Positions 1-64,000 of a stretch of DNA of 64,000 bases are shown in pieces. The number at the start of each line of letters is the position of its first letter. Within the stretch, counting starts at the first letter, position 1. The notes under the pieces were generated by a model, which was not told the origin of the DNA, did no database searches, and saw nothing but the letters and a program-made list of their open reading frames with translations. Position numbers and translations under genes: made by a program. Location: contig NZ_JAUSTE010000004.1 of the NCBI RefSeq assembly GCF_030812675.1, forward strand, positions 124,001 to 188,000, read 5' to 3'. The stretch is from Sinomonas atrocyanea (GTDB taxonomy: Bacteria > Actinomycetota > Actinomycetes > Actinomycetales > Micrococcaceae).

Positions 1-2740
1 GCGAATAGATGGACCCGTGGACCTCGTGCACCCCGGTGGTCGGGGACCAGCAGATGATGCCAGAGGTGTAGTCCTGGCACGTGCCGGTGCCCACGGCGTA
101 CTCAGTGGAGAGGGCCTGGCCGAGCGGGGACGCCCACGTTCCTGCACCGATCTTCTGTGCGTAGGCGGCGACCGGATCGTTGACTCCGTACCCGGTGAGC
201 ATGACCTCCTGGGCGCTGGAGCCGTCGTCGGCCGTGATCAGGTAGTACGTGTCCGCGGTGCCGGCCTGCCCGACCGCCGTCGGGGCGAACGTCACGCTCT
301 GGAACACGGAGTCCCCGGGCGGGATGCTCAGGCCCTCGGAGACCGGGGTCGTGGTGCTGAAGACGCCCTGCGGGGCCTTCGCCTTGGTGATCGTCATCGG
401 GATGTTGCCGGTGTTCTGGATCTGGAATGAGCGGGTCGAGGACGCCCCCACCGCGACGTTGCCGAAGTCGAGCGATGCGGGCACCTGCAGGTGCGAGGCG
501 CCGGAGATGGAGGTGGCGCTGATCGGAACCGTCACTCCCCCGAGGTTGCTCGTCACGGTCAGCGAGTCGCTGACGGTGGCCGCGGCCGTCGGGCTGAACG
601 CGATCGACACGGGCACGGAGGCGAGGGGCTGGATGGTCGCCCCCACGGCAGGCACGGTGGCGGGGTCCGCGACGAGGCTCGCGGTGGCGGGCAGGGTCAC
701 CCCGGTCACGGAGACCGCCGTCGTGCCGGTGTTGACGATGTTGACGGTCTGGCGGCTGATCGTCCCGGTCGGGACGTTGGCGAAGGCGAGCGACGTCGGG
801 GTGGCGCCGAGGCCGTCCTTCGTGCCGATCCCGTGGACGCCCAGCAGGTCCGTCTCACCGTCGGAGGTCTTCACCGTCAGCGAGCCGTCCGATTCCCCGG
901 TCGCCGTGGGGGCGAAGGTCACGGGGAGGGAGAGGCTCGCGCCGGAGGCCAGGGCCTTCGGGAGTGCCACCGACCCGATCCCGAACGGAGCGGCCGTGGT
1001 GATCGAGCTGATCGTCACCGCACGCGTCGCCGTCATGGTCACCGTGGCGGTCCCGCTCGCGCCGACGGCCACCTGGCCCAGGTCGCCGCCGGTCGAGCCC
1101 ACCGCGGCCGACGTCGGGATGCCGAACGCGAGCACGTTGCCGTCGCGGGTGCCCACGTACACCTTGCCGCCGTTGGTGGCGACCGAGGTGAACTTCGCCG
1201 CCGTCCCGATCGGGGCGCTGAAGACCTGGGCGAGCTTGCCCGTGCTGTCCGGGATGGCCCGGTAGGCGCGCAGCTGCCCGTTGGTGCCCGTCCCGTTGTC
1301 GGTGTAGACGACCCACACGAGCGCCGTGGACGGGTCGGTGCCGGAGGAGGTCACCACCGGGGACCCGGACGAGAACCCGAAGGTCCCGCTGGACGTCCCG
1401 ACCGAGGCGAGCTGGACCCCGCCGGTGCTCGTGGGCACGAGCTTCGAGGCGCGCAGGTAGCCGCTGTTCTCGACCTGGTAGACGTAGCCGCCCTGGGTGG
1501 TGCCGAGGAACGCGGACCTCCCCCAGACCCCGTTGTACGGGCCGGCCGTGTTCACCACGGCGTCCGTGCCGCCGGCGCCCTGGGCCATGCCGCCCAGATT
1601 GTCCCGGTCGAGGAGGTAGATGTGGCCGTCCTTGCCCGTCTGCACCATCAGGTGCGGGTGCGCCGAGGTGCCGTACCCGTCGGGGACCGCCATGGGGCTG
1701 CCGGAGCCGAGGTCGGCGTCGTTCTGGTTCAGCTTGACGTTGGCGGCGGGGCTGAAGAAGTCCTTCGCCGTCAGGTTCCCGTCGGTGCCGACCTGCAGCC
1801 GGACCACGGACTCGGCCAGGGTCGAGGGCGGGGAGGACCCCGCAGACGCCTGCGGGGCGATGCCGTTGCCGGTCGTGAACAGGATCCGTCCCGGGCCGTC
1901 GGAGACGAGGCCGCCGCCGGACTGCCAGATGCCGCCCTCGGCGTTGCTGACCCCGGTCTCGGTGGCCCACATGGTGGTCTGCTTCCCCGCCGTGGAGACC
2001 CCGACCACGTAGCCCACGAACGGGTTGTAGTCGCAGTGGCTCGCGAACCCGGCGTAGACGACCCCGCCCATCAGCAGCAGGCCCGGCCGCTGCATGGCGG
2101 TGAGCGCGTTGAACGGATGGGTCGGGTCGTTGGTCGGGGCCCCGTCGATCAGCACCGGGAACCCGGCCCGCTCGGTGCCGGTCGCTACGTCGATCGAGTG
2201 CATGTACCAGTGCGGGAGCTGGGCGTTCGCGCCGTCGTTCGTCTTCGCGGTGAGGAAGACGCTGTTGGTCGCCGCGTCGTAGACCGGGGTGGAGGTGATG
2301 CCGATGTTGGGGACGAGGTCCCCGCAGCTCACCGTGGAGGCGGGCCATGCGGGACCGACCGAGCGGGTCCACTTCACCGCGCCCGTCGTGGCGTCCAGGC
2401 CGTAGACCGCGTTGTTCTCCGTGGCCGCGATGACGGTCTGGCCCACCACGAGCGGCTGCGCGTACACCTGCCCGTTCAGAGCGGTGGAGAACAGCTTGCC
2501 GAAGTTGGTGGACCCGACGGCCGCCGGGGAGAGGGCGCTCTCGCTGCTGTCCCACCCGGTGCGCATGCTGTCCTGGTCCACGGTGCCGACGTCCGCGGAG
2601 GCCGTCGTCGTCCCGGCGAGCAGCGCCGCACCCGCGAGCACTCCTGCCAGCAGGGCGGCGACGGCCCGGCGGGGCGCGTGGACCGTGCCGCGCCGGGCAC
2701 GGTGCCGGCCGCGGATCCGTGGGTTTCCGATGGGCTCCAT
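1..2740 (-). CDS. Secreted beta-propeller / Ig-like / LGFP-repeat surface protein (partial)
   Basis: About 913 codons are visible and the C-terminus lies beyond the left edge. ATG at 2740 is preceded by a GGGGGAG ribosome-binding site. Residues 1-49 are a signal peptide: Arg-rich n-region, Ala/Leu core, cleavage expected after Ala-Ser-Ala. Residues about 55-535 resemble a PQQ-like (quinoprotein type) propeller, with repeated blade motifs such as VYGLDATTGAVKW and VYVGTRDGNVLAFG. Residues about 540-850 are choice-of-anchor-D/ASPM-SPD-2-Hydin-like Ig repeats (LDFGNVAVG, FSPTA). The last visible 55 residues begin LGFP repeats (YAQKIGAGTWASPLG, then WSPTTGVHEVHGSIY), which are associated with the actinobacterial cell wall. 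It is probably a cell-surface protein. No enzyme activity can be assigned, because no quinone ligands are recognised. Confidence 0.85.
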   Translation of the reverse strand, partial: MEPIGNPRIRGRHRARRGTVHAPRRAVAALLAGVLAGAALLAGTTTASADVGTVDQDSMRTGWDSSESALSPAAVGSTNFGKLFSTALNGQVYAQPLVVGQTVIAATENNAVYGLDATTGAVKWTRSVGPAWPASTVSCGDLVPNIGITSTPVYDAATNSVFLTAKTNDGANAQLPHWYMHSIDVATGTERAGFPVLIDGAPTNDPTHPFNALTAMQRPGLLLMGGVVYAGFASHCDYNPFVGYVVGVSTAGKQTTMWATETGVSNAEGGIWQSGGGLVSDGPGRILFTTGNGIAPQASAGSSPPSTLAESVVRLQVGTDGNLTAKDFFSPAANVKLNQNDADLGSGSPMAVPDGYGTSAHPHLMVQTGKDGHIYLLDRDNLGGMAQGAGGTDAVVNTAGPYNGVWGRSAFLGTTQGGYVYQVENSGYLRASKLVPTSTGGVQLASVGTSSGTFGFSSGSPVVTSSGTDPSTALVWVVYTDNGTGTNGQLRAYRAIPDSTGKLAQVFSAPIGTAAKFTSVATNGGKVYVGTRDGNVLAFGIPTSAAVGSTGGDLGQVAVGASGTATVTMTATRAVTISSITTAAPFGIGSVALPKALASGASLSLPVTFAPTATGESDGSLTVKTSDGETDLLGVHGIGTKDGLGATPTSLAFANVPTGTISRQTVNIVNTGTTAVSVTGVTLPATASLVADPATVPAVGATIQPLASVPVSIAFSPTAAATVSDSLTVTSNLGGVTVPISATSISGASHLQVPASLDFGNVAVGASSTRSFQIQNTGNIPMTITKAKAPQGVFSTTTPVSEGLSIPPGDSVFQSVTFAPTAVGQAGTADTYYLITADDGSSAQEVMLTGYGVNDPVAAYAQKIGAGTWASPLGQALSTEYAVGTGTCQDYTSGIICWSPTTGVHEVHGSIYS

Positions 2741-2980
2741 GAGCAGGCTCCCCCTACCCTCGCCGCCGCTGGCGGGGTGCCCGCGGCGTGATAGAAGGAG
2801 CGTAAAAATTGGGGCCCATGGGGCGCCCGAGTAATCCGTACCCGTCTTTTCGGGTACTCCGCGGGCCCCTACTCGGGGGATTTCGGACCGGGTACGCAGG
2901 GTCCGGCGAGGGGGCCACTGGCGGGGTACTCGGCCGCGGTGGTCGGCACTACGGGTGCCGGTGGGGTCTCCGCAGAGGAA
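2741..2980. promoter_or_regulatory. Intergenic region with GGGTAC repeats upstream of the LGFP protein
   Basis: This gene-free stretch separates the surface-protein start from the terminator of the bkd operon. It holds a short A/T-rich run at about 2790-2812, unusual for the window and a plausible promoter zone for the minus-strand gene. A 7-bp inverted repeat GTACCCG/CGGGTAC (2838-2844 and 2851-2857) is followed by further GGGTAC copies at 2890-2895 and 2934-2939. Three related TACTCsGsG strings are also present. The repeats could be operator sites, but no known regulator motif is recognised. Confidence 0.35.
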
Positions 2981-3020
2981 AAGCCCGGCCGGCCCGCGAT
3001 TCCGGGGGCCGGCCGGGCTT
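2981..3020 (-). terminator. Terminator after bkd operon
   Basis: Perfect 15-bp inverted repeat (2981-2995 with 3006-3020, AAGCCCGGCCGGCCC and its complement) with a 10-nt loop. It starts 9 bp beyond the E2 stop codon and is followed on the minus strand by TTTTCC. Confidence 0.85.
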
Positions 3021-3029
3021 CCGGGGCGG

Positions 3030-4487
3030 TCACACCATGGTGAGTACCATGCCCGGATCGGCGAGGACGGCGCCGACGTCGGCGAGGAACCGGGAGGCCT
3101 GCTCGCCGTCGACGAGGCGGTGGTCGAAGGAGAGCGAGAGCGTCATGACCTGGCGCAGCGCGACCTCTCCGCCATGCTCCCAGGGGAGCCTGCGGACCTG
3201 GCCCATGGCGAGGATGGCGGCCTCGCCGGGGTTCAGGATGGGCGTGCCGGCATCGATCCCGAAGACCCCGATGTTGGTGATCGAGATGGTCCCCCCGGAC
3301 AGGTCCGCCGGCGCGGTGCGGCCCTCCCGCGCCGTCGCAGCGAGGTCAGAGATCGCCCCGGCGAGCTCCGCGAGCGAGAGCTCCTGCGCGTCCTTGATGT
3401 TCGGCACCATGAGCCCCCGGGGCGTGGCGGCCGCGATGCCGAGGTTCACGTAGTGGTACTGCACGATCTCCTGCGCCCCCTCGTCCCAGCGCGTGTTGAG
3501 CGAGGGGCTCCGGCGCAGCGCGATGAGCACTGCCTTGGCGACGAGCGTGAGCGGGGTGACCTTCTGGCCCGTGAACGCGCGGTTCTCGCGCAGCCGCCCG
3601 ATGAGCTCCATCGCCGGGGTGACATCCACGGTGAGGAACTCGCTCGCGTGGGGGGCGGTGAACGCGCTCGCGACCATCGCGGCCGCCGTCTGCCTGCGCA
3701 CGCCCCTGATCGCGGTCCGGGATTCGCGGACGACGCCGGCGGCCGGCGATGCGGCCGGCGCGCCTGCCGCCGGGGCCGGGGCCGGGGCGGCCGAGAGGCT
3801 GCTGTCCGGGGCCGTGCCGGCCGCACCCGTGCCGATCGAGGCGAGCACGTCGTCGCGCGTGATGAGGCCGCGCGGGCCGGTGCCCTCGAGGCCTCCGAGG
3901 TCCACCCCGAGGTCCTTGGCCAGCTTGCGGACGGGAGGGGTGGAACGGGGTCGCTCCGCGGGGGCGGGCCTCGGCTCCGCTGCTGCGTCCCCACCGAGCG
4001 CTGCGTGACCGGTGCGCTCCGCTGCGCTCGGCGGCCGCCCCGCAGCCGTCGGCCCCTCCCCCACCACGGTCAGGCGCGCGCGGCGCGCCGGCCGCGCCCC
4101 GGTCTCCGGCATGGCGCCGTAGCCGACGAGCGTCGCCTGGCGCCGGGGGGCCTCCCCCGCCGCGTCCGAGGACGTCGGCGTACCGGCAGCGGCGGGCGCG
4201 CGGCCGGCGTCGGCCGCCACCTCGAACTCGGCGATCGGCGCGCCGACGGCCACGACGTCCCCCGGCTCGGCGAGCAGCGCGGTGACGGTGCCGGTGTACG
4301 GGCTCGGGAGCTCGACGACGGCCTTGGCCGTCTCGACCTCGCCGATGACCTGGTTGAGGCGCACGGAGTCGCCCACGGCGACGCGCCAGGACACGATCTC
4401 GGACTCGGTGAGGCCCTCGCCCAGGTCCGGGAGGAGGAAGGGCCGCGTCACGGGGGCCGCCCCCTGGTCGGCCGTGGCCGCGCTCAT
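3030..4487 (-). CDS. bkdC: 2-oxoacid dehydrogenase E2 (dihydrolipoamide acyltransferase)
   Basis: 485 aa. This is the core acyltransferase of a branched-chain 2-oxoacid (or pyruvate) dehydrogenase complex, moving the acyl group from lipoamide to CoA. The lipoyl domain spans about residues 17-90, with the lipoyl lysine K55 in ETAKAVVE. An Ala/Pro linker follows, then a peripheral-subunit-binding domain at about 185-222 (VRKLAKDLGVDLGGLEGTG). The catalytic domain is about 255-485, with the active-site motif DHRLVDG near 456. The ATG overlaps the E1beta stop codon (ATGA), so translation is coupled. No E3 gene follows, and a strong terminator does. The branched-chain assignment rests on the family and on the adjacent Lrp gene; a pyruvate-type complex is not excluded. 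Confidence 0.93.
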   Translation of the reverse strand: MSAATADQGAAPVTRPFLLPDLGEGLTESEIVSWRVAVGDSVRLNQVIGEVETAKAVVELPSPYTGTVTALLAEPGDVVAVGAPIAEFEVAADAGRAPAAAGTPTSSDAAGEAPRRQATLVGYGAMPETGARPARRARLTVVGEGPTAAGRPPSAAERTGHAALGGDAAAEPRPAPAERPRSTPPVRKLAKDLGVDLGGLEGTGPRGLITRDDVLASIGTGAAGTAPDSSLSAAPAPAPAAGAPAASPAAGVVRESRTAIRGVRRQTAAAMVASAFTAPHASEFLTVDVTPAMELIGRLRENRAFTGQKVTPLTLVAKAVLIALRRSPSLNTRWDEGAQEIVQYHYVNLGIAAATPRGLMVPNIKDAQELSLAELAGAISDLAATAREGRTAPADLSGGTISITNIGVFGIDAGTPILNPGEAAILAMGQVRRLPWEHGGEVALRQVMTLSLSFDHRLVDGEQASRFLADVGAVLADPGMVLTMV

Positions 4488-5503
4488 GCGTCCTCCTCCA
4501 TGCCGCTGAGGGAGTTGGGCCTGTCCAGGGCGCGGTCCACGCCGTCGAGGATGCGGTCCAGGTCGGGCAGGTGGTGGAACTCGAGCTTGGACGGCGGGTA
4601 GGGCACGTCGAAGCCGGTTACCCGCACGGGGGCATGCTCGAGGTGGTAGAAGCACCGCTCCGTGAGCACGGCGGACAGCTCGGCGCCGAGGCCGAGGGTC
4701 TGCGAGGCCTCGTGGGCGATGACGAGCCGACCCGTCTTCCGCACGGACGCCTCGAGCGGGCCGTAGTCCACCGGCGAGAGGGACCTCAGGTCGATCACCT
4801 CGATGGAGACCCCCTCGTCCGAGGCGGCCACCGCGGCGTCGAGGCACGTCTTCACCATCGGTCCATAGGCGACGAGGGTGACGTCGGAGCCCTCCGCCGC
4901 GACCCGGGCGGAGCCCATGCCGAGCCCCCCAGCGCCCGGTTCGAGCGCCTCATCGACCTCGCCCTTGTCGTGGTACCGGCGCTTGGGCTCGAGGAACACC
5001 ACCGGGTCGTCGCAGGCGATGGCCTCCTGCATCATCGTGTACGCGTCCTGGGGCGTGGAGGGGGAGACGACCCGCAGGCCGGCGGTGTGCGCGAAGTACG
5101 CCTCGGGCGACTCCGAGTGGTGCTCGGGGGAGCCGATGCCTCCGCCGTAGGGCAGGCGCAGGGTGATCGGCATGGCCACCGCGCCGCGGGTGCGGTAGTG
5201 CATCTTCGCGACCTGGGAGACGATCTGGTCGAAGGCCGGGTACACGAAGCCGTCGAACTGGATCTCCACCACCGGGCGGTAGCCGCGGTAGGCCATGCCG
5301 ATCGCGGTGCCCATGATGCCGGATTCCGCGAGCGGCGTGTCGACGACCCGGTGCGCGCCGAAGTCCTTCTGCAGGCCGTCGGTGATGCGGAACACCCCGC
5401 CGAGGCGGCCGATGTCCTCGCCCATCAGCACGACCTTCGGGTCACGTTCCATGGCCTTGCGCAGGCCTGCGTTGAGCGCCTTGGCGAACGTCATCCCGGG
5501 CAT
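4484..5503 (-). CDS. bkdB: 2-oxoacid dehydrogenase E1 component, beta subunit
   Basis: 339 aa, full length for the family. With E1alpha it forms the thiamine-diphosphate-dependent decarboxylase that acylates the E2 lipoyl group. Recognisable family blocks are VLMGEDIGRLGGVFRITDGL at the N-terminus, DTPLAESGIMGTAIGMAYRG, the SPEHHSESPEAYFAHTAGL loop, and the C-terminal transketolase-type domain with VIDLRSLSPVD. The ATG overlaps the E1alpha stop (TGATG), and its own stop overlaps the E2 start. This spacing implies a single translationally coupled operon. Confidence 0.95.
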   Translation of the reverse strand: MPGMTFAKALNAGLRKAMERDPKVVLMGEDIGRLGGVFRITDGLQKDFGAHRVVDTPLAESGIMGTAIGMAYRGYRPVVEIQFDGFVYPAFDQIVSQVAKMHYRTRGAVAMPITLRLPYGGGIGSPEHHSESPEAYFAHTAGLRVVSPSTPQDAYTMMQEAIACDDPVVFLEPKRRYHDKGEVDEALEPGAGGLGMGSARVAAEGSDVTLVAYGPMVKTCLDAAVAASDEGVSIEVIDLRSLSPVDYGPLEASVRKTGRLVIAHEASQTLGLGAELSAVLTERCFYHLEHAPVRVTGFDVPYPPSKLEFHHLPDLDRILDGVDRALDRPNSLSGMEEDA

Positions 5504-6642
5504 CAGCGGACCCCCTCCGTGTGTGCGCCGGCGGCGTGCCCGGCATGGTCGTCGAACCCGGCGTGGAACCGCTCGAACTGCTCCCGCTGCCGGTCCAGGG
5601 CCGCGTGCGGACCCGCGTAGACATGCTCGAAGAGCTCCGCCGGGGCGGGATCGGGCATGTGGATGGTGGCCTCGCGCAGGGCGGCCGCGACGTCGTCGGC
5701 CGTCGCTGCGACCCGCGCCCGGAGGCCGTCGTCGAGCACTCCCTCGGCCTGCAGGTACGCCTCGAGCCGTGAGATCGGGTCGCGCCCGCGCCAGTCCTCG
5801 AGCTCGTTCGCGTCGCGGTACCGCGTGGGATCGTCCGCGGTGGTGTGGGCTCCCATCCGGTAGGTGACCGCCTCGATGTACGAGGGGCCGTTGCCCGAGC
5901 GGGCCCGGCCGAGGGCCTCGCGGGTCGCGGCGAGGCAGGCCAGGACGTCGTTGCCGTCGACCCGCACGCTCGGGATGCCGAAGCCCGGAGCGCGCAGCCC
6001 GATCGGCACGTGGGCCTGCACGCCCACCGGCTCCGAGATCGCCCAGTGGTTGTTCTGGCAGAAGAACACGACGGGGGCCTGGAAGCTCGCCGCGAAGACC
6101 ATCGACTCGTTCACGTCGCCCTGGCTCGTGGCACCGTCCCCGAAGTAGGTGATGACGGCGGTCTCCGCGCCGTCGAACTGCACGCCCATGGCGTACCCGA
6201 CGGCGTGCAGGGACTGGGCGCCGATCACCACCTGCGTCGGTGCCATGTTGTGCCGGAACGGGTCCCAGCCTGCGTTCGCGGCGCCGCGCCACTGCCGCAT
6301 GAGGGCCGGCAGCGGGATCCCGCGGGCATAGGCGACGGCGATCTCGCGGTAGCTGGCGAAGATGAAGTCGTCGGGTGCGACGGCGTGGGCCGAGCCGATC
6401 TGCGCGGCCTCCTGGCCGAGGAACGGCGGCCACAGGCCGAGCTGGCCCTGGCGCTGGAGGGCCGTTCCCTCGGCGTCGATGCGCCGGGCGACCACCATGT
6501 CCTCGTAGAGTGAGGCGAGCGCCTCGGGGCCGAGGTCGGCGAGGAGGCCGTCGTACCGTTCGTGGGGCCGGCGCTCGCCGTGGGGGGAGAGAAGCTGGAT
6601 CGGCGAGCCGTCGTCGCCGGTCGACATCTGGTAGCTGGACAC
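5503..6642 (-). CDS. bkdA: 2-oxoacid dehydrogenase E1 component, alpha subunit
   Basis: 379 aa, first gene of the E1alpha-E1beta-E2 operon. The thiamine-diphosphate motif is present (YFGDGATSQGDVNESM followed by NN about 28 residues after GDG). Substrate and cofactor loop blocks FASYREIAVAYARGIPL and YRMGAHTTADDPTRYR are also present. I chose GTG at 6642 because GAGAGG lies about 12 nt upstream; the in-frame ATG at 6627 has no ribosome-binding site. A CRP/GlxR-type palindrome lies 52 bp upstream (6694-6709), and the lrp-type gene is divergent. The longer open frame extending to 7830 is an antisense shadow of that gene. Confidence 0.92.
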   Translation of the reverse strand: MSSYQMSTGDDGSPIQLLSPHGERRPHERYDGLLADLGPEALASLYEDMVVARRIDAEGTALQRQGQLGLWPPFLGQEAAQIGSAHAVAPDDFIFASYREIAVAYARGIPLPALMRQWRGAANAGWDPFRHNMAPTQVVIGAQSLHAVGYAMGVQFDGAETAVITYFGDGATSQGDVNESMVFAASFQAPVVFFCQNNHWAISEPVGVQAHVPIGLRAPGFGIPSVRVDGNDVLACLAATREALGRARSGNGPSYIEAVTYRMGAHTTADDPTRYRDANELEDWRGRDPISRLEAYLQAEGVLDDGLRARVAATADDVAAALREATIHMPDPAPAELFEHVYAGPHAALDRQREQFERFHAGFDDHAGHAAGAHTEGVR

Positions 6643-6693
6643 TGGGTACGCATCCCTCTCTGATCTCGGGAGGCCTGTGGGCCGCCGGGTTAA

Positions 6694-6709
6694 TGTGACC
6701 ATACTCACA
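6694..6709. promoter_or_regulatory. CRP/GlxR-type operator between bkdA and lrp
   Basis: TGTGA-CCATAC-TCACA, a perfect match to the TGTGA-N6-TCACA consensus of cAMP-receptor-family regulators (CRP; GlxR in corynebacteria). It sits in the 150-bp intergenic region between the bkd operon and the divergent Lrp gene and could serve either. Confidence 0.7.
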
Positions 6710-6779
6710 ACTATCAGGGGGTACAACCAATCGTGGCCGCACTGGGCACGATGCCCAGATCGGCAGGTCTCCAGCGTGC

Positions 6780-6792
6780 TAGCCTGCGCACC
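6780..6792 (+). promoter_or_regulatory. Leaderless-type promoter of the Lrp gene
   Basis: -10 hexamer TAGCCT (6780-6785) ends 7 nt before ATG 6793, and there is no Shine-Dalgarno sequence. This supports ATG 6793 rather than the in-frame ATG at 6733. Confidence 0.55.
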
Positions 6793-7269
6793 ATGCACGT
6801 CGTCGACGCCACCGATGCCCGCATCCTGCGGGCGCTGTCCGAGGATCCCCGCCGCACGGTCGTGGCGCTCGCCCAGGACCTGGGGCTCTCGCGGAACACG
6901 GTGCAGGCGAGGCTCGCGCGCCTCGAGGCGGGCCACGTGTTCCTCGGGTTCGACCGGCGCATCAATCCGGCGTCGCTCGGCTATCCCCTGCTGGCGTTCA
7001 TCACCGTCCACGTCCAGCAGCGCAAGCTCGCGGAGATCACCGAGCACATCGCCGGCATCCCCGAGGTCCTCGAGGGGCACGGCCTCACCGGCACGGCCGA
7101 CCTCCTGCTCCGGGTCGTGGCCCTCGACGCCGAGGACCTGTTCAGGATCAACGGCAAGATCCTCGCGGTGGACGGCGTCGAGCGGACCGATACCGCCCTC
7201 GCGATGGGCGACCTCATACCATTCAGGATGGACCCGCTCCTCGCGAGGGGCCCCCGACCGCCCGCCTAG
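6793..7269 (+). CDS. Lrp/AsnC family transcriptional regulator
   Basis: 158 aa, the normal length for the family. The N-terminal winged HTH is at about residues 5-50 (DATDARILRALSEDPRRTV ... LGLSRNTVQARLARLE). The C-terminal RAM/AsnC ligand-binding domain is at about 65-145, including a Gly-rich turn (GHGLTGTADLLLRVV). It is divergent from the bkd operon, so it probably controls branched-chain keto-acid breakdown in response to an amino or keto acid, as BkdR-type Lrp proteins do. The upstream ATG at 6733 would add 20 residues, but the -10 element lies between the two starts. Confidence 0.9.
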   Translation: MHVVDATDARILRALSEDPRRTVVALAQDLGLSRNTVQARLARLEAGHVFLGFDRRINPASLGYPLLAFITVHVQQRKLAEITEHIAGIPEVLEGHGLTGTADLLLRVVALDAEDLFRINGKILAVDGVERTDTALAMGDLIPFRMDPLLARGPRPPA

Positions 7270-7290
7270 CGCCGAGGACTGAGCCGCCCA

Positions 7291-7815
7291 ATGACGTTCC
7301 CCCAGCTGCCCAACCAGAGCCAGGCCCGCATGGAGCGGCCCCGCGAGCCCACCCCGCAGGAGCTGTGGGCCGGCCCGGGCGGGGCGCGGCAGAAGCGGAG
7401 CCCGTGGCTGTGGATCGGGCTGGGCGTGGGCGGCGCCGCGGTCCTCCTCGCCGCGGCCGCGGCCGTGGTCCTGGCCCTGACCGTGTTCAGCCCCGGGGCG
7501 GGCATCAAGCGGGCCTCGGAGCAGATGAGCTCCGACCTCGCCTCGGGCAACCTCACGCGCGCCTACGGCGAGTTCACCCCCGCCCTCAGGGAGCACCTGA
7601 GCGAGACCGAGCTCACGAGCCGGCTCACCGAGCTGCAGATCGACTCGGCGTGCGCCGCGGACATCCAGCGCGCCGACTCGCTCTCCCGCGCCGGCCAGCG
7701 CCCGCGCGGCGAGGCCCAGGGGGTCCTCGTCTGCGGCAGCCGCGCTTTCGACCTCTCCTACCGGTGGGAGGGCGACCCGCTCCTGTTGGACGGGATCCGC
7801 ATCCAGCCCCGCTGA
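7291..7815 (+). CDS. Single-pass membrane protein of unknown function
   Basis: 174 aa. Residues 1-36 are a Pro/Arg-rich cytoplasmic segment (REPTPQELWAGPGG). Residues about 38-65 are one strongly hydrophobic Ala/Val helix. The remaining ~110 residues are predicted outside. The outer part begins with an amphipathic stretch (IKRASEQMSSDLASGNLTRAYGEF), resembling the small NTF2/DUF4878-like folds of lipoprotein-like actinobacterial proteins, and has two cysteines about 27 residues apart that could form a disulfide. It is co-directional with the Lrp gene, 21 bp downstream. Function is not recognised. Confidence 0.7.
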   Translation: MTFPQLPNQSQARMERPREPTPQELWAGPGGARQKRSPWLWIGLGVGGAAVLLAAAAAVVLALTVFSPGAGIKRASEQMSSDLASGNLTRAYGEFTPALREHLSETELTSRLTELQIDSACAADIQRADSLSRAGQRPRGEAQGVLVCGSRAFDLSYRWEGDPLLLDGIRIQPR

Positions 7816-7859
7816 CGCACGACGGCGCACGCTCGGCTCGCGCTGCCCGGAACCGCAGC

Positions 7860-7891
7860 GGGCGGCGGCCCCCTGTTGGGAGCCGCCGCCC
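7860..7891. terminator. Bidirectional hairpin between convergent genes
   Basis: GGGCGGCGGC (7860-7869) pairs perfectly with GCCGCCGCCC (7882-7891) around a 12-nt loop. It lies between the plus-strand gene ending at 7815 and the minus-strand actP ending at 7913. Confidence 0.7.
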
Positions 7892-7912
7892 GTCGTCGTG
7901 CGAGGTGGTGGG

Positions 7913-9517
7913 CTAGTGCGAGACCGCCTTCTCGGCGCCCACGCCGGTGAGCGACCGGACCTCCATCTCGGCCTGCTTGGCCGGATCCTCCCGCCGCTTG
8001 TCGAGGACGGTCCCGAGCCAGCCGAGGGCGAAGGCGAGCGGGATCGAGACGATGCCCGGGTTGCTCAGCGGGAACCACGCGAAGTGCGCGCCGGGGATCA
8101 TCGACGTCTTCGACCCGGAGACGACCGGCGAGAAGGCGATGAGCAGGACCGCCGAGGCCAGGCCGCCGTAGATGCTCCACAGCGCCCCCTGCGTGGTGAA
8201 CCTCTTCCAGAAGAGCGAGTAGAGGATCGTGGGCAGGTTGGCCGAGGCCGCCACCGCGAACGCGAGGGCCACGAGGAAGGCGACGTTCTGGCCGTTGGCG
8301 AAGATGCCCCCGACGATCGCGAAGAGGCCGATCACCACCACGGTGCGGCGGGCCACCTTGACCTCGGAGGCCGGGGTGGTCCTGCCCTTGGCGAGGACGT
8401 TGGCGTAGATGTCGTGGGCGAACGAGGCCGCCGCGGTGATGGTCAGGCCGGCCACGACCGCGAGGATCGTGGCGAACGCGACCGCCGAGATGAAGCCCAG
8501 CAGGAGCGGTCCGCCGAGCTGGAACGCGAGCAGCGGGGCCGCCGAATTGACCCCACCGGGGGCCTTCTTGATCGTGTCCGCGCCGATGAGCGCCGCCGCG
8601 CCGTACCCGAGCACGAGGGTGAAGAGGTAGAAGGCGCCGATGATCCAGATCGCCCACACGACCGACTTGCGGGCCTCCTTCGCGGTCGGCACGGTGTAGA
8701 AGCGCATGAGAACGTGGGGCAGCGCCGCGGTGCCGAGGACCAGCGCGAGGCCGAGCGAGACGAAGTCGAGCTTGGAGGTGCCGTCCTTGCCGTAGGCCAA
8801 GCCCGGGTTGAGCAGCTTCTCGCCGCCCGCGCCGGCGGTGTGGACCGCGCTGTCCAGCAGGGTGGAGAGGTTGAAGCCGTTGATCGCCAGCACCATGATC
8901 GTCATGACGAAGGCGCCCGCGATGAGCAGGATGGCCTTGATGATCTGCACCCAGGTGGTGCCCTTCATGCCGCCGAGGAGCACGTACATGATCATGAGCG
9001 CGCCGACCACGGTGATGACGACGGCCTGGCCGCCCCAGTCTGAGATGCCCAGGAGCAGCGCGATCAGGCCCCCGGCCCCCGCCATCTGGGCCAGGAGGTA
9101 GAAGAAGCACACCGCGAGGGTCGAGATCGCGGCCGCGATGCGCACGGGGCGCTCGCGGAGGCGGAACGCCAGGACGTCGGCCATGGTGAACTTGCCGGTG
9201 TTCCGCAGGAGCTCGGCGACGAGCAGGAGCGCGACGAGCCACGCCACGAGGAAGCCGATCGAGTAGAGGAACCCGTCGTAGCCGTTGACGGCGATCGCGC
9301 CGGTGATGCCCAGGAACGAGGCGGCGGAGAGGTAGTCGCCCGAGATGGCGGTGCCGTTCTGGCCGCCGGTGAAGGACCGGCCGCCGGCGTAGTAGTCGGC
9401 AGCGGTCTTGTTGTTCCTGCCGGCCCGGATCACGATCACGATCGTGACCGCGACGAACAGGGCGAAGATCGACATGTTGAGCCAGGTGCTGCTCTGCAGG
9501 CTTGCGGCGACGTTCAT
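7913..9517 (-). CDS. actP: Cation/acetate symporter (SSS family, ActP/MctC-like)
   Basis: 534 aa with about 13 hydrophobic helices. A sodium:solute symporter for short-chain monocarboxylates (acetate, pyruvate or propionate) in the cytoplasmic membrane. SSS hallmarks are seen: ADYYAGGRSFTGGQNGTAISGDYLSAASFLG near the N-terminus, GGMKGTTWVQ, and LPHVLMRFYTVPTAKEARKS typical of ActP. The start overlaps the DUF485 stop codon (ATGA), giving the yjcH-actP arrangement known from enterobacteria. A second, divergent SSS gene lies at 12.5 kb with a LytS/LytTR system between. The exact substrate cannot be read from the sequence. Confidence 0.93.
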   Translation of the reverse strand: MNVAASLQSSTWLNMSIFALFVAVTIVIVIRAGRNNKTAADYYAGGRSFTGGQNGTAISGDYLSAASFLGITGAIAVNGYDGFLYSIGFLVAWLVALLLVAELLRNTGKFTMADVLAFRLRERPVRIAAAISTLAVCFFYLLAQMAGAGGLIALLLGISDWGGQAVVITVVGALMIMYVLLGGMKGTTWVQIIKAILLIAGAFVMTIMVLAINGFNLSTLLDSAVHTAGAGGEKLLNPGLAYGKDGTSKLDFVSLGLALVLGTAALPHVLMRFYTVPTAKEARKSVVWAIWIIGAFYLFTLVLGYGAAALIGADTIKKAPGGVNSAAPLLAFQLGGPLLLGFISAVAFATILAVVAGLTITAAASFAHDIYANVLAKGRTTPASEVKVARRTVVVIGLFAIVGGIFANGQNVAFLVALAFAVAASANLPTILYSLFWKRFTTQGALWSIYGGLASAVLLIAFSPVVSGSKTSMIPGAHFAWFPLSNPGIVSIPLAFALGWLGTVLDKRREDPAKQAEMEVRSLTGVGAEKAVSH

Positions 9518-9927
9518 CGGGTGCTCTCCTCCTCGCGGCCCGCGGCGTGGGCCCCCGGCGACGCCTCGCCCGGCTCGAGCTCGCCGCGTTCGATCTCGCC
9601 GCGGATGGCCTCCGCTGCCGGATCGAGCTTCTTGTTGGCGTGGTGGACGTACCAGGCGGTGATGCCGAACGTGGTCACGAACTGCGCCAGGCCGAGCACG
9701 AGGCCGACCGTGATGCTGCCGGCCAGCCTGATCGACATGAAGTCGTGCGCGTAGTCCGCCAGCAGGACGTACAGGAAGTACCAGAGCAGGAACGCTCCGG
9801 CGATCGGGAACACGAAGCTGCGGTGGCTCGCGCGCAGCGCGCGGAACTCGTCGCTGGCCTGGACCAGCTGGAAGTCCGGGTGCGGGGCCGTGCCGGCCCT
9901 CGCGTCCCGGGGGGCGTCGTTGCCCAT
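9514..9927 (-). CDS. DUF485 membrane protein, ActP partner (YjcH-like)
   Basis: 137 aa. Two transmembrane helices (about 43-63 and 76-100) are flanked by the DUF485 signature (RASHRSFVFPIAGAFLLWYF ... YAHDFMSIR). The C-terminus is charged. DUF485 proteins accompany ActP-type symporters and are thought to help their assembly or activity. A strong AGGAGG lies 5 nt before ATG 9927, and the gene is translationally coupled to actP. A CRP-like palindrome sits 42-57 bp upstream of the start. Confidence 0.9.
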   Translation of the reverse strand: MGNDAPRDARAGTAPHPDFQLVQASDEFRALRASHRSFVFPIAGAFLLWYFLYVLLADYAHDFMSIRLAGSITVGLVLGLAQFVTTFGITAWYVHHANKKLDPAAEAIRGEIERGELEPGEASPGAHAAGREEESTR

Positions 9928-9968
9928 GGGTCCTCCTGACGTTGGCCGGCGCGGGTGCCCGGCGGATG

Positions 9969-9984
9969 CGTGATGCACATCACT
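9969..9984. promoter_or_regulatory. CRP/GlxR-type operator upstream of DUF485-actP
   Basis: CGTGA-TGCACA-TCACT matches 8 of the 10 half-site positions of TGTGA-N6-TCACA, with perfect 6-bp arms GTGATG/CATCAC. It lies 42 bp upstream of the DUF485 start and about 125 bp upstream of the divergent sensor kinase gene. Confidence 0.55.
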
Positions 9985-10096
9985 TTTGCGCCCCTCGGGA
10001 CCCCCCAGCCAGAGCCCCGCGGCGGGCAAGCGCCGAGCGGCCTCCTGCCTGCGCCGAACGGCGCCGCGCCCACGCCGAGCGGCTGCCGCGGGCGGC

Positions 10097-10108
10097 TAGC
10101 CTTGCATC
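10097..10108 (+). promoter_or_regulatory. Leaderless-type promoter of the sensor kinase
   Basis: TAGCCT (10097-10102) ends 6 nt before ATG 10109, and no ribosome-binding site precedes the ATG. Confidence 0.5.
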
Positions 10109-11329
10109 ATGTCTCCCGACACCCTCACGCTCGCCGTGCTGGCCCTCGTGCTGGCCGCGGGCGTGGCGGTGGGCGCAGTCGCATGGCGGACGCGGGGAGC
10201 GCGCCGGGAGTTCGGCAGCGACGCCGAGCGGGCCAGCTACACGATCCTGCACTCGGCCGCCCAGGCAGGCCGGTCCCTGCGCGGGGGTCTCGGCCCCGAG
10301 GGCGCAGCGAAGGCCGCGCACCACCTGCGCTCCATGCTCGGCGCCCCCGCGCTGGCCCTGACCGACGATTCCCGCCTGCTGGCCTGGGACGGCGAGAGCC
10401 CGGCGCATGCGGGGGCGGTGATGGCCTTGGCCGCGAAGACGCTCGCCCACGGACGCGCCCGAGTGGCGGACGCCGACGAGCTCGACTGCTCGGCGGTGGG
10501 CTGCGCCGAGGCGGACTGCCGGCTGCGCGGAGCCGTCGTCGCGCCCGTCCGCGCCGGAACCCGCGTGATCGGCACCGTCGTGGCCTTCTCCCCCTCCGCG
10601 GGCGCCGGACTCGTGCGGGCCACGCGCGAGGTGGCGGACTGGGTGGCCACGCAGGCCGAGCTCGCCGAGCTGGACAGGTCCCGGACGCTGCTCATGGAGG
10701 CCGAGGTGCGCGCGCTGCGGGCGCAGATCAGCCCGCACTTCATCTACAACGCACTCACCGCGATCGCCTCGTACATCCTCACCGATCCGGCACGGGCGCG
10801 GGAGCTCGTCGTCGAGTTCGCCGACTTCACCCGGTACTCGTTCCGCCGGCACGGCGACTTCACGACGCTCGCCGAGGAGCTGAAGAGCATCGACCAGTAC
10901 CTCCTGCTCGAGCGGGCCCGCTTCGGCGAGCGGCTCCAGGTGAGCCTGCGCATCGCTCCGGAGGTCCTCGGCGTGCCCATCCCCTTCCTGAGCCTCCAGC
11001 CGCTGGTCGAGAACGCGGTGCGCCACGGCCTCGAGGCCCGGGAGGGAACGGGCCACATCAGCATCACCGCCGAGGACTCCCCGCACGAGGCGCTCGTGCA
11101 GATCGAGGACGACGGCGCGGGCATGGACCCGGAGCGGCTCCGCGAGGTCCTCGCGGGCCGCGCCGGCGGGATCCACGTGGGCCTGCGGAACGTGGACGCC
11201 CGGCTGCGGCAGGTGTACGGGGACGACCACGGCCTCGTCATCGAGACCGCCCCCGGACACGGCACGCTCGTGACCCTGCGCGTCCCCAAGTCGCAGCCGG
11301 AGCACGTGGTGCGGCCGCCGATAGACTGA
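10109..11329 (+). CDS. LytS/BtsS-type sensor histidine kinase
   Basis: 406 aa. One N-terminal membrane helix (about 6-27) precedes a GAF-like sensory region of ~150 residues with three cysteines in 13 residues (DCSAVGCAEADC, about 130-143), an unusual cluster that could bind metal or sense redox. Then comes the His_kinase (PF06580) block ALRAQISPHFIYNALTAI with phospho-acceptor H210, and an HATPase domain (LQPLVENAVRHGLE, IEDDGAGMD, GLRNVDARLRQVYG). The LytTR regulator follows immediately, and the pair sits between two SSS symporter modules. It resembles nutrient-sensing BtsS/YpdA kinases that control pyruvate uptake. The ligand is inferred only from this context. Confidence 0.9.
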   Translation: MSPDTLTLAVLALVLAAGVAVGAVAWRTRGARREFGSDAERASYTILHSAAQAGRSLRGGLGPEGAAKAAHHLRSMLGAPALALTDDSRLLAWDGESPAHAGAVMALAAKTLAHGRARVADADELDCSAVGCAEADCRLRGAVVAPVRAGTRVIGTVVAFSPSAGAGLVRATREVADWVATQAELAELDRSRTLLMEAEVRALRAQISPHFIYNALTAIASYILTDPARARELVVEFADFTRYSFRRHGDFTTLAEELKSIDQYLLLERARFGERLQVSLRIAPEVLGVPIPFLSLQPLVENAVRHGLEAREGTGHISITAEDSPHEALVQIEDDGAGMDPERLREVLAGRAGGIHVGLRNVDARLRQVYGDDHGLVIETAPGHGTLVTLRVPKSQPEHVVRPPID

Positions 11330-11334
11330 GCCGC
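11322..11334 (+). promoter_or_regulatory. Possible internal leaderless promoter of the LytTR regulator
   Basis: TAGACT (11322-11327) ends 7 nt before ATG 11335 and overlaps the last codons of the kinase gene. Confidence 0.4.
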
Positions 11335-12066
11335 ATGATCAGTGCCCTCGTCGTGGACGACGAGCTGCCGGCGGTGCAGGAGCTGACGTACCTGCTGGGC
11401 CGCGACGACCGCGTCGGCGCCATCCACTCGGCGACCTCCGGGACCGAGGCCCTCAAGGTCCTCGAGCGCGAGGAGGTCGATGCCCTCTTCCTCGACATCC
11501 ACATGCCCGGCCTGAGCGGGCTCGAGCTGGCCGGGGTGATCGCCCGCTTCGCCGCGCCGCCCGCCGTCGTCTTCGTCACCGCCGACGACGACCATGCCCT
11601 CGAGGCATTCGACCTCGCCGCCGTCGACTACCTCCTCAAGCCCGTCCGGCCCGAGCGGCTCGAGCGGTGCGTGGGGCGCATCGTCGAAGCGCGCGAGGGC
11701 GCGCGGGGCGCCCAGGCGGACGCACCCGAGATCATCACGGTCGAGCAGGGCGGGGTCACCCGGATGATCCGCCGGGACGATGTGGCCTTCGTGCAGGCCC
11801 AGGGCGACTATGCGCGCCTGCACACGCCCGAGGGCACCTACCTCGTGCGGGTCCCGCTGACGGACCTGGAGCGGCAGTGGGGCGGCGCCGGCTTCGTGCG
11901 GATCCACCGTTCCTACCTCGTGGCCATGGACGCGGTGCAGCAGCTGCGGCTCGGCGGCCCGCAGCCGACCGTTCTGGCCGGCGGCTCGGAGCTCCCCGTG
12001 AGCCGGCGCTGCCTGCCCGGGCTGCGTGAGCGGCTCGCCGCGGGCCGGATCCGGCCGCGGCCGTGA
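11335..12066 (+). CDS. LytTR-family response regulator
   Basis: 243 aa. The receiver domain is at about 1-120 with the acidic pair VVDDE, phospho-acceptor D54 (LFLDIHMPG) and conserved lysine in DYLLKPVRP. The LytTR DNA-binding domain is at about 135-237 (VAFVQAQGDYARLHTPEG, RIHRSYLVAMDAVQ). It is transcribed after the LytS-type kinase. Its 3' end overlaps the next GTG start, so the small membrane protein and SSS symporter behind it are probably part of its operon and its targets. Confidence 0.93.
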   Translation: MISALVVDDELPAVQELTYLLGRDDRVGAIHSATSGTEALKVLEREEVDALFLDIHMPGLSGLELAGVIARFAAPPAVVFVTADDDHALEAFDLAAVDYLLKPVRPERLERCVGRIVEAREGARGAQADAPEIITVEQGGVTRMIRRDDVAFVQAQGDYARLHTPEGTYLVRVPLTDLERQWGGAGFVRIHRSYLVAMDAVQQLRLGGPQPTVLAGGSELPVSRRCLPGLRERLAAGRIRPRP

Positions 12067-12461
12067 CGGCTCCCGGGGCCGGGGACCGGCGGATCGACCG
12101 CTCGCGGCGGGTGCGCGTGACCGCGCCCGCCTCGAGTGCCGCGAGCGCGCCCCGCACGCCGCCGCTCTCGCGGGAGGTGGCAGAGCAGTCGGAGCTCGGC
12201 GGCGTGGTGCTGCGCTCGCTCCTGCGCTCCCAGTTCCGCCTGGCGGCACTCGTGGCGGGGGCCTTCCTCACCGCGGTGGCCGCGCTCTGGATCATCTCGG
12301 ATGCCGCCGGGGACCTGCCCTGGCTGCCGGGGGTCCCCCTCGTGTGGCTGCTGATCGGGGCGCTGCCCTACCCGGCCGCCCTCGTCGCGGCGGTGGCCTA
12401 CTACCGGGCCGCGAACCGCACGGAGCAGCGCTACGCCGAACTCCTCGAGGACCACCCGTGA
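12063..12461 (+). CDS. Small two-helix membrane protein paired with SSS symporter
   Basis: 132 aa. GTG at 12063 overlaps the regulator stop codon. A charged N-terminus of ~60 residues is followed by two transmembrane helices (about 58-80 and 90-112) and a short charged tail (RTEQRYAELLEDHP). The position, size and two-helix layout mimic the DUF485 protein in front of actP at 9.5 kb, and it is coupled to the downstream symporter by GTGA overlap. The sequence itself is divergent. I infer a symporter accessory subunit. Confidence 0.75.
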   Translation: MTAPGAGDRRIDRSRRVRVTAPASSAASAPRTPPLSREVAEQSELGGVVLRSLLRSQFRLAALVAGAFLTAVAALWIISDAAGDLPWLPGVPLVWLLIGALPYPAALVAAVAYYRAANRTEQRYAELLEDHP

Positions 12462-13939
12462 CGCCGGCCATCGGCCTCGCGGCCCTCGGCGCCGTGGCGG
12501 CCGCGACCGTCCTCGTGGGCTTCTACGGACTGCGGATCTCCCGCACGACCAGCGACTTCTACGTCGCCTCCCGCACGGTGCGCCCCTGGTGGAACGCGTC
12601 CGCCATCGGCGGGGAGTACCTCTCGGCGGCGAGCTTCCTGGGCGTGGCGGGGCTCATCATGGTCAGCGGATCGCAGGCCCTGTGGTACCCGGTGGGCTAC
12701 ACCGCCGGCTTCCTCATGCTCCTGCTGTTCGTCGCCGCGCCCCTGCGCCGCTCCGGGGCGTACACGATCCCCGACTTCACCGCAGCCAGGCTCGGCTCGC
12801 TCGCGGCCCGGCGCACCACGAGCGTCCTGGTGGTCCTGATCGGCTGGCTCTACATCATCCCGCAGCTGCAGGGGGCGGCGCTCGCGGTGCGGATCACCAC
12901 GGGGCTGCCCGGCTGGGCTGGCTCGGCGGCCGTGGTCGCCGTCGTCGTCCTCGCGGTCATGCTCGGCGGCATGCGCTCGATCACGTTCGTGCAGGCGTTC
13001 CAGTTCTGGCTCAAGCTCGCGTGCCTCGCCGTCCCTGCGGTGTTCCTGGCGCTGCTGGTCGCCGGCCGCGGGCTGCCGGGCGCCGGCTCCGAAGCGCTCG
13101 CGGCCCTCTCTGCCGCGCCGGGGACGTCCGACGGCGGCTACCGCACCTTCTCGCTGCTGCTCGCCCTGCTCTTCGGGACGCTGGGACTCCCCCACGTCCT
13201 CGTCCGCTTCTACACCAACCCGGACGGGGTCACGGCCCGGAGGACCACCGTGATCGTGCTCGGGCTGCTGACGGTGTTCTACATCTTCCCCACCGCCGTG
13301 GGCCTCATCGGCCGGATCGCGGCGCCCGACCTCGCCTCGCAGGGGGACGCCCTGGCGATCCTCCTGCCCGAGCGGCTGCTCGCCGGCCCACTCGGGACCG
13401 CGCTCTCGGCGCTCGTGCTCGCCGGCGCGATGGCCGCCTTCCTGTCCACGACCTCGGGGCTGCTCGTCTCGGTGGCGGGGGTCATCAGCCAGGAGCTGTT
13501 CGGAGGCAGCGTGCGCGGCTTCAGGACGGCCGCGGCGTTCTCGGCCCTCGTTCCGCTCCTCCTGGCGCTCGGCATGGGGGGCCAGGGCCTCGCGGGGAGC
13601 GTCGGGCTCGTGTTCGCCTTCACGGCCTCGACCATCTGCCCCCTGCTCGTGCTGGGCATCTGGTGGCGGCGCCTGACCCCGGCGGGCGCCATCGCCGGGA
13701 TGACCGTCGGGGCCGTCGCGTGCGGCGGGGCGCTCGTGGCCTCCGCCGCCCTCGGCGCGGGCATCTGGGGGGACGCTGCGCGTGCCTCCGCCGTGGCCGT
13801 CGCGTGCGCCCAGCCGGCGGCCTGGACGGTGCCGCTCGCGTTCGCGGTGATGATCGTCGTCTCGCGCGCGAGCAGGCGCAGCGTCCCGCGGGGCGCGGAC
13901 CGCTTCCTCGTGCGGCTCCACTCCCCCGAGCCGCGCTGA
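12458..13939 (+). CDS. SSS-family monocarboxylate symporter (second copy)
   Basis: 493 aa with about 13 membrane helices. SSS motifs include TSDFYVASRTVRPWWNASAI, GGEYLSAASFLGVAG, LGGMRSITFVQAFQ and LGLPHVLVRFYTNPDGVTARR, the same family as actP at 7.9 kb but clearly divergent. The loops are shorter and the C-terminus lacks the Lys-rich tail. The GTG start overlaps the preceding gene. Context (LytS/LytTR system upstream in the same operon) suggests inducible uptake of pyruvate, lactate or acetate. The substrate is unknown. Confidence 0.9.
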   Translation: MTPAIGLAALGAVAAATVLVGFYGLRISRTTSDFYVASRTVRPWWNASAIGGEYLSAASFLGVAGLIMVSGSQALWYPVGYTAGFLMLLLFVAAPLRRSGAYTIPDFTAARLGSLAARRTTSVLVVLIGWLYIIPQLQGAALAVRITTGLPGWAGSAAVVAVVVLAVMLGGMRSITFVQAFQFWLKLACLAVPAVFLALLVAGRGLPGAGSEALAALSAAPGTSDGGYRTFSLLLALLFGTLGLPHVLVRFYTNPDGVTARRTTVIVLGLLTVFYIFPTAVGLIGRIAAPDLASQGDALAILLPERLLAGPLGTALSALVLAGAMAAFLSTTSGLLVSVAGVISQELFGGSVRGFRTAAAFSALVPLLLALGMGGQGLAGSVGLVFAFTASTICPLLVLGIWWRRLTPAGAIAGMTVGAVACGGALVASAALGAGIWGDAARASAVAVACAQPAAWTVPLAFAVMIVVSRASRRSVPRGADRFLVRLHSPEPR

Positions 13940-13980
13940 GGCGACCGGGCAGCGTGCGGCGGCCGGCCGGCGTCGTGCGT

Positions 13981-14556
13981 CTAGTCGATGGCGGCGATGA
14001 GCTCGACGGCGCGGTCGAGGAAGGCATCCACCTGCGTCTCCTCGTAGCCCTCCTGGCCCGTGACGGTGCGGAACACGGCCGTGCGCACCTCGTCCGCCGT
14101 CATCGGCGAGCCGTGCTCGAGGTAGTCGAGGAGCCGCACGCACAGGCTGTCGACGTCCTCGACGTGGTAGCTGGGGGCCTTCGGGCTCGACGGGCGGCGG
14201 AACCGCTCGCCGTCGGCGCGCACGAGCCTGCCGCGGAGGACCCCGGCGAGCTGTCCGATCTCGCGCAGCCAGACGTCCTCGCCCGAATGCTGGATCAGCT
14301 CGTCCCGCTCCCGCCGGGCGAAGGCGTCCTCGAGGCGGTCCAGGGCGGCGTCGACCTCGGTGGCGTCGTAGCCGCCGCGGACGGCGTCGAACGAGACCGT
14401 CCGGACGTCGTGGCTCGTCACCGCCGGCGCGGACGGGTCCTCGAGGAAGTCCCGCGCCGCCGACATGAACTTCTCAACCTGCTTGGGGCTGTAGCCCAGG
14501 TCGCCGCGGCCGACCCGATCGAACCCTGCCGCCGCGCTGTCCTCGGTGTGCGCCAC
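13981..14556 (-). CDS. DivIVA-domain protein
   Basis: 191 aa. It contains three short DivIVA-type repeats: GYSPKQVEKFMSAARDFLED near the N-terminus, GGYDATEVDAALDRLEDAF in the middle and GYEETQVDAFLDRAVELI at the C-terminus. These match the DivIVA-domain repeats (TIGR03543/03544 type) found in actinobacterial proteins with unassigned roles near growth or division genes. I chose GTG 14556 because AGAGAGGA lies 9 nt upstream; an in-frame ATG further up has no such site. It lies 52 bp downstream of cdsA on the same strand, so co-transcription with the phospholipid/translation cluster is likely. Confidence 0.85.
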   Translation of the reverse strand: MAHTEDSAAAGFDRVGRGDLGYSPKQVEKFMSAARDFLEDPSAPAVTSHDVRTVSFDAVRGGYDATEVDAALDRLEDAFARRERDELIQHSGEDVWLREIGQLAGVLRGRLVRADGERFRRPSSPKAPSYHVEDVDSLCVRLLDYLEHGSPMTADEVRTAVFRTVTGQEGYEETQVDAFLDRAVELIAAID

Positions 14557-14608
14557 GTGTGTGCGTCCTCTCTGGAGTGCTCGAAAGACCATCATGGGAA
14601 CCTGCCGG

Positions 14609-15571
14609 CTAGGAGCTCGGCAGGAGACTGAAGACGAGGAACGCCGCCGGGGTGGCGAAGAGGATCGAATCGAGGCGATCCATCATGCCGCCGTGGCCTG
14701 GCAGGATGCTGCTCATGTCCTTGATCCCCAGCTCGCGCTTGACCATGGACTCGGCGAGGTCGCCGGCGGTCGCGGCGCCGACCATGACGACCGCGAGGAC
14801 GAGGCCCTCCCACCAGGGCCGGCCCAGCAGGAGGACAGCCCCGAGCACGCCGACGGCCATCGCCCCGCCCACCGAGCCCGCGAAGCCCTCCCAGGACTTC
14901 TTCGGGCTGATCTTGGGGGCCATCGGGTGGCGGCCGAGGCTCGCGCCCACGATGTAGCCGAACGTGTCATTGGCCACGACGAGAAGGAGGGTCAGTGCGA
15001 GCTCGAGGGTGGCGGGGGGCACCGCGCCGCTCAGCCACAGGCCGAGCCCAGGCGGCGGCGTGGTGGCGTGCAGCGGGAGCACCGCGTACCCGAGGAGGAA
15101 GGGGATCCACAGGACCACGAAGACCCCCGCGAAGACGCCCCGCGCTGCCCCTGCGGGGTGCTCGAGGCTCTGCCACAGGAGCACGGCCGCGCAGCTGGCG
15201 AGGAGCGCGAACAGCTGTGCCTCCTGGCCGCCGAAGTAGGCCGTGGCGGGGATCGCCACCGCCGCCGCCAGCACCGGCACGACCGGGATCCGGGTCCCGT
15301 GCGTCTCGAGCGCCCGGTACACCTCCCAGACACCCAGCAGGGCCGCTGAGACGGCGATCAGCACGAAGCCCAGAGGCCACAGGAACAGGCCCGCGAGCAG
15401 GATGATGAGCAGGGCGAGGCCCACCGAGATGGCGGCGGGCAGGTTCCGGCCGGCCCGCGAGAGCGGCTTGGGCTTGCGGTCGCGGCGCAGTCCGGGGAGC
15501 CCGCCCCCCGGCACGTGTCCGTCTGAGGAGGGGGGCCCCGGGCTCGGTGCGTCGGGCTGGGGCGCGCTCAT
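14609..15571 (-). CDS. cdsA: Phosphatidate cytidylyltransferase
   Basis: 320 aa. It makes CDP-diacylglycerol from phosphatidate and CTP, the precursor for PI, PG and cardiolipin. The N-terminal ~45 residues are Pro/Gly-rich and soluble; about eight membrane helices follow. The CdsA signature is complete near the C-terminus (SMVKRELGIKDMSS then LPGHGGMMDRLD), as is the SPKKSWEGFAGS block. The ATG at 15571 overlaps the frr stop by one base (TGATG), so expression is coupled to ribosome recycling factor, as in other actinobacteria. Confidence 0.95.
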   Translation of the reverse strand: MSAPQPDAPSPGPPSSDGHVPGGGLPGLRRDRKPKPLSRAGRNLPAAISVGLALLIILLAGLFLWPLGFVLIAVSAALLGVWEVYRALETHGTRIPVVPVLAAAVAIPATAYFGGQEAQLFALLASCAAVLLWQSLEHPAGAARGVFAGVFVVLWIPFLLGYAVLPLHATTPPPGLGLWLSGAVPPATLELALTLLLVVANDTFGYIVGASLGRHPMAPKISPKKSWEGFAGSVGGAMAVGVLGAVLLLGRPWWEGLVLAVVMVGAATAGDLAESMVKRELGIKDMSSILPGHGGMMDRLDSILFATPAAFLVFSLLPSS

Positions 15572-16128
15572 CAGACTTCGAGCAGCTCGGCTTCCTTGCG
15601 CTTGACGAGGTCTTCGACCGCATCGACGTGCTTCTTGGTGAGCGAGTCGAGCTCCTTCTCACCGCGCACGCCGTCGTCCTCGCCGACCTCGCCGTCCTTG
15701 ACGAGCTTGTCGAGGGACTCCTTGGCCTTGCGGCGGATGCTGCGGATCGAGACCTTGGCGTCCTCGCCCTTGCCCTTGACGATCTTCACGTACTCCTTGC
15801 GGCGCTCCTGGGTGAGCTCGGGCAGGACCACGCGGATCACGTTGCCGTCGTTGGACGGGTTGGCGCCGACCTCGGAGTCGCTGAGCGCCTTCTCGACGTC
15901 GCGCAGGGCGCTCTTGTCGTACGGGGTGATGAGGATCGTGCGGGCGTCCGAGACCTGGAAGGAGGCCAGCTGCTGCAGCGGCGTGGGCGTGCCGTAGTAG
16001 TCCACCATGACCTTCGCGTACAGCGCGGGGTTGGCGCGGCCCGTCCGGATCGACGCGAAGTCCTCCTTGGCCACCTCGACCGCCTTCTCCATCTTCTCGG
16101 TGGCTTCGAGCAGGGTCTCTTCGATCAC
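15571..16128 (-). CDS. frr: Ribosome recycling factor
   Basis: 185 aa, exact family length. It splits post-termination 70S complexes together with EF-G. The N-terminal helix ([23 protein letters not shown]), the conserved [10 protein letters not shown] and [14 protein letters not shown] blocks, and the C-terminal helical hairpin ([20 protein letters not shown]) are all intact. It lies downstream of pyrH, separated by a GC-rich hairpin, and upstream of cdsA with overlapping stop/start. Confidence 0.97.
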
Positions 16129-16161
16129 GTCGCACTCCTTGTGGACTTCGTTTGCAGCGTA

Positions 16162-16199
16162 CGGCGGGGGCCGGGCGCGCGGCGCCGGCCCCCGCCGTC
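16162..16199 (-). terminator. Strong hairpin between pyrH and frr
   Basis: Perfect 14-bp inverted repeat (16162-16175 with 16186-16199, ACGGCGGGGGCCGG and complement) in the 108-bp pyrH-frr gap. No T-run follows, so it may act as a partial terminator or mRNA-processing element that sets the frr:pyrH ratio. Confidence 0.6.
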
Positions 16200-16236
16200 G
16201 GGGACTAGGAACATCCTAGCCGCATGTCGGCGGCGC

Positions 16237-17037
16237 TCAGACGGTCACGCGGGTGCCGAGGTGCTCGCCGCGGATCGCCTTGGTGACGTTGCCCTCGCCC
16301 TCCATGCCGAAGACGACCATGTCGAGCCGGTTGTCCTTGCACATGGTCATGGCCGTCTGGTCCATGACCCGGATGTCCCGGCGCAGGGCCTCGTCGTAGG
16401 TGAGGTGCTCGAGCTTGACCGCCGAGGGGTCCTTCTTGGGGTCCGCGGTGTACACGCCGTCGACCCCGCTCTTGGCCATGAGCACCTCGTCGGCGTGGAC
16501 CTCGAGGGCCCGCTGCGCGGCAACGGTGTCGGTCGAGAAGTAGGGCAGGCCTGCCCCGGCGCCGAAGATCACGACGCGCCCCTTCTCCATGTGCCGGATG
16601 GCACGGCGCGGGATGTAGGCCTCGGCGACCTGCCCCATGGTGATGGCGCTCTGCACGCGGGTCTCGACCCCGGCCTGCTCGAGGAAGTCCTGGAGCGCCA
16701 GGCAGTTCATGACGGTGCCGAGCATGCCCATGTAGTCCGCCCGCGAGCGGTCCATGCCGGAGAGGGAGAGCTCGGCGCCGCGGAAGAAGTTGCCGCCGCC
16801 CACGACGATGGCGATCTCCACCTCGTCGACTGCCGCGGCGATCTGCTCGGCCACGCCGCGCACGGTCCCGGGGTCGACGCCGAGCTTGCCGCCGCCGAAC
16901 ACCTCCCCGGAGAGCTTGAGCAGGACGCGGCGTCGGCGCGGCTGCGGGTCGTCGACGAGCGCGGCGGCCGCGGCCGCGTCGGGCAGGGAGTCGTCAGTGG
17001 AGGGGATAGCGGGGTCGGCGGTCGTTACGGATTCCAT
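16237..17037 (-). CDS. pyrH: Uridylate (UMP) kinase
   Basis: 266 aa. It phosphorylates UMP to UDP as a hexamer. A ~35-residue N-terminal extension rich in Asp/Ala/Pro precedes the core, which starts at [14 protein letters not shown]. Core motifs are [28 protein letters not shown], the DxxT-type loop ([13 protein letters not shown]) and [21 protein letters not shown] 17037 has GAGGGG 8 nt upstream. It is downstream of rpsB-tsf but separated from tsf by a terminator, so it probably has its own promoter. Confidence 0.95.
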
Positions 17038-17129
17038 GGATGTGTCCCCTCGTGTGGAGCGTCTGGGCTGGAGCCTGCGTCTAGAGTAGCGGCACTTGCG
17101 TAAGGGCTGCGCGGCGGCGGCCACAGCAA

Positions 17130-17157
17130 AGGGGCGGCCACCGAAGTGGCCGCCCCT
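17130..17157 (-). terminator. Terminator after tsf (UUCG tetraloop)
   Basis: 12-bp perfect stem (17130-17141 with 17146-17157), closed on the minus strand by a C(UUCG)G tetraloop and followed by TTTG. It starts 13 bp after the tsf stop. Confidence 0.85.
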
Positions 17158-17169
17158 CTGGTGCGCGTG

Positions 17170-18006
<837 letters not shown>

Positions 18007-18047
18007 ATGAACCCCTCGTCTCGTATGTTCTGCAGGTCTTTCCGCCA

Positions 18048-18114
18048 GCAGGATGGCTGCCCGCGGGGGCGGCCATCCTGCCGGCGGCCTCCGGGTTCCC
18101 TCGGGAGCCCGGAG
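18048..18114 (-). other. Hairpins in rpsB-tsf spacer
   Basis: Two inverted repeats occupy the 123-bp spacer: GCAGGATGGC (18048-18057) with GCCATCCTGC (18072-18081), and CTCCGGG (18089-18095) with CCCGGAG (18108-18114). They may attenuate read-through from rpsB into tsf or protect mRNA ends. Confidence 0.5.
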
Positions 18115-18129
18115 AGGGTCTTGCTCGAG

Positions 18130-19020
18130 CTAGTTCGTGCCCTCGGCAGACTGCTCGGCAGCGGCGGGAGCCTCGGCCGGCGCCTCGGCGGCGGCCGGAG
18201 CCTCAGCAGCCGAAGCCTCAGCGGGGGCCTCGGCGGCAGCCGGGGCCTCGGCCTTCTCGCCCTCGAGGAGCTCGCGCTCCCACTCGGCGAGCGGCTCGGC
18301 CTGCGTGCCCTCGGACCCGGAGCCGCGGTTCTGGCGGGCGATGAGGCCCTCGGCCACGGCGTCGGCCACGACGCGCGTGAGGAGGTTCACGGAGCGGATC
18401 GCGTCGTCGTTGCCCGGGATCGGGAAGTCGACCTCGTCGGGATCGCAGTTCGTGTCGAGGATGGCCACGACCGGGATGCCGAGCTTCTTGGCCTCGTCGA
18501 CCGCGAGGTGCTCCTTCTTCGTGTCCACGATCCAGAGGAGGGACGGAGTGCGGGAGAGGTTGCGGATGCCGCCGAGGGTCTTCTCGAGCTTGTCCTTCTC
18601 GCGCTGGAGGATGAGGAGCTCCTTCTTGGTGTGGCCAGAACCGGCCACGTCCTCGAAGTCGATCTCCTCGAGCTCCTTGAGGCGCTGGATGCGCTTGGCA
18701 ACCGTGGAGAAGTTGGTGAGCATGCCGCCCAGCCAGCGCTGGTTGACGTACGGCTGGCCGACGCGGGTCGCCTGCTCGGCAATGGCCTCCTGAGCCTGCT
18801 TCTTGGTGCCGACGAAGAGCACGGTGCCGCCGTGGGCAACCGTGGCCTTGACGAACTCGAAGGCGCGGTCGATGAACGACAGCGACTGCTGGAGGTCGAT
18901 GATGTAGATGCCGTTGCGCTCGGTGAGGATGAAGCGCTTCATCTTCGGGTTCCAGCGGCGGGTCTGGTGGCCGAAGTGGACACCGCTGTCGAGCAGCTGG
19001 CGCATGGTAACGACGGGCAT
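18130..19020 (-). CDS. rpsB: 30S ribosomal protein S2
   Basis: 296 aa. The globular S2 core is residues 1-245: [65 protein letters not shown] and [20 protein letters not shown] ~45-residue tail follows, made almost only of Ala, Pro and Glu in degenerate EAPAEA/APAAA repeats, longer than in most bacteria. ATG 19020 has a strong GGAAGGAG 8 nt upstream; longer frames into the leader lack support. First gene of the rpsB-tsf unit. Confidence 0.97.
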
Positions 19021-19485
19021 GCCGACGCTCCTTCCGGCAGGTCTTTCTCCGAGGGCGACCTCTGGGTACGCCCTTGCCCCTGCCATAGTTGACGGTTACT
19101 GACGACGACGGCCGGGTGGCCGTCCGTCCCTGGCATCCCCTGCCTGCCCTACCGCAGTCGCGGACCGATGGGCGGGCAGTGCCCCTCCCCCGGCATGCAC
19201 CGGCCGGGCCGGAGCTTGAGGGAGACGGGCGCTGGATGCGCGGAGTCGGCCTCCTCCCCCGCAGCCGGCCCGGTCGTGGCAGAGCACTCAATCCGGCACA
19301 GCAAAGCGGGCTCGAAAGCCGCGGTTTCCAGTGTACTACAGCGCGACACGCCCGGAGGCGGCGGCCGGCGCCCGGCACTGCCGCCCCGTGGCGGAAGCAC
19401 CTCCCCAGCTCCGGTCCCCCTGGGGTCGTCCACATAGGCATCCTGGCCCCTGCCCGGGCCGGGCCGCCTCCGACATCCTGAGGTC
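19021..19485. other. 465-bp divergent intergenic region upstream of rpsB
   Basis: No credible gene is seen here. It must hold the rpsB promoter (minus strand) and that of the M23 gene (plus strand). A TACACT -10-like hexamer lies on the minus strand at 19330-19335, which would give a leader of about 300 nt for rpsB. A small perfect hairpin, GACGGCC/GGCCGTC, is at 19107-19124. A long leader would fit autoregulation by S2 as known in other bacteria, but no specific leader motif is recognised. Confidence 0.4.
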
Positions 19486-20037
19486 ATGGATACCTCCCAC
19501 CGGGCAGCCCGTGCACTGGTGCCCGTGCGCCTGGCGGCGACCGTGGCCCTCGTGGGAGCGCTGCTGGCACCGCTGGGCCCGGCGGCGTCCGGGGCGGACC
19601 CGGCCCCGGAGACGGGCTGGACCTGGCCGCTCACCCCGCGGCCCGCCGTCTCACGCCCCTTCGACCCTCCGCCCCGCCCGTGGCTGTCCGGCCACCGCGG
19701 CGTCGACCTGACCGCGGCACCCGGGACGGCGGTCCGGGCGCCGCAGGCCGGAACGGTGGCCTTCAGCGGCTGGGTCGTGGACCGCCCGGTCGTGACCCTG
19801 GACCACGGCGGCGGTCTGCGCAGCAGCTTCGAGCCCGCCGAGGCCACGGTCCCGGTCGGCTCCGCCGTGGCGCGGGGCCAGCAGTTCGGTGTGGTACCGG
19901 GCTCGGGGGCAGCGCACTGCGCCGACGGCCCCTGCCTGCACTGGGGAGTCCGCCGCGGGGACGACTACGTGGACCCGCTCGCATTCATCGAGGACCGCCG
20001 CCCCTCGGTGCTCCTCCCGTGGGCAGGCCCCCCGTGA
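19486..20037 (+). CDS. Secreted M23/LytM-type peptidase-fold protein
   Basis: 183 aa. A signal peptide (residues about 1-36, ending Ala-Ala-Ser-Gly-Ala) is followed by a LytM domain: the zinc ligands H70 and D74 in GHRGVDL are present, and the final motif is CLHWGV at 150-155. At the usual HxH position the first histidine is replaced by C150, and the middle loop is SSFEP. This Cys-for-His pattern recurs in actinobacterial homologues next to rpsB (Rv2891 type), so the protein may be a degenerate scaffold or regulator rather than an endopeptidase. It is divergent from rpsB. Confidence 0.85.
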   Translation: MDTSHRAARALVPVRLAATVALVGALLAPLGPAASGADPAPETGWTWPLTPRPAVSRPFDPPPRPWLSGHRGVDLTAAPGTAVRAPQAGTVAFSGWVVDRPVVTLDHGGGLRSSFEPAEATVPVGSAVARGQQFGVVPGSGAAHCADGPCLHWGVRRGDDYVDPLAFIEDRRPSVLLPWAGPP

Positions 20038-20065
20038 GTCCCGCCGGCGCGAGGGCTCGTCCCGG

Positions 20066-21253
20066 TCAGACGATCGCGGAGATGCCCGTGATCGCGCGTC
20101 CCGTGACGAGGGTGTTGATCTCGTGGGTGCCCTCGTAGGAGTAGATGGCCTCGGCGTCGGCGAACACCTTGGCCATGCCGAAGTCGCTCACGATCCCATT
20201 GCCGCCGAGGAGGCTGCGGCCGATCGCCACGCTCTCGCGCATCCGCGCCGTGGTGAACGCCTTCGCGAGGGCGGACTGCTCGTCCCGGGCCTGCCCCGCA
20301 TCCTCGAGCTGGGCAAGCCTGACCATCATGCCCAGCGAGCTCACCACGTTGCCGAGGATGGTCACGAGCTGGTCCTGGACGAGCTGGAACGAGGCGATGG
20401 GCCGGCCGAACTGCTCGCGCTCGACCGCGTAGCGCCGCGCCACGTCGAAGGCCGCGAGCTGCTGGCCCACGGCCTGCCAGGCGACCGCGAGCCGGGTGAC
20501 CTTGAGGACCTTGTTCGTGTCCCGGAAGCTGTTGGCGTGGGCGAGCTTGAACTCGGACGGAACGCGGACGTCCTCGAGGGTGATGTCCGCGTTCTGCACG
20601 GTGCGCAGCGCTATCTTGTTCTCGATCTTGGTGGCGCGGTAGCCGGGCAGCGTGGTGTCCACCAGGAAGCCCTTGACCTGGTCGTCCGCGATGTCGCGGG
20701 CGAAGACGACGACCCAGTCCGAGAAGGTCGCGTTGCCGATCCACCGCTTGGCCCCGTTGAGCACCCACGCGTCGCCCTCCCGGCGCGCCGTGGTGCGGGT
20801 GCCGCCGGCCACGTCGGAGCCGCCGAGGGGCTCGGTGAGCGCGAAGGCCCCGATCTTCTCGAGCGTGTAGGCCTCGGGGAGCCACTTCGCCTTCTGCTCC
20901 TCGGAGGCGAGGAGCTCGAGCGAGCCCGTGAAGAGGCCGTCGTGGACCCCCATGAACGTGGCGATCGAGGCGTCGGCCCGCGTGAACTCGGCGTGCAGGA
21001 GGCCGGCGAGGAGGCTTGAGTGCCCCTGCCTGCGGATGGGGCTCATCACGTCGAGCTCGGCCAGGCGGGGGACGAGCTCGTGCGGGAACTCGGCACGGTT
21101 CCAGCAGTCGACCGCGATCGGGGCGACCTCGCGGCCCAGCCACTCGCGGACCTCGTGGAGGCGGTCGCGCTCCTTGTCGGCCAGCAGGGCCTCGAAGGAG
21201 TAGAAGTCGCCGTCGGCGTAGGGAAGGTCGGCCGCGCTGCGGTGCTGGGGCAT
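20066..21253 (-). CDS. Acyl-CoA dehydrogenase (glutaryl-CoA dehydrogenase-like)
   Basis: 395 aa, full length. An FAD enzyme oxidising acyl-CoA to enoyl-CoA. Blocks seen are the FAD/substrate loop FALTEPLGGSDVAGGTRTTA, WVLNGAKRWIGNATFSDW, the RRYAVEREQFGRPIASFQLVQ helix, LLGGNGI, and the catalytic glutamate in YSYEGTHEIN near residue 375. It resembles the glutaryl-CoA dehydrogenase branch most. GGGAG lies 6 nt before ATG 21253. A TACTGATCAGTA palindrome 36-47 bp upstream suggests TetR-type control. No partner genes of a pathway are adjacent. Confidence 0.9.
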   Translation of the reverse strand: MPQHRSAADLPYADGDFYSFEALLADKERDRLHEVREWLGREVAPIAVDCWNRAEFPHELVPRLAELDVMSPIRRQGHSSLLAGLLHAEFTRADASIATFMGVHDGLFTGSLELLASEEQKAKWLPEAYTLEKIGAFALTEPLGGSDVAGGTRTTARREGDAWVLNGAKRWIGNATFSDWVVVFARDIADDQVKGFLVDTTLPGYRATKIENKIALRTVQNADITLEDVRVPSEFKLAHANSFRDTNKVLKVTRLAVAWQAVGQQLAAFDVARRYAVEREQFGRPIASFQLVQDQLVTILGNVVSSLGMMVRLAQLEDAGQARDEQSALAKAFTTARMRESVAIGRSLLGGNGIVSDFGMAKVFADAEAIYSYEGTHEINTLVTGRAITGISAIV

Positions 21254-21273
21254 GGGGTCTCCCGGTCATGATG

Positions 21274-21302
21274 CTACTGGTAGGTAACTACTGATCAGTA
21301 AC
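21274..21302. promoter_or_regulatory. TetR-like operator upstream of acyl-CoA dehydrogenase
   Basis: A perfect 12-bp palindrome TACTGATCAGTA (21289-21300) lies within a GTAAC direct-repeat frame (21284-21288, 21298-21302). A related near-palindrome CTACTGGTAG (21274-21283) is adjacent. The position fits a repressor site of a fatty-acid or amino-acid catabolic gene. Confidence 0.5.
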
Positions 21303-21356
21303 ATACGCTGCCGGTCCGGTTCCCACAACACCCTCGGCGCCCCCGCAGGACGGCGA

Positions 21357-21386
21357 AGGCCCGGAACCATGGCTGGTTCCGGGCCT
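21357..21386 (-). terminator. Terminator of the tRNA gene
   Basis: Perfect 13-bp stem AGGCCCGGAACCA (21357-21369) with its complement (21374-21386) and a 4-nt loop, 7 bp downstream of the tRNA on the minus strand. Confidence 0.8.
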
Positions 21387-21393
21387 CCTGGGG

Positions 21394-21467
<74 letters not shown>

Positions 21468-21524
21468 CCGTCCCGCGCGGGCGGGACCATCTCATCCTAC
21501 TGGCAGACCAGGCTGGGCCCCGGC

Positions 21525-22736
21525 TCAGGCCAGGTCGCCGCCCAGATCCGTCCCGCGGTAGAGGGCCTCGAAGGTGTCGAGCGTGGCCTTGAGCCCGTGC
21601 TTCTGCACCATGCGGTGGCTCTCCGCGCCCATGCGGGCCAGCTCCTGCTCCGGCTGGCCCAGCACGGCGGTGATCTTCGAGGCGAGGTCGTCGGCATCGT
21701 TGGGCCGGAAGAGGTAGCCGTTCTCGCCGTCGGCCACGAGGTGCGGCAGGGCCATCGCGTCGGCCAGGACCACGGGGGTCGAGGCGCTCATCGCCTCGAG
21801 CGTGACGAGGGACTGGAGCTCGGCCGTGCCTGGCATGCAGAAGAGGTCCGCCCGCAGGTAGGCGAGCCGGAGCTCGTCATCGGGGGCGAGCCCGAGGAAG
21901 CGCACACGGTCGCGCACGCCGAGGCTGTCCACGAGCTTCTCGAGGGAGGGGCGCACCTCTCCCCCGCCGACGATCTCAAGGTGCACGTCGAGCTCGGCGG
22001 GCGTCTTCGCGATGGCCCTGATCAGCACGTCCACGTGCTTCTCCTCGGCCAGCCGGCCGGCGAACAGCACCGTCGGGTACGGGTTCTTCTGGACGGTCTC
22101 GTCCGGCCGCGGCTCGTAGGCCGCGATGTCGATGCCGTTGGAGAGGGGGAGGACCTCGGTGAGGAACGCATGGTCGTGCATCGCCTTCGCCGCGAGCGGC
22201 GTGGGGGTCGTGACGACGTCGGCCTGGCCCATGACCTTGCCCATGTCCTTCCACGACTGCCGGCCGACGATGTCGATGAACCACTGCGGGAAGGGCAGGA
22301 AGGGATTGAGGTTCTCCGGCATGAAGTGGTTCGTCGCCACCACGCGGATGCCGCGCCGGACCGCCTCGTACAGGACGTGCTCGCCGATCATGTAGTGGCT
22401 CTGGATGTGCACGACATCCGGCTGGACGTGGTCGAAGAGGAGCGCGATCTCCTTCTTGACCTCCCAGGGGAACACGATGCGCCAGTACTCGTGGGTGGGC
22501 ACCGAGTGGGAGCGGAGGCGGTGGACGACGGCCTCCGGGCGCACTTCGGTGAAGCTCTTGCCCTTGTCAGAACGGACGGCCGCGACGTGCACGTGGTGCC
22601 CGCGGGCCGTCATGCCCTTGGCGAGCCGGTAGCCGAACTGCGCGGCGCCGTTGACGTGCGGCGGGTAGGTGTCGGCGCCGATGAGGATCGTCAGCGGCTT
22701 GCTGGTCAGGTCCGTGTCGGGGTCAGGCAGTGTCAC
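21525..22736 (-). CDS. GT4-family glycosyltransferase
   Basis: 403 aa. The N-terminal GT-B half begins LTILIGADTYPPHVNGAAQFG, and the C-terminal half has the donor-site E-x7-E motif (AELQSLVTLEAMS), NGID, LFAGRLAEEKHVDVL and a Gly-rich VVGGGE turn. It resembles alpha-mannosyl/glucosyltransferases acting on phosphatidylinositol or diacylglycerol (PimB/MgtA/SqdX group). GTG 22736 has AGGAG about 8 nt upstream. It is the last gene of an operon with a DMT transporter and a CDP-alcohol phosphatidyltransferase, consistent with glycolipid or phospholipid-sugar synthesis. The acceptor is unknown. Confidence 0.88.
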   Translation of the reverse strand: MTLPDPDTDLTSKPLTILIGADTYPPHVNGAAQFGYRLAKGMTARGHHVHVAAVRSDKGKSFTEVRPEAVVHRLRSHSVPTHEYWRIVFPWEVKKEIALLFDHVQPDVVHIQSHYMIGEHVLYEAVRRGIRVVATNHFMPENLNPFLPFPQWFIDIVGRQSWKDMGKVMGQADVVTTPTPLAAKAMHDHAFLTEVLPLSNGIDIAAYEPRPDETVQKNPYPTVLFAGRLAEEKHVDVLIRAIAKTPAELDVHLEIVGGGEVRPSLEKLVDSLGVRDRVRFLGLAPDDELRLAYLRADLFCMPGTAELQSLVTLEAMSASTPVVLADAMALPHLVADGENGYLFRPNDADDLASKITAVLGQPEQELARMGAESHRMVQKHGLKATLDTFEALYRGTDLGGDLA

Positions 22737-22800
22737 GAGGGCTCTCCTGGTCGGGCGGGCCGGCGGTTCCGGCCCGCGGTGCCGGCGGCGGGCGGGTGCA

Positions 22801-23733
22801 TCAGCCGGCGTGGGAACGTGCGTCGGGCCCGGATCCTCCCCGGAGCTCGCGGGCGGCGTCCTTCCTCCGCTTCGCGACCTCGGGGTGGTGCCGGGACAGG
22901 GCAATGACCCCCACGATAGCAACGACGGCGGCCACGACCATGGACAGTGCGAGCACGGGCGGCACATCGGGACGCAGCTCACCCAGGATGGTGATGCCGA
23001 TCGCGATGCCCACGATCGGGTCGATGACCGTCAGCCCCGCGATCACCAGGTCGGGAGGACCGGAGGAATAGGCATTCTGGACGAACCACGAGCCCAGTCC
23101 GCCGGCCGCCGCGATGGCGACGACCGAGTACCACTGGACGTTGAGCAGGAACTGGCCGTTGGCGGCGAGGAGGTCGCGGCCGATGATCCGGGTCAGGACC
23201 GCGACGAAGCCGAACAGCACGCCCGCCCCGAGGATGTAGACGAACGCCCCGAGCCGATGGCGGAACATGGCCGCCAGCGAGCCGAAGACCCCGACCGCGA
23301 GGGCGAGCAGCAGCACAATCGTGAGCTCGGCGTCCGGACCGACATGGTGGTTCTCGACGGTCGCGTTGACGGCCAGGAGGACGAAGAGGGCCGAGCCGGT
23401 GACGCAGGCGCTGATGGCGACGACGGTGGGCCGGTTGATCGTGATGCCCTGGTCCTTCGAGTTCACCACCGTCGTGACGACGAGCGCGATGGCGCCGATC
23501 GGTTGGATGACGGTCAGCGGCGCCGAGACGAGGGCGACCATGTTGCACAGCATCCCCGCCCCGAGCAGGGCCAGCCCCAGGATCCAGCGGGGGTTCCGCA
23601 CCAGGCGCACGAACCCCCGGGAGCTGAGGGCTAGGCCGCCCATGTCGGCCTTGACGGCGCTGCCCTGGCGCTGGGCCCCGATCGCGAGGAAGAAGGCGCC
23701 CAGCACCGCGAGGACCACGGCGAACCAGACCAT
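22801..23733 (-). CDS. DMT-superfamily (EamA-like) transporter
   Basis: 310 aa with about nine to ten transmembrane helices in two similar halves, a charged C-terminus (SRHHPEVAKRRKDAARE) and blocks such as VSAPLTVIQPIGAIALVVTTVVN and DPIVGIAIGITILGE typical of DMT proteins. The ATG overlaps the stop of the upstream phosphatidyltransferase (TGATG). Substrate unknown. The position between a phosphatidyltransferase and a GT4 enzyme suggests an envelope-related lipid or intermediate, but this is inference. Confidence 0.85.
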   Translation of the reverse strand: MVWFAVVLAVLGAFFLAIGAQRQGSAVKADMGGLALSSRGFVRLVRNPRWILGLALLGAGMLCNMVALVSAPLTVIQPIGAIALVVTTVVNSKDQGITINRPTVVAISACVTGSALFVLLAVNATVENHHVGPDAELTIVLLLALAVGVFGSLAAMFRHRLGAFVYILGAGVLFGFVAVLTRIIGRDLLAANGQFLLNVQWYSVVAIAAAGGLGSWFVQNAYSSGPPDLVIAGLTVIDPIVGIAIGITILGELRPDVPPVLALSMVVAAVVAIVGVIALSRHHPEVAKRRKDAARELRGGSGPDARSHAG

Positions 23734-24374
23734 CAGCGTTCCGCCTCCCTGCCGCCGTCCCCGAGCCGGCCCTTCCGGACCGGCCGTCCCTTGGCGACGA
23801 TGGCGCGGAAGTAGTTCACCGCGGCGACCCAGTGGCCGAGCAGCCCGAGGACGAGGAGGGCCCATGCCGCCACCGAGTACACGGAGGCGCCGGGCACGGC
23901 GAGTCGGGAGAGGACGAGGAGCGGGGTCCCCACGAGGAGGAGGGCGGTGCGGACCTTGCCGACCTTGGACACCGGAAGATCGGGGTGGCTGTGGAAGTAG
24001 AAGAGCGAGGCGAGGCCCAGGGCTACGTCGGGCACCAGGAGCGCGGCGAGGTACCACCACTGCACGACCCCCGCGAGCACGAGGGTGAGGGCGACGGCGA
24101 GGAGTGCGAGCCGGTCCGCGGCGGGGTCGAGGACCCGTCCGAGAGTTGAGGTCTGCCCGAGCCGGCGCGCGACGTAGCCGTCGACCCAGTCAGTGCTGCC
24201 CATGACGGCGAGCACCACGACCGCCCACCCGTACTCCCGTGGCCCGAGCACGAGCCACATGAACAGCGGCACGCCGAGGAAGCGCAGGATCGTGATGACG
24301 TTCGGGAGCGTCAGGACCGCATCCGTCTCGGTCTGGCCGCGCCCGGGGTGCGCACCGGCGTCGAACAGCCTCAC
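23733..24374 (-). CDS. CDP-alcohol phosphatidyltransferase
   Basis: 213 aa, about five to six membrane helices. The full CDP-OH-P signature is present (DGYVARRLGQTSTLGRVLDP ending AAD, pattern D-G-x2-A-R-x8-G-x3-D-x3-D). The enzyme transfers a phosphatidyl group from CDP-diacylglycerol to an alcohol (glycerol phosphate, inositol phosphate or cardiolipin-type). The member cannot be told from sequence alone. GTG 24374 has GGAG upstream. First gene of the three-gene operon that continues with the DMT transporter and GT4 enzyme. CdsA, supplying the donor lipid, is at 15 kb. Confidence 0.9.
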   Translation of the reverse strand: MRLFDAGAHPGRGQTETDAVLTLPNVITILRFLGVPLFMWLVLGPREYGWAVVVLAVMGSTDWVDGYVARRLGQTSTLGRVLDPAADRLALLAVALTLVLAGVVQWWYLAALLVPDVALGLASLFYFHSHPDLPVSKVGKVRTALLLVGTPLLVLSRLAVPGASVYSVAAWALLVLGLLGHWVAAVNYFRAIVAKGRPVRKGRLGDGGREAER

Positions 24375-24460
24375 GACGGCTCCGCCCGCTCATGGCCCCG
24401 CATCGCTCCCGTTCCCCCCACGGCCGACGTGCTGCCGTGCACTCGGTGTCCCCCTGCCGA

Positions 24461-25345
24461 TCAGCTCTTGACCAGCTTGCGCAGGAAGACGACGAAGGCG
24501 GTCGCGGAGACGGTGAAGACCGTCAGGGGCGCCCAGCGCTCGCGGATCATCTCGGCCGCCTCGGCGCCCCGGCGCGCGGACTCGTCATTGGACGGGACGG
24601 CGGCGCCGGGGACGGCCGCGGTGCCCTTGGCGAAGGGGCGGCGGCCCGACGCGCCGGCCAGGGCCGAGCGCACGTCGTCGGCGAGGTAGCCGGCCTGGCG
24701 CTTGACGTCCATCTCGGCGACGAGCCCTTCGCGGACGTCGAGGAGGTGCTCGCGGCGCTTGTCGAGGCGCTCGCGCAGCTCGGCCTCGGACGGGGTCGGC
24801 AGCTTGACCTTGCCGTGGGCCCGGTCCTGCGCTTCCTTCTCCAGCTGCTGCCGCGCCTTCTCGGCCTCCTTGGTGGCCTGGGCGCGCTTGTACTGGATCG
24901 TGGAGGGGTCGAGCAGGCGGGGGTCGAAGTCGCGGCCCTCGGTCACAATGCCCAGGTCATACCGCAGGCCGCGGATGGCATCGGCGGGGACGAGCGGCAT
25001 GGCCCGCTTCACCCAGCGGAGTCCGACGAGCGCGGCGATCGCCAGGATGACGAGGAAGGCCGCACTCACCAGGAGGGCCGCGAGCCAGCCCGGCATCACC
25101 GTGGCGAGGCCCAGGATCGCCGCCACCACGAGCGCGATCACGAGGAGCCCGAGGAACACGAGCGCCACACCGAACAGGCCGGCACCGATGCCGGCCTGCT
25201 TCCCCCTCTGCTTCATTTCGATCTTCGCGAGCGTCAGCTCATCGTTCAGCTGGCGTGGTGCGAGCCGTGCGGCCTGGCCTGCGAGGTCCGGCAGAGCCGC
25301 CAGTTTCGGCCGCCGATCGTCCGGCATGCTGTGGCGTCCACTCAT
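24461..25345 (-). CDS. Phage-holin-family (Holin-X-like) membrane protein
   Basis: 294 aa. Residues about 20-130 carry the actinobacterial Holin-X/phage_holin_3_6 pattern: LARQLNDELTLAKIEMKQRGKQAG helix, then two strong transmembrane helices (about 52-80 and 85-112). A long charged, coiled-coil-prone region follows (about 165-240, YKRAQATKEAEKARQQLEKEAQDRAHG), and a final hydrophobic helix lies near the C-terminus. ATG 25345 has GGAAGGAA 10 nt upstream. No phage genes surround it, so it is a chromosomal envelope protein, not evidence of a prophage. Confidence 0.75.
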   Translation of the reverse strand: MSGRHSMPDDRRPKLAALPDLAGQAARLAPRQLNDELTLAKIEMKQRGKQAGIGAGLFGVALVFLGLLVIALVVAAILGLATVMPGWLAALLVSAAFLVILAIAALVGLRWVKRAMPLVPADAIRGLRYDLGIVTEGRDFDPRLLDPSTIQYKRAQATKEAEKARQQLEKEAQDRAHGKVKLPTPSEAELRERLDKRREHLLDVREGLVAEMDVKRQAGYLADDVRSALAGASGRRPFAKGTAAVPGAAVPSNDESARRGAEAAEMIRERWAPLTVFTVSATAFVVFLRKLVKS

Positions 25346-25447
25346 CGTCGTCGGGTTCCTTCCAGTCGGTCCGGAACGCGCGAGGCGCAATCCGTGACCA
25401 AACTACCACCCGGGGGCGCACGGGGGCCCGAGGCCGCGCAGCCGGCC

Positions 25448-25876
25448 TCAGCCGGGCGTGCTCCCCGTCCCGAGCGCCCCGAAGGCCGCCTCGACCTGCA
25501 GGAACTGCTCGGCGGCCTGGACCGCGGCGTCGAAGGCGTCGGCGTCCGTGGCCGAGCCGCGGGGGCCACGAGGGAGCCACTCGTGGCGTTCGGTCCGGAT
25601 GGTCTCGAATCCCTCGCGCGGCGGCGCGTAGTAGATGGCGAAGCGCTGGACGGGCCAGCCGGCCGGGGTCTCGGGCGCGACGAGGACGGCGGACCGGAGC
25701 GCGAAGTTGACCCACTGGGCGATGGGCCTGCGGTGGTCCCGCATCAGGATCCCGTCGTTGAAGCCGGCGGCAGACCCTTCGCCGAACACACTCTCGAACC
25801 GCGCACGCCACACGGTCAGGAGCGGACCCTCGTAGCGGGTCCACCCTGCGGGGAGGGAAGCCGACGGCTCGGGCAT
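25448..25876 (-). CDS. Conserved hypothetical protein
   Basis: 142 aa, soluble, no signal peptide. Trp-rich and acidic, with PEPSASLPAGWTRYEGPLLTVWRARFESVFG at the start and a central RFAIYYAPPREGFETIRTERHEWLPR segment. It has the look of a small beta-barrel protein of actinobacteria, but I do not recognise the family. A TATCAT -10 ends 6 nt before the ATG, suggesting a leaderless mRNA. The two tRNA-Asn genes lie directly upstream on the same strand. Confidence 0.65.
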   Translation of the reverse strand: MPEPSASLPAGWTRYEGPLLTVWRARFESVFGEGSAAGFNDGILMRDHRRPIAQWVNFALRSAVLVAPETPAGWPVQRFAIYYAPPREGFETIRTERHEWLPRGPRGSATDADAFDAAVQAAEQFLQVEAAFGALGTGSTPG

Positions 25877-25888
25877 ACGTTCATGATA
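25877..25888 (-). promoter_or_regulatory. Leaderless-type promoter of the 25876 gene
   Basis: Minus-strand TATCAT (25883-25888) ends 6 nt before ATG 25876. Confidence 0.55.
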
Positions 25889-25940
25889 GAGGCCGCGGGC
25901 GGCGCTGCACCGGCCTTTCGGCCGGCGGCGCGCACCAGGG

Positions 25941-26013
25941 CTCCCCCGACTGGACTCGAACCAGTAACCCTTCGATTAACAGTCGAATGCTCTGCCAATT
26001 GAGCTACGGGGGA
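25941..26013 (-). tRNA. tRNA-Asn (GUU), copy 2
   Basis: 73 nt. Acceptor TCCCCCG/CGGGGGA, anticodon arm TTCGA-CTGTTAA-TCGAA with anticodon GUU, T-loop TTCGAGT. Discriminator G. No encoded CCA. Identical to the copy 14 bp upstream. Confidence 0.95.
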
Positions 26014-26027
26014 ATGACTGCAAGTGG

Positions 26028-26100
26028 CTCCCCCGACTGGACTCGAACCAGTAACCCTTCGATTAACAGTCGAATGCTCTGCCAATTGAGCTACGGGGGA
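26028..26100 (-). tRNA. tRNA-Asn (GUU), copy 1
   Basis: 73 nt, identical to the second copy at 25941-26013 and in tandem with it, 14 bp apart. It lies downstream of dnaG on the same strand. Confidence 0.95.
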
Positions 26101-26171
26101 TTGCAGCGGGTTCTACCCTATCAGGGCGCGGCCTGCGCGCGAAATCGGCGCCGGGCCGCCGCGGGGGCCGC

Positions 26172-28070
26172 TCAGTCGGCCGACCGGAGGGCCCTGCGGC
26201 GGAGCTCGAGCTCCAGCAGGGCCCGGTTGAGCCGCTGGTACTCCTCCGGGGGGCTGTCCGGGCCGAGCCGCTGCAGCTGGCCCATCATCTCGGCCTTCTG
26301 GGCGGTGATCTGGAGCTCGGCGAGCCCGGCGAGGATGTCCCGGCAGTACCTTTCGAGCGACTCCTCGGTCGTGGCAGGCAGCGGGGTCACCGCCAGCTCG
26401 GCCATGAGGGGCCGCAGGGCCTCCGGCAGCTCGTGGCGCACCCGCTCGATCCAGCCGGCGGCCGCCTCCTGGGGGGCGGGGCGGCCCGCTGCGGCGATCG
26501 CCGAGTGGAGGGCGGCGTGGGCCGGGGCCGCGAACCGTGCCGCAGCGAACTCGGTCCAGGCCGAGTCGGTGAGCATCTGGGGCTGCTGGAGCACCACCTC
26601 GAGCGCCTGGCGCTCCATCACCGCGACCGGGTCGCGCGGGTCCGGCCGCCACGCGGCGGGTGAGAAGGGGGCGGGGGCCGCCCGGTCGCCGTCGTGGGCG
26701 GGGCCCTCCTGCTGATGGCCCTGGCGCGGCGCGGGCGACGGCGTGCCCCGCCGCGCTGCCGACTGCACCGCGCGCGAGACGTCCTCGAGGGGCACGCCGA
26801 GCCACTTCGCGAGCTCGCGGGTGTAGGCGGGACGGATCGCGGGGTCGCGGATCTGGGCGACGACGGGCGCCGCCTCGCGCAGGGCTGAGACCCGGCCCTC
26901 CACCGAGTCGAGGTTGTGCTTGCGGAGGGTTGCCTGGATGGCGAACTCGAAGAGCGGGCGCCTGGTCCCGATGAGCTGGACCACGGCCGCGTCGCCGCGG
27001 TGCTGGCGCAGCTCGCACGGGTCCATCCCGCTCGGCTCGACCGCCACGTACGTCTGGGCCACGAAGCGCTGGTCCTCCTCGAAGGCCTTCAGCGCCGCCT
27101 TCTGGCCGGCGGCGTCGCCGTCGAACGTGAAGACGACCTCTCCCCCGGTCCCGTCGTCGGAGAGGAGGCGGCGCGCGATCTTGATGTGCTCCCCGCCGAA
27201 CGCCGTCCCGCAGCTGGCGACCGCCGTGTCCACGCCGGCGAGGTGGCAGGCCATGACGTCCGTGTAGCCCTCGACGACGACCAGCTGGCGCTTCTTGGCG
27301 ATGCTGCGCTTGGCGAGGTCGATCCCGTAGAGGACCTGCGACTTCTTGTAGAGCGTCGTCTCAGGGGTGTTGAGGTACTTGGGGCCCTGGTCGTCGTCGA
27401 AGAGGCGGCGGGCGCCGAATCCGATCACATCCCCCGAAATGTCGCGGATGGGCCAGATGAGCCGCCCACGGAAGCGGTCGTAGAGGCCTCGGTTGCCCTC
27501 CGAGAACATGCCCGTCAGCTTGAGCTCGTCGTCCCGGAAGCCCTTGGACCGCAGATGCTTCAGGAGGGAGTCCCAGCCCTGGGGGGCGAACCCGACGCCG
27601 AACTGCTCGGCGACGTTGCGCTCGAAGCCGCGCTCGAACAGGAACTGCCGCCCAGCCGCCGCGGCCGGGGCCAGCAGCTGCGCCTGGAAGAACTCGGCGG
27701 CGATCTTGTGGGCGTCCAGGAGCCGCTGCCGCCGCCCGACCTCCTCGCGCCGGGGGCCCGCGCCCTCCTCGTAGTGCAGCTCGTAGCCGATGCGCGCCGC
27801 GAGCTTCTCGACGGTCTCGGCGAACGCGGTGTGGTCCATCTTCATCACGAAGCTGATCACGTCCCCGCTCTCGCCGCAGCCGAAGCAGTGGTAGGTGCCC
27901 ACCTGGGGGCGGACGTGGAACGAGGGGCTCCGCTCGTCGTGGAAGGGGCACAGGCCCTTCCACGAGCCGATGCCGGCGCCCTTGAGCGTCACGTAGCCGT
28001 CGACGATCTCCCTGATGTCCGTGCGGGCGCGGACTTCCGCGATGTCCTCGGGTTTGATCAGGCCAGCCAC
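26172..28070 (-). CDS. dnaG: DNA primase
   Basis: 632 aa. The N-terminal zinc-binding domain has CPFH and CFGC (about residues 41-66). The RNA-polymerase domain spans about 120-430 and includes YDRFRGRLIWPIRD and a TOPRIM fold with VVVEGYTDVMA, CGTAFGGEH and FDGDAAGQKAA acidic motifs. The C-terminal third is the helicase-binding region, preceded by a His/Ala/Pro-rich linker. The GTG start at 28070 is preceded by TAAGGT-AGATCC and no ribosome-binding site, so the message is probably leaderless. The dgt gene lies 51 bp upstream in the same direction, the dgt-dnaG order found in many actinobacteria. Confidence 0.96.
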   Translation of the reverse strand: MAGLIKPEDIAEVRARTDIREIVDGYVTLKGAGIGSWKGLCPFHDERSPSFHVRPQVGTYHCFGCGESGDVISFVMKMDHTAFAETVEKLAARIGYELHYEEGAGPRREEVGRRQRLLDAHKIAAEFFQAQLLAPAAAAGRQFLFERGFERNVAEQFGVGFAPQGWDSLLKHLRSKGFRDDELKLTGMFSEGNRGLYDRFRGRLIWPIRDISGDVIGFGARRLFDDDQGPKYLNTPETTLYKKSQVLYGIDLAKRSIAKKRQLVVVEGYTDVMACHLAGVDTAVASCGTAFGGEHIKIARRLLSDDGTGGEVVFTFDGDAAGQKAALKAFEEDQRFVAQTYVAVEPSGMDPCELRQHRGDAAVVQLIGTRRPLFEFAIQATLRKHNLDSVEGRVSALREAAPVVAQIRDPAIRPAYTRELAKWLGVPLEDVSRAVQSAARRGTPSPAPRQGHQQEGPAHDGDRAAPAPFSPAAWRPDPRDPVAVMERQALEVVLQQPQMLTDSAWTEFAAARFAAPAHAALHSAIAAAGRPAPQEAAAGWIERVRHELPEALRPLMAELAVTPLPATTEESLERYCRDILAGLAELQITAQKAEMMGQLQRLGPDSPPEEYQRLNRALLELELRRRALRSAD

Positions 28071-28082
28071 GGATCTACCTTA
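28071..28082 (-). promoter_or_regulatory. Leaderless-type promoter of dnaG
   Basis: Minus-strand TAAGGT (28077-28082) ends 6 nt before the GTG start at 28070. Confidence 0.5.
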
Positions 28083-28121
28083 GCCACTGTCGCCGACAGT
28101 CCCGGCCCCGTGCCCTCCGGC

Positions 28122-29405
28122 TCACCACAGGCTGGGAAGGCTCCCGACGAGCCGCTCGTACCAGGCCAGGGCCGAACCGTCCGTGAGGGAGGCGACCTGG
28201 TCCACGACCACCCGCAGCCGGCCGGCATCGTCCTTGGCCGCCCGCCAGTCCGCCGCGAACATCGGTTCGAGATGCCGCTCACCCGTGGCGCTCAGGGCAG
28301 TGACGAGGGCATGCAGGACTTCGCGCTGGCGCTCGTAGATGGGCTGGCGGTGGTCCGTGGTCATCACGAAGGTGGTCGCGAGGCCCTTCATGACCGCGAT
28401 CTCCAGGACCGTCTCCTCGGGGACCATGACCTCCCCGCTGTACCGGGTGAGCGGCGCCGCCCCGTAGGCGGCCCTGGTCAGCGCGAGGGCGCTGTCGCAG
28501 AAGCGTCCGATCAGCTGGCTCGTCATGTTCTTCAGCGCGGCCATGGACCTGCGCGAGCCGTCCGCCTCGCGCACCCAGACCGGGGTCGCCTCGAGGCGGG
28601 CGAGCGCCGCGTCGATGGCGGCGGCGTCGCTGTGCGGCAGGTACCACTGCTGTGTGTAGCCGATGACCCGGGCGCGGTGGTCCGGGTTCTCCATCCAGCG
28701 CAGCTGGAACTTGCCCGCCACGATCGCGTCCTCGACGTCGTGGACCGAGTACGCGATGTCGTCCGAGAGGTCCATGACCTGGGCCTCGATGCACGACCGG
28801 CCGGTGGGGGCGCCGTCCCTGATCCAGGAGAAGATCGGGAGGTCGTCCTCGTAGGCGCCGAACTTGCTGGTGCGGTGGCCGTGGACCAGTGGCGCCTCGA
28901 CCGCGGTCCACGGGTACTTGCACGCCGCGTCCAGGCTCGCGCGCGTCAGGTTCAGGCCAGCGGGCCGCCCCCCGGCGTCGAGGACCTTGGGCTCCAGGCG
29001 CGTCAGCAGGCGCAGGGTCTGGGCGTTGCCCTCGAAGCCGCCGATCGCGTGGGCGATGTCGTTCAGGGCGCTCTCACCGTTGTGGCCGAAGGGCGGGTGG
29101 CCGAGGTCGTGGCTGAGGCAGGCCGCGTCGACGACATCCGGATCGCAGCCCAGGACCCGCCCCAGCTCGCGGCCCACCTGCGCCACCTCGAGCGAGTGGG
29201 TCAGCCTGGTGCGGACGAAGTCATCGGTGTCCGGTGCCACGACCTGCGTCTTGGCCCCGAGCCGCCGGAGGGCGGACGAGTGCAGGACGCGGGCCCGGTC
29301 CCGCTCGAAGTCGCTGCGGTAGGACTTCTTGGGCGGCTCCTCGACCCAGCGCTGCGTGTCCTGCGCCGCATAGCCGCGGGTCCCCTCGGCGACCGCCTCA
29401 GCCAC
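28122..29405 (-). CDS. dgt: Deoxyguanosinetriphosphate triphosphohydrolase-like protein
   Basis: 427 aa. An HD-domain nucleotidohydrolase removing triphosphate from dNTPs. The metal-binding residues are seen in RTRLTHSLEVAQV and SHDLGHPPFGHNGE, followed later by DLSDDIAYSVHDVED. RRLGAKTQVV and the C-terminal KGLATTFVMTTDHRQP are family blocks. GTG 29405 overlaps the dusB stop by 8 nt; the open frame continues far upstream, but that part is an antisense or out-of-frame shadow of dusB. It sits between dusB and dnaG and is probably one transcript with dusB. Confidence 0.92.
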   Translation of the reverse strand: MAEAVAEGTRGYAAQDTQRWVEEPPKKSYRSDFERDRARVLHSSALRRLGAKTQVVAPDTDDFVRTRLTHSLEVAQVGRELGRVLGCDPDVVDAACLSHDLGHPPFGHNGESALNDIAHAIGGFEGNAQTLRLLTRLEPKVLDAGGRPAGLNLTRASLDAACKYPWTAVEAPLVHGHRTSKFGAYEDDLPIFSWIRDGAPTGRSCIEAQVMDLSDDIAYSVHDVEDAIVAGKFQLRWMENPDHRARVIGYTQQWYLPHSDAAAIDAALARLEATPVWVREADGSRRSMAALKNMTSQLIGRFCDSALALTRAAYGAAPLTRYSGEVMVPEETVLEIAVMKGLATTFVMTTDHRQPIYERQREVLHALVTALSATGERHLEPMFAADWRAAKDDAGRLRVVVDQVASLTDGSALAWYERLVGSLPSLW

Positions 29406-30597
29406 CGGACACGTCCAGCTCGGCGGCGGCGATGTCACGGGTCTGGTCGCTGTCCATGGTCCGGCTCTCGAGCCAGCGGTCCGGGAGGGCGGGGCGCTTG
29501 GGGGACCCGGCCCGCCCGCGCGGGCCCTCGGCGTCGGTGCCGGGGTAGGGCGCGTCCGCGTCGAGGGTGCCCAGCAGGCCGCGGAGCTCCTCGAGCGTGT
29601 TGACCTGTGCGAGGCGGGCCCGCAGCTCCCCTCCCACCGCGTAGCCCTTGAAGTACCAGGCGACGTGCTTGCGGATGTCCCGCAGGGCCTTGCCCTCGTC
29701 CTCGAAGTACTCGACGAGCAGCTGGGCGTGCCGGAAGAACGCCTCGCCCACCTCGGCGAGGCCGGGGCGGATGCGGTCGGGGCAGCCCTCGAAGGCCGCC
29801 TGCAGGTCGCCGAAGAGCCACGGCCGGCCCTGGCAGCCGCGTCCGACGACGACACCGTCGACTCCGGTCTCGCGCACCATGCGCACCGCGTCCTCCGCGC
29901 TCCAGATGTCGCCGTTGCCGAGCACCGGGACGTCCGGCAGGGCCTCGCGCAGCCGGGCGATGGCGCTCCAGTCCGCGGTGCCCGAGTAGAACTGGGCCGC
30001 CGTGCGCCCGTGCAGCGCCACCGCGGCGACGCCGGCGTCGCGCGCGATCCGCCCGGCCTCGAGGTAGGTCAGGTGGTCGTCGTCGATGCCCTTGCGCATC
30101 TTCACGGTCAGCGGGAGTCCGCCCCGGTCAGCCTCCCGGACGGCCGCGGTCACGATCTGGGTGAACAGGTCCGTCTTCCACGGCAGGGCCGACCCCCCGC
30201 CGCGCTTGGTGACCTTGGGGACCGGGCAGCCGAAGTTGAGGTCGATGTGGTCCGCCAGGTCCTCCTCGACGAGCATGCGCACCGCCTGGCCCACGGTGAC
30301 GGGGTCCACACCGTAGAGCTGCACGGAGCGGACCGTCTCGTCGTCGTCGTGCCTGATCATGCGCAAGGACTCCGGATGACGCTCGACGAGCGCACGCGAG
30401 GTGACCATCTCGGCGACGTACAGCCCACCGCCGAACTCCCGGCACAGGCGCCGGAAGGCCGTGTTCGTGATGCCCGCCATCGGCGCGAGCACCACGGGTG
30501 TGTCGACGGTGAGGCGCCCCAGGTGCAGAGGCGGCAGCTCGAGGCGCACCGGTTCGGCTGGGGCGCCCGCGGGGGCTTCGGGGAGGACGGTTGGCAC
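29398..30597 (-). CDS. dusB: tRNA-dihydrouridine synthase
   Basis: 399 aa. FMN-dependent reduction of uridines in tRNA. TIM-barrel blocks are VLAPMAGITNTAFRRLC, HIDLNFGCPVPKVTKRGGG with the catalytic cysteine, LTVKMRKGIDD, LHGRTAAQFYSG, LGNGDIWSAEDA and GVVVGRGCQGRPW. A ~60-residue acidic/Pro tail follows the helical domain. I prefer GTG 30597, because GGAGGGG (30606-30612) lies 8 nt before it; GTG 30606 would overlap that site. It starts the dusB-dgt unit. Confidence 0.93.
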   Translation of the reverse strand: MPTVLPEAPAGAPAEPVRLELPPLHLGRLTVDTPVVLAPMAGITNTAFRRLCREFGGGLYVAEMVTSRALVERHPESLRMIRHDDDETVRSVQLYGVDPVTVGQAVRMLVEEDLADHIDLNFGCPVPKVTKRGGGSALPWKTDLFTQIVTAAVREADRGGLPLTVKMRKGIDDDHLTYLEAGRIARDAGVAAVALHGRTAAQFYSGTADWSAIARLREALPDVPVLGNGDIWSAEDAVRMVRETGVDGVVVGRGCQGRPWLFGDLQAAFEGCPDRIRPGLAEVGEAFFRHAQLLVEYFEDEGKALRDIRKHVAWYFKGYAVGGELRARLAQVNTLEELRGLLGTLDADAPYPGTDAEGPRGRAGSPKRPALPDRWLESRTMDSDQTRDIAAAELDVSGG

Positions 30598-30669
30598 GGC
30601 AGTCACCCCTCCATTGTGTCAAAGCAATGCAAAACGCCGGTGGTTCCCTGCGGGCGGAGGGATCAGGGC

Positions 30670-31698
30670 TCATGCGGCGGCCCTGCCGTCCGGTCCGCCG
30701 AGGAGCTCGGCGAGTTCCTCGGGCAGGGCCACTTCGACGCGGCCGTCCCGCCACGCCGTGGCCTGCCGCAGGCCGGCGCCCGGACGCCACCAGTAGACGT
30801 GCGGGCTCAGGGGCGCCACCTCGTCCTGGGCGAGGACGGCATTGAGCCCGAGCATCGAGCGGACGCCCTCGTGCGAGACGCTGTCCTCGGTCGCGCTGAC
30901 GGCGATCATCCTCAGCGCCGGGACGCCGAAGAGGACTCCGAGCGGGCCGGGCTCTCTGCCGAGGTGGGCCATGAGCCGGTCCGGGAAGGCCATCCACGAT
31001 GCCTGGCGCGGATGGTCGGACTCGAGCAGGAGCACCGCAGTCCGATCGCGGACGAAGCCCTCTGCCCTGCCGGGGCCGGCGGCGAAGAGGTTGGACTCTG
31101 CGGCCGCCCACGCCGCCTCGGGGCCGCCGGCCTTCGCGAGGTGGTCGTCGGCGACGTAGATGGAGGTCTGGTCGTGGCGGATGGCCAGAATCAGGGGAAG
31201 CCCTCCCACCTCACGGGCGTAGGAGTGGGCCTCGGCGAGCTGCCCCGGCGGCATCCGCTCCGGTGCGACGAAGCGGGGGAAGAGCCGTTCGCGCAGCGCC
31301 GGCCCCGCATAGCCGAGGCTCCCGTGGGTCCCGCAGCCCTGGACGGCGGCGCCCAGGATCTGGGCGACGACGGCGTCCACCAGAGCGGCCCAGTCCGCCT
31401 CGGGCGTCCGCTGCGCCTCGCGGGCGATGGTCGAGAACCCGAGCTGGGCACCCGGACCGGTGAAGGGGCCTCCCGTCACGGTCAGGTGTGTCCCGCGGTC
31501 CCTGGCCCGGTAACCGCGGCTGCGGACGGCCTGGGCGGCATGGGCCCTGAGGGCATCGGCCTGGCGCCTGCTGAACTCGGGCAGGTGCGGGTCCCGCGGC
31601 CCGTCGTCGCTGCCCGCGGCGCAGTGCTCCCACGCCCAGCCCGCGCCGGCGGCCGGCACTCCGCCGTGGCCTGCCCGATTGCGCTGTCCCTTGCCCAT
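30670..31698 (-). CDS. Conserved protein of unknown function
   Basis: 342 aa, soluble, no membrane helix. The N-terminal ~40 residues are Gly/Arg/His-rich and probably disordered. The central part has LTVTGGPFTGPGAQLGFSTI and LPLILAIRHDQTSIYVADDH, followed by RTAVLLLESDHPRQASWMAFP and a C-terminal SMLGLNAVLAQDEVAPLSPHVYWW. It is mixed alpha/beta in character and I do not recognise the fold. It is divergent from the PlsC-type gene and transcribed toward dusB, 72 bp upstream of it. Confidence 0.6.
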   Translation of the reverse strand: MGKGQRNRAGHGGVPAAGAGWAWEHCAAGSDDGPRDPHLPEFSRRQADALRAHAAQAVRSRGYRARDRGTHLTVTGGPFTGPGAQLGFSTIAREAQRTPEADWAALVDAVVAQILGAAVQGCGTHGSLGYAGPALRERLFPRFVAPERMPPGQLAEAHSYAREVGGLPLILAIRHDQTSIYVADDHLAKAGGPEAAWAAAESNLFAAGPGRAEGFVRDRTAVLLLESDHPRQASWMAFPDRLMAHLGREPGPLGVLFGVPALRMIAVSATEDSVSHEGVRSMLGLNAVLAQDEVAPLSPHVYWWRPGAGLRQATAWRDGRVEVALPEELAELLGGPDGRAAA

Positions 31699-31845
31699 GC
31701 CTGTGCCCCGTTCGACGGATTCCGGCGCTCCTCCGGCGCCTTGGGCACGACGCTAGGGAGTGCCGGCACGGGAAGGGAGCCCGGGCCCGTCCTATGTGGA
31801 CAATCCGAGCTCCGCGGGGGACCAGGTGGGGCCGCGGCGCGGCTG

Positions 31846-31858
31846 TAGTCTGGGCGCC
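31846..31858 (+). promoter_or_regulatory. Leaderless-type promoter of the acyltransferase gene
   Basis: TAGTCT (31846-31851) ends 7 nt before ATG 31859. Confidence 0.5.
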
Positions 31859-32707
31859 ATGGCAACGCCCCACGATGCCTGCCGGCCCCGGCCCCCGCAT
31901 GGGGGCTTGCCCCTGCGTCCGGGGAGCCTGTGGCTGTACGACGTGGCGCGCCGCGTGTTCACCGGCATCCGTGACCTCGCCCGGGTGCGGGTGGTCGCCA
32001 CGGGCCTCGACGACGTTCCTCCGGGCCAGGTGGTGCTCGCGGTCACCCACTTCGGGTACCTCGACTTCGTCTTCGTCGCCCTGCTGTGGTGGGAGCAGCG
32101 GAGGGACCGTCTGAGGTTCCTGGTGGGACCGCGCCCCTACCGCAGCCGCCTGCTCGGTGCCGCGATCTCGGCCTGCGGGGGCCTCGCCGTGGTGGGGAAG
32201 CCCGGCCACGCGAGCCTCAAGGCGTCGCTGAGCACCCTGGACGCGGGCTGGAGCATCGCGCTGTTCCCCGAGGCCGGCGTCAGCCGGAGCTTCTCCGTGC
32301 GCACGTGCCACACCGGAGCGGTGCGGATGGCCCTGCAGACCGGCGTGCCGCTCGTCCCGGTGGGCGTCTGGGGCGGGCACCGGATCATGACGCGGGGACA
32401 CGGGGCGACGACGAGGCGGGGCGCGGGCTCGCTCCGGGCCCTCTGGAAGGCGCCGATCCGGATCCACTTCGGCGCCCCCGTGGACCTCTCCGGGGCCACC
32501 GGCCCCGAGGACGCCGGGCGCCGCCTGCAGGCGGCCCTCCAGTCCGCAGTCGACGTCGCGGTGCTCGACTTCCCGCTGGGGCACCCCGCGGGAGCGTGGT
32601 GGGTTCCGGCGGCGTTCGGCGGCGGCGCCCCGACCGAGGCCGAGCGGGACATCTGGGACGCCCGCGATGTGATGCGAGGGCTGCGGCCGGACCGCGACAA
32701 GATGTAG
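31859..32707 (+). CDS. PlsC-type lysophospholipid acyltransferase
   Basis: 282 aa. A 1-acylglycerol-3-phosphate acyltransferase-type domain at about 45-220. The catalytic H-x4-D motif is THFGYLDF, and the second motif is FPEAGVSRS, a variant of FPEG with an inserted Ala. Motif III-IV residues lie around PLVPVGVWGGHR. No clear membrane anchor is present. Its specific acceptor (phosphatidate precursor or an envelope lipid) cannot be assigned. It appears to be a single-gene unit with a leaderless-type promoter. Confidence 0.88.
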   Translation: MATPHDACRPRPPHGGLPLRPGSLWLYDVARRVFTGIRDLARVRVVATGLDDVPPGQVVLAVTHFGYLDFVFVALLWWEQRRDRLRFLVGPRPYRSRLLGAAISACGGLAVVGKPGHASLKASLSTLDAGWSIALFPEAGVSRSFSVRTCHTGAVRMALQTGVPLVPVGVWGGHRIMTRGHGATTRRGAGSLRALWKAPIRIHFGAPVDLSGATGPEDAGRRLQAALQSAVDVAVLDFPLGHPAGAWWVPAAFGGGAPTEAERDIWDARDVMRGLRPDRDKM

Positions 32708-32732
32708 CCGGCCGGGCCGACCCAGCCGGCCG

Positions 32733-33770
32733 TCAGTCGCCGACGGTGAGGGTGTCCGGTCCCACCTGCTCTGCTGCGCCCGTCTCGAGCAGGGGGTCGA
32801 CGGCGGCCCGCACGGCCGCCATGGAGTCGTCGACCTCGAGCCGCACGGGGTGCTGGTAGGCGACGAGCGCGAGGAGACCGCGCACGGCGTCCTGCGCGTC
32901 GGCCGGATCGAGGTGGACCTCGTGGCCGAGCAGCACCTCGCTCGGCTGCTCGGCGGCGGCGCTGGCCGGGCCGGCGTAGCTCACCGCGAAGGCCCGCAGC
33001 CGGCCCTTCTTCGACGGCGCCACCCCGGTGCCGAACGCGCTCGTGGCCGGGGCGCGCAGCACCACGGCGCCGTGGGCGCCCGCTGCGTCGGAGAGGAACA
33101 GCTGCTGGGCACGGCCCACGCTGAGCGGGGCAGGCGGGTCCCAGTCGTGCACCGCGGTGTAGTAGCGGCCGACGGCGTCGCTCAGCTCGACCGAACCGGT
33201 CGCCAGGTCCTCGACGAGCGGGGACGTGTCGTCGCCCAGTCCGCCGTCGGCTGCCGGCCCGTCCCCGAAGACGGGGAGCTTGAGCGCCCCGGGCCGCACG
33301 ACGACCTCGCGGGAGCGCTGGAGCACCCCGAACCCGCGCGCGTCGGCGAACGCCGCTCCCGCGCTTCCGGCCTCGACCTTGGAGCGCAGGCGCGGGGCTC
33401 CTCCCCCGGCGGAGGCAGCGCGGGCGGGCGCCTCGGCGGCTGCCGCGCGCAGGCGCCGCAGGAGCTCTGTGCCGACGCCGGCGCGCCGGTGGTCCCGGGC
33501 CACCTCGACGTACGTCCACAGCCGGGCCGGGTGCAGCGCTGCCTCGTAGACCACGCCGGCCGCCACGGGAATGCCCTCGTCCTCGGCCACGATGCAGCGG
33601 CGCCACGCGATGGCGGGCGACGGCGCGGCGCCGTCCGGGCCCGCACCGTCGGAGTCCGGCGCGAACGCGCCGCGGAACTGCGCCGGCGAGGCGCCCTCGG
33701 CGTCGCCCCACAGCTGCAGGAGGGTGCGGTCGTCGCCCTCGCGCCAGGGCCGGTAGGTCAGCTGTGCCAC
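32733..33770 (-). CDS. GNAT-family N-acetyltransferase (two-domain)
   Basis: 345 aa. The N-terminal GNAT domain (about 1-150) has the acetyl-CoA loop VARDHRRAGVGTELLRRL. The C-terminal half (about 170-340) is a second, weaker GNAT-like unit (LFLSDAAGAHGAVVLRAPA, GLLALVAYQHPVRLEVDD). Substrate unknown. GTG 33770 lies 7 bp after the glyQS stop, so the gene is co-transcribed with glycyl-tRNA synthetase, an association that may be only positional. Confidence 0.82.
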   Translation of the reverse strand: MAQLTYRPWREGDDRTLLQLWGDAEGASPAQFRGAFAPDSDGAGPDGAAPSPAIAWRRCIVAEDEGIPVAAGVVYEAALHPARLWTYVEVARDHRRAGVGTELLRRLRAAAAEAPARAASAGGGAPRLRSKVEAGSAGAAFADARGFGVLQRSREVVVRPGALKLPVFGDGPAADGGLGDDTSPLVEDLATGSVELSDAVGRYYTAVHDWDPPAPLSVGRAQQLFLSDAAGAHGAVVLRAPATSAFGTGVAPSKKGRLRAFAVSYAGPASAAAEQPSEVLLGHEVHLDPADAQDAVRGLLALVAYQHPVRLEVDDSMAAVRAAVDPLLETGAAEQVGPDTLTVGD

Positions 33771-33777
33771 GCCCGGG

Positions 33778-35160
33778 TCACTTCCCGAGCCGCTCGAACA
33801 GGTAGCCGGTCACCTTGTCGAGGGAGACCCGCTCCTGGGCCATCGAGTCGCGCTCGCGGATGGTCACGGCATGGTCCTCGAGCGTGTCGAAGTCCACGGT
33901 GATGCAGTACGGGGTGCCGATCTCGTCCTGGCGGCGGTAGCGCCTGCCGATCGCGCCGGCGTCGTCGAACTCGATGTTCCAGTGCCGCCGCAGCTCGGCG
34001 CCGAGGGCGCGGGCCTTGGGCGAGAGGTCCTCGTTGCGCGAGAGCGGGAGGACTGCGGCCTTGACGGGGGCCAGGCGCGGATCGAGGCGCAGGACGGTGC
34101 GCTTGTCCACGCCGCCCTTCGTGTTGGGGGCCTCGTCCTCGGTGTAGGCGTCGACGAGGAACGCCATCATGGAGCGGGTCAGGCCGAAGGAGGGCTCGAT
34201 CACGTAGGGGGTGTAGCGCTCGTTGGTGGCCTGGTTGAAGTAGGCGAGATCGTGGCCGGACGCCTTCGAGTGGCTCGAGAGGTCGAAGTCGGTGCGGTTG
34301 GCGACGCCCATGAGCTCGCCCCACTCGTTGCCCTGGAAGCCGAAGCGGTACTCGATGTCGATGGTGCCCGCGGAGTAGTGGGCGCGCTCGTCCTCGGGGA
34401 CGTCGAACTTGCGCATGTTCTCGGCGCTGATGCCGAGGTCGATGAACCAGTCCCAGCACGCGTCGACCCAGTGCTTGAACCACGTGTCGGCGTCGGCAGG
34501 CGCCGTGAAGTACTCGATCTCCATCTGCTCGAACTCGCGGGTGCGGAAGATGAAGTTGCCGGGGGTGATCTCGTTGCGGAACGCCTTGCCGATCTGGCCG
34601 ATGCCGAACGGGGGCTTTTTCCGGGAGGTGGTGACGACGTTGTTGAAGTTGACGAAGATGCCCTGCGCGGTCTCGGGGCGCATGTAGTGCAGGCCCTCGG
34701 CGTTGTCCACCGGGCCGAGGAAGGTCTTCATGAGGCCCGAGAACATCTGCGGCTCGGTCCACTTCCCGGAGGTCCCGCAGTTCGGGCACGTGATCGAGGC
34801 CATGCCCTCCTCAGGGGCGCGGCCCTTCTTGGCCTCGTACGCCTCGATGAGGTGGTCCTGGCGGAAGCGGTGGTGGCACTGGAGGCACTCGACGAGGGGG
34901 TCGGTGAACGTCGCGACGTGGCCCGAGGCCTCCCAGACCTGCTTGGGCAGGATCACCGAGGAGTCGAGCCCGACCATGTCCTCGCGGCCGCGGACGAAGG
35001 TCTGCCACCACTGCTCCTTGATGTTCTCCTTGAGCTCGACGCCGAGCGGACCGTAGTCCCACGCCGAGCGGGAACCTCCGTAGATCTCACCCGCCTGGTA
35101 GACGAATCCGCGGCGCTTGGCCAGGGAGACAATCGAGTCCAGTGCGGTCTTGGGTGCCAA
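33778..35160 (-). CDS. glyQS: Glycyl-tRNA synthetase (dimeric type)
   Basis: 460 aa class II synthetase of the single-chain (eukaryote-like) type. An Ile/Val-rich N-terminus precedes [23 protein letters not shown]. Two CxxC pairs (CLQC, CPNC) in the insertion suggest a zinc site. Motif 2 region [21 protein letters not shown], motif 3 [14 protein letters not shown], and the C-terminal anticodon-binding domain ([14 protein letters not shown]) are complete. The start is probably TTG 35160: GGAGGA lies 8 nt upstream and the conserved N-terminus begins right after it. No ATG or GTG gives a better match. Confidence 0.95.
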
Positions 35161-35222
35161 GGGGAATCCTCCGAGAGTGTTCAGGCCGCTGGGTGCGGTC
35201 CGCCGGGTGTGTGCCTCCAAGC

Positions 35223-36197
35223 CTACCGGCGGAACTGCCGACGGTCCCACGGCAGGGTCGCCACCACCATCGCCCCGAGCGTGGCCAGGGTCCCGAGCAC
35301 GGTCGGGAGGGCGATGACGCTGCCGGGCACGGGCGCGGCGGCGTCGAGGGCGAGGGAACCGAGGAGCTGCCCCGCGATCATGCCGAGTCCGGTCAGGAGC
35401 ACACCGAGGTGCCGGACGAGCACGGCGGCCGCGCCGATGAACACGACGCCGAGCGCGCCTCCCGAGTAGTACCACCAGTCGCCGGGGAAGTCCGCGGGCA
35501 GCGGCCGGCCGGAGCCCCCGGCGGCGAGCCTGATGCCCCAGGCGAGCGCCAGGCCGGCGATGCCCGAGACGAAGTTCATGAGCGTGGCGGCCAGCGGGCT
35601 GCCGTACGCGCGGGCGCTGGCGCCGTTCATGGCGGACTGGAAGCTCTGCCCGAAGCCGGCCGCCGCCGGGAGGACGATGACCGCGAGGAGCGCCGCCGGG
35701 TCGGAGACGGCGAGCTTGGGGGCCACGGCGTACGCGACGGACGCGAGCGTGAGGACGGTGGCCAGGAGCCGCAGCCCTGTCAGCGGCCTCCTGCGCCCCT
35801 GCGCGAATCCCGCCCGGTCCACCAGGAGCCCGCTGATGGTCTGGCCGGTGACGGCAGCGATGGTGAACACGGCGATGCCGAGGACACCGACCGTGAACGT
35901 CTGCGCGACCACGAACAGGGCCCCACTCAGGCCGGCACCGAGGTACCACCAGGGGACGCGGCGCTCCCGCACCGCGGGCACGATCTCGCGGAGCCCGGCC
36001 CGGCCGGACGGCAGCAGCAGGGCGACGGCGACGAGGAGCACGAGTCCCGTGGCGAAGCTGGTCACCGCCGCCTCCAGGCCGTCCCCGACCCGGAGGCCGA
36101 GCGCGCCGTTCACTCGGCCCTGGGCGGGGATGGCAACGCCTGCGGCGATCGCCCCCGCGAGCCATACGGGCAGGGGGACGCGGGGGGCTGCAGTCAC
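35223..36197 (-). CDS. YdcZ/DUF606-type DMT transporter
   Basis: 324 aa, ten membrane helices in two homologous five-helix halves (for example [21 protein letters not shown] in the first half and [26 protein letters not shown] in the second). This is the duplicated DUF606 family of the drug/metabolite superfamily. Substrate unknown. The GTG start at 36197 is preceded by TAGGCT-AGCCGC, a leaderless-type promoter that overlaps the -10 of the divergent S4 gene. Confidence 0.88.
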
Positions 36198-36219
36198 GCG
36201 GCTAGCCTAGAGTTGCAGC
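36198..36219. promoter_or_regulatory. Overlapping divergent leaderless promoters
   Basis: Only 22 bp separate the divergent starts (GTG 36197, ATG 36220). Minus-strand -10 TAGGCT (36204-36209) and plus-strand -10 TAGAGT (36208-36213) overlap by 2 bp, and each ends 6 nt before its start codon. The two polymerases cannot bind together, which would make transcription mutually exclusive. Confidence 0.6.
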
Positions 36220-36495
36220 ATGACGCGCCGCGAATCCTCCCGTGCCACTGGCCAGCCCTCGCCCCGGGACGGCGGCGCAGAGGAGACTGTCGAGATCCGC
36301 GAGGGAACGATCCGGCTCGGCCAGCTCCTCAAGCTCGCCTCGCTCGTCGACGACGGCGTCGAGGCGGCCGAGCTCATCCGCCACGGCCTGGTGAAGGTCA
36401 ACGGGGAGATCGAGGAGCGCCGCGGCCGCCAGCTCGGCGCCGGCGACTCGGTGGAGGTCAACGGCCGGCGCGTGCGCCTCGCGACGCACCCCTGA
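36220..36495 (+). CDS. S4-domain RNA-binding protein (YbcJ-like)
   Basis: 91 aa. A Ser/Gly-rich N-terminus of ~28 residues is followed by an S4 domain (IRLGQLLKLASLVDDGVEAAELIRHGLVKVNGEIEERRGRQL). Proteins of this type bind structured RNA, often rRNA or tRNA. It is monocistronic and leaderless, divergent from the transporter gene. Confidence 0.9.
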   Translation: MTRRESSRATGQPSPRDGGAEETVEIREGTIRLGQLLKLASLVDDGVEAAELIRHGLVKVNGEIEERRGRQLGAGDSVEVNGRRVRLATHP

Positions 36496-36577
36496 GACGC
36501 AGCCCCGCAGCGCCCGACCCGAGCCCGGGGCCGGCCCGCCGCCCGAGGCGGGCAGCCGCCGTCGTGCTTGGCGGAGC

Positions 36578-37282
36578 TCAGCCCTTGAGGACGGAGAGTT
36601 CAAGGAATTCCTTGACGTGGGCGATCTCGGGGGCGCTGACGCTGTGCCCGATCCCCGGGTAGGTGACCTTGGTGAGCTGCACGTGGCTGCGGACCCAGCC
36701 CATCGTGTACTCGACCTTGTCCTGGGTGATGACGGGATCGGCCTGGTCGCGGCCCCAGAACATGGGGAGTGTGCCGGTGAGCTCGCCGTCGAGGAAGTAT
36801 CCGTACTTGCCGGCGGAGGCGTCCGCGGCCGAGGGATCGATGGCGAAACCGGAGAGGCCCACCACGGCGGCGAAGTCGTGCGGGCGGCGGCGCACGAGCG
36901 AGGTGGCCATCGCCATGCCCATCGAGAAGCCGAGCACGGTCACGGAGCTGTGCTGGCCGCGGACCCCATCGAGCCAGGCCAGGACGTACTCGGTGGCGGC
37001 CTCGACGGCGTCCATGGCGAAGTCCTGCGCGGCCATCAGCGGGAACCACTGGTAGGCCCCGGGGGCCAGCTCCTGCGGGGCGCGGAGGGAGGCGACGGTG
37101 AACTGCTCGGGGACGTAGGGGGCGAGGCCCATGAGGTCCGCCTCGTTGGAGCCGTAGCCGTGGAGCAGCACGAGGAGCGGGGTGCCCTCCCGCTCGTCCT
37201 CGGGGCGGTTCCAGAGGGCGACGTGCTCGGGGTAGTGGGCGGGGAAGAGGGCACGCCGGGCGTCGGCGGGGGCGTCAGTCAT
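36578..37282 (-). CDS. Alpha/beta hydrolase (carboxylesterase/phospholipase, MhqD-like)
   Basis: 234 aa. The nucleophile elbow GFSMG, a catalytic Asp in the DQADPVI region and His in GIGHSV form the triad. PLLVLLHGYGSNEADL is the oxyanion region. It belongs to the phospholipase/carboxylesterase family that includes B. subtilis MhqD, a quinone/hydroquinone-resistance gene under a MarR regulator. Here too a 12-bp perfect inverted repeat of MarR type lies just upstream. I take ATG 37282, because CACAAT ends 7 nt before it (leaderless); ATG 37291 is possible but lies inside the promoter. Confidence 0.85.
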   Translation of the reverse strand: MTDAPADARRALFPAHYPEHVALWNRPEDEREGTPLLVLLHGYGSNEADLMGLAPYVPEQFTVASLRAPQELAPGAYQWFPLMAAQDFAMDAVEAATEYVLAWLDGVRGQHSSVTVLGFSMGMAMATSLVRRRPHDFAAVVGLSGFAIDPSAADASAGKYGYFLDGELTGTLPMFWGRDQADPVITQDKVEYTMGWVRSHVQLTKVTYPGIGHSVSAPEIAHVKEFLELSVLKG

Positions 37283-37295
37283 GCTCACCATTGTG
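37283..37295 (-). promoter_or_regulatory. Leaderless-type promoter of the hydrolase
   Basis: Minus-strand CACAAT (37290-37295) ends 7 nt before ATG 37282 and directly abuts the inverted repeat at 37296. Confidence 0.5.
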
Positions 37296-37323
37296 GCACA
37301 TAGTTGAAAGCTCAACTATGTGC
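37296..37323. promoter_or_regulatory. MarR-type operator upstream of the hydrolase
   Basis: GCACATAGTTGA (37296-37307) and its exact complement TCAACTATGTGC (37312-37323) are separated by AAGC: 12-bp arms with no mismatch. The core TAGTTGA-N4-TCAACTA has the layout of MarR-family operators. It fills the region just upstream of the hydrolase -10, so a bound protein would block polymerase. No marR gene is adjacent. Confidence 0.7.
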
Positions 37324-37392
37324 GGGGCGCCTCTCGTTGCCCTCGCTGATCCCGGCGGCCACCCTGAAAGACCGTTCATGTTACCTGCGCGG

Positions 37393-37404
37393 CATAATGC
37401 AGGC
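37393..37404 (+). promoter_or_regulatory. Leaderless-type promoter of the SGNH hydrolase
   Basis: CATAAT (37393-37398) ends 6 nt before ATG 37405, 70 bp from the MarR-type operator centre. Confidence 0.5.
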
Positions 37405-38256
37405 ATGACCGTCGAACGCGAGGCCCCAGCAGACATCGGTCTCCCGGAAGGGCGCAGGCACCCGTGGCACCGGTACGTGGCGCTCGGGGACTCGTTCACC
37501 GAGGGGATCGGCGATCCCGATCCGGACAACCCGGGCCGCCACCGTGGCTGGGCGGACCGGCTGGCGGAGGAGCTCTCGCACGGCACGGAGGACTTCGCCT
37601 ACGCGAACCTCGCCATCCGGGGGCGCCTCCTCGGCCGCATCCTTGACGAGCAGCTCGAGCCGGCGCTCGAGCTCCAGCCGGACCTCGTGTCGATCTCCGC
37701 GGGCGGCAACGACCTGCTGCGGCCCGGAAGCGACCCCGACGCCCTCGCGCTCCGGCTCGACGCGGCCGTCGGACGGCTCGCCGATGCCGGCGCCACGGTG
37801 CTGCTCTTCAACGGCCCGGACATCGGTTCGACCCCAGTGCTCTCCGCGATCCGCGGCAAGGTCGCCATCTACAACGAGAACCTCCGTGTGGTGGCGGCGC
37901 GCCACGATGCCGTGGTTGCCGACATGTGGGGCCTGCGCCAGCTCTCCGATCCGCGCATGTGGGACACCGACCGGCTGCACTTCTCCCCGCTCGGCCACCA
38001 CACGATCGCGATCATGGCGCTCGAGGCGCTCAATGTCCGGCACGGCCTCGAGCCGATGGAGCCGAGCCCGGTGCCTGCGCGGACGTGGCGGGCGGCGCGC
38101 ACCGAGGACCTGGTCTGGGCGCGCGAGTACTTCGTCCCGTGGGTGATCCGCCGGCTCCGGCACAAGTCGAGCGGGGACGGCATCCTCGCGAAGCGGCCGA
38201 CGGCGGAGCCCGTCTTCGGCGCGGGGGCTCCCCTCGGCTCGGGGGAGCCCAGCTGA
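37405..38256 (+). CDS. SGNH/GDSL hydrolase
   Basis: 283 aa. Block I YVALGDSFTEG with the nucleophilic Ser, block III SISAGGNDLLRP with Gly/Asn oxyanion residues, and block V DRLHFSPLGHH with Asp and His: all four SGNH residues are present. No signal peptide, so probably cytosolic. The C-terminal ~60 residues (VPWVIRRLRHKSSGDG and after) are basic and low-complexity. Likely an esterase or lipase; substrate unknown. Divergent from the MhqD-like hydrolase. Confidence 0.9.
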   Translation: MTVEREAPADIGLPEGRRHPWHRYVALGDSFTEGIGDPDPDNPGRHRGWADRLAEELSHGTEDFAYANLAIRGRLLGRILDEQLEPALELQPDLVSISAGGNDLLRPGSDPDALALRLDAAVGRLADAGATVLLFNGPDIGSTPVLSAIRGKVAIYNENLRVVAARHDAVVADMWGLRQLSDPRMWDTDRLHFSPLGHHTIAIMALEALNVRHGLEPMEPSPVPARTWRAARTEDLVWAREYFVPWVIRRLRHKSSGDGILAKRPTAEPVFGAGAPLGSGEPS

Positions 38257-38299
38257 CCTGTGGCCGGCTGACCTCGTGGCCTGCTGACCTTGTGGCCTG
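38253..38299 (+). repeat. Three tandem 15-16-bp repeats
   Basis: CTGACCTGTGGCCGG (38253-38267), CTGACCTCGTGGCCTG (38268-38283) and CTGACCTTGTGGCCTG (38284-38299) are head-to-tail copies that start at the SGNH stop codon. They look like a small variable-number repeat. Confidence 0.7.
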
Positions 38300-38351
38300 G
38301 GTGCCCCGGCGTCTGCCCAGACGGCGCCCAGCCGGCCCACAGGCTGCGGCG

Positions 38352-38363
38352 TAGGCTGGTGGC
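38352..38363 (+). promoter_or_regulatory. Leaderless-type promoter of the SHOCT gene
   Basis: TAGGCT (38352-38357) ends 6 nt before ATG 38364. Confidence 0.5.
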
Positions 38364-38975
38364 ATGAACGGGAACTGGATCTTCTGGGTCGTCATCTTCT
38401 GGTGGGTGATCCCGATGGTGATGCGGAAGATGCGACAGTCCGGGCCCGGCCGGCCGCCCTACCCGCAGGACCGCGAGAACCAGTACGGGCAGGACCGGTA
38501 CAGCCAGGGCCAATACGGCCACGGCCAGTACAGCCAGAGCCAGTACAACCAGGGCCAGTACAACCAGGGCCAGTACCCGGGATACCCGCAGACGCAGACG
38601 CCCCCGCCTCCGCCCTCTCCGCAGGGCCAGCACCCGGAGGGCCAGCTCCCGGAGGGGCACCGCACGGCGGCGCCGGGCCAGCCGGACGTGCCCTGGTGGC
38701 AGCAGCCCCTGCCGCCCGGGTTCCCGGGGCAGCCGGCGCCCCAGTCCCAGCCACGGCCACAGGCCCAGCCCGCACCCCAAGCCGGGCCGGCACAGCAGCC
38801 GCGGGCGGTGCCGCAGGCCCCGCGGATTCCGGAGCCAGCCGAGACGAGTGCGCCGGATGACGCCCCGCAGGGCTACCGCGCCAAGAAGCTCGCCGAACTC
38901 GACAGGCAGTTCTCCGACCAGAAGATCTCGCTCGAGGAGTACATGAAGGCGCGCAGCGAGGTCATGCGCGGGTGA
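38364..38975 (+). CDS. SHOCT-like membrane protein with Gln/Tyr repeat region
   Basis: 203 aa. One membrane helix at residues 4-20 (NWIFWVVIFWWVIPMVM). Residues about 38-75 are tandem GQY-x-Q/QYNQG units (about eight tyrosines at 4-6-residue spacing), a prion-like low-complexity segment. Residues about 76-160 are Pro/Gln-rich. The C-terminal ~35 residues (YRAKKLAELDRQFSDQKISLEEYMKARSEV) form a SHOCT-type short helical domain. This could be a membrane-tethered scaffold that oligomerises. The 3' end overlaps the convergent ferredoxin gene by 14 bp. Confidence 0.8.
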   Translation: MNGNWIFWVVIFWWVIPMVMRKMRQSGPGRPPYPQDRENQYGQDRYSQGQYGHGQYSQSQYNQGQYNQGQYPGYPQTQTPPPPPSPQGQHPEGQLPEGHRTAAPGQPDVPWWQQPLPPGFPGQPAPQSQPRPQAQPAPQAGPAQQPRAVPQAPRIPEPAETSAPDDAPQGYRAKKLAELDRQFSDQKISLEEYMKARSEVMRG

Positions 38976-39189
38976 CGCGCCGCAGCAGGAGCGCCTGCAC
39001 GGGGCACAGGTCCACCGCGTCCTGGGCGGCCGCGGCGAGTCCGCCCGGCACGGGCACGTCGCGCCCGCCGCGGCCCACGGGGTAGCCCCAGTCGTCGCGG
39101 ACGAGGAGCTCGGGGAGGAGCTCCGCGCAGAGGCCCCTCCCCTCGCAGCGGGTGAAGTCGACGTGCAGCTCCAGCTGGGTGCGGCTCAT
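38962..39189 (-). CDS. 3Fe-4S-type ferredoxin
   Basis: 75 aa. Cysteines C15 and C21 (CEGRGLC) and C62 (CPVQAL) match three-cysteine [3Fe-4S] ferredoxins of the kind serving P450s, with R18 where a fourth ligand would be in a 4Fe-4S protein. It is an electron carrier, translationally coupled (ATGA overlap) to the NuoF-like flavoprotein before it and the last gene of the five-gene redox operon. Its 3' end overlaps the convergent SHOCT gene. Confidence 0.88.
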   Translation of the reverse strand: MSRTQLELHVDFTRCEGRGLCAELLPELLVRDDWGYPVGRGGRDVPVPGGLAAAAQDAVDLCPVQALLLRRVTRA

Positions 39190-40403
39190 CGCTGCCACCC
39201 CTGGGCGCAGGAGCCGCCGAGGTGCGCCTGGACCTCGTCGCGGAACACGGACAGGGTGCTCCGGACGAAGCCCGCGGCCCCGTCCGGGTGGCGGCACGCG
39301 CCCCGTCCGGTGACGAGGCCGGCAAGCCGCTCGGCCTCCGACGCGAGCCACGGGGTGCGCTCTCCCCCGGCGATGCGTTCCAGGACCGCTGCCATGGCGG
39401 GCAGGCCGAACATGCAGGGGCCGCACTGCTGCGCGGAGCTGTCGGCGAGGTAGCGGGCGATCGGCGCGGCGGCCGCCAGACCGCAGCGGCCCTTCGCGAG
39501 CACGAGGAGCACCCCCGCGCCGGGACGGCCGCCGTAGCGGGCGAGGCCCGCCGTCGTCATGGGTTTGTCGAACCCGCCGCTGGGGACCCATGCACCGTGG
39601 AAGCCGCCCACGAGGACGGCGGCAGTGGACGCCGGGTCCGCTCCCCCGGCCTGGAGGATCTCGCGGACGGTCACGCCGCCGGGGACTTCGAGTACCGCCT
39701 CGGCAGGGACGTCCCCGGACAGGCTCACGAGCCGGGTCCCGGGGTCTTCCCTGCTGCCCGTGCTGCGGAACCAAGCGGCCCCGTACCGGGCCACGAGGGC
39801 GAGGTGGGCGAGCGTCTCGATGTTGTGCAGGAGCGTGGGCTGCCCGCGGTACCCGCTGCTGCTCAGCCGCACGGTCGTGTCCCTCGGGAGGGCCGGGCCG
39901 CCCTCGAGGGCGGAGACCACCGCCGTGGCCTCCCCCGAGATGAACGTCCGCGGTGCCTCGACGAGCCGCACGCGGCGGGCGTCCCGTCGGTCCGCGACGG
40001 CGCCGCGGACGGCCGCGAGCGAGTCAGCCGGGGCGTAGAGGAACAGCTGGGAGGCTCCCAGCGCCTCTCCGGCGTCGAGGAGGCCGTCGAGCACGAGGTG
40101 TGGGGCCCGGCGCAGGAGTGCGGCGTCCTTGCGGCTCACGGGCTCGCCTTCGGCGCCGTTGGCGATGACCACCGGCCGCCGCCCGCTGATGGAGGAGAGC
40201 TTGCGCCACGCGGGGAAGCCGGCTCCGCCGCGGCCGGCCAGTCCCGCGGCCTCGAGTTCGGTGAGCAGGGTCCCGCGGGTCCAGTCGTCCCGGCGCGGGC
40301 CGTAGGCGGCTTCGTGCGCGACCCTGCCGGGGCCGGCGGCGGCGAAGAGCCGGCCGGTCCCGAGGGCCGGGAGCCGGACGTCCGTCTCGGTGGTCGCTTC
40401 CAT
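39186..40403 (-). CDS. NuoF-like flavin/iron-sulfur oxidoreductase
   Basis: 405 aa. It has the 51-kDa-subunit pattern of complex I and formate/hydrogenase diaphorases: GRGGAGFPAWRKL (about 58-70), NGAEGEPVSRKD (FMN site), ISGEATAVVSALEGG, the SLBB-like region (LEVPGGVTVREILQAGG) and a C-terminal cluster motif QQCGPCMFG with C327, C330 and C370. Of the four NuoF cluster ligands (C-x2-C-x2-C ... C) the third position is Gly333, so the cluster may be a 3Fe-4S or be lost. Predicted role: NAD(P)H dehydrogenase exchanging electrons with the adjacent ferredoxin and membrane heme protein. No other nuo genes are near. Confidence 0.85.
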   Translation of the reverse strand: MEATTETDVRLPALGTGRLFAAAGPGRVAHEAAYGPRRDDWTRGTLLTELEAAGLAGRGGAGFPAWRKLSSISGRRPVVIANGAEGEPVSRKDAALLRRAPHLVLDGLLDAGEALGASQLFLYAPADSLAAVRGAVADRRDARRVRLVEAPRTFISGEATAVVSALEGGPALPRDTTVRLSSSGYRGQPTLLHNIETLAHLALVARYGAAWFRSTGSREDPGTRLVSLSGDVPAEAVLEVPGGVTVREILQAGGADPASTAAVLVGGFHGAWVPSGGFDKPMTTAGLARYGGRPGAGVLLVLAKGRCGLAAAAPIARYLADSSAQQCGPCMFGLPAMAAVLERIAGGERTPWLASEAERLAGLVTGRGACRHPDGAAGFVRSTLSVFRDEVQAHLGGSCAQGWQR

Positions 40404-40416
40404 GGTCCCGTTCCTC

Positions 40417-40971
40417 TCAGACTCGCCCGAGGCGGGCCGCGGACGTCTCGGCGAACCCGGCGCTCAGGCGCCAGATCACGGCGCAGGCCACGGCGCCGGC
40501 GCAGCCCCAGGCGTACGCCTGGAACCAGAGGTCCACGGCGTTGGTCCCGGTGCCGAGAGCGTGGGCCAGGCCGATGGGCCACATGCCGTAGGCGGCCCAG
40601 TGGACCGCCCTGAACACCCGCTGGCCGATGCGCTGTCGCAGCAGGCCCGTCACCACGAGGGCGAGGACGAGGTCCAGCGCCACGGTCCCGAGTCCCACCC
40701 AGAAGGGATTCCAGGCGGCGATGAACGGCACCACGACGTCGGGGAGCGCCAGCTTGGCGTGGGGGTCGAGCATGAGGGTGCCCACGTGCAGGGCCAGGAA
40801 GACTACGGCGGTCAGGGCGGTGCTGCGGTGGACGAGCGCCACGGAGAAGCGGGGCAGGCCGAGCAGGGTGCGTCCGGAGCGGCTCACGATCCCGAGAACG
40901 AGGACGAGGGTGAACAGCCCCAGTGAGACGATGCCTCCGGCCCGTCCGATGGCCCACATGATCTCGTTCAT
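40417..40971 (-). CDS. Ferric-reductase-like di-heme membrane protein
   Basis: 184 aa, about five to six helices. H48 and H62 (VHRS, LALHVG) in one helix and H124 and H137 (VHWAAYG, LAHALG) in another are spaced 14 and 13 residues, which fits two stacked b-hemes as in the ferric-reductase/NOX membrane domain. No FAD or NADPH domain is attached. The missing reductase part would be supplied by the NuoF-like and ferredoxin products of the same operon. The ATG overlaps the apbE stop (ATGA). This suggests transmembrane electron transfer toward the cell exterior. Confidence 0.85.
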   Translation of the reverse strand: MNEIMWAIGRAGGIVSLGLFTLVLVLGIVSRSGRTLLGLPRFSVALVHRSTALTAVVFLALHVGTLMLDPHAKLALPDVVVPFIAAWNPFWVGLGTVALDLVLALVVTGLLRQRIGQRVFRAVHWAAYGMWPIGLAHALGTGTNAVDLWFQAYAWGCAGAVACAVIWRLSAGFAETSAARLGRV

Positions 40972-41867
40972 CCGCGCACCCCCGCCACGGGCACGGCGTC
41001 GATGTCGCGGCGCGGCGCGGGCCAGCCGCCCAGCTCGATCACCCCGCCGTCGTGCCTCACGAGGCGCGCAGGGAGGCCCAGCTCACGCAGCCGCGCCACC
41101 GCGCCGGTTCCGCGCACGATGGCCGCCGTGCTGGCCATGTTGGCGCTCAGGCAGTCGGGGGCGGCGACGGTGACGCTGCGCCACGCGGCGGGGGCCGGGA
41201 GCGCCGTCCAGGGATCGAGGATGTGGTGCACCCCGGCGCCGCGGCGGCGCTTCTGGGTGCTCGAGGTCGCCATGGCCCACCCTCCGCCCAGGCTGACCTG
41301 GGTCGCGGGGTCGCCGGGGAGGTCCTGCACGAGGACCTCCCAGGCCGCGCGGCCGGCCGTGGCGATGTCCCCGCCGAGCGAGACGAGGACCGAGGTGCCG
41401 AGTTCGTCGTGCACCTGGTGTGCTGCCAGGTCGGCGGCTGCCGCCTTCGCTGTCGCACCGAGGTCGAGGACGACGCCGCGCGGCACGCTCAGCTCGTTCC
41501 CCTCCAGGGTGATCTCCCGCCAGCTCTCGGCCGGCCGGGGCCCTGCCGCGGGGAGCGCCCCTGGGTCCAGCGTGCCGAACCCGAGCGTGGCGAGTTCGCG
41601 TCCGAGGGTGGGGACGACGTCGCCCCCGCTGCGTTCGGCCACGTCGAGGGCGGCGCGCACGAGGTGCGCGAGCAGGGGGCTCGCGGTGCCGCCGCCGGCC
41701 CGCTGGAGGAGGGCGAGCTCGGAGTCGGCGCGGAAGCTGCTCGCCGCCTCGTCGACGCGGCGCAGGAGTGCCTGGACGCCGGCGAGGGCGGCGGGGAGCG
41801 CCGAGGGCTCGGCGACGGCCACGCGGCAGGCGCAGGTGAATGCCTCGAAGTCGGCGTGCGCCGCCAT
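40968..41867 (-). CDS. apbE: FAD:protein FMN transferase (ApbE)
   Basis: 299 aa. ApbE fold with the conserved VVLDLGATAKAAAADLAAH block (variant of DLGGIAKG), VSLGGDIATAG, HHILDPWT (metal/diphosphate region) and a C-terminal APDCLSANMASTAA. The enzyme attaches FMN covalently to a Thr/Ser of its partner's FMN-binding domain, normally outside the cytoplasm. No lipobox or signal peptide is visible here, so it may act inside or export may depend on another route. It starts 1 bp after the stop of the anchor-protein gene. The expected FMN-bind partner is missing from the operon. Confidence 0.88.
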   Translation of the reverse strand: MAAHADFEAFTCACRVAVAEPSALPAALAGVQALLRRVDEAASSFRADSELALLQRAGGGTASPLLAHLVRAALDVAERSGGDVVPTLGRELATLGFGTLDPGALPAAGPRPAESWREITLEGNELSVPRGVVLDLGATAKAAAADLAAHQVHDELGTSVLVSLGGDIATAGRAAWEVLVQDLPGDPATQVSLGGGWAMATSSTQKRRRGAGVHHILDPWTALPAPAAWRSVTVAAPDCLSANMASTAAIVRGTGAVARLRELGLPARLVRHDGGVIELGGWPAPRRDIDAVPVAGVRG

Positions 41868-41868
41868 G

Positions 41869-42192
41869 TCAGGAGCCCGACGACTGGCCCATGGGGCCGC
41901 CGCCTTGGGACGGCGCGAGGCCGCCCTGCTGGCCGGACTGGTACTGCTGGTAGCGGCTGTGGCGGCTGCCGCCGTTGTCCAGGGGGCTGTTCGTGGTCCC
42001 GCCGTCGTCCTGCCCGGTGACGCCGTTCTGGCCGGAATCGTCGGAGCCGCCAGTGTTGGTGACGTTCTGGACCACCGCCGGGACGTAGACGGCGGCGGCG
42101 ATCGCGCCGACGCCGAACACGCCGCTGGCGCCGACGGCCATAGCGGCCAGGCGCGCCCGGCGCCGGCCCGCCTCACGGATGCTCTCGCCCAT
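41869..42192 (-). CDS. Membrane-anchored Gly/Ser/Gln-rich protein, first gene of redox operon
   Basis: 107 aa. A basic N-terminus (RRRARLAA) and one helix (about 14-40) are followed by ~65 residues rich in Gly, Ser, Gln, Asn and Asp. D63-G-G-T-T-N-S69 is a degenerate resemblance to the ApbE target D-x-x-[ST]-G-A-[ST] but lacks the central Gly-Ala. No folded FMN_bind domain follows. A strong AGAGGAGG lies 5 nt before ATG 42192. It opens the operon with apbE, the di-heme protein, the NuoF-like protein and ferredoxin. Function not recognised. It could be a flavin carrier remnant, a linker or an assembly factor. Confidence 0.75.
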   Translation of the reverse strand: MGESIREAGRRRARLAAMAVGASGVFGVGAIAAAVYVPAVVQNVTNTGGSDDSGQNGVTGQDDGGTTNSPLDNGGSRHSRYQQYQSGQQGGLAPSQGGGPMGQSSGS

Positions 42193-42289
42193 CAGATCCT
42201 CCTCTGGTCTCCTTCCAGCATGGGGGATGCAGTTGTGGCTCGGGCGGGAGAAAGCTGTGTGATTGCTGTGGCTCAGCCGACGGGCGCGC

Positions 42290-42317
42290 TCCGGCGCGGG
42301 GCGGGCCCCGCGCCGGA
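42290..42317 (-). terminator. Terminator after metX
   Basis: 12-bp perfect stem TCCGGCGCGGGG (42290-42301) with its complement (42306-42317), 4-nt loop, directly behind the metX stop codon. Confidence 0.75.
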
Positions 42318-42321
42318 ACGC

Positions 42322-43485
42322 TCAGAGCGTGAAGACCCTTCGGCGCAGCTGGGCGCCGAGCTGCCCGATCTCTGTCAGGAAGCCGTCGTGGCCGATCTTG
42401 GCGTCGATCGAGTGCACCGGGACCTCGCCGGGAAGGGCCCGGGCGAGCTCGTCGCTCTGCTCCGGGAAGTAGAGCCGGTCCGAGTTCACCGAGGCGAGGA
42501 AGAACTCCGCCTTGGCTCCGGCGAGCGCCCGCTGCACGCCGCCGCGGCCGCGGCCCACGTCGTGGCTCATGAGCGCCTCGGTGAGCGCCACGTAGCTGTT
42601 GGCGTCGAAGCGTCCGGCGAGCTTCTCCGCCTGGTGGTCGAGGTAGCTCTCCACCTGGTAGCGGCCCCGCTCGGCGGCGCCACCGGGCGCCTCGAGCGGA
42701 TTCTCGGCGCCCTGGCCGCGTCGGCCGAACCGGAAGTTCAGCTCGGCCTCGGAACGGTAGGAGATGTGGGCGATGCGCCGGGCCAGGCCGAGGCCCGCCA
42801 CCGGCGCGGGACCGCCGTAGTAGTCGCCGCCGCGGTACGCCGGGTCCTGGCGGATGGCGAGGAGCTGCGCCTGCGCGAGGGCGATCTGCTCTGCGGTCGA
42901 GTACGCGCCGATGGCCACGACCACGCAGTGGCGCACCCGGTCCGGGTACATCGCTGCCCATTCGAGGGCCCGGGCGCCGCCCATGGACCCTCCCACCACG
43001 GCGTGCCAGCGCCGGATCCCCAGCCGGTCCGCGAGCCGGGCCTCGGCGCGGACCGAGTCGCGGATCGTCACGAACGGGAACCGGGAGCCCCACGGGACGC
43101 CCTCGGGGTCGAGGCTGCTGGGCCCGGTGCTGCCGTAGCAGCCCCCGAGCATGTTGGCCGCGACGACGAAGTACTTCTCGGTGTCCACGGGCTTGCCCGG
43201 CCCGACGAGCGCGTCCCACCAGCCGGGCTCCTCGCCGTGGCCCTTGGCTACGTGCGTGTCGCCGGTGAGGGCGTGCTGGATCAGGACGGCGTTGGAGGAG
43301 TCCGCGTCGAGCGTGCCCCACGTCTCGTAGGAGAGCTCGACCTCGGGCAGTGCGCCGCCGGCTTCGAGCTGGAGGGCGCCGACGCCGGCGGTGAGCACGA
43401 CGCCGTCCTGCCGCGGCGCCGTCGTCCGCTCGCTGCCGGGCGCGGTGGCTGCGCCGGGCATGCCCGGGCGGTCGAGGAGCGTCAC
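42322..43485 (-). CDS. metX: Homoserine O-acetyltransferase
   Basis: 387 aa. It acetylates homoserine for methionine synthesis. An alpha/beta hydrolase fold with the nucleophile in GGSMGGARALEW, Asp in SVNSDRLYFPEQ and His in IGHDGFLTE. VELSYETWGTLDADSSNAVL and HALTGDTHVAKG are family blocks. GTG 43485 overlaps the metY stop (GTGA), so both are expressed from the SAM-IV-controlled transcript. Confidence 0.95.
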   Translation of the reverse strand: MTLLDRPGMPGAATAPGSERTTAPRQDGVVLTAGVGALQLEAGGALPEVELSYETWGTLDADSSNAVLIQHALTGDTHVAKGHGEEPGWWDALVGPGKPVDTEKYFVVAANMLGGCYGSTGPSSLDPEGVPWGSRFPFVTIRDSVRAEARLADRLGIRRWHAVVGGSMGGARALEWAAMYPDRVRHCVVVAIGAYSTAEQIALAQAQLLAIRQDPAYRGGDYYGGPAPVAGLGLARRIAHISYRSEAELNFRFGRRGQGAENPLEAPGGAAERGRYQVESYLDHQAEKLAGRFDANSYVALTEALMSHDVGRGRGGVQRALAGAKAEFFLASVNSDRLYFPEQSDELARALPGEVPVHSIDAKIGHDGFLTEIGQLGAQLRRRVFTL

Positions 43486-44861
43486 GCGACGGGCTCCCCC
43501 AGCCGGGCCCCGTCCTGGGACTGCCCGACGGCGGCTGCCGCGGCGAAGCCGGCCTCGAGGTCGGCCAGGATGTCGTCGATGCTCTCGAGCCCGACGGCGA
43601 GGCGCACGAGCCCGGGGGTCACGCCCGCGGCGCGCTGCTGCTCCGCGGTGAGCTGGGCGTGGGTGGTGGAGGCCGGGTGGATCACGAGCGAGCGGACGTC
43701 GCCGATGTTGGCCACGTGGGAGTGCAGCGACAGGGCGTCCACGAAGGCCGCCCCCGCCGCGGCGGGGTCCACGCCCTCGGCCGCCGCGAGCTCGAAGGAC
43801 ACGATCGCGCCGGTGCCCTTCGGGGCGTACTTGCGGCCGAGCTCGTGCCAGGGGCTCGAGGGCAGGCCGGCGTAGGCGACGGCCTCGACGTCGGCCCTCG
43901 CCTCGAGCCAGCGCGCGACCTTCTGGGCGTTCTCGACATGGCGCTCGACGCGCAGGGAGAGCGTCTCGATGCCCTGGGCGATGAGGAACGCGTTGAACGG
44001 CGAGACCGCGGAGCCGAGGTCGCGGAGCAGCTGGACCCGGGCCTTGAGGATGTAGGCGAGGTTGGCCCCGAGGGCGCCGCCGACGCCGAGGTCGCGGGCG
44101 AACACGAGCCCGTTGTAGCTCTCGTCCGGGGTGTTGAAGCCCGGGAAGCGGGCGGGGTCCTGGGCGTAGTCGAAGCTGCCGCCGTCCACGATCACCCCGG
44201 CGATCGCCGAGCCGTGGCCGCCGAGGTACTTCGTGGCCGAGTGGACCACGACGTCGGCGCCGTGCTCGAGCGGGCGCACGAGGTACGGGGTGGCGACGGT
44301 GTTGTCGATGATGAGCGGGACCCCGGCCGCGTGCGCGGCGTCGGCGACGGCCTCGATGTCGAGGACGTTCTGGCGCGGGTTGGAGATCGACTCGGCGAAG
44401 AACGCCTTGGTGGTGGGCCGGACGGCGGCCTTCCACTCGTCCAGGCTGTCCGGGTCCTCGACGAAGGTGACCTCGATGCCGAACTTGGCGAAGGTGTGCT
44501 TGAGCAGGTTGTAGGTGCCGCCGTACAGGCTCGCGCTCGCGACCACGTGGTCGCCGGACTCGGCGACGTTGAGGAGCGAGTAGGTCGTCGCGGCCTGGCC
44601 CGAGGAGAGCAGGAGCGCGGCGACGCCGCCCTCGAGGCTCGCGATGCGCTGCTCGACCGCGTCCTGGGTCGGGTTCCCGATGCGCGTGTAGATGGGGGCG
44701 AGCTCCGCGAGCGCGAAGCGCTTCGCGGCGCTCTGGGCGCTCGGGAATACGAACGAGGTGGTCTGGTAGATCGGCAGGGCCCGGGCACCGGTCTCGGCAT
44801 CCGGGGTCTGGCCGACGTGGATCTGGCGGGTCTCGAAGGACCACTGGGGGTTGCCGGACAT
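43482..44861 (-). CDS. metY: O-acetylhomoserine aminocarboxypropyltransferase
   Basis: 459 aa. A PLP enzyme of the Cys/Met metabolism family that makes homocysteine from O-acetylhomoserine and sulfide. Blocks: [67 protein letters not shown] and the PLP lysine in [17 protein letters not shown] precedes ATG 44861. A SAM-IV riboswitch occupies the leader. metX follows with overlapping codons. Confidence 0.95.
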
Positions 44862-44876
44862 AGCAAGCTCCTCTGC

Positions 44877-44990
44877 GCTGCGCTTGACCGGCGGCTCTCG
44901 CCGGCCCAGGTCTTCACCCGGGGCACCCCACCGCGGCGGGGGGGTTGCCGGCCAGCGAACCGGGGTTTGGCGCTGGCGCTCATGACCTAT
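44877..44990 (-). ncRNA. SAM-IV riboswitch
   Basis: The minus-strand leader of metY reads GGTCATGAGCGCCAGCG, CTGGCCGGCAACCC, GCGGTGGGGTGCCCCGGGTG, then GACCTGG, the conserved string of SAM-IV. P1 is AGGTC with GACCT. The downstream hairpin CCGGCG/CGCCGG (44888-44893 with 44899-44904) and CAAGCGC correspond to the outer part of the SAM-IV fold. The family binds S-adenosylmethionine and represses sulfur-amino-acid genes in actinobacteria. The start codon is 16 nt downstream of the element, so translational control (ribosome-site masking) is the likely mode. Confidence 0.92.
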
Positions 44991-45066
44991 GGCACGAGTG
45001 TAGGGGCGGCCGCGAGGGGCCCCGAAGACTGTGACCGTCTGTGACTTGGCACCCTCGGGCGCCCCT

Positions 45067-46365
45067 TCAGCCCTCCATGAGGCGGCGCCGGTGCCTCAGC
45101 TCCCTCACCCAGGCCCGGGTGGCGGCCGGCGCGAAGGGCGAGGGGCCGCCGTCGGCCGCCTCGAGGTCCGGCAGGAGCGGCCCCGCGGCCCGCAGCGCCG
45201 CCGCGAGGACCCCCTCCGCTGCCCTGGCGGGGAGCCCGAGCTCGCCCGCCCACGCGAGGAAGTGCCGCCGGGAGATCCCGGTGCGCTTGCCTCCCAGCGG
45301 CAGGGCCAGCGACTTGTCGCCGTACGGGACGGTCGAGGGGATGTCGTAGACCGGCGCGACCGCCCACTCCCCCGGCACAGCGAGCCCGCGGACCACCGAG
45401 ACATTCTTGGCGTGCAGGTCGCCGTTGCCGGTGAGCCATGCGAAGGCCCCCTGCAGCGCCAGGCTCCGCAGGGCCGGCAGGGGCGCCGCGCAGTGGGCGG
45501 CGACACCCCGGCACAGCTCCTCGTAGCTCACGTTGTACTTGTCCGCGGGGTACAGGCCGAGCAGCTGCGAGCCGTCCTCGACGGCCAGGCGGAGGACGGC
45601 GGTCTCCCGGGCGGCTGTCCCGCCGGTGCCGGGCGTTCGGGCGGGCCGGTCGAAGCGCTCGACGAGCAGCCCGGCGCGCCCCGCGACGTCGTGCACGAGC
45701 CTGACCGGGCTCACCGGGATCCGCAGCCTGGCCGCGTACCGGTACATGAGGTGCTCGTTCTCGACCACATGCGGGAATTCCGGGGCGTTGAGCTTGAGGA
45801 TGTAGCTCCGGCCGGACTGGGCCGCGGGCACGGAGATCATCCCGGCGCTCACCTTGTCCTGCACCCCGGCGAGCGCCTTCGGGTCCACGAGGTTCGGATC
45901 GTCCAGGAGCCTGGCGAAGTCCGGGGTGCGGCGGGGATCCAGGACTACCGCCTGCTCCTCCGGGGCGCCCCGGGCGCCGTCCCGCACCCCTGTCCCGCCG
46001 CCGGGCTCCCCTGCCGCGCCCGCGCCGGGGAGCGGCTCGCCGTGGGGGACGATCTGCACGTCGCCCACGGGGTCCGAGCCGGCGGCCATGAGGAGCCCGA
46101 GCTCGTCGTCGGCGCTGGTCTTGACGGCCCGGCGGAGCGAGGCGAGCCGCCGGCCCTCCGGCAGGAGGCCGGTGAAGAACGGCGGGACGGCCCCCGCTCC
46201 GGTCACGACCGGGCGGCCCGTGAGCGGGAGGGTGCTGGCGACGGGCTCGCCGCCGGAGGAGACGTAGGCGGGCAGGTAGGCGAAGCGGGTCCCCCCGTCG
46301 AACCGCTCGAGGCGGGCGGCGAGGACCCCGGCCTTGTACACGTCGGCGATCCGGTGCCGGGTCAT
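45067..46365 (-). CDS. hipA: HipA-family serine/threonine kinase toxin
   Basis: 432 aa, full length. The N-terminal HipA domain contains ARLERFDGGTRFAYLPAYVSSG and VPPFFTGLLPEG. The kinase core has the G-x-Q-x-K ATP loop (GVQDKVSAGM), the catalytic GNGDLHAKN near residue 315 and the metal-binding YDIPST. Related HipA proteins phosphorylate aminoacyl-tRNA synthetases (GltX) and arrest growth. ATG 46365 overlaps the hipB stop (ATGA). A low-complexity Gly/Ala insertion is seen at about 128-150 (LPGAGAAGEPGGG). Confidence 0.9.
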   Translation of the reverse strand: MTRHRIADVYKAGVLAARLERFDGGTRFAYLPAYVSSGGEPVASTLPLTGRPVVTGAGAVPPFFTGLLPEGRRLASLRRAVKTSADDELGLLMAAGSDPVGDVQIVPHGEPLPGAGAAGEPGGGTGVRDGARGAPEEQAVVLDPRRTPDFARLLDDPNLVDPKALAGVQDKVSAGMISVPAAQSGRSYILKLNAPEFPHVVENEHLMYRYAARLRIPVSPVRLVHDVAGRAGLLVERFDRPARTPGTGGTAARETAVLRLAVEDGSQLLGLYPADKYNVSYEELCRGVAAHCAAPLPALRSLALQGAFAWLTGNGDLHAKNVSVVRGLAVPGEWAVAPVYDIPSTVPYGDKSLALPLGGKRTGISRRHFLAWAGELGLPARAAEGVLAAALRAAGPLLPDLEAADGGPSPFAPAATRAWVRELRHRRRLMEG

Positions 46366-46628
46366 GGGGACTCCCCCCTGCCGGCCAGGCGCAGCTCGAG
46401 CCCGAGCGCGTCGAGGAGCGCTTCGAGGGCGTCGAGCTGGACGCTCGCCTTGGCCTGCTCGACGAACCGGACGAACCGCTCGCTCACCCCGGCGAGCTCG
46501 GCGAGGTCCTGCTGTGTCAGTCCGAGCGCCCGACGGCGGGCCCGAACCTCGTCGGCGACCGCCCTGCTGAGCCTGCCCACACGCCTCCCCCGCTTCCCCG
46601 CCGCGGACCGCGGGTCCGGCGCCGGCAT
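46362..46628 (-). CDS. hipB: HipB-family antitoxin (HTH)
   Basis: 88 aa. A basic N-terminal arm (GKRGRRVGRLSRAV) precedes a Cro/C1-type HTH at about 27-75 (RRALGLTQQDLAELAGVSERFVRFVEQ ... LEALLDALGLEL). It should neutralise HipA and repress the operon. Two inverted-repeat boxes of matching sequence (46648-46663 and 46720-46735) upstream are its probable operators. It is the first gene of hipBA and overlaps hipA. Confidence 0.88.
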   Translation of the reverse strand: MPAPDPRSAAGKRGRRVGRLSRAVADEVRARRRALGLTQQDLAELAGVSERFVRFVEQAKASVQLDALEALLDALGLELRLAGRGESP

Positions 46629-46647
46629 CCCGGACGCAGCACCTCAC

Positions 46648-46663
46648 CGGCACGAACGTTCCG
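46648..46663. promoter_or_regulatory. HipB operator candidate, proximal
   Basis: CGGCACGAACGTTCCG, an imperfect copy of the distal palindrome, 20 bp upstream of the hipB start. Confidence 0.6.
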
Positions 46664-46719
46664 CTCACCAGCTTGCGCGGCCGGATCGTGTGAGTCAAGC
46701 CACAGTGCGGTCGCCAAAC

Positions 46720-46735
46720 CGGCACGATCGTGCCG
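46720..46735. promoter_or_regulatory. HipB operator candidate, distal
   Basis: CGGCACGATCGTGCCG, a perfect 16-bp palindrome. Its centre is 72 bp (about seven helical turns) from that of the proximal copy, compatible with looping or cooperative binding. Confidence 0.65.
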
Positions 46736-46761
46736 CTGGCGGTCCGCGGAGGTGCCGATGG

Positions 46762-46803
46762 TTCTTAGAGCGGTCTTAGACGGCCGGCCGGATGATGGGG
46801 TCC
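46762..46803 (+). promoter_or_regulatory. OmpR-type direct-repeat box and promoter of the PAP2 gene
   Basis: CTTAGA at 46764-46769 and 46775-46780 (period 11 bp) within TTCTTAGAGCGGTCTTAGA. Exactly 10 bp later lies GATGAT (46791-46796), which ends 7 nt before ATG 46804 and fits a leaderless -10. The same arrangement recurs at 59097-59132. The geometry is that of OmpR-family sites such as the PmrA box (CTTAAG-N5-CTTAAG). Confidence 0.65.
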
Positions 46804-47547
46804 ATGACGACCTCCCACGACGCGTCGCCCCGGCCTCGGGCCTGGGCCGACCTCCCCGCGCGCAGCCGGCTCCTCCACCTGCCCACGCTCAAGCACTGGA
46901 TCCTCGTCCCCGTGCTGATGAGCGTCGTGGTGCTGGCCCTCGGCTTCGCCGCGACCACGAGCGCGTACACGAACGCCGAGTTCAACGTGGACGCGTGGAT
47001 GAGCCTGCACCACGTGTCGTGGATGAACACCGTCGCGCTGGCACTCGAGCAGATCCTCGGCCCCAAGGGCGCGATCGTGATCCTCGTCGTGGTGCTCGCG
47101 GTCCTGTGGTTCGTGCGGCGCACCCCGGTGGACGCGATCGCTGTCGTCGGCATCACCGGCTTCGGCTGGGTCTACAGCCTGATCTTCAAGTACGCCGTCC
47201 ACCGCCAGCGTCCCGACCAGGGCCTGCTCGCGCACCCCATCTCCGACGCCATGGACCCCAACAGCTTCCCGAGCGGCCACGTCTGCTTCGCGGTCTCGCT
47301 CACGATCGCGCTGTACTTCCTGCTCCGCCACACGCGCTGGGGCGTCTGGGTCCTGGCCATCGGCTTCGCGGCCTCGGTCTTCGTTGCGTGGACCCGTGTG
47401 TACGTGGGTATGCACTACCCGATGGACGTCCTCGTCTCCTTCCCCGCCTCGATCGCCGGGATCTTCCTCTTCGCGGGCCTGTGGAACCGCCTCGTGCCGC
47501 CGGTGCTGGCCAGGCTGCCCTTCGTCACCCGACCCGAAAGCCGCTGA
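46804..47547 (+). CDS. PAP2-family phosphatase
   Basis: 247 aa, about six membrane helices. The three PAP2 motifs are K-x6-RP (KYAVHRQRPDQ), FPSGH and R-x5-H-x3-D (TRVYVGMHYPMD). It is probably a lipid phosphatase such as an undecaprenyl-diphosphate or phosphatidylglycerophosphate phosphatase. I use ATG 46804, because a -10 element ends 7 nt upstream; ATG 46792 lies inside that element. Cotranscribed with DedA (7-bp gap), possibly through to the two-component system. Confidence 0.9.
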   Translation: MTTSHDASPRPRAWADLPARSRLLHLPTLKHWILVPVLMSVVVLALGFAATTSAYTNAEFNVDAWMSLHHVSWMNTVALALEQILGPKGAIVILVVVLAVLWFVRRTPVDAIAVVGITGFGWVYSLIFKYAVHRQRPDQGLLAHPISDAMDPNSFPSGHVCFAVSLTIALYFLLRHTRWGVWVLAIGFAASVFVAWTRVYVGMHYPMDVLVSFPASIAGIFLFAGLWNRLVPPVLARLPFVTRPESR

Positions 47548-47554
47548 TACCGCC

Positions 47555-48184
47555 ATGCTCGATCCCACTGCACTCCTGACCGCAGCCGGCCCCTGGGTGC
47601 TCGGCGTCATCGCCCTCATGGTCTTCATCGAGTCCGGGCTCCTCTTCCCCTTCCTACCCGGGGACTCCCTGCTGTTCACCGTGGGCCTGCTGCACGTCCA
47701 GCTCGGGCTGAGCCTCCCGCTGCTCATCCTCGTGGTGGCGGCCGCGGCCGTCGCGGGCGACCAGGCCGGCTACCTGCTCGGCCGGTTCGTGGGCAAGCGC
47801 TGGTTCCGCGCCGACGCGCGCGTGCTCAAGCTCTCCTACCTCGACAGCGCCGAGGAGTTCTTCGGCCGGTACGGCGGCCGCGCCCTCGTGCTCGCCCGGT
47901 TCGTGCCGATCGTGCGCACCTACGTCCCGCTCGCGGCAGGCATGGCCCATTACCCCTACCGCCGCTTCATCGGCTGGAACGTGCTCGGCGGCGTCGCCTG
48001 GTCGGTGGCGATCACGCTGCTGGGCGTGTGGCTCGGCCACGTCGAGTTCATTGCGAAGAACATCGACATCCTCTCCGTGCTGATCGTCGCCGCCTCGGTC
48101 ATCCCCATAGGCCTCGAGATCTGGCGCCGCCGCCGCAAGGCCGCCCAGCCCGAGCCGGAGCCCGTGGGCGTCGAGCAGGACTGA
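47555..48184 (+). CDS. DedA-family membrane protein
   Basis: 209 aa, about five to six helices. DedA signatures FIESGLLFPFLPGDSLLF, GRFVGKRWF, FGRYGGRALVLARFVPIVRTYVPLAAGMAHYPYRRFI. DedA/UptA-type proteins help to return undecaprenyl phosphate or phospholipids across the membrane. Directly behind a PAP2 phosphatase, which suggests the two act on one lipid carrier cycle. The C-terminus is charged and ends in Glu/Pro repeats. Confidence 0.92.
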   Translation: MLDPTALLTAAGPWVLGVIALMVFIESGLLFPFLPGDSLLFTVGLLHVQLGLSLPLLILVVAAAAVAGDQAGYLLGRFVGKRWFRADARVLKLSYLDSAEEFFGRYGGRALVLARFVPIVRTYVPLAAGMAHYPYRRFIGWNVLGGVAWSVAITLLGVWLGHVEFIAKNIDILSVLIVAASVIPIGLEIWRRRRKAAQPEPEPVGVEQD

Positions 48185-48227
48185 GCCCGGGCCTGCGCGC
48201 ACCCAGGCGTCCGGAGGCCGCGCTTGG

Positions 48228-48240
48228 CACAATGTCAGCC
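48228..48240 (+). promoter_or_regulatory. Leaderless-type promoter of the response regulator
   Basis: CACAAT (48228-48233) ends 7 nt before ATG 48241. The same hexamer and spacing occur before the MhqD-like gene. Confidence 0.45.
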
Positions 48241-48909
48241 ATGACTGCCACGCCCCGCGTCCTGCTCGTCGAGGACGACCCCCAGCTCGGCCCGCTCATG
48301 GCGGAGCTGCTCGGTGACGACTTCGAGGTGGTCCTCGCCCCGGACGGGCGGGAGGGCCTCCGGCTGGCGCTCGGAGGCGACTGGGATGCCCTCGTGGTGG
48401 ACCGCGGCCTCCCCCTGGTGGACGGCGTCTCGCTCGTGAAGTCGATCCGCGCCCGGGGGCTCGCCGTGCCGGTCCTCATCCTGACGGCCCTCGGCAGCGT
48501 CCCGGACAGGGTCGAGGGCCTCGACGCCGGCGCCAACGACTATCTGGTCAAGCCCTTCGACTCCGACGAGCTGGCCGCGAGGCTCCGCGCGCTCACGAGG
48601 ACCTACGGCCCGCCCGCCCCGGCGCTGCTGCCCGTCGGGTCCTGGGACCTCGACCCGGCGGCGCGCGTGCTGACCTCGCCGTACGGGCACCGCGTCGAGC
48701 TCTCGGCCGCCGAGTCGTCGCTGCTGGCGCGGCTTGCGGCGGAGCCTGACCGGGTGCACTCGCGGGCCGAGCTCCTCGCGTCCGTGTTCGACGCCGGCGA
48801 CACGCCCGGCGTCGTCGACACCTACGTCCACTACCTCAGGAAGAAGACGGACAGGACCGTGATCAGGACCGTGCACGGCGTCGGCTACCAGCTCGGCGGC
48901 CTCGAATGA
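48241..48909 (+). CDS. OmpR/PhoB-family response regulator
   Basis: 222 aa. Receiver domain about 1-118 with VEDD at 10-13, phospho-acceptor D54 and K in DYLVKPF. C-terminal winged helix about 130-220 (VELSAAESSLLARLA, VVDTYVHYLRKKTDRTVIRTVHGVGYQL). The in-frame ATG at 48232 would add three residues; the promoter geometry favours 48241. It overlaps the kinase gene (ATGA). It is the only OmpR-type regulator in the window, hence the first candidate for the CTTAGA boxes. Confidence 0.93.
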   Translation: MTATPRVLLVEDDPQLGPLMAELLGDDFEVVLAPDGREGLRLALGGDWDALVVDRGLPLVDGVSLVKSIRARGLAVPVLILTALGSVPDRVEGLDAGANDYLVKPFDSDELAARLRALTRTYGPPAPALLPVGSWDLDPAARVLTSPYGHRVELSAAESSLLARLAAEPDRVHSRAELLASVFDAGDTPGVVDTYVHYLRKKTDRTVIRTVHGVGYQLGGLE

Positions 48910-49949
48910 CCGCGCGGCCCGGGCGCGGGCGCCCGAGCTTCCCGCGGCGCCGCCCCGCCAACTCGGACGAGGCCGCCCTGCGGAGGGCCGCGCTGAAGGT
49001 GGGGCTGCAGATCGCGGCCGCCGTCGCCGTCGTCGTCGTGCTCCTCCTCGCCGCTGCCGCCGTCTTCATCTGGGTCAAGTCCCAGCCCTCGGAGATCGCC
49101 GCGCATGCCGCGCGCCGCGGGCAGCAGATCCTCCTGGACACGGTGGACGTCTTCGGCGCGCTGGTCGCGGGCGGCGTGTTCGGGATTGTGCTCGCCGGCG
49201 TGGTCGGCGCGCTCGTGGCGCGGCAGGCGGTCAGGCCGCTGGGCGAGTCGCTCGCCCTCCAGCGCAGCTTCGTCCAGGACGCGAGCCACGAGCTGCGTAC
49301 GCCGCTGACGGTCCTGAACACCCGCATCCAGCTCGCGCAGCGGCGCCTGGGACCGGACAGCGAGGCGGCCGGAGTCCTCGCCGAGCTGCGCACCGACTCC
49401 GCCAAGCTCGCCGCCGTCATCGAGGACCTCCTCCACAGCGTCTCCGGCGGACCGGACATCCCGGAGACGCCGACGGACCTCGCCGGGCTCGCCCGGGATG
49501 TCGTGGCGGACGTCGCGGTGCTCGCCGGCGAGCGGGGCATTGCCGTCGCCGCGGACACGCCCGGCGGCGCGGTCCCGGTCGCCGTCGCCCCGGCCCCGCT
49601 GCGGCGCGTGATCGTGGCGCTCGCGGACAACGCGGTCAAGTACACGCCCGACGGCGGCCGGGTCACCGTCGGCGTGCGGGTCTCCGACGGCGGCCGGCCC
49701 CCGGGCCAGGGCACCGCGGCGCTGCTCACCGTCGCGGACACGGGGCCGGGGATCGCCGGGCCGGCGCCCGAGCGGGTCTTCGACCGCTATGCGGGCGGCG
49801 GGACCGCGTCACCGGCCGGCCGGCGGAGCTTCGGGATCGGCCTGGCCCTCGTCCGGGACATCGCCGTGCGCAACGGCGGATCGGTCCGGATCGCGCAGAC
49901 GGGCGCGGCCGGGACGACCATGGAGGTCTCGCTGCCGCTGGCGCGCTGA
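48906..49949 (+). CDS. Sensor histidine kinase (HisKA type)
   Basis: 347 aa. Two transmembrane helices (about 32-57 and 80-107) flank a very short ~22-residue loop (KSQPSEIAAHAARRGQQILLD), so it has almost no extracytoplasmic domain and may sense the membrane itself. HisKA with phospho-acceptor H128 (QDASHELRTPL), then HATPase with N-box ALADNAVKYTPDGG, VADTGPGIAG and FGIGLALVRDI. Couples to the preceding regulator. Confidence 0.92.
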   Translation: MTARPGRGRPSFPRRRPANSDEAALRRAALKVGLQIAAAVAVVVVLLLAAAAVFIWVKSQPSEIAAHAARRGQQILLDTVDVFGALVAGGVFGIVLAGVVGALVARQAVRPLGESLALQRSFVQDASHELRTPLTVLNTRIQLAQRRLGPDSEAAGVLAELRTDSAKLAAVIEDLLHSVSGGPDIPETPTDLAGLARDVVADVAVLAGERGIAVAADTPGGAVPVAVAPAPLRRVIVALADNAVKYTPDGGRVTVGVRVSDGGRPPGQGTAALLTVADTGPGIAGPAPERVFDRYAGGGTASPAGRRSFGIGLALVRDIAVRNGGSVRIAQTGAAGTTMEVSLPLAR

Positions 49950-50019
49950 CGGCGCTGCCTCCGCGTCCCGTCTCAACTAAGGCAACCCTAAGCTGAGGCG
50001 CCCATCACAAAGTGGCACC

Positions 50020-50667
50020 ATGACTTCCATGCGTATGGACCACGTATCTTATGCCTGCGAAGCCGACGGCCTTCTGGCCACGACGGAGCGAATCGCCAAC
50101 GCGCTCGGGGTCGAGGCAGTCAAGGGCGGGGTCCACCCGCGCTTCGGAACCCGCAACATGATCATCCCGCTCACGGACCACCACTACCTCGAGGTCGTCG
50201 AGGTCCTGGACCACCCGGCCTCGGGCAAGGCGCCCTTCGGCCAGGCGGTCCGCGCCCGCAGCGCCGCGGGCGGCGGGTGGATGGGTTGGTGCGTCGAGGT
50301 CGACGACCTCGCCCCCTTCGAGCAGCGCCTCGGCCGCCAGGCCGTCCCCGGCAACCGCAAGTTCCCGGACGGCCGGGAGCTCGTCTGGAAGCAGATCGGC
50401 ATCCTCGGGCTCATCGCCGACCCGCAGGTGCCGTACATGCTCAAGTGGGAGGGGGACCCCTCGCTGCACCCGTCGAACGCCTACCCCGGGACCGTGCGGA
50501 TGAGCCGGCTCACGATCGCCGGCTCGGCCGAGCGCGTCACGGAGTGGCTCGGCGAGCCCGTCGAGCGGCCGCTCGAGGACGTCGCGGTCGAATGGGTCTC
50601 GCCGAAGGGCACCCCCGGCATCATGTCCGTGACGTTCGAGACGGCCGACGGCGCCGTCACGATCTGA
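50020..50667 (+). CDS. VOC/glyoxalase-like domain protein
   Basis: 215 aa. Resembles the Glyoxalase_3 (PF13468) group: MDHVSYACEADGLLATTERIANALG at the N-terminus, GTRNMIIPLTDHHYLEVVEVLDHP, and a second half from GTVRMSRLTIAG. Metal ligands are plausible (H in DHVSY, E in YLEVV), but the reaction is unknown. A weak DtxR-like box lies at 49973-49991. ATG 50020 and 50029 are both possible. Confidence 0.8.
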   Translation: MTSMRMDHVSYACEADGLLATTERIANALGVEAVKGGVHPRFGTRNMIIPLTDHHYLEVVEVLDHPASGKAPFGQAVRARSAAGGGWMGWCVEVDDLAPFEQRLGRQAVPGNRKFPDGRELVWKQIGILGLIADPQVPYMLKWEGDPSLHPSNAYPGTVRMSRLTIAGSAERVTEWLGEPVERPLEDVAVEWVSPKGTPGIMSVTFETADGAVTI

Positions 50668-50689
50668 CACGACCGCGCCGTCGACCGCC

Positions 50690-50761
50690 AGGGACCCCGC
50701 AACATGCCGCCAGAGACCCCGCAACGCTGTGGGGTCTCTGGCGCGCTGTTGCGGGGTCCCT
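50690..50761. repeat. Nested inverted repeat between convergent genes
   Basis: Outer arms AGGGACCCCGCAACA (50690-50704) and TGTTGCGGGGTCCCT (50747-50761) enclose inner arms CGCCAGAGACCCC (50708-50720) and GGGGTCTCTGGCG (50731-50743): 15 + 13 bp perfect stems with only 3-nt internal bulges and a 10-nt loop. GACCCCGCAAC occurs twice directly as well. It is far longer than a simple terminator and lies between the VOC gene (ends 50667) and the CPBP gene (ends 50763). It may act as a bidirectional terminator or belong to a dispersed REP-like family. Confidence 0.75.
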
Positions 50762-50762
50762 C

Positions 50763-51563
50763 CTAGCCCAGGCCCATGGCCTTCCCGACGAGGCTGAAGC
50801 CGACGAACGCCGTGATGTCGAGCAGGGCGTGGGCGATCACGAGCGGCATGACCCGCCCGTACCTGCGGTAGACGAGGGCGAACACGACCCCCATCACGGC
50901 GTTGCCGAAGAACGGCCCGATCCCCTGGTACAGGTGGTAGCTGCCCCGCAGCAGCGAGCTCGCGGCGATCGCCGCTGGAGCCCGCCACCCGAGCCGGCGC
51001 AGCCAGCCGAGCATGAACCCGACCACGATGACCTCCTCGAGCACCGCGTGGCGCATCGCGGAGAGGACCAGCACGGGCACGGTCCACCAGTGCGCGTCGA
51101 GGCCGCTGGGGATGATGGCCGTCGTGACCCCGAGCGCGCGTCCGGCCCAGTAGAGCCCGAGCGAGGGGATCCCGATCGCGAGGAACAGGCCCAGGCCCCA
51201 CAGCCAGTCGCGGCCGGGGCGGCCGAGATCGAACCCGAGGCGGCGGAACGGAGCGCTCCACGGCAGCGCCGCGGGGCCGCGCCGGGCCGCGGCGTCCCAC
51301 ACGAAGTACAGCACGAGCGCGACCGGGACGAGCGAGAACACGATGTCCAGCAGCTGGTAGGCGAGGTCGAAGTACTCCCGCGAGCTGAGCGAGCGGTTGA
51401 GGGTGCTCGTGCCCTGCGACAGCGGCGCCCGGGTGGCCTTGTCGAGCAGCTGGACCACGGAGTAGACCGCTGACTGCCCGAGGGAGAGCCCGAGGACGAT
51501 CGCCAGCTGGGCGCGCCAGCGGGCGCGGGAGGCAGGACGGACGACGGCGCGTGCTTGCGGCAT
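50763..51563 (-). CDS. CPBP-family intramembrane protease
   Basis: 266 aa, about seven to eight helices. The CAAX-processing (Rce1/CPBP) motifs are present: LEEVIVVGFMLG (E-E-x3-x3-G variant), GSYHLYQG (F/Y-x3-H) and AHALLD. A membrane-embedded metallo- or glutamyl protease, substrate unknown; in bacteria often linked to bacteriocin immunity or envelope processing. ATG 51563 is the first start in the frame with a hydrophilic N-terminus (PQARAVVRPASRARWR). Confidence 0.85.
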   Translation of the reverse strand: MPQARAVVRPASRARWRAQLAIVLGLSLGQSAVYSVVQLLDKATRAPLSQGTSTLNRSLSSREYFDLAYQLLDIVFSLVPVALVLYFVWDAAARRGPAALPWSAPFRRLGFDLGRPGRDWLWGLGLFLAIGIPSLGLYWAGRALGVTTAIIPSGLDAHWWTVPVLVLSAMRHAVLEEVIVVGFMLGWLRRLGWRAPAAIAASSLLRGSYHLYQGIGPFFGNAVMGVVFALVYRRYGRVMPLVIAHALLDITAFVGFSLVGKAMGLG

Positions 51564-51592
51564 GGACCTATCTTGCCCGCTCGCGGGCCGGC

Positions 51593-52837
51593 TCAGCGCA
51601 TCCGCTGCCCCGCCCGCCAGACGGCATGGGTGAGCGGCATCCCCGGCCGGTACGCGAGGTGGGTGGCGCTGGGCGCGTCGAGGAGGTGGAGGTCGGCGCG
51701 GTGGCCGACGGCGATCGAACCCACCGCGCGCTGCCCGTCGGTGTCGGCCCCGATGTGCCGGCGCAGCGCGAGCGCGCCGCCGAAGGTCGCGGCGCGCACG
51801 GCCTCCTGGACCGTCAGGCCCATCTGCAGCACGGCGGTCGTGACGCAGAAGGAGACCGAGCTCGTGTAGCTCGTGCCGGGATTGCAGTTGGAGGCGATCG
51901 CGACCTGCACGCCGGCATCGAGCAGGCGGCGGGCCGGTGCGAGGGGGGCGCGGGTCGAGAGGTCGCACGCAGGCAGGACGGTCGCGACCGTCCCCGCGGG
52001 GTCGCCGGCCGCGCCGCCGTCGGCCCAGCCGGCCCAGCTGCCCGCGAGCGCGGCGACGTCCGCCTCGTCGAGGAAGTTCACGTGGTCCACGCTGGCGGCC
52101 CCGAACTCGACCGCGAGCCGGACGCCGGGGCCGGGGCCGAGCTGGTTGCCGTGCACGCGCAGGCCGAGCCCGGCGTCCCGGCAGGCCGTGAGGACGCGGC
52201 GGGACTGCTCCTCGGTGAACGCGCCCGTCTCGCAGAACACGTCGGCCCACCGCACGTGCGGGCGCACGGCCTCAAGCATGGCCCCGCACACGAGGTCGGT
52301 GTACGCCTCGGGGTCGGCACCGGCAGGCACGAGGTGGGCGCCGAGGTACGTGACCTCGTCGGCGGCCTCGGCGGCGAGGGCGGCGCTGCGCGCCTCGTGC
52401 CCGACCTCGAGGCCGTAGCCGGTCTTCGTCTCCAGATAGGTGGTCCCCCCGGCCACCGCCTCGGCGACGCGGCCCGCGAGGAGGCGGCGGAGCTCGCCGT
52501 CGGACGCGGCGCGCGTGGCGGCGGTCGTCACGCCGATGCCGCCGGCGGCGTATGCCTGCCCGGCCATGCGCGCCTCGAACTCGGCGGTGCGGTCGCCGGC
52601 GAACACCAGGTGCGAGTGGGAGTCCACCCAACCGGGCAGGACGGCGCGGCCCTGCGCGTCGTAGCGCTCGTCCGCGGCCGGGGCGTCCGCCGAGCGGCCC
52701 ACCCAGGCGATCCGCTCGCCCTCGAGGACGACGGCGGCGTCCCGCAGCACGCCGGCCCCCTCGCCGGAGGCGGGGCTCGCCTCGCCGGTGAGGTGCTGGG
52801 TGGACAGCTCGCCGATGGCGTCGATGAGGAGACTCAT
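51593..52837 (-). CDS. hutI: Imidazolonepropionase
   Basis: 414 aa. Histidine degradation: imidazolonepropionate to formiminoglutamate. An amidohydrolase with the metal site DSHSHLVFAGDR, the family-specific KTGYGLEVGHEARS block, LRVHGNQLG, ASVDHVNF and the catalytic Asp region IASNCNPGTSYT. No other hut genes are adjacent on this window. 10 bp downstream of the amine/amino-acid oxidase gene, so the two are co-transcribed. Confidence 0.95.
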   Translation of the reverse strand: MSLLIDAIGELSTQHLTGEASPASGEGAGVLRDAAVVLEGERIAWVGRSADAPAADERYDAQGRAVLPGWVDSHSHLVFAGDRTAEFEARMAGQAYAAGGIGVTTAATRAASDGELRRLLAGRVAEAVAGGTTYLETKTGYGLEVGHEARSAALAAEAADEVTYLGAHLVPAGADPEAYTDLVCGAMLEAVRPHVRWADVFCETGAFTEEQSRRVLTACRDAGLGLRVHGNQLGPGPGVRLAVEFGAASVDHVNFLDEADVAALAGSWAGWADGGAAGDPAGTVATVLPACDLSTRAPLAPARRLLDAGVQVAIASNCNPGTSYTSSVSFCVTTAVLQMGLTVQEAVRAATFGGALALRRHIGADTDGQRAVGSIAVGHRADLHLLDAPSATHLAYRPGMPLTHAVWRAGQRMR

Positions 52838-52847
52838 GCCTCCATCT

Positions 52848-53975
52848 TCAGCTGCGCACGGACAGGCGGTGCGGATCCAGGGCCCGCTGTGTCTCGGATA
52901 CCGGACTCGCGCCCGCGCGGAGGGCGTCGGGACCGGCCAGGAGCTGGGCGGCGGCGGCCTCCGCCAGTGCCGTCGACGTCTGGAAGCCGTAGCCGCCCTG
53001 CCCGGCCAGCCAGAAGAAGCCCGGGCCCTCGGGGTCGAAGCCCAGGACGGGCAAGCCGTCCCGAGGCGAGGTCCGCAGGCCCGTCCAGGCCCGCACGATC
53101 CCGGTGACCTCGAGGTCGGCGACCGTGCGGATGAGGGCCACGGTGGCCTCGATGTCCCCGGGCCGCGGGACGGCGTCCTCGGCGCGCGAGGGCTCGGACT
53201 CCGAGGGCGAGACGAGGGCGCCGGCCGGGTCCGGCCTGAAGTACCAGGTGTCGTCCGCCGCGGCGACCATGGGGGTCTCGGGTCCCAGCGGGGCGGCGAG
53301 GGAGACGAGGGCCGCGGTGCGGCGGTAGGGCTGCAGGCCGAGCCGTTCGACGCCGAACAGGATCGCCACGTCGTCAGCCCACGCGCCGGCGGCGTTGACC
53401 ACGTTGGCAGCGTGGAAGCCCTCGGCGCCGGCGCCCACGAGCCACCCCTCGCCCACGCGCTGCGCGCTGTGGACCGGGGCGCCGACGTGGAGCCCGACGC
53501 CGCCGTCCCGGGCCCGCTCCTCGTGGAAGGCGAGCAGGGCCGCGGCGTCGACGCGGACGGAGTCGGTGTCGAGGGCGGCGGCCTCGAAGGCCCCCGGCCG
53601 CAGCGCGGGGACGAGCCGCGTGGCCTCCTCGTGGCTGAGCGCCCGCATCCCCTCGTGCGCTTCGGACTCCACGTCCGCGCGGCTTCCCACGAGCATGAAG
53701 CTGCTCGGCCACACGAGCCGGCGGCCCGCGCCGTCGGCGGCGTCGGCGAGCACCTCGAGCGTGCGGCGGGTCAGCTCCTGCACGGGCGGGGGGCCGTAGC
53801 TGGGGATGAGCTGCTGCGCGGACCGGGAGGAGGTGTGGTAGGCGAGCGAGGGCTCGGCCTCGACCAGGGCCACCCGGCACCTGCCGGCGAGCTCCGAGGC
53901 GAGCGAGAGGCCGGCGATCCCGCCCCCCACGATGAGGACGTCGACATCCTGGGCGCTGTTGGTGGTGGCCGTCAT
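52848..53975 (-). CDS. FAD-dependent oxidoreductase (DAO/glycine-oxidase-like)
   Basis: 375 aa. N-terminal dinucleotide fold VDVLIVGGGIAGLSLASELAG, then VEAEPSLAYHTSSRSAQQL and a C-terminal FLRTSPRDGLPVLGFD/GQGGYGFQTS FAD-binding block, typical of DAO/DadA-type enzymes that oxidise D-amino acids, glycine or sarcosine. TACAGT ends 6 nt before ATG 53975 (leaderless). It heads a two-gene unit with hutI; a role in histidine or derived-amine catabolism is possible but unproven. Confidence 0.88.
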   Translation of the reverse strand: MTATTNSAQDVDVLIVGGGIAGLSLASELAGRCRVALVEAEPSLAYHTSSRSAQQLIPSYGPPPVQELTRRTLEVLADAADGAGRRLVWPSSFMLVGSRADVESEAHEGMRALSHEEATRLVPALRPGAFEAAALDTDSVRVDAAALLAFHEERARDGGVGLHVGAPVHSAQRVGEGWLVGAGAEGFHAANVVNAAGAWADDVAILFGVERLGLQPYRRTAALVSLAAPLGPETPMVAAADDTWYFRPDPAGALVSPSESEPSRAEDAVPRPGDIEATVALIRTVADLEVTGIVRAWTGLRTSPRDGLPVLGFDPEGPGFFWLAGQGGYGFQTSTALAEAAAAQLLAGPDALRAGASPVSETQRALDPHRLSVRS

Positions 53976-53987
53976 GGCCTCACTGTA
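53976..53987 (-). promoter_or_regulatory. Leaderless-type promoter of the oxidoreductase-hutI unit
   Basis: Minus-strand TACAGT (53982-53987) ends 6 nt before ATG 53975. Confidence 0.55.
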
Positions 53988-54046
53988 GCCCGCGACCGCC
54001 ACGGCCCACAGGGGGCCGAAGGGCCCGGGGCACCGCGTCGGATGCC

Positions 54047-54078
54047 CCGGCCGGGCCGCCTCTCGGCGGCCCGGCCGG
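54047..54078 (-). terminator. Terminator after the aquaglyceroporin gene
   Basis: 14-bp perfect stem CCGGCCGGGCCGCC (54047-54060) with its complement (54065-54078) and a 4-nt TCTC loop, 21 bp after the stop codon. Confidence 0.75.
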
Positions 54079-54099
54079 TGCGCCCGGCGGCGTCCCGGC

Positions 54100-55086
54100 T
54101 CAGCCGGCGGCCTCGCTTCCGGCGCGCCCGGGCTCGGGCTGTCCGGGTTCCCGCGTGCGCCCCGGCTCGGGCGCGGGCTTGGCGAGCCGGTCGCGGGCGT
54201 GCAGCACATCGCCGATGAACCAGTCGTAGACGAGCACCCCGATCACGCCGCCGATCAGCGGACCCACGATCGGCACCCAGAAGTACCAGCTGAAGGCCCC
54301 GTCCACGGTTCCCGGCATCGCGACCTGCCCCCACCCTCCGAGCCACGCCAGCAGGCGCGGGCCGAGGTCACGGGCGGGGTTGATGGCGTACCCGGCGTTG
54401 GCGCCGAAGGACATGCCGATGGCCGCCACCGCGAAGCCGACCATGAGCGGGCCGAGGTTGGCCTGCACGGCGGTGTTCCGCAGGTCGATGATCGCCACCA
54501 CGAGCATGACGAGGAACATGGTGCCGATGATCTGGTCGACCAGCGGGCCGATCGGATTGCCGTTGTAGAAGGGCGCGGGGAAGGTCGCGAAGATCGAGAA
54601 CGTCGCATTGCTCTTGGGGTCCCCGCGCCCCACCCCGACGGCCTTGTTGTAGGCGTCGATCGCCGGGAAGTAGTTCAGCAGCACGAGGGCCGCGCCGACG
54701 AAGGCGCCCGCCACCTGCGCGACCATGTACGGCCCGACCTTGGACCACGGGAACTTCCGGCGCACGGCGAACGCGAGCGTCACGGCCGGGTTGATGTGCG
54801 CGCCGCTGACGCCGCCCGCCACGTACACGGCCATGGTGACCGCGAGCGCCCATCCCCACGTGATGAGCAGCCAGTCGCCGCTCGCGAGGAAGATCGTCGT
54901 GGGGGTCTGCGCGCGGCCCGATCCCGGGAGCGCCGCGACGGCCATCGCGACGACGCCGTCGCCGAACGCGATGAGCACGAAGGTCCCGAGGAATTCTGCG
55001 AGGAGCTCGCCCCAGAGCCCGCCCACATTCTTGAGGCCCGAGCCTCCCGTGCGCACGCTGCTCCTGATGGGCGTCACATCGCTCAT
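54100..55086 (-). CDS. Aquaglyceroporin (MIP family)
   Basis: 328 aa. Six membrane helices and two NPA boxes: SGAHINPAVTLAF and GYAINPARDLGPR. Asp after the second NPAR is characteristic of glycerol facilitators (GlpF) rather than water-only channels. The N-terminal ~30 residues and the Pro/Glu-rich C-terminal ~35 residues are soluble extensions. AGGAGG lies 7 nt before ATG 55086. A perfect CRP/GlxR-type site is ~146 bp upstream, echoing CRP control of glpF in E. coli. No glpK is adjacent. Confidence 0.92.
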   Translation of the reverse strand: MSDVTPIRSSVRTGGSGLKNVGGLWGELLAEFLGTFVLIAFGDGVVAMAVAALPGSGRAQTPTTIFLASGDWLLITWGWALAVTMAVYVAGGVSGAHINPAVTLAFAVRRKFPWSKVGPYMVAQVAGAFVGAALVLLNYFPAIDAYNKAVGVGRGDPKSNATFSIFATFPAPFYNGNPIGPLVDQIIGTMFLVMLVVAIIDLRNTAVQANLGPLMVGFAVAAIGMSFGANAGYAINPARDLGPRLLAWLGGWGQVAMPGTVDGAFSWYFWVPIVGPLIGGVIGVLVYDWFIGDVLHARDRLAKPAPEPGRTREPGQPEPGRAGSEAAG

Positions 55087-55231
55087 GACATGCCTCCTGG
55101 TTGCCCGGCGGCCACGGACCTGGCCGCCGCGCGGCGCGGAGGGCGGCAGGGTCGTCGCTCGCCGTGCCGCGCACATTCCACGGTAGGAGCGCTCCCGAGG
55201 CGCCGGACAGGGCCGAGCGTCCCTCCGACTG

Positions 55232-55247
55232 TGTGATATGCATCACA
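55232..55247. promoter_or_regulatory. CRP/GlxR-type operator upstream of the aquaglyceroporin
   Basis: TGTGA-TATGCA-TCACA, a perfect TGTGA-N6-TCACA site with 7-bp arms GTGTGAT/ATCACAC (55231-55237, 55242-55248). It touches the 3' end of kbl and is 146 bp upstream of the channel gene. Confidence 0.7.
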
Positions 55248-56468
<1,221 letters not shown>

Positions 56469-56509
56469 CGTCTTCCTCTCCTCGTCCTGCTTCATCGGGC
56501 CCGGGCCCC

Positions 56510-57556
56510 TCAGACGCCCTGCCAGTCCAGCACCACTTTTCCGCCGCTGCCAGACCGGGCGACGGCGAACCCCTCCTCCCAGCGCTCGGCCGGCAGGACG
56601 TCGGTCACCACGGCGGCGACGTTCTTCCGGAGCACGGGGTTGGAGGAGAGCATCGCGCTCATCGCGTACCAGGTCTCGAACATCTCGCGGCCGTAGATGC
56701 CCTTGAGCGTGAGCATGTGGGTGACCACCTTGGTCCAGTCGAGCTCGGCGGCCTCGGAGGGCAGGCCGAGGAGGGCGATACGGCCGCCGTGGTTCATGTT
56801 CTCGATCATCCCGGCCAGGGCGGCGGGGCGCCCGGACATCTCGAAGCCGACGTCGAAGCCCTCGAGCATGCCGAGCTCGCGCTGGGCCTCGCGCACGCTC
56901 ATGGTCGAGACGTCGATCGCCAGATCGGCGCCCATCTGCCGGGCGAGCTCGAGGCGGCGGGGGGACACGTCCGTGATCGCGATCTTCCGGGCGCCGGCAT
57001 GCCGGGCCACCGAGATGGCCATGAGTCCGATCGGCCCGGCGCCGGTGATGAGCACGTCCTCGCCGACCACGGGGAAGCTCAGGGCGGTGTGGACGGCGTT
57101 GCCGAACGGATCGAAGATCGCGCCGAGCTCGGGGGTGACGGAGGGGTCGTGGTGGACCCAGACGTTCGCCTCGGGGATGACCACGTACTCGGCGAACGCC
57201 CCGTCGCGCTGGACGCCGACGCTCACGACGTTGATGCACATCTGCCGACGGCCGGCGCGGCAGTTGCGGCACATGCCGCACACGATGTGGCCCTCGCCGG
57301 AGACACGGTCGCCGACCCTGACGACCTGGACGTCCTCGCCGACCTCCACGACCTCGCCGTAGAACTCGTGCCCGGGCACGAGCGGGGCGGTGATCATGGA
57401 CTGCGCGCTCGCGTCCCACGACTCGATGTGCAGGTCGGTGCCGCAGATCCCGGTGGCGTGGACGCGGATCTTGACGTCCGCCGGGCCTGCCTGCGGCTCG
57501 GGGCGCTCGGTGAACTCGAGGCCGGCGCGCGGGCCGGGCTTGTAGAGGGCCTTCAT
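56510..57556 (-). CDS. tdh: L-threonine 3-dehydrogenase
   Basis: 348 aa. Zinc alcohol dehydrogenase family. Catalytic zinc site [11 protein letters not shown] and [12 protein letters not shown]; structural zinc [18 protein letters not shown] fold [14 protein letters not shown]-terminal [16 protein letters not shown] typical of Tdh. ATG 57556 is chosen; a TTG four codons upstream is an alternative. Forms the threonine-to-glycine operon tdh-kbl, divergent from a LysR gene that probably controls it. Confidence 0.95.
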
Positions 57557-57627
57557 GAGCCCATTCAAGGGCAGCGAACAGCTTAGAACAACAGCAGGTT
57601 TCTCAACGGACGGTTTAGGATCGTCTT
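57557..57627. promoter_or_regulatory. Divergent promoter region tdh / lysR
   Basis: 71 bp. Plus-strand TAGGAT (57616-57621) ends 6 nt before ATG 57628, a leaderless lysR. Minus-strand TTGAAT ends 6 nt before the tdh ATG, a weaker candidate. AGAA...TTCT half-sites at about 57584-57604 are spaced as a possible LysR T-N11-A site, and one CTTAGA half-box occurs at 57582-57587. Confidence 0.4.
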
Positions 57628-58593
57628 ATGGATGTCCGGCAGCTGCAGATCCTCCGCGAACTCGGGGAGCTCGGGAGCGTCAAGGCAGTGGCCGAGGAGC
57701 TCCTGGTCACGCCCTCGGCCGTGTCGCAGCAGCTGGCCCTGCTCACGCGGAGCGCCGGCACCCAGCTGACCCGCAAGGAGGGGCGGAACCTCGTCCTCAC
57801 CGACGCGGGGAGGGTGCTCGCGGAGGCGGGCGGCGCGGTCGTGCGCGCCATGGCCGAGGCCCGCGCCGCGATCGGCGCGTACCGCGAGGACCCGGCGGGG
57901 ACGGTGAGCGTGTGCGCGTTCCACTCGGCCGCGCAGGCCCTGTTCGGGCGGCTCACGGCCCGGCTCGCGTCCCGCCCCGAGACGCACGACGGCGCGTCCC
58001 CGGCCGCCGCCGTCGGCGCACCGGTGCCGCGGCTGCGGCTCGCAGACGAGGACGTGCCCCAGCACGGGTTCCCCGCCCTGACCGCGCGGTACGACATCGT
58101 GCTCGCGCACCGGCTCGCGCACACCGAGTCGTGGCCCGACGACAGGCTCGTGGTCGTCCCGCTCGTGCTGGAGCCGTTCGACGTGGCCCTGCCGGCGGGG
58201 CACCCGCTCGCGGCGCGCGAGGAGCTCTCGCCGGAGGACGTGGCCGGCGAGCGGTGGGTCTCGAGCCGGATCGGCTACTCCCCCGCGGACGTGCTCGCTG
58301 CCATCGGCGCGGTGGCCAGCGTCTCCCCCGAGGTCGCGCACCGCATCAACGACTACTCGACGGTCGCGGCCGTCGTGGCCGGCGGCGGGGGGCTCGGGCT
58401 GCTGCCGCGGTACACCGCCACGATCGGGCTGCCCGCCGGGGTGGTGCTGCGCCCGCTGGCCGGCATCGGCACGCAGCGCAGCATCGACCTCCTGATCCGG
58501 CCCGAGAACGCCGGGCGGCGTTCCGTGCAGCGGGTCACGGACGCACTGCGCGCCCTGATGCTCGATCTCGTGGACGAGGCTGCGGCGCGATGA
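57628..58593 (+). CDS. LysR-family transcriptional regulator
   Basis: 321 aa. N-terminal HTH MDVRQLQILRELGELGSVKAVAEELLVTPSAVSQQLALLTR; C-terminal periplasmic-binding-like effector domain (PLVLEPFDVALPAGHPLA, VAAVVAGGGGLGLLPRY). Divergent from tdh-kbl, so probably its activator or repressor with threonine, glycine or a related metabolite as effector. The last 59 bp overlap the convergent DUF6069-like gene. Confidence 0.92.
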   Translation: MDVRQLQILRELGELGSVKAVAEELLVTPSAVSQQLALLTRSAGTQLTRKEGRNLVLTDAGRVLAEAGGAVVRAMAEARAAIGAYREDPAGTVSVCAFHSAAQALFGRLTARLASRPETHDGASPAAAVGAPVPRLRLADEDVPQHGFPALTARYDIVLAHRLAHTESWPDDRLVVVPLVLEPFDVALPAGHPLAAREELSPEDVAGERWVSSRIGYSPADVLAAIGAVASVSPEVAHRINDYSTVAAVVAGGGGLGLLPRYTATIGLPAGVVLRPLAGIGTQRSIDLLIRPENAGRRSVQRVTDALRALMLDLVDEAAAR

Positions 58594-59062
58594 GGACGAG
58601 GGCCGGGTAGGTGATGAGCGCGAGGGCGAAGTGCATCAGCACGAGCACGCCGACGCCCGCCGCCGGCTGGCCCTTGAGCAGGATCCAGGCGTCCGGGGCC
58701 AGCCCGACCACGGTGACGGCGAGGGCCAGCCACAGGAACGGCTTCCAGGCCCTGGACGAGACCCAGGCCATCGCGGGCCAGGCGAGGCACGCGAGGACCA
58801 CACCGATGACGGTCAGCTTCGTGTACTCCATGAACTGGAAGTGCTCGTAGCCCGCGAGGTCCGGCATGGCGGAGATCGCCGCCGCCGCGAGCGCGGCGCA
58901 GGCGAGCACGGATCCGACGACCGCGACAACGCTGGCGGCGATGAAGCGGCCCACGGCCGGCTGCCTGCTGCCCCGCGGGAAGTCGAGGTCGAGGGCGCGG
59001 GCTGCGCGCTGGAGCGCGGGGCTCCGGACGTCGGGGGTTCTGGGGCGCGGCGGCACGGACAC
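58535..59062 (-). CDS. Four-helix membrane protein (DUF6069-like)
   Basis: 175 aa. Residues 1-50 are soluble and Arg/Pro-rich; four helices follow (about 46-70, 85-105, 110-130, 140-162). The last contains HFALALITYPALVLIAP, similar to DUF6069 actinobacterial proteins. GTG 59062 has AGGAGGA 6 nt upstream; the ATG at 59095 has none. The promoter carries a CTTAGA direct-repeat box like that of the PAP2 gene. The 3' end overlaps lysR by 59 bp, convergently. Confidence 0.8.
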   Translation of the reverse strand: MSVPPRPRTPDVRSPALQRAARALDLDFPRGSRQPAVGRFIAASVVAVVGSVLACAALAAAAISAMPDLAGYEHFQFMEYTKLTVIGVVLACLAWPAMAWVSSRAWKPFLWLALAVTVVGLAPDAWILLKGQPAAGVGVLVLMHFALALITYPALVLIAPQPRPRDRASGRAVRP

Positions 59063-59096
59063 GGTGGTTCCTCCTGGTGCGTTCTCGGACGGCACC

Positions 59097-59132
59097 AGCG
59101 TAGGGCGGCGCCTCTAAGGGCGCTCTAAGAAC
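59097..59132 (-). promoter_or_regulatory. OmpR-type direct-repeat box and promoter of the DUF6069-like gene
   Basis: Minus strand: TTCTTAGAGCGCCCTTAGA, that is CTTAGA twice with an 11-bp period (59124-59129 and 59113-59118), then 10 bp, then -10 TACGCT (59097-59102). It matches the PAP2 promoter box at 46762-46796 in 17 of 19 positions and in spacing to the -10. Confidence 0.65.
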
Positions 59133-59149
59133 CCCTCGGCCCCGGCCGC

Positions 59150-59779
59150 TCAGGACTGGGAGACGGACCGGCTCGCCGACGGGCTCGAGGACGGGCTGGG
59201 CGACGGCGACTGGCCGCCCTGCGTGCCCGAGTGCCGGTGCAGCCTGCCACCGTGGCCCTGGTTCCCCTGGTTCCCCTGGGCTTGGCCGGTGCGGACGGCG
59301 AAGGGACCCTTCACCACGGCGCTGGCCGTGTCGTCGCTGCCACTGCGCTGGGCGCGCACGGCGACCTCGTCGCCGACCTTGAGGTCGCTGGCCTTGAGGG
59401 CCCCGCCCTTGGGGTCGGATGCGGAGCGGAACTTCGTGCTGCCATCCAGCACGTAGGAGTGCGTATAGCCGTCCTCGCTCTTGACCGTCAGCCGTGTGTC
59501 CGTCGCCTCGGTCACCGTGCCGCGCTGGCCCACGAGGGTCACGAAGGTGCCGTCGGCGCGCTTGACGGTGACCTCGCCGTGGAGGCCGCCGCGGGCCATG
59601 AGGCCCTGCCCGTGGCCGCCCCGGTGCGGCGTGGACTGCGGGCCTTGGGACGGGGCCGACGGGGAGGGCGAGGGCGTGGACGCGGCCCAGACCGCGGCGC
59701 CGCCGCCGCCCACGAGGGCGACGCCGAGGGCGCCGATGACGAGGGCGCGACGTGTGCGGTGTGAAGCGGTGGAGCTCAT
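59150..59779 (-). CDS. Secreted DUF5666-like protein with Ser/Pro tail
   Basis: 209 aa. Signal peptide or anchor (residues about 10-33, VIGALGVALVGGGGAAVWAAS), a Pro/Ser/Gly/His-rich linker, then a small beta-barrel region (about 65-160) with two repeats of GEVTVKRADGTFVTLVGQRG and VTEATDTRLTVKSEDG, as in DUF5666. The C-terminal 40 residues are Gly/Asn/Gln then PSPSPSSSPSAS. CATGAT ends 6 nt before the ATG; the GGAGG next to it is too close to act as a ribosome-binding site. Function unknown; probably envelope-attached. Confidence 0.75.
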   Translation of the reverse strand: MSSTASHRTRRALVIGALGVALVGGGGAAVWAASTPSPSPSAPSQGPQSTPHRGGHGQGLMARGGLHGEVTVKRADGTFVTLVGQRGTVTEATDTRLTVKSEDGYTHSYVLDGSTKFRSASDPKGGALKASDLKVGDEVAVRAQRSGSDDTASAVVKGPFAVRTGQAQGNQGNQGHGGRLHRHSGTQGGQSPSPSPSSSPSASRSVSQS

Positions 59780-59791
59780 GCCTCCATCATG
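59780..59791 (-). promoter_or_regulatory. Possible leaderless promoter of the 59779 gene
   Basis: Minus-strand CATGAT (59786-59791) ends 6 nt before ATG 59779. Confidence 0.35.
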
Positions 59792-59874
59792 CCGCCCGCC
59801 GCGGGCTCCCGTGCGGGACTTGGGACAACTGGGGGCCAACCGGAAGGTGGCTCACAGGAAGGCGTGGCGGCGCC

Positions 59875-60246
59875 CTAGTTCTCGAAGAGGCAGAAGGGGT
59901 GCCCGTCCGGGTCGACGAACACGATGACGTCCTCTTGGGGCTGGTGGGCCGCGCGCTGGGCCCCGCACTCGGCGGCTCGCTCCGCGGCCTCCGCCAGGTC
60001 TGTGACGAGCAGGTCGAGGTGCATCATCATCTGCTGCTCGCCGGGCCTCTCCGGCCAGACCGGCCGCTCGAAGTCCTCCTCGAGCTGGAAGGAGAGCTGG
60101 GCCCCGCCCGCGGGGTCGAGGATCGTCGCCCACTCGCGCTCGTCGTCGCCGAGCTCCCAGCCGAGCAGGTTGGCGTAGAAGCGGGCCGCGGCCTGGGGGT
60201 CCGGGCTTCCGAGGACCGTCGCGTGGTACTGGATCAGAGGCGCCAT
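59875..60246 (-). CDS. VOC-family protein
   Basis: 123 aa single-domain vicinal-oxygen-chelate protein: HATVLGSPDPQAAARFYANLLGWELG, MMMHLDLLVTDLAEAAERA, VFVDPDGHPFCLFE with candidate metal ligands H8, H75 and E122. In the glyoxalase/bleomycin-resistance superfamily; substrate unknown. TAGGGT ends 6 nt before the ATG (leaderless). A second VOC gene lies immediately upstream, 9 bp away, transcribed the same way. Confidence 0.85.
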   Translation of the reverse strand: MAPLIQYHATVLGSPDPQAAARFYANLLGWELGDDEREWATILDPAGGAQLSFQLEEDFERPVWPERPGEQQMMMHLDLLVTDLAEAAERAAECGAQRAAHQPQEDVIVFVDPDGHPFCLFEN

Positions 60247-60258
60247 GCGCCCACCCTA
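60247..60258 (-). promoter_or_regulatory. Leaderless-type promoter of the 60246 VOC gene
   Basis: Minus-strand TAGGGT (60253-60258) ends 6 nt before ATG 60246. It overlaps the 3' end of the preceding VOC gene. Confidence 0.45.
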
Positions 60259-60606
60259 TGCACCGCTGGGGAGGGGCCGCCAGATCCCGAAGCGGTTCCC
60301 CTGCGGGTCGAGGACATGCGCGAACTCGATGGCTCCGTTGTTCGTCAGCGGGATGGCAACGCTCGCGCCGAGCCGCTGCGCTTCCGCGAGCGAGGCCGCG
60401 ACGTCGTCCACCTGGACGTAGAACACCGCCCAGTGGCCCCCGCCCGCGGCCGCGGTGTCCCACAGGCCGCCGGCGTCGGTCTCGACCATCCTGTACCCGA
60501 CGGGGGACGGCTGCCCGAAGCCCCAGCCGAAGAGGCCGCCGTAGAAGGACTGGGAGCCCTCGGGGTCCTCGGTGCCGATCTCGAAGTAGTTCACGTTCGC
60601 TGTCAT
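60256..60606 (-). CDS. VOC-family protein
   Basis: 116 aa. NYFEIGTEDPEGSQSFYGGLFGWGF at the start, AVFYVQVDDVAASLAEAQRLGA in the middle and LDPQGNRFGIWRP at the end, a full single VOC domain. GGAGGATGCG precedes ATG 60606. It is a distinct paralogue of the 59875 gene, not a duplicate. Substrate unknown. Confidence 0.85.
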   Translation of the reverse strand: MTANVNYFEIGTEDPEGSQSFYGGLFGWGFGQPSPVGYRMVETDAGGLWDTAAAGGGHWAVFYVQVDDVAASLAEAQRLGASVAIPLTNNGAIEFAHVLDPQGNRFGIWRPLPSGA

Positions 60607-60681
60607 CGCATCCTCCGCGGGGCGGGGCCGGTTCCTCCGGCGCCGCCTCCCATGGTGCTGCCGCGCGCCGGCACGGCAAAA

Positions 60682-60719
60682 GGGGCGGGCCCTCCCTTTT
60701 TCAAAGGAGGGCCCGCCCC
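60682..60719 (-). terminator. Terminator after gatB
   Basis: 14-bp perfect stem GGGGCGGGCCCTCC (60682-60695) with its complement (60706-60719), 10-nt loop, followed on the minus strand by TTTTG. Confidence 0.88.
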
Positions 60720-60748
60720 GGTGATGCAGCCGGCTGGGTGCCGTGCGG

Positions 60749-62260
60749 CTAGCCCTGGACGCCCAGCCGCTCGAGGATGAGCTCCTTGACCCGGCCGGCA
60801 TCGGCCTGGCCGCGCGTGGCCTTCATGACCGCGCCGACGATCGCGCCGGCCGCCTGGACCTTGCCGCCCCGGATCTTGTCCGCGACGCCGGGCTGCGCGG
60901 CGAGGGCGGCGTCGATCGCCTCGAGCAGGGGCCCGTCGTCGGAGACGAGCACGAGGCCCCGGGCCTCCATGACCTCGGTCGGGGTGCCTTCCCCGGCGAT
61001 GACGCCGTCGAGCACCTGCCCGGCCATCTTGTTGTTGAGCTTGCCGCCCTCGACGAGGCCGTTGAGCTCGATGATCGCGGCCGGGGTCACGCCGAGGTCC
61101 GCCGGGTCCACGTCGGCGGCCTTCGCGCGGCCCACGATCTCGCCCATCCACCACTTGCGGGCCGCCTGCGGGGTCGCGCCCGCGGCGATGGTCTCCTCGA
61201 TCGAGTCCATCACGCCGGCGTTGACCACGTCGCGGAACTCGGCGTCGGCGTAGCCCCAGGCCTCCTTGAGCCGCTTGCGCCGCTCGGCGGGGGGCTCGGG
61301 CAGGGAGGCCCGCAGTTCCTCGACCCACTCGCGGCTCGGGACCACGGGTACGAGGTCCGGCTCGGGGAAGTAGCGGTAGTCGTCGGCGTCGCTCTTGGGG
61401 CGCCCCGACGTCGTGGTCCGCGTGTCCTCGTGCCAGTGGCGCGTCTCCTGGATGACCTTCTCCCCGGCCGAGAGCACCGCGGCGTGGCGCTGGATCTCGA
61501 ACCGGACCGCGTGCTCGACCGAACGCAGCGAGTTGACGTTCTTGGTCTCCGAACGCGTGCCGAACTGGGTCGCACCCTTGGGCATGAGCGAGACGTTCGC
61601 ATCGCAGCGGACGTTGCCGCGCTCCATGCGCGCGTCCGAGACGCCGAGGTTCTTCACGATCTCGCGGATCGCGGCCACGTAGGCCCGGGCCAGCTCGGGG
61701 GCACGGCTGCCGGCGCCGACGATCGGCTTCGTGACGATCTCGACCAGCGGCACGCCGGCGCGGTTGTAGTCCACGAGGGAGTACTCGGCGCCGTGGATGC
61801 GTCCGGTCGCGCCGCCCATGTGGGTGAGCTTGCCGGCGTCCTCCTCCATGTGCGCGCGCTCGATCTCCACGCGGAACACGGTGCCGTCCTCGAGCTCGAT
61901 GTCGATCCAGCCGTCGTGCGCGATCGGCTCGTCGTACTGGGACGTCTGGAAGTTCTTGGGGGTGTCCGGGTAGAAGTAGTTCTTCCGCGCGAAGCGGCAG
62001 GACTCGGCGATCTCGCAGTTCAGCGCGAGGCCGATCTTGATGCTCGACTCCACCGCGGCCCGGTTCACGACCGGCAGCACGCCGGGCATGCCGAGGTCCA
62101 CCTCGTTGACGTCCGAGTTGGGCTCGTCGCCGAAGACGTTCGGGGCCGAGGAGAACATCTTGGTCTTCGTGTTGAGCTCGACGTGGACCTCGAAGCCGAG
62201 GACCGGGTCGAACTTCTCCATGGCCGTCTCGAAGGACAGGACGGTCTGCGTGGCTGCCAT
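60749..62260 (-). CDS. gatB: Asp/Glu-tRNA amidotransferase subunit B
   Basis: 503 aa. With GatA and GatC converts mischarged Glu-tRNA(Gln) (and Asp-tRNA(Asn)) to the amides. Family blocks: [40 protein letters not shown], the kinase-site region [31 protein letters not shown] and a YqeY-like C-terminal tail ending [13 protein letters not shown] 62260 is 2 bp after the gatA stop. Last gene of gatCAB. Confidence 0.97.
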
Positions 62261-62262
62261 CT

Positions 62263-63864
62263 CTACTTCACTCCTGCGTTGGTCTCGGCGGACTGCCCGA
62301 CGTTCGCACGGGCGCCCAGCGCCGGCGCCTTCGCGAGCAGCGGGCCGCCCCACTGCGCCTCGAGCAGCGACTCGAGGGCCGCGCCGACCTGGTACAGGCG
62401 GGCGTCCTCGCGGGCCGGGGCGAGGATCTGGAGGCCGGCGGGAAGGCCGTCCTCGTCGGCGAGGCCGCTCGGGATGGACAGGCCCGGGACCCCGGCCAGG
62501 TTGGCGGGGATGGTCGCGACGTCGTTGAGGTACATCGCCAGCGGGTCGTCCAGCTTCTCCCCCAGCGGGAACGCCGTGGTCGGCGCCGTCGGGGAGATGA
62601 GCACGTCCGCCTGGGCGAACGCGGCGTCGAAGTCGCGCTGGATGAGCGTGCGGACCTTCTGCGCCGAGCCGTAGTACGCGTCGTAGTAGCCCGCCGAGAG
62701 CGCGTAGGTGCCCAGGATGATGCGGCGCTTCGCCTCGTCGCCGAAACCGGCGGCGCGGGTCGCGGCCATCACGCGCTCGATCGTCATGGGGCCGTCCTGG
62801 GGCAGGACGCGCAGTCCGTACCGGACGCCGTCGAACTTCGCGAGGTTGCTCGAGACCTCGCTCGGCATGATCAGGTAGTAGGCGCCGAGGGCGTACTTGA
62901 AGTTGGGGCAGGAGACCTCGACGATCTGCGCGCCGGCCCCCCTGAGCAGTTCGAGGGAGTCGCGGAAGCGGGCTTCCACGCCGGCCTGGTAGCCCTCCCC
63001 GCCGAGCTCCTTCACGACGCCGATGCGCAGCCCCTTCAGGGAGCCCTCGGCGGAACCTGCCCGCGCCGCGGCGACGAGGGTGTCGAAGGAGTCGGTGAGC
63101 GACGTCGAGTCGAACGGGTCGTGGCCCCCGATGAGCTCTTGGAGCAGGGCGGCGTCGAGGACCGTGCGGGAGACCGGGCCGATCTGGTCCAGGCTCGAGG
63201 CCATGGCGATGGCCCCGTACCGGGACACCGCACCGTAGGTGGGCTTGACGCCGACCGTGCCGGTCACGGCGCCGGGCTGGCGGATCGAGCCGCCCGTGTC
63301 CGTGCCGAGGGCCAGCGGGGCCTCGAATGCCGCGACGGCCGCCGCGGAGCCGCCGCCCGAGCCGCCGGGGATGCGGTCCAGGTCCCACGGGTTGCGGGTG
63401 GGGCCGAACGCGGAGTGCTCGGTGGAGGAGCCCATGGCGAACTCGTCGAGGTTGGTCTTGCCGAGGATCGGGAGCTTCGCGGCCCGGATCTTCTTGATGA
63501 CGGTCGCGTCGTAGGGGCTCATCCAGCCCTCGAGGATGCGGGAGCCCGCCGTCGTGGGCTGGCCCTTCGTGACGATGAGGTCCTTGATCGCGATCGGAAC
63601 GCCCGCGAGCGGGTGGAGGGCGGCGGCGTCGTCCCCTCCGGAGGCGCGGATCGCGTCGACCTCGCGGGCGACGCCGAGCGCCTCCTCCGTGTTGACGTGC
63701 AGGAAGGCGTGGACTCCGCGCTCCCCGCCGTCGACCTCGGCGATGCGGTCGAGGTGCGCCCGCGTGACCTCCTCGGAGGAGACCTCCTTGGCCGCGAGCT
63801 TCCCGGCGAGGGCCGAGGCGCTGGACGTGATGAGCTCGTTGAGCTGGCTGTCGTTGGTGCCCAT
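62263..63864 (-). CDS. gatA: Asp/Glu-tRNA amidotransferase subunit A
   Basis: 533 aa. Amidase-signature glutaminase subunit. The Ser-cisSer-Lys triad is in AIKDLI (Lys), [11 protein letters not shown] (cis-Ser) and [10 protein letters not shown] (nucleophile). [13 protein letters not shown] and the C-terminal [16 protein letters not shown] block are intact. It starts 4 bp after the gatC stop. Confidence 0.97.
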
Positions 63865-63868
63865 GGGC

Positions 63869-64000
63869 TTACTCCTCGTCCAGGATGGCCGGGACCTTGA
63901 AGCGGTCCAGGTCTGAATCGGGGGCGCCGGAGAGCGCCTCGGCCGGGGTGAGGACGTGGCCCACGACGTCCTCGCGGAAGACGTTCTGCAGCGGGATCGG
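63869..64000 (-). CDS. gatC: Asp/Glu-tRNA amidotransferase subunit C (partial)
   Basis: Only the last 43 codons are in the window; the start is beyond the right edge. The sequence [20 protein letters not shown], then [13 protein letters not shown] ending in Glu-Glu, is the GatC C-terminus that wraps the GatA-GatB interface. First gene of gatCAB, ending in TAA. Confidence 0.93.

Follow-up and report, generated by a model that had tools for sequence, protein, structure and literature searches.

A five-gene redox operon of Sinomonas atrocyanea with a membrane-anchored tail protein as probable carrier of a flavin on its C-terminal serine

The window analysed here, a stretch of 64,000 nucleotides from Sinomonas atrocyanea (contig NZ_JAUSTE010000004.1), carries five redox genes in a row on its minus strand. 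They encode, in this order, a tail protein (41869..42192, 107 aa), an ApbE-family FAD:protein FMN transferase (40968..41867, 299 aa; PF02424, E 7e-41, 141 bits), a ferric-reductase-like (MsrQ-like) di-heme membrane protein, abbreviated FRD (40417..40971, 184 aa; PF01794, E 1e-8), a NuoF-like flavoprotein (39186..40403, 405 aa; PF01512 and PF10589) and a ferredoxin with three cysteines (38962..39189, 75 aa; PF13459), which is probably of the [3Fe-4S] type. A preceding sequence-only reading, in which the tail protein was called the anchor, had described five tightly packed redox genes, and coordinates, junctions and Pfam matches agree with this description. The junctions measure 1, -4, 13 and -4 nt, and the genes therefore likely form one operon. 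No promoter- or terminator-like site was detected by a simple consensus scan of positions 38900-42400.

The set of redox parts proposed in that reading was also supported by the histidines and fold of the FRD and by the cysteines of the ferredoxin. The FRD, whose gene overlaps apbE by 4 nt, scored 35.7 bits against PF01794 (cut-off 28). Its residues H48, H62, H124 and H137 (span 40561..40830, minus strand), the proposed axial ligands of two b hemes, were invariant in 76 of 76 loci with a tail and in 19 of 19 loci without one, and lie as two pairs in a helical membrane bundle, the arrangement of NOX, STEAP and MsrQ di-heme proteins. The best fold matches of its predicted model were STEAP and NOX, with E-values no better than 0.024. 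NADPH oxidase and STEAP share the fold and the histidine pattern of the heme protein, but the FRD has no fused flavin/NAD domain; the NuoF-like protein and the ferredoxin are proposed as its feeders. The NuoF-like protein carries three invariant cluster cysteines (C327, C330 and C370) and departs from the usual NuoF set by Gly333, in a position that is a further cysteine in complex I NuoF. It scored 178.9 bits against the NCBIfam NuoF equivalog, versus a cut-off of 558.65. The three cysteines of the ferredoxin were present in 67 of 67 sequences.

A survey of 120 genomes of the family gave the NuoF-like protein in 18, including that of the window. The gene arrangement is not a product of chance, since ApbE, FRD and ferredoxin genes accompany the NuoF-like gene in all 17 other genomes.

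A profile search verified that the operon contains no FMN_bind gene, as the sequence-only reading had noted. The search of the whole genome which it had suggested gave a single match (G000:C6:41582-41803), located beside a second ApbE; an ORF preceding it resembles, by eye, a ferric reductase with an NAD-binding part. This protein could be the real carrier of the operon, in line with the earlier suggestion of a carrier encoded elsewhere, and the one genomic match speaks for it. However, its gene adjoins an ApbE of its own, and no FMN_bind match was obtained in nine operon-bearing genomes of the family set or in 23 of 40 genomes of the class, which makes such a role highly improbable. The same relatives rule out that an FMN_bind gene was lost in this genome only, an outcome named in advance as contradicting the earlier reading; they have the tail protein instead. 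In 21 genomes a tail was present together with a single ApbE match, of the kind that accompanies tails, and without any FMN_bind match. PF03116 proteins (NqrB/RnfD) are ApbE substrates without FMN_bind. DUF3570 was found in none of the 23 genomes checked, and DUF2271 exceeded its cut-off in none of the 23.

The tail protein consists of a charged N-terminus, one transmembrane helix (approximately residues 15-40; 42073..42150, minus strand), a disordered linker rich in Ser, Gly and Gln, and the C-terminal heptapeptide MGQSSGS (41872..41892, minus strand). The codon of the terminal serine, the proposed FMN acceptor, occupies 41872-41874. No Pfam or NCBIfam family matched this protein, and no Pfam match over the cut-off was obtained for it or for the tail proteins of loci L184 and L185. 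Two named plasmids that were inspected do not list the tail gene in their feature tables. Counterparts of the protein in relatives share the anatomy, with an N-in helix, a hypervariable Ser/Thr/Gly/Pro linker and a near-fixed C-terminus of the form [ST]-x-[GA]-Ser-COOH, which reads SSGS in the window; position -2 varies between G, S, R, A, Q, H, T and N. The tether extends for a median of 71 residues past the helix. Two trivial origins of the ending were dismissed. A chance ending of a Ser/Gly-rich linker was ruled out, as the pattern occupies only 147 of 5421 positions (2.7%) inside the linkers of the 76 tails. An artefact of the ribosome-binding site of the following gene was rejected on two grounds: the ending shows synonymous codon variation, and it is kept in other gene orders, namely where the FRD gene comes next (L025, L044) and where the tail gene is placed downstream or at a different site (L103, L149, L150, L206).

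The published ApbE acceptor motif is D-x-x-[ST]-G-A-[ST] according to a review (PMC12052999). The acceptor Ser/Thr with [ST] three residues before it is present in the window, whereas Asp at -6 and Gly-Ala at -2/-1 are replaced by Met, Ser and Gly. The assignment of FMN to the tail is weakened by this lack of the Asp and by S-G in place of G-A. As the 76 tails were chosen by the pattern [ST]x[GA]S, their agreement with an acceptor Ser and [ST] at -3 follows from that choice. The exact seven-residue motif ended only one of them (L107, DSNTGAS); further endings that bridge to it were HGMSGAS (L110), DASSNAS (L111) and HATSGATS (L096), and in sister systems THTTTGASGVIK (L122), NTSTGASGAKP (L126) and HATSGASGG (L127). 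Histidine occupies the place of the Asp in 27 of 76 tails, against a background of 1.05%. In the same review, exchange of the Asp for Ala is said to have minor effects, a change of G or A to leave about half of the flavinylation, and Ser to be flavinylated less than Thr.

Linkage of the tail to ApbE was assessed across loci, which are related, so that the counts are not independent. Among 71 assessable loci with ApbE, FRD and NuoF-like genes, 67 have a tail, 63 with C-terminal [ST]x[GA]S and four with [ST]GA[ST] near the end, spread over about 23 families of the class (hand count of family codes); four have neither ending. Loci with FRD and NuoF-like genes but without ApbE in the stretch (n=23) had no adjoining tail in 19 cases, and the genomes of the remaining four encode an ApbE elsewhere. 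Some loci count against the proposed role of the tail: no fitting tail lies beside L123 and L124 (both from one genome, G140) despite the presence of ApbE, FRD and NuoF-like genes, and L153 has only an ending SGGSG downstream. Six ApbE-FRD loci without NuoF (families f18, f40 and f44) are off pattern, with endings such as HSSSHSS, TTSHGSR and KYGYVLTQV. In other classes, L191 and L192 were off pattern and L198 and L199 gave no tail. L080 was dismissed as an exception, its tail gene (ending VTVSRGS) being on another contig. Two-component genes were considered as a functional clue and set aside; with one query pair, they turned up in the stretch in 8 of 71 loci with a tail, in 0 of the 19 that lack both ApbE and tail, and in 1 of 4 FMN_bind loci.

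An ending this short, with a variable position -2, could be any linear motif, and might act as a signal in docking, assembly or processing (of the FRD, for instance), while ApbE flavinylates some other, unrecognised protein. This is unlikely: the ending goes with ApbE and is mostly absent beside the FRD-NuoF-ferredoxin module without it, and several endings equal or approach the published motif. Moreover, a search of the tail loci for the full D..[ST]GA[ST] found it in none of the domains of FRD (76), NuoF-like protein (71) or ferredoxin (67); the shorter [ST]GA[ST] occurred in three NuoF-like proteins and one FRD. Most likely, the flavin carrier which the earlier reading held to be missing or encoded elsewhere is the anchor protein itself, as it ends in a conserved peptide of the ApbE acceptor type. 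The further proposal of that reading, a flavinylated protein of a new kind, is probably correct.

The partner ApbE aligns by profile with 13 solved ApbE sequences, and its fold is predicted well (pLDDT 89.8). The partner ApbEs group in a single clade, characterised by Asn in place of the metal-binding Asp (Asn243 in the window; 41139..41141, minus strand); this Asp is kept in three solved ApbEs that were aligned and in all four FMN_bind-linked rows. Exchange of the metal ligands of FmnB for Ala is reported to greatly reduce or abolish activity, so that the partner ApbE might be inactive or changed. It is nevertheless very unlikely that the Asn-type enzyme is a mere FAD hydrolase or degenerate and leaves the tail unflavinylated, as all 66 Asn rows beside C-terminal tails retain the Thr that follows the Asn and also the second His of HHxxDP, 59 of the 66 retain the H-H-D set, and a strict substrate-like tail has persisted alongside.

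A hydrophobic stretch at the ApbE start was found in none of 64 sequences by hydropathy, with neither signal peptide nor membrane helix, and the enzyme is probably cytosolic. Mean net charge of the 76 tails is +3.2 before the helix and -0.8 after it, and the N-side is the more positive in 74 of 76. The mismatch between an ApbE without export signal and a tail predicted to lie outside was counted as an adverse point. A cytosolic ApbE would also suit a tail that is flavinylated but remains in the cytosol (helix N-out) and relays electrons from ferredoxin to the inner heme; this is rather unlikely, given the charge bias towards N-in, C-out. With a tail that faces outwards and a seemingly cytosolic ApbE, FMN would probably be attached inside the cell and the tail exported afterwards.

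Altogether, the operon probably constitutes a transmembrane electron conduit, the last carrier of which would be FMN placed by its own ApbE on the terminal serine of the tail. Comparison of sequences shows that the tail is conserved and linked to ApbE, that FMN_bind, DUF3570 and DUF2271, three known families of ApbE substrates, go without a match in many genomes with the system, that the partner ApbE has exchanged Asp for Asn, and that four heme-type histidines and three-Cys Fe-S proteins are present; flavinylation, electron direction and acceptor are inferred. Electrons would pass from NAD(P)H via the NuoF-like flavoprotein and the [3Fe-4S] ferredoxin to the inner and then the outer heme, and from there via the tethered FMN to an acceptor in the cell wall or outside it; on its tether, the flavin could swing between outer heme and acceptor. 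As the final oxidant, Fe(III) or another diffusible compound appears, tentatively, most likely.

The operon is a variant of the MsrQ-like flavinylation systems, which are described, mostly from Actinobacteria, as a PF01794 di-heme protein with apbE (Meheust et al. 2021, PMC8238504); 31 of the clusters published there include a NuoF-like PF10589 protein. It resembles them in the PF01794 gene beside apbE, but differs in having no FMN_bind gene and an unfolded tether as proposed carrier. The filter of that publication retained only clusters whose ApbE, FMN_bind, DUF3570 or DUF2271 gene encodes a lipidation site or a signal peptide; the operon does not pass it, with neither a hydrophobic ApbE start (hydropathy) nor FMN_bind, and other tail systems are expected to fail it owing to their anatomy. 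FMN_bind (PF04205) carriers such as that on C6 share an N-terminal hydrophobic segment, a low-complexity linker and an ApbE acceptor motif, but surround the flavin with a domain; the scanned tail proteins gave no Pfam match over the cut-off. FMN_red proteins, flavinylated on an unstructured C-terminal extension according to co-expression and Ala mutants (mSystems 2024, PMC11334425), share the site of the acceptor, but are described as having a flavin-binding domain of their own, and the tail proteins show none. In the Flavin-tag, a seven-residue terminal peptide suffices for ApbE (PMC12052999), and engineered seven-residue FMN tags are reported to perform best at protein termini; the tag is engineered, whereas the tail ending would be its natural counterpart. 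More speculatively, the tails may form a class of naked flavins across several classes of the phylum, with FMN on the last residue of a disordered membrane tether without flavin-binding fold. The free C-terminal carboxylate of such a substrate would stand in for the charge that the Asp lost from the dedicated ApbE had provided to the metal site, which would account for the loss and restrict modification to true C-termini.

If the proposed role of the tail is true, a new class of ApbE substrates would exist which has no domain, has a hypervariable linker and is not revealed by family searches. It would account for the function of the sole ApbE of many actinobacterial genomes that have no FMN_bind, and would mean that covalent flavins need no protein pocket to work and can reach through the Gram-positive wall like a swinging arm.

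The five tightly packed genes described in the sequence-only reading were present on the minus strand (42192-38962), with gene junctions of 1, -4, 13 and -4 nt. Pfam matches of the products were ApbE (FAD:protein FMN transferase), Ferric_reduct (the ferric-reductase-like di-heme protein, FRD), Complex1_51K plus NADH_4Fe-4S (the NuoF-like protein) and a single-cluster ferredoxin (Fd). The first protein, previously called an anchor, had no match in Pfam or NCBIfam; it consists of a membrane helix, a disordered linker and a nearly fixed C-terminus [ST]x[GA]S, and is termed the tail protein here. Four named loci matched the window FRD, all from Sinomonas, the closest with 97% FRD identity. Upstream of the operon, on the same strand, lies a frame that we take to be metX-like. 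Beyond the ferredoxin gene, a convergent gene (38364-38975, plus strand) encodes a 203-aa protein that begins with a hydrophobic stretch, carries Q/Y/G-rich repeats (SQGQYGHGQYSQSQYNQGQYNQGQY) and has a presumably SHOCT-like C-terminus. A Pfam scan of this product gave nothing above cut-off; this gene also adjoins the ferredoxin gene in loci L024, L025 and L044.

The NuoF-like protein was detected in 18 of 120 family genomes, the window genome included. The 17 further operon loci (L024-L040) were fetched, one of which (L035) broke off at the start of apbE. A small one-helix protein with a low-complexity linker adjoined apbE in the remaining 16 (in L025, a second FRD copy). The linkers varied widely; the final residues were alike (SQGGGPMGQSSGS in the window, PGNGGSTSGKSSGS, HGRSSGS, NAHSSGS, HGHSSGS and QGSTGGS), with synonymous codon differences across the endings. 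Among the named Sinomonas loci, the tail was present in L043 and L044, and L045 had none at the locus and a tail gene elsewhere in the genome (L117); L046, the same place as L024, was excluded from counts. Gene order in L044 was tail-FRD-ApbE-NuoF-Fd. In L025, from a genome of the same genus, the FRD gene was duplicated (2735-3289 and 4422-4976), the second copy lying between the tail gene and apbE.

A search with the FRD alignment found matches in 130 of the 394 class genomes. One region was taken from each of 80 of these, hand-picked for family spread with weak matches included, and extra ApbE loci from some of those genomes and two Sinomonas genomes were added. A single rule was applied to every locus. 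ApbE, FRD and NuoF-like protein occurred on one strand in 75 loci, four of which were excluded before counting: L035, L152 and L158 (contig end at the tail place) and L119 (an extended version of L080). A helix-bearing ORF ending in [ST]x[GA]S was found in 63 of the 71 loci, and [ST]GA[ST] at most about 40 residues from the end in four (L096, L122, L126, L127). Neither was found in L080, L123, L124 and L153; in L080 the tail gene sits elsewhere in the genome. The flavin carrier that the sequence-only reading had considered missing is most likely the anchor itself. Tails were picked by position and helix, blind to the ending, except for the downstream tails of L103, L149 and L150, which were located by the motif itself; where several candidate ORFs existed (L087, L098, L157), any one fitting was scored as a fit. 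Across the 76 collected tails, [ST]x[GA]S occurred at 147 of 5421 linker-internal positions (2.7%). Tail counts were taken over related loci, and binomial and Fisher figures, which ignore relatedness, were not relied on. L101, L149 and L150 each held two tail genes with unlike linkers and an ending of the same kind.

According to PMC12052999, the ApbE motif is D-x-x-[ST]-G-A-[ST], with FMN placed onto the last residue and seven residues being enough; changing Asp to Ala had a minor effect, changing G or A halved the reaction, and Ser performed less well than Thr. FMN tag peptides are reported to perform best at protein ends. The tail end of L107 (ADSNTGAS) matched this motif exactly, and L110 (HGMSGAS), L111 (DASSNAS) and L096 (HATSGATS) came near it. 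Sister systems L122, L126 and L127, with more distant ApbE, FRD and NuoF-like proteins, had TGAS or SGAS a few residues before the end, and L125 had TGAS plus a TGGS end. The last four residues of the 76 tails were SSGS (26), SGGS (18), TGGS (12) or others (20). Counted back from the C-terminal Ser, position -6, the place of the motif's Asp, was His in 27/76 (background 1.05%), and position -5 was Ala or Gly in 61/76. The window ending, MGQSSGS, retains the acceptor and the small residues and has neither the motif's Asp nor its Gly-Ala.

FRD and NuoF without ApbE in the stretch occurred in 23 loci. A tail was present in four (L043, L078, L079, L093), all from genomes with ApbE elsewhere, and absent alongside in 19, among them L045. 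Whole-genome ApbE state covered two of the remaining 18: G343 (L115) was the sole genome of 40 without any ApbE match, and in G328 (L116) both ApbE and FMN_bind were matched away from the locus, on other contigs or at other positions. L115, L116 and L159-L174 are FRD-NuoF-ferredoxin modules with neither ApbE nor an adjoining tail; the FRD of L116 sits within a 475-residue open frame. Split systems were found in G123 and G279 (tail, FRD and NuoF at one place, ApbE and ferredoxin at another) and in G121 (tail and ApbE separate from FRD-NuoF-Fd). The 24 loci with ApbE but not FRD plus NuoF showed the ending in six (L101, L104, L117, L128, L130, L141), a near-terminal motif in one (L129) and neither in 17, including four FMN_bind loci. 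In L114 and L178 (family f44), ApbE lies beside FRD, and the place of tail or FMN_bind is taken by a protein encoded upstream that has a hydrophobic segment and ends in K[YW]GYVLT[QL][VI]; the ApbE partner in these genomes may be of yet another kind. In L129, L131 and L128, with no FRD in the fetched stretch, a Glu-type ApbE adjoins a lipoprotein-like protein (start AGCSS or AGCGS, a GGGGWG stretch, end HGQSKQS, HGQSKSS or HSHGS), possibly another domain-poor ApbE partner.

Three known ApbE substrate families, FMN_bind, DUF3570 and DUF2271, were searched genome-wide. The window genome held a single FMN_bind (PF04205) match, on contig C6 (41582-41803), adjoining a second ApbE; the preceding open frame resembled, by eye, a ferric reductase that includes an NAD-binding portion, and we take this locus to be a conventional system, served by its own ApbE and separate from the operon. 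FMN_bind had no match in 10 of 22 family genomes searched. Nine of these (G111, G050, G076, G115, G007, G113, G054, G059, G064) had the operon together with a single ApbE match, and the NuoF-like search gave nothing in the tenth, G006. FMN_bind was likewise without a match in 23 of 40 class genomes, twelve of which had exactly one ApbE and a tail gene (G350, G393, G423, G312, G279, G123, G477, G414, G131, G165, G174 and the only 70% complete G203). This gave 21 genomes with operon or tail gene, one ApbE match and no FMN_bind match; G351 was a further such case outside the 21. G154 and G490, with one ApbE and no FMN_bind, had partners of other kinds. Across the window genome, the 21 and G351, DUF3570 was found in 0/23 and DUF2271 above cut-off in 0/23, with one weak DUF2271 match in G165.

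The window ApbE carries Asn243 where the three solved ApbEs with a printed alignment have Asp. E. coli ApbE D280 (the same position) and T284 are reported to bind the metal, and FmnB Asp301, presumably the residue equivalent to D280, to bind both Mg ions. Among 101 ApbE rows, Asn was found in 66 beside C-terminal tails, one beside a near-terminal tail and 11 whose fetched stretch showed no tail (L035, L080, L118-L121, L123, L124, L152, L153, L158). The other rows had Asp (4/4 FMN_bind-linked and two others), Glu (15), Lys (1) or a gap (1). In a tree of 96 rows, built by quick search without bootstrap and with this column removed, one change explained the 76 Asn rows (SH-aLRT 92). An ApbE that encounters a C-terminal carboxylate beside the acceptor may not need, or may not tolerate, an Asp of its own. 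The rule is not strict, since some Glu-type ApbEs (L125, L128, L130, L177) also have Ser-terminal partners.

Four His were invariant in the FRD of 76/76 tail loci and 19/19 loci without a tail. The FRD model (pLDDT 85) matched STEAP2, STEAP1 and SpNOX best and NOX5 and DUOX lower, all with E-values of 0.024 or worse. In the NuoF-like protein of 71 tail loci, three cluster Cys were kept in 69, 69 and 66 rows and a further place was Gly in 69, the rest being gaps; complex I NuoF has a cluster Cys at this place. A His two residues past the last Cys was present in 61/66 ungapped tail rows and 19/19 others (window gene 39186-40403, minus strand). The ferredoxin had three Cys in 67/67 tail loci. Judged by family membership, NAD(P)H would be the electron donor.

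A sample across the phylum gave matches in 72 of 396 genomes; 20 loci, all belonging to other classes, were fetched from 19 of them. Strict tails occurred in nine (L186, L187, L188, L194, L201-L205), SGGS plus one residue in L200, and other endings in Ser (TATS, SATS, GTS, RTS, TAVS) in six (L189, L190, L193, L195-L197); the ending did not fit in L191 and L192, and no tail was obtained in L198 and L199. The four annotated operon genes were located on plasmids NZ_CP077418.1 (Rhodococcus qingshengii) and NZ_CP020716.1 (Cnuibacter physcomitrellae). Tail ORFs directly upstream, ending in PHARSAGS and SSHATTKGS, respectively, were absent from the feature tables, which are flagged as incomplete.

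The closest published work describes 31 MsrQ-like clusters that include a NuoF-like protein (PMC8238504) and FMN_red proteins whose unstructured C-terminal extension is flavinylated (PMC11334425). Titles and abstract openings of part of the literature held no description of a C-terminally flavinylated tether without a flavin domain.

In 74/76 tails the N-terminal side of the helix had a more positive net charge than the C-terminal side, which predicts an outward-facing C-terminus; the linker after the helix spanned 37-172 residues (median 71, n=71, last 260 residues scanned). A hydrophobic start was seen in 0/64 ApbEs looked at, and the FMN_bind-linked ApbE of the window genome had no export signal by eye. 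The lack of a hydrophobic ApbE start, together with the predicted orientation, makes flavinylation of the tail before export likely. Electron direction, tail topology and acceptor are inferred. Comparison across loci argues strongly that the tail protein is the ApbE substrate.
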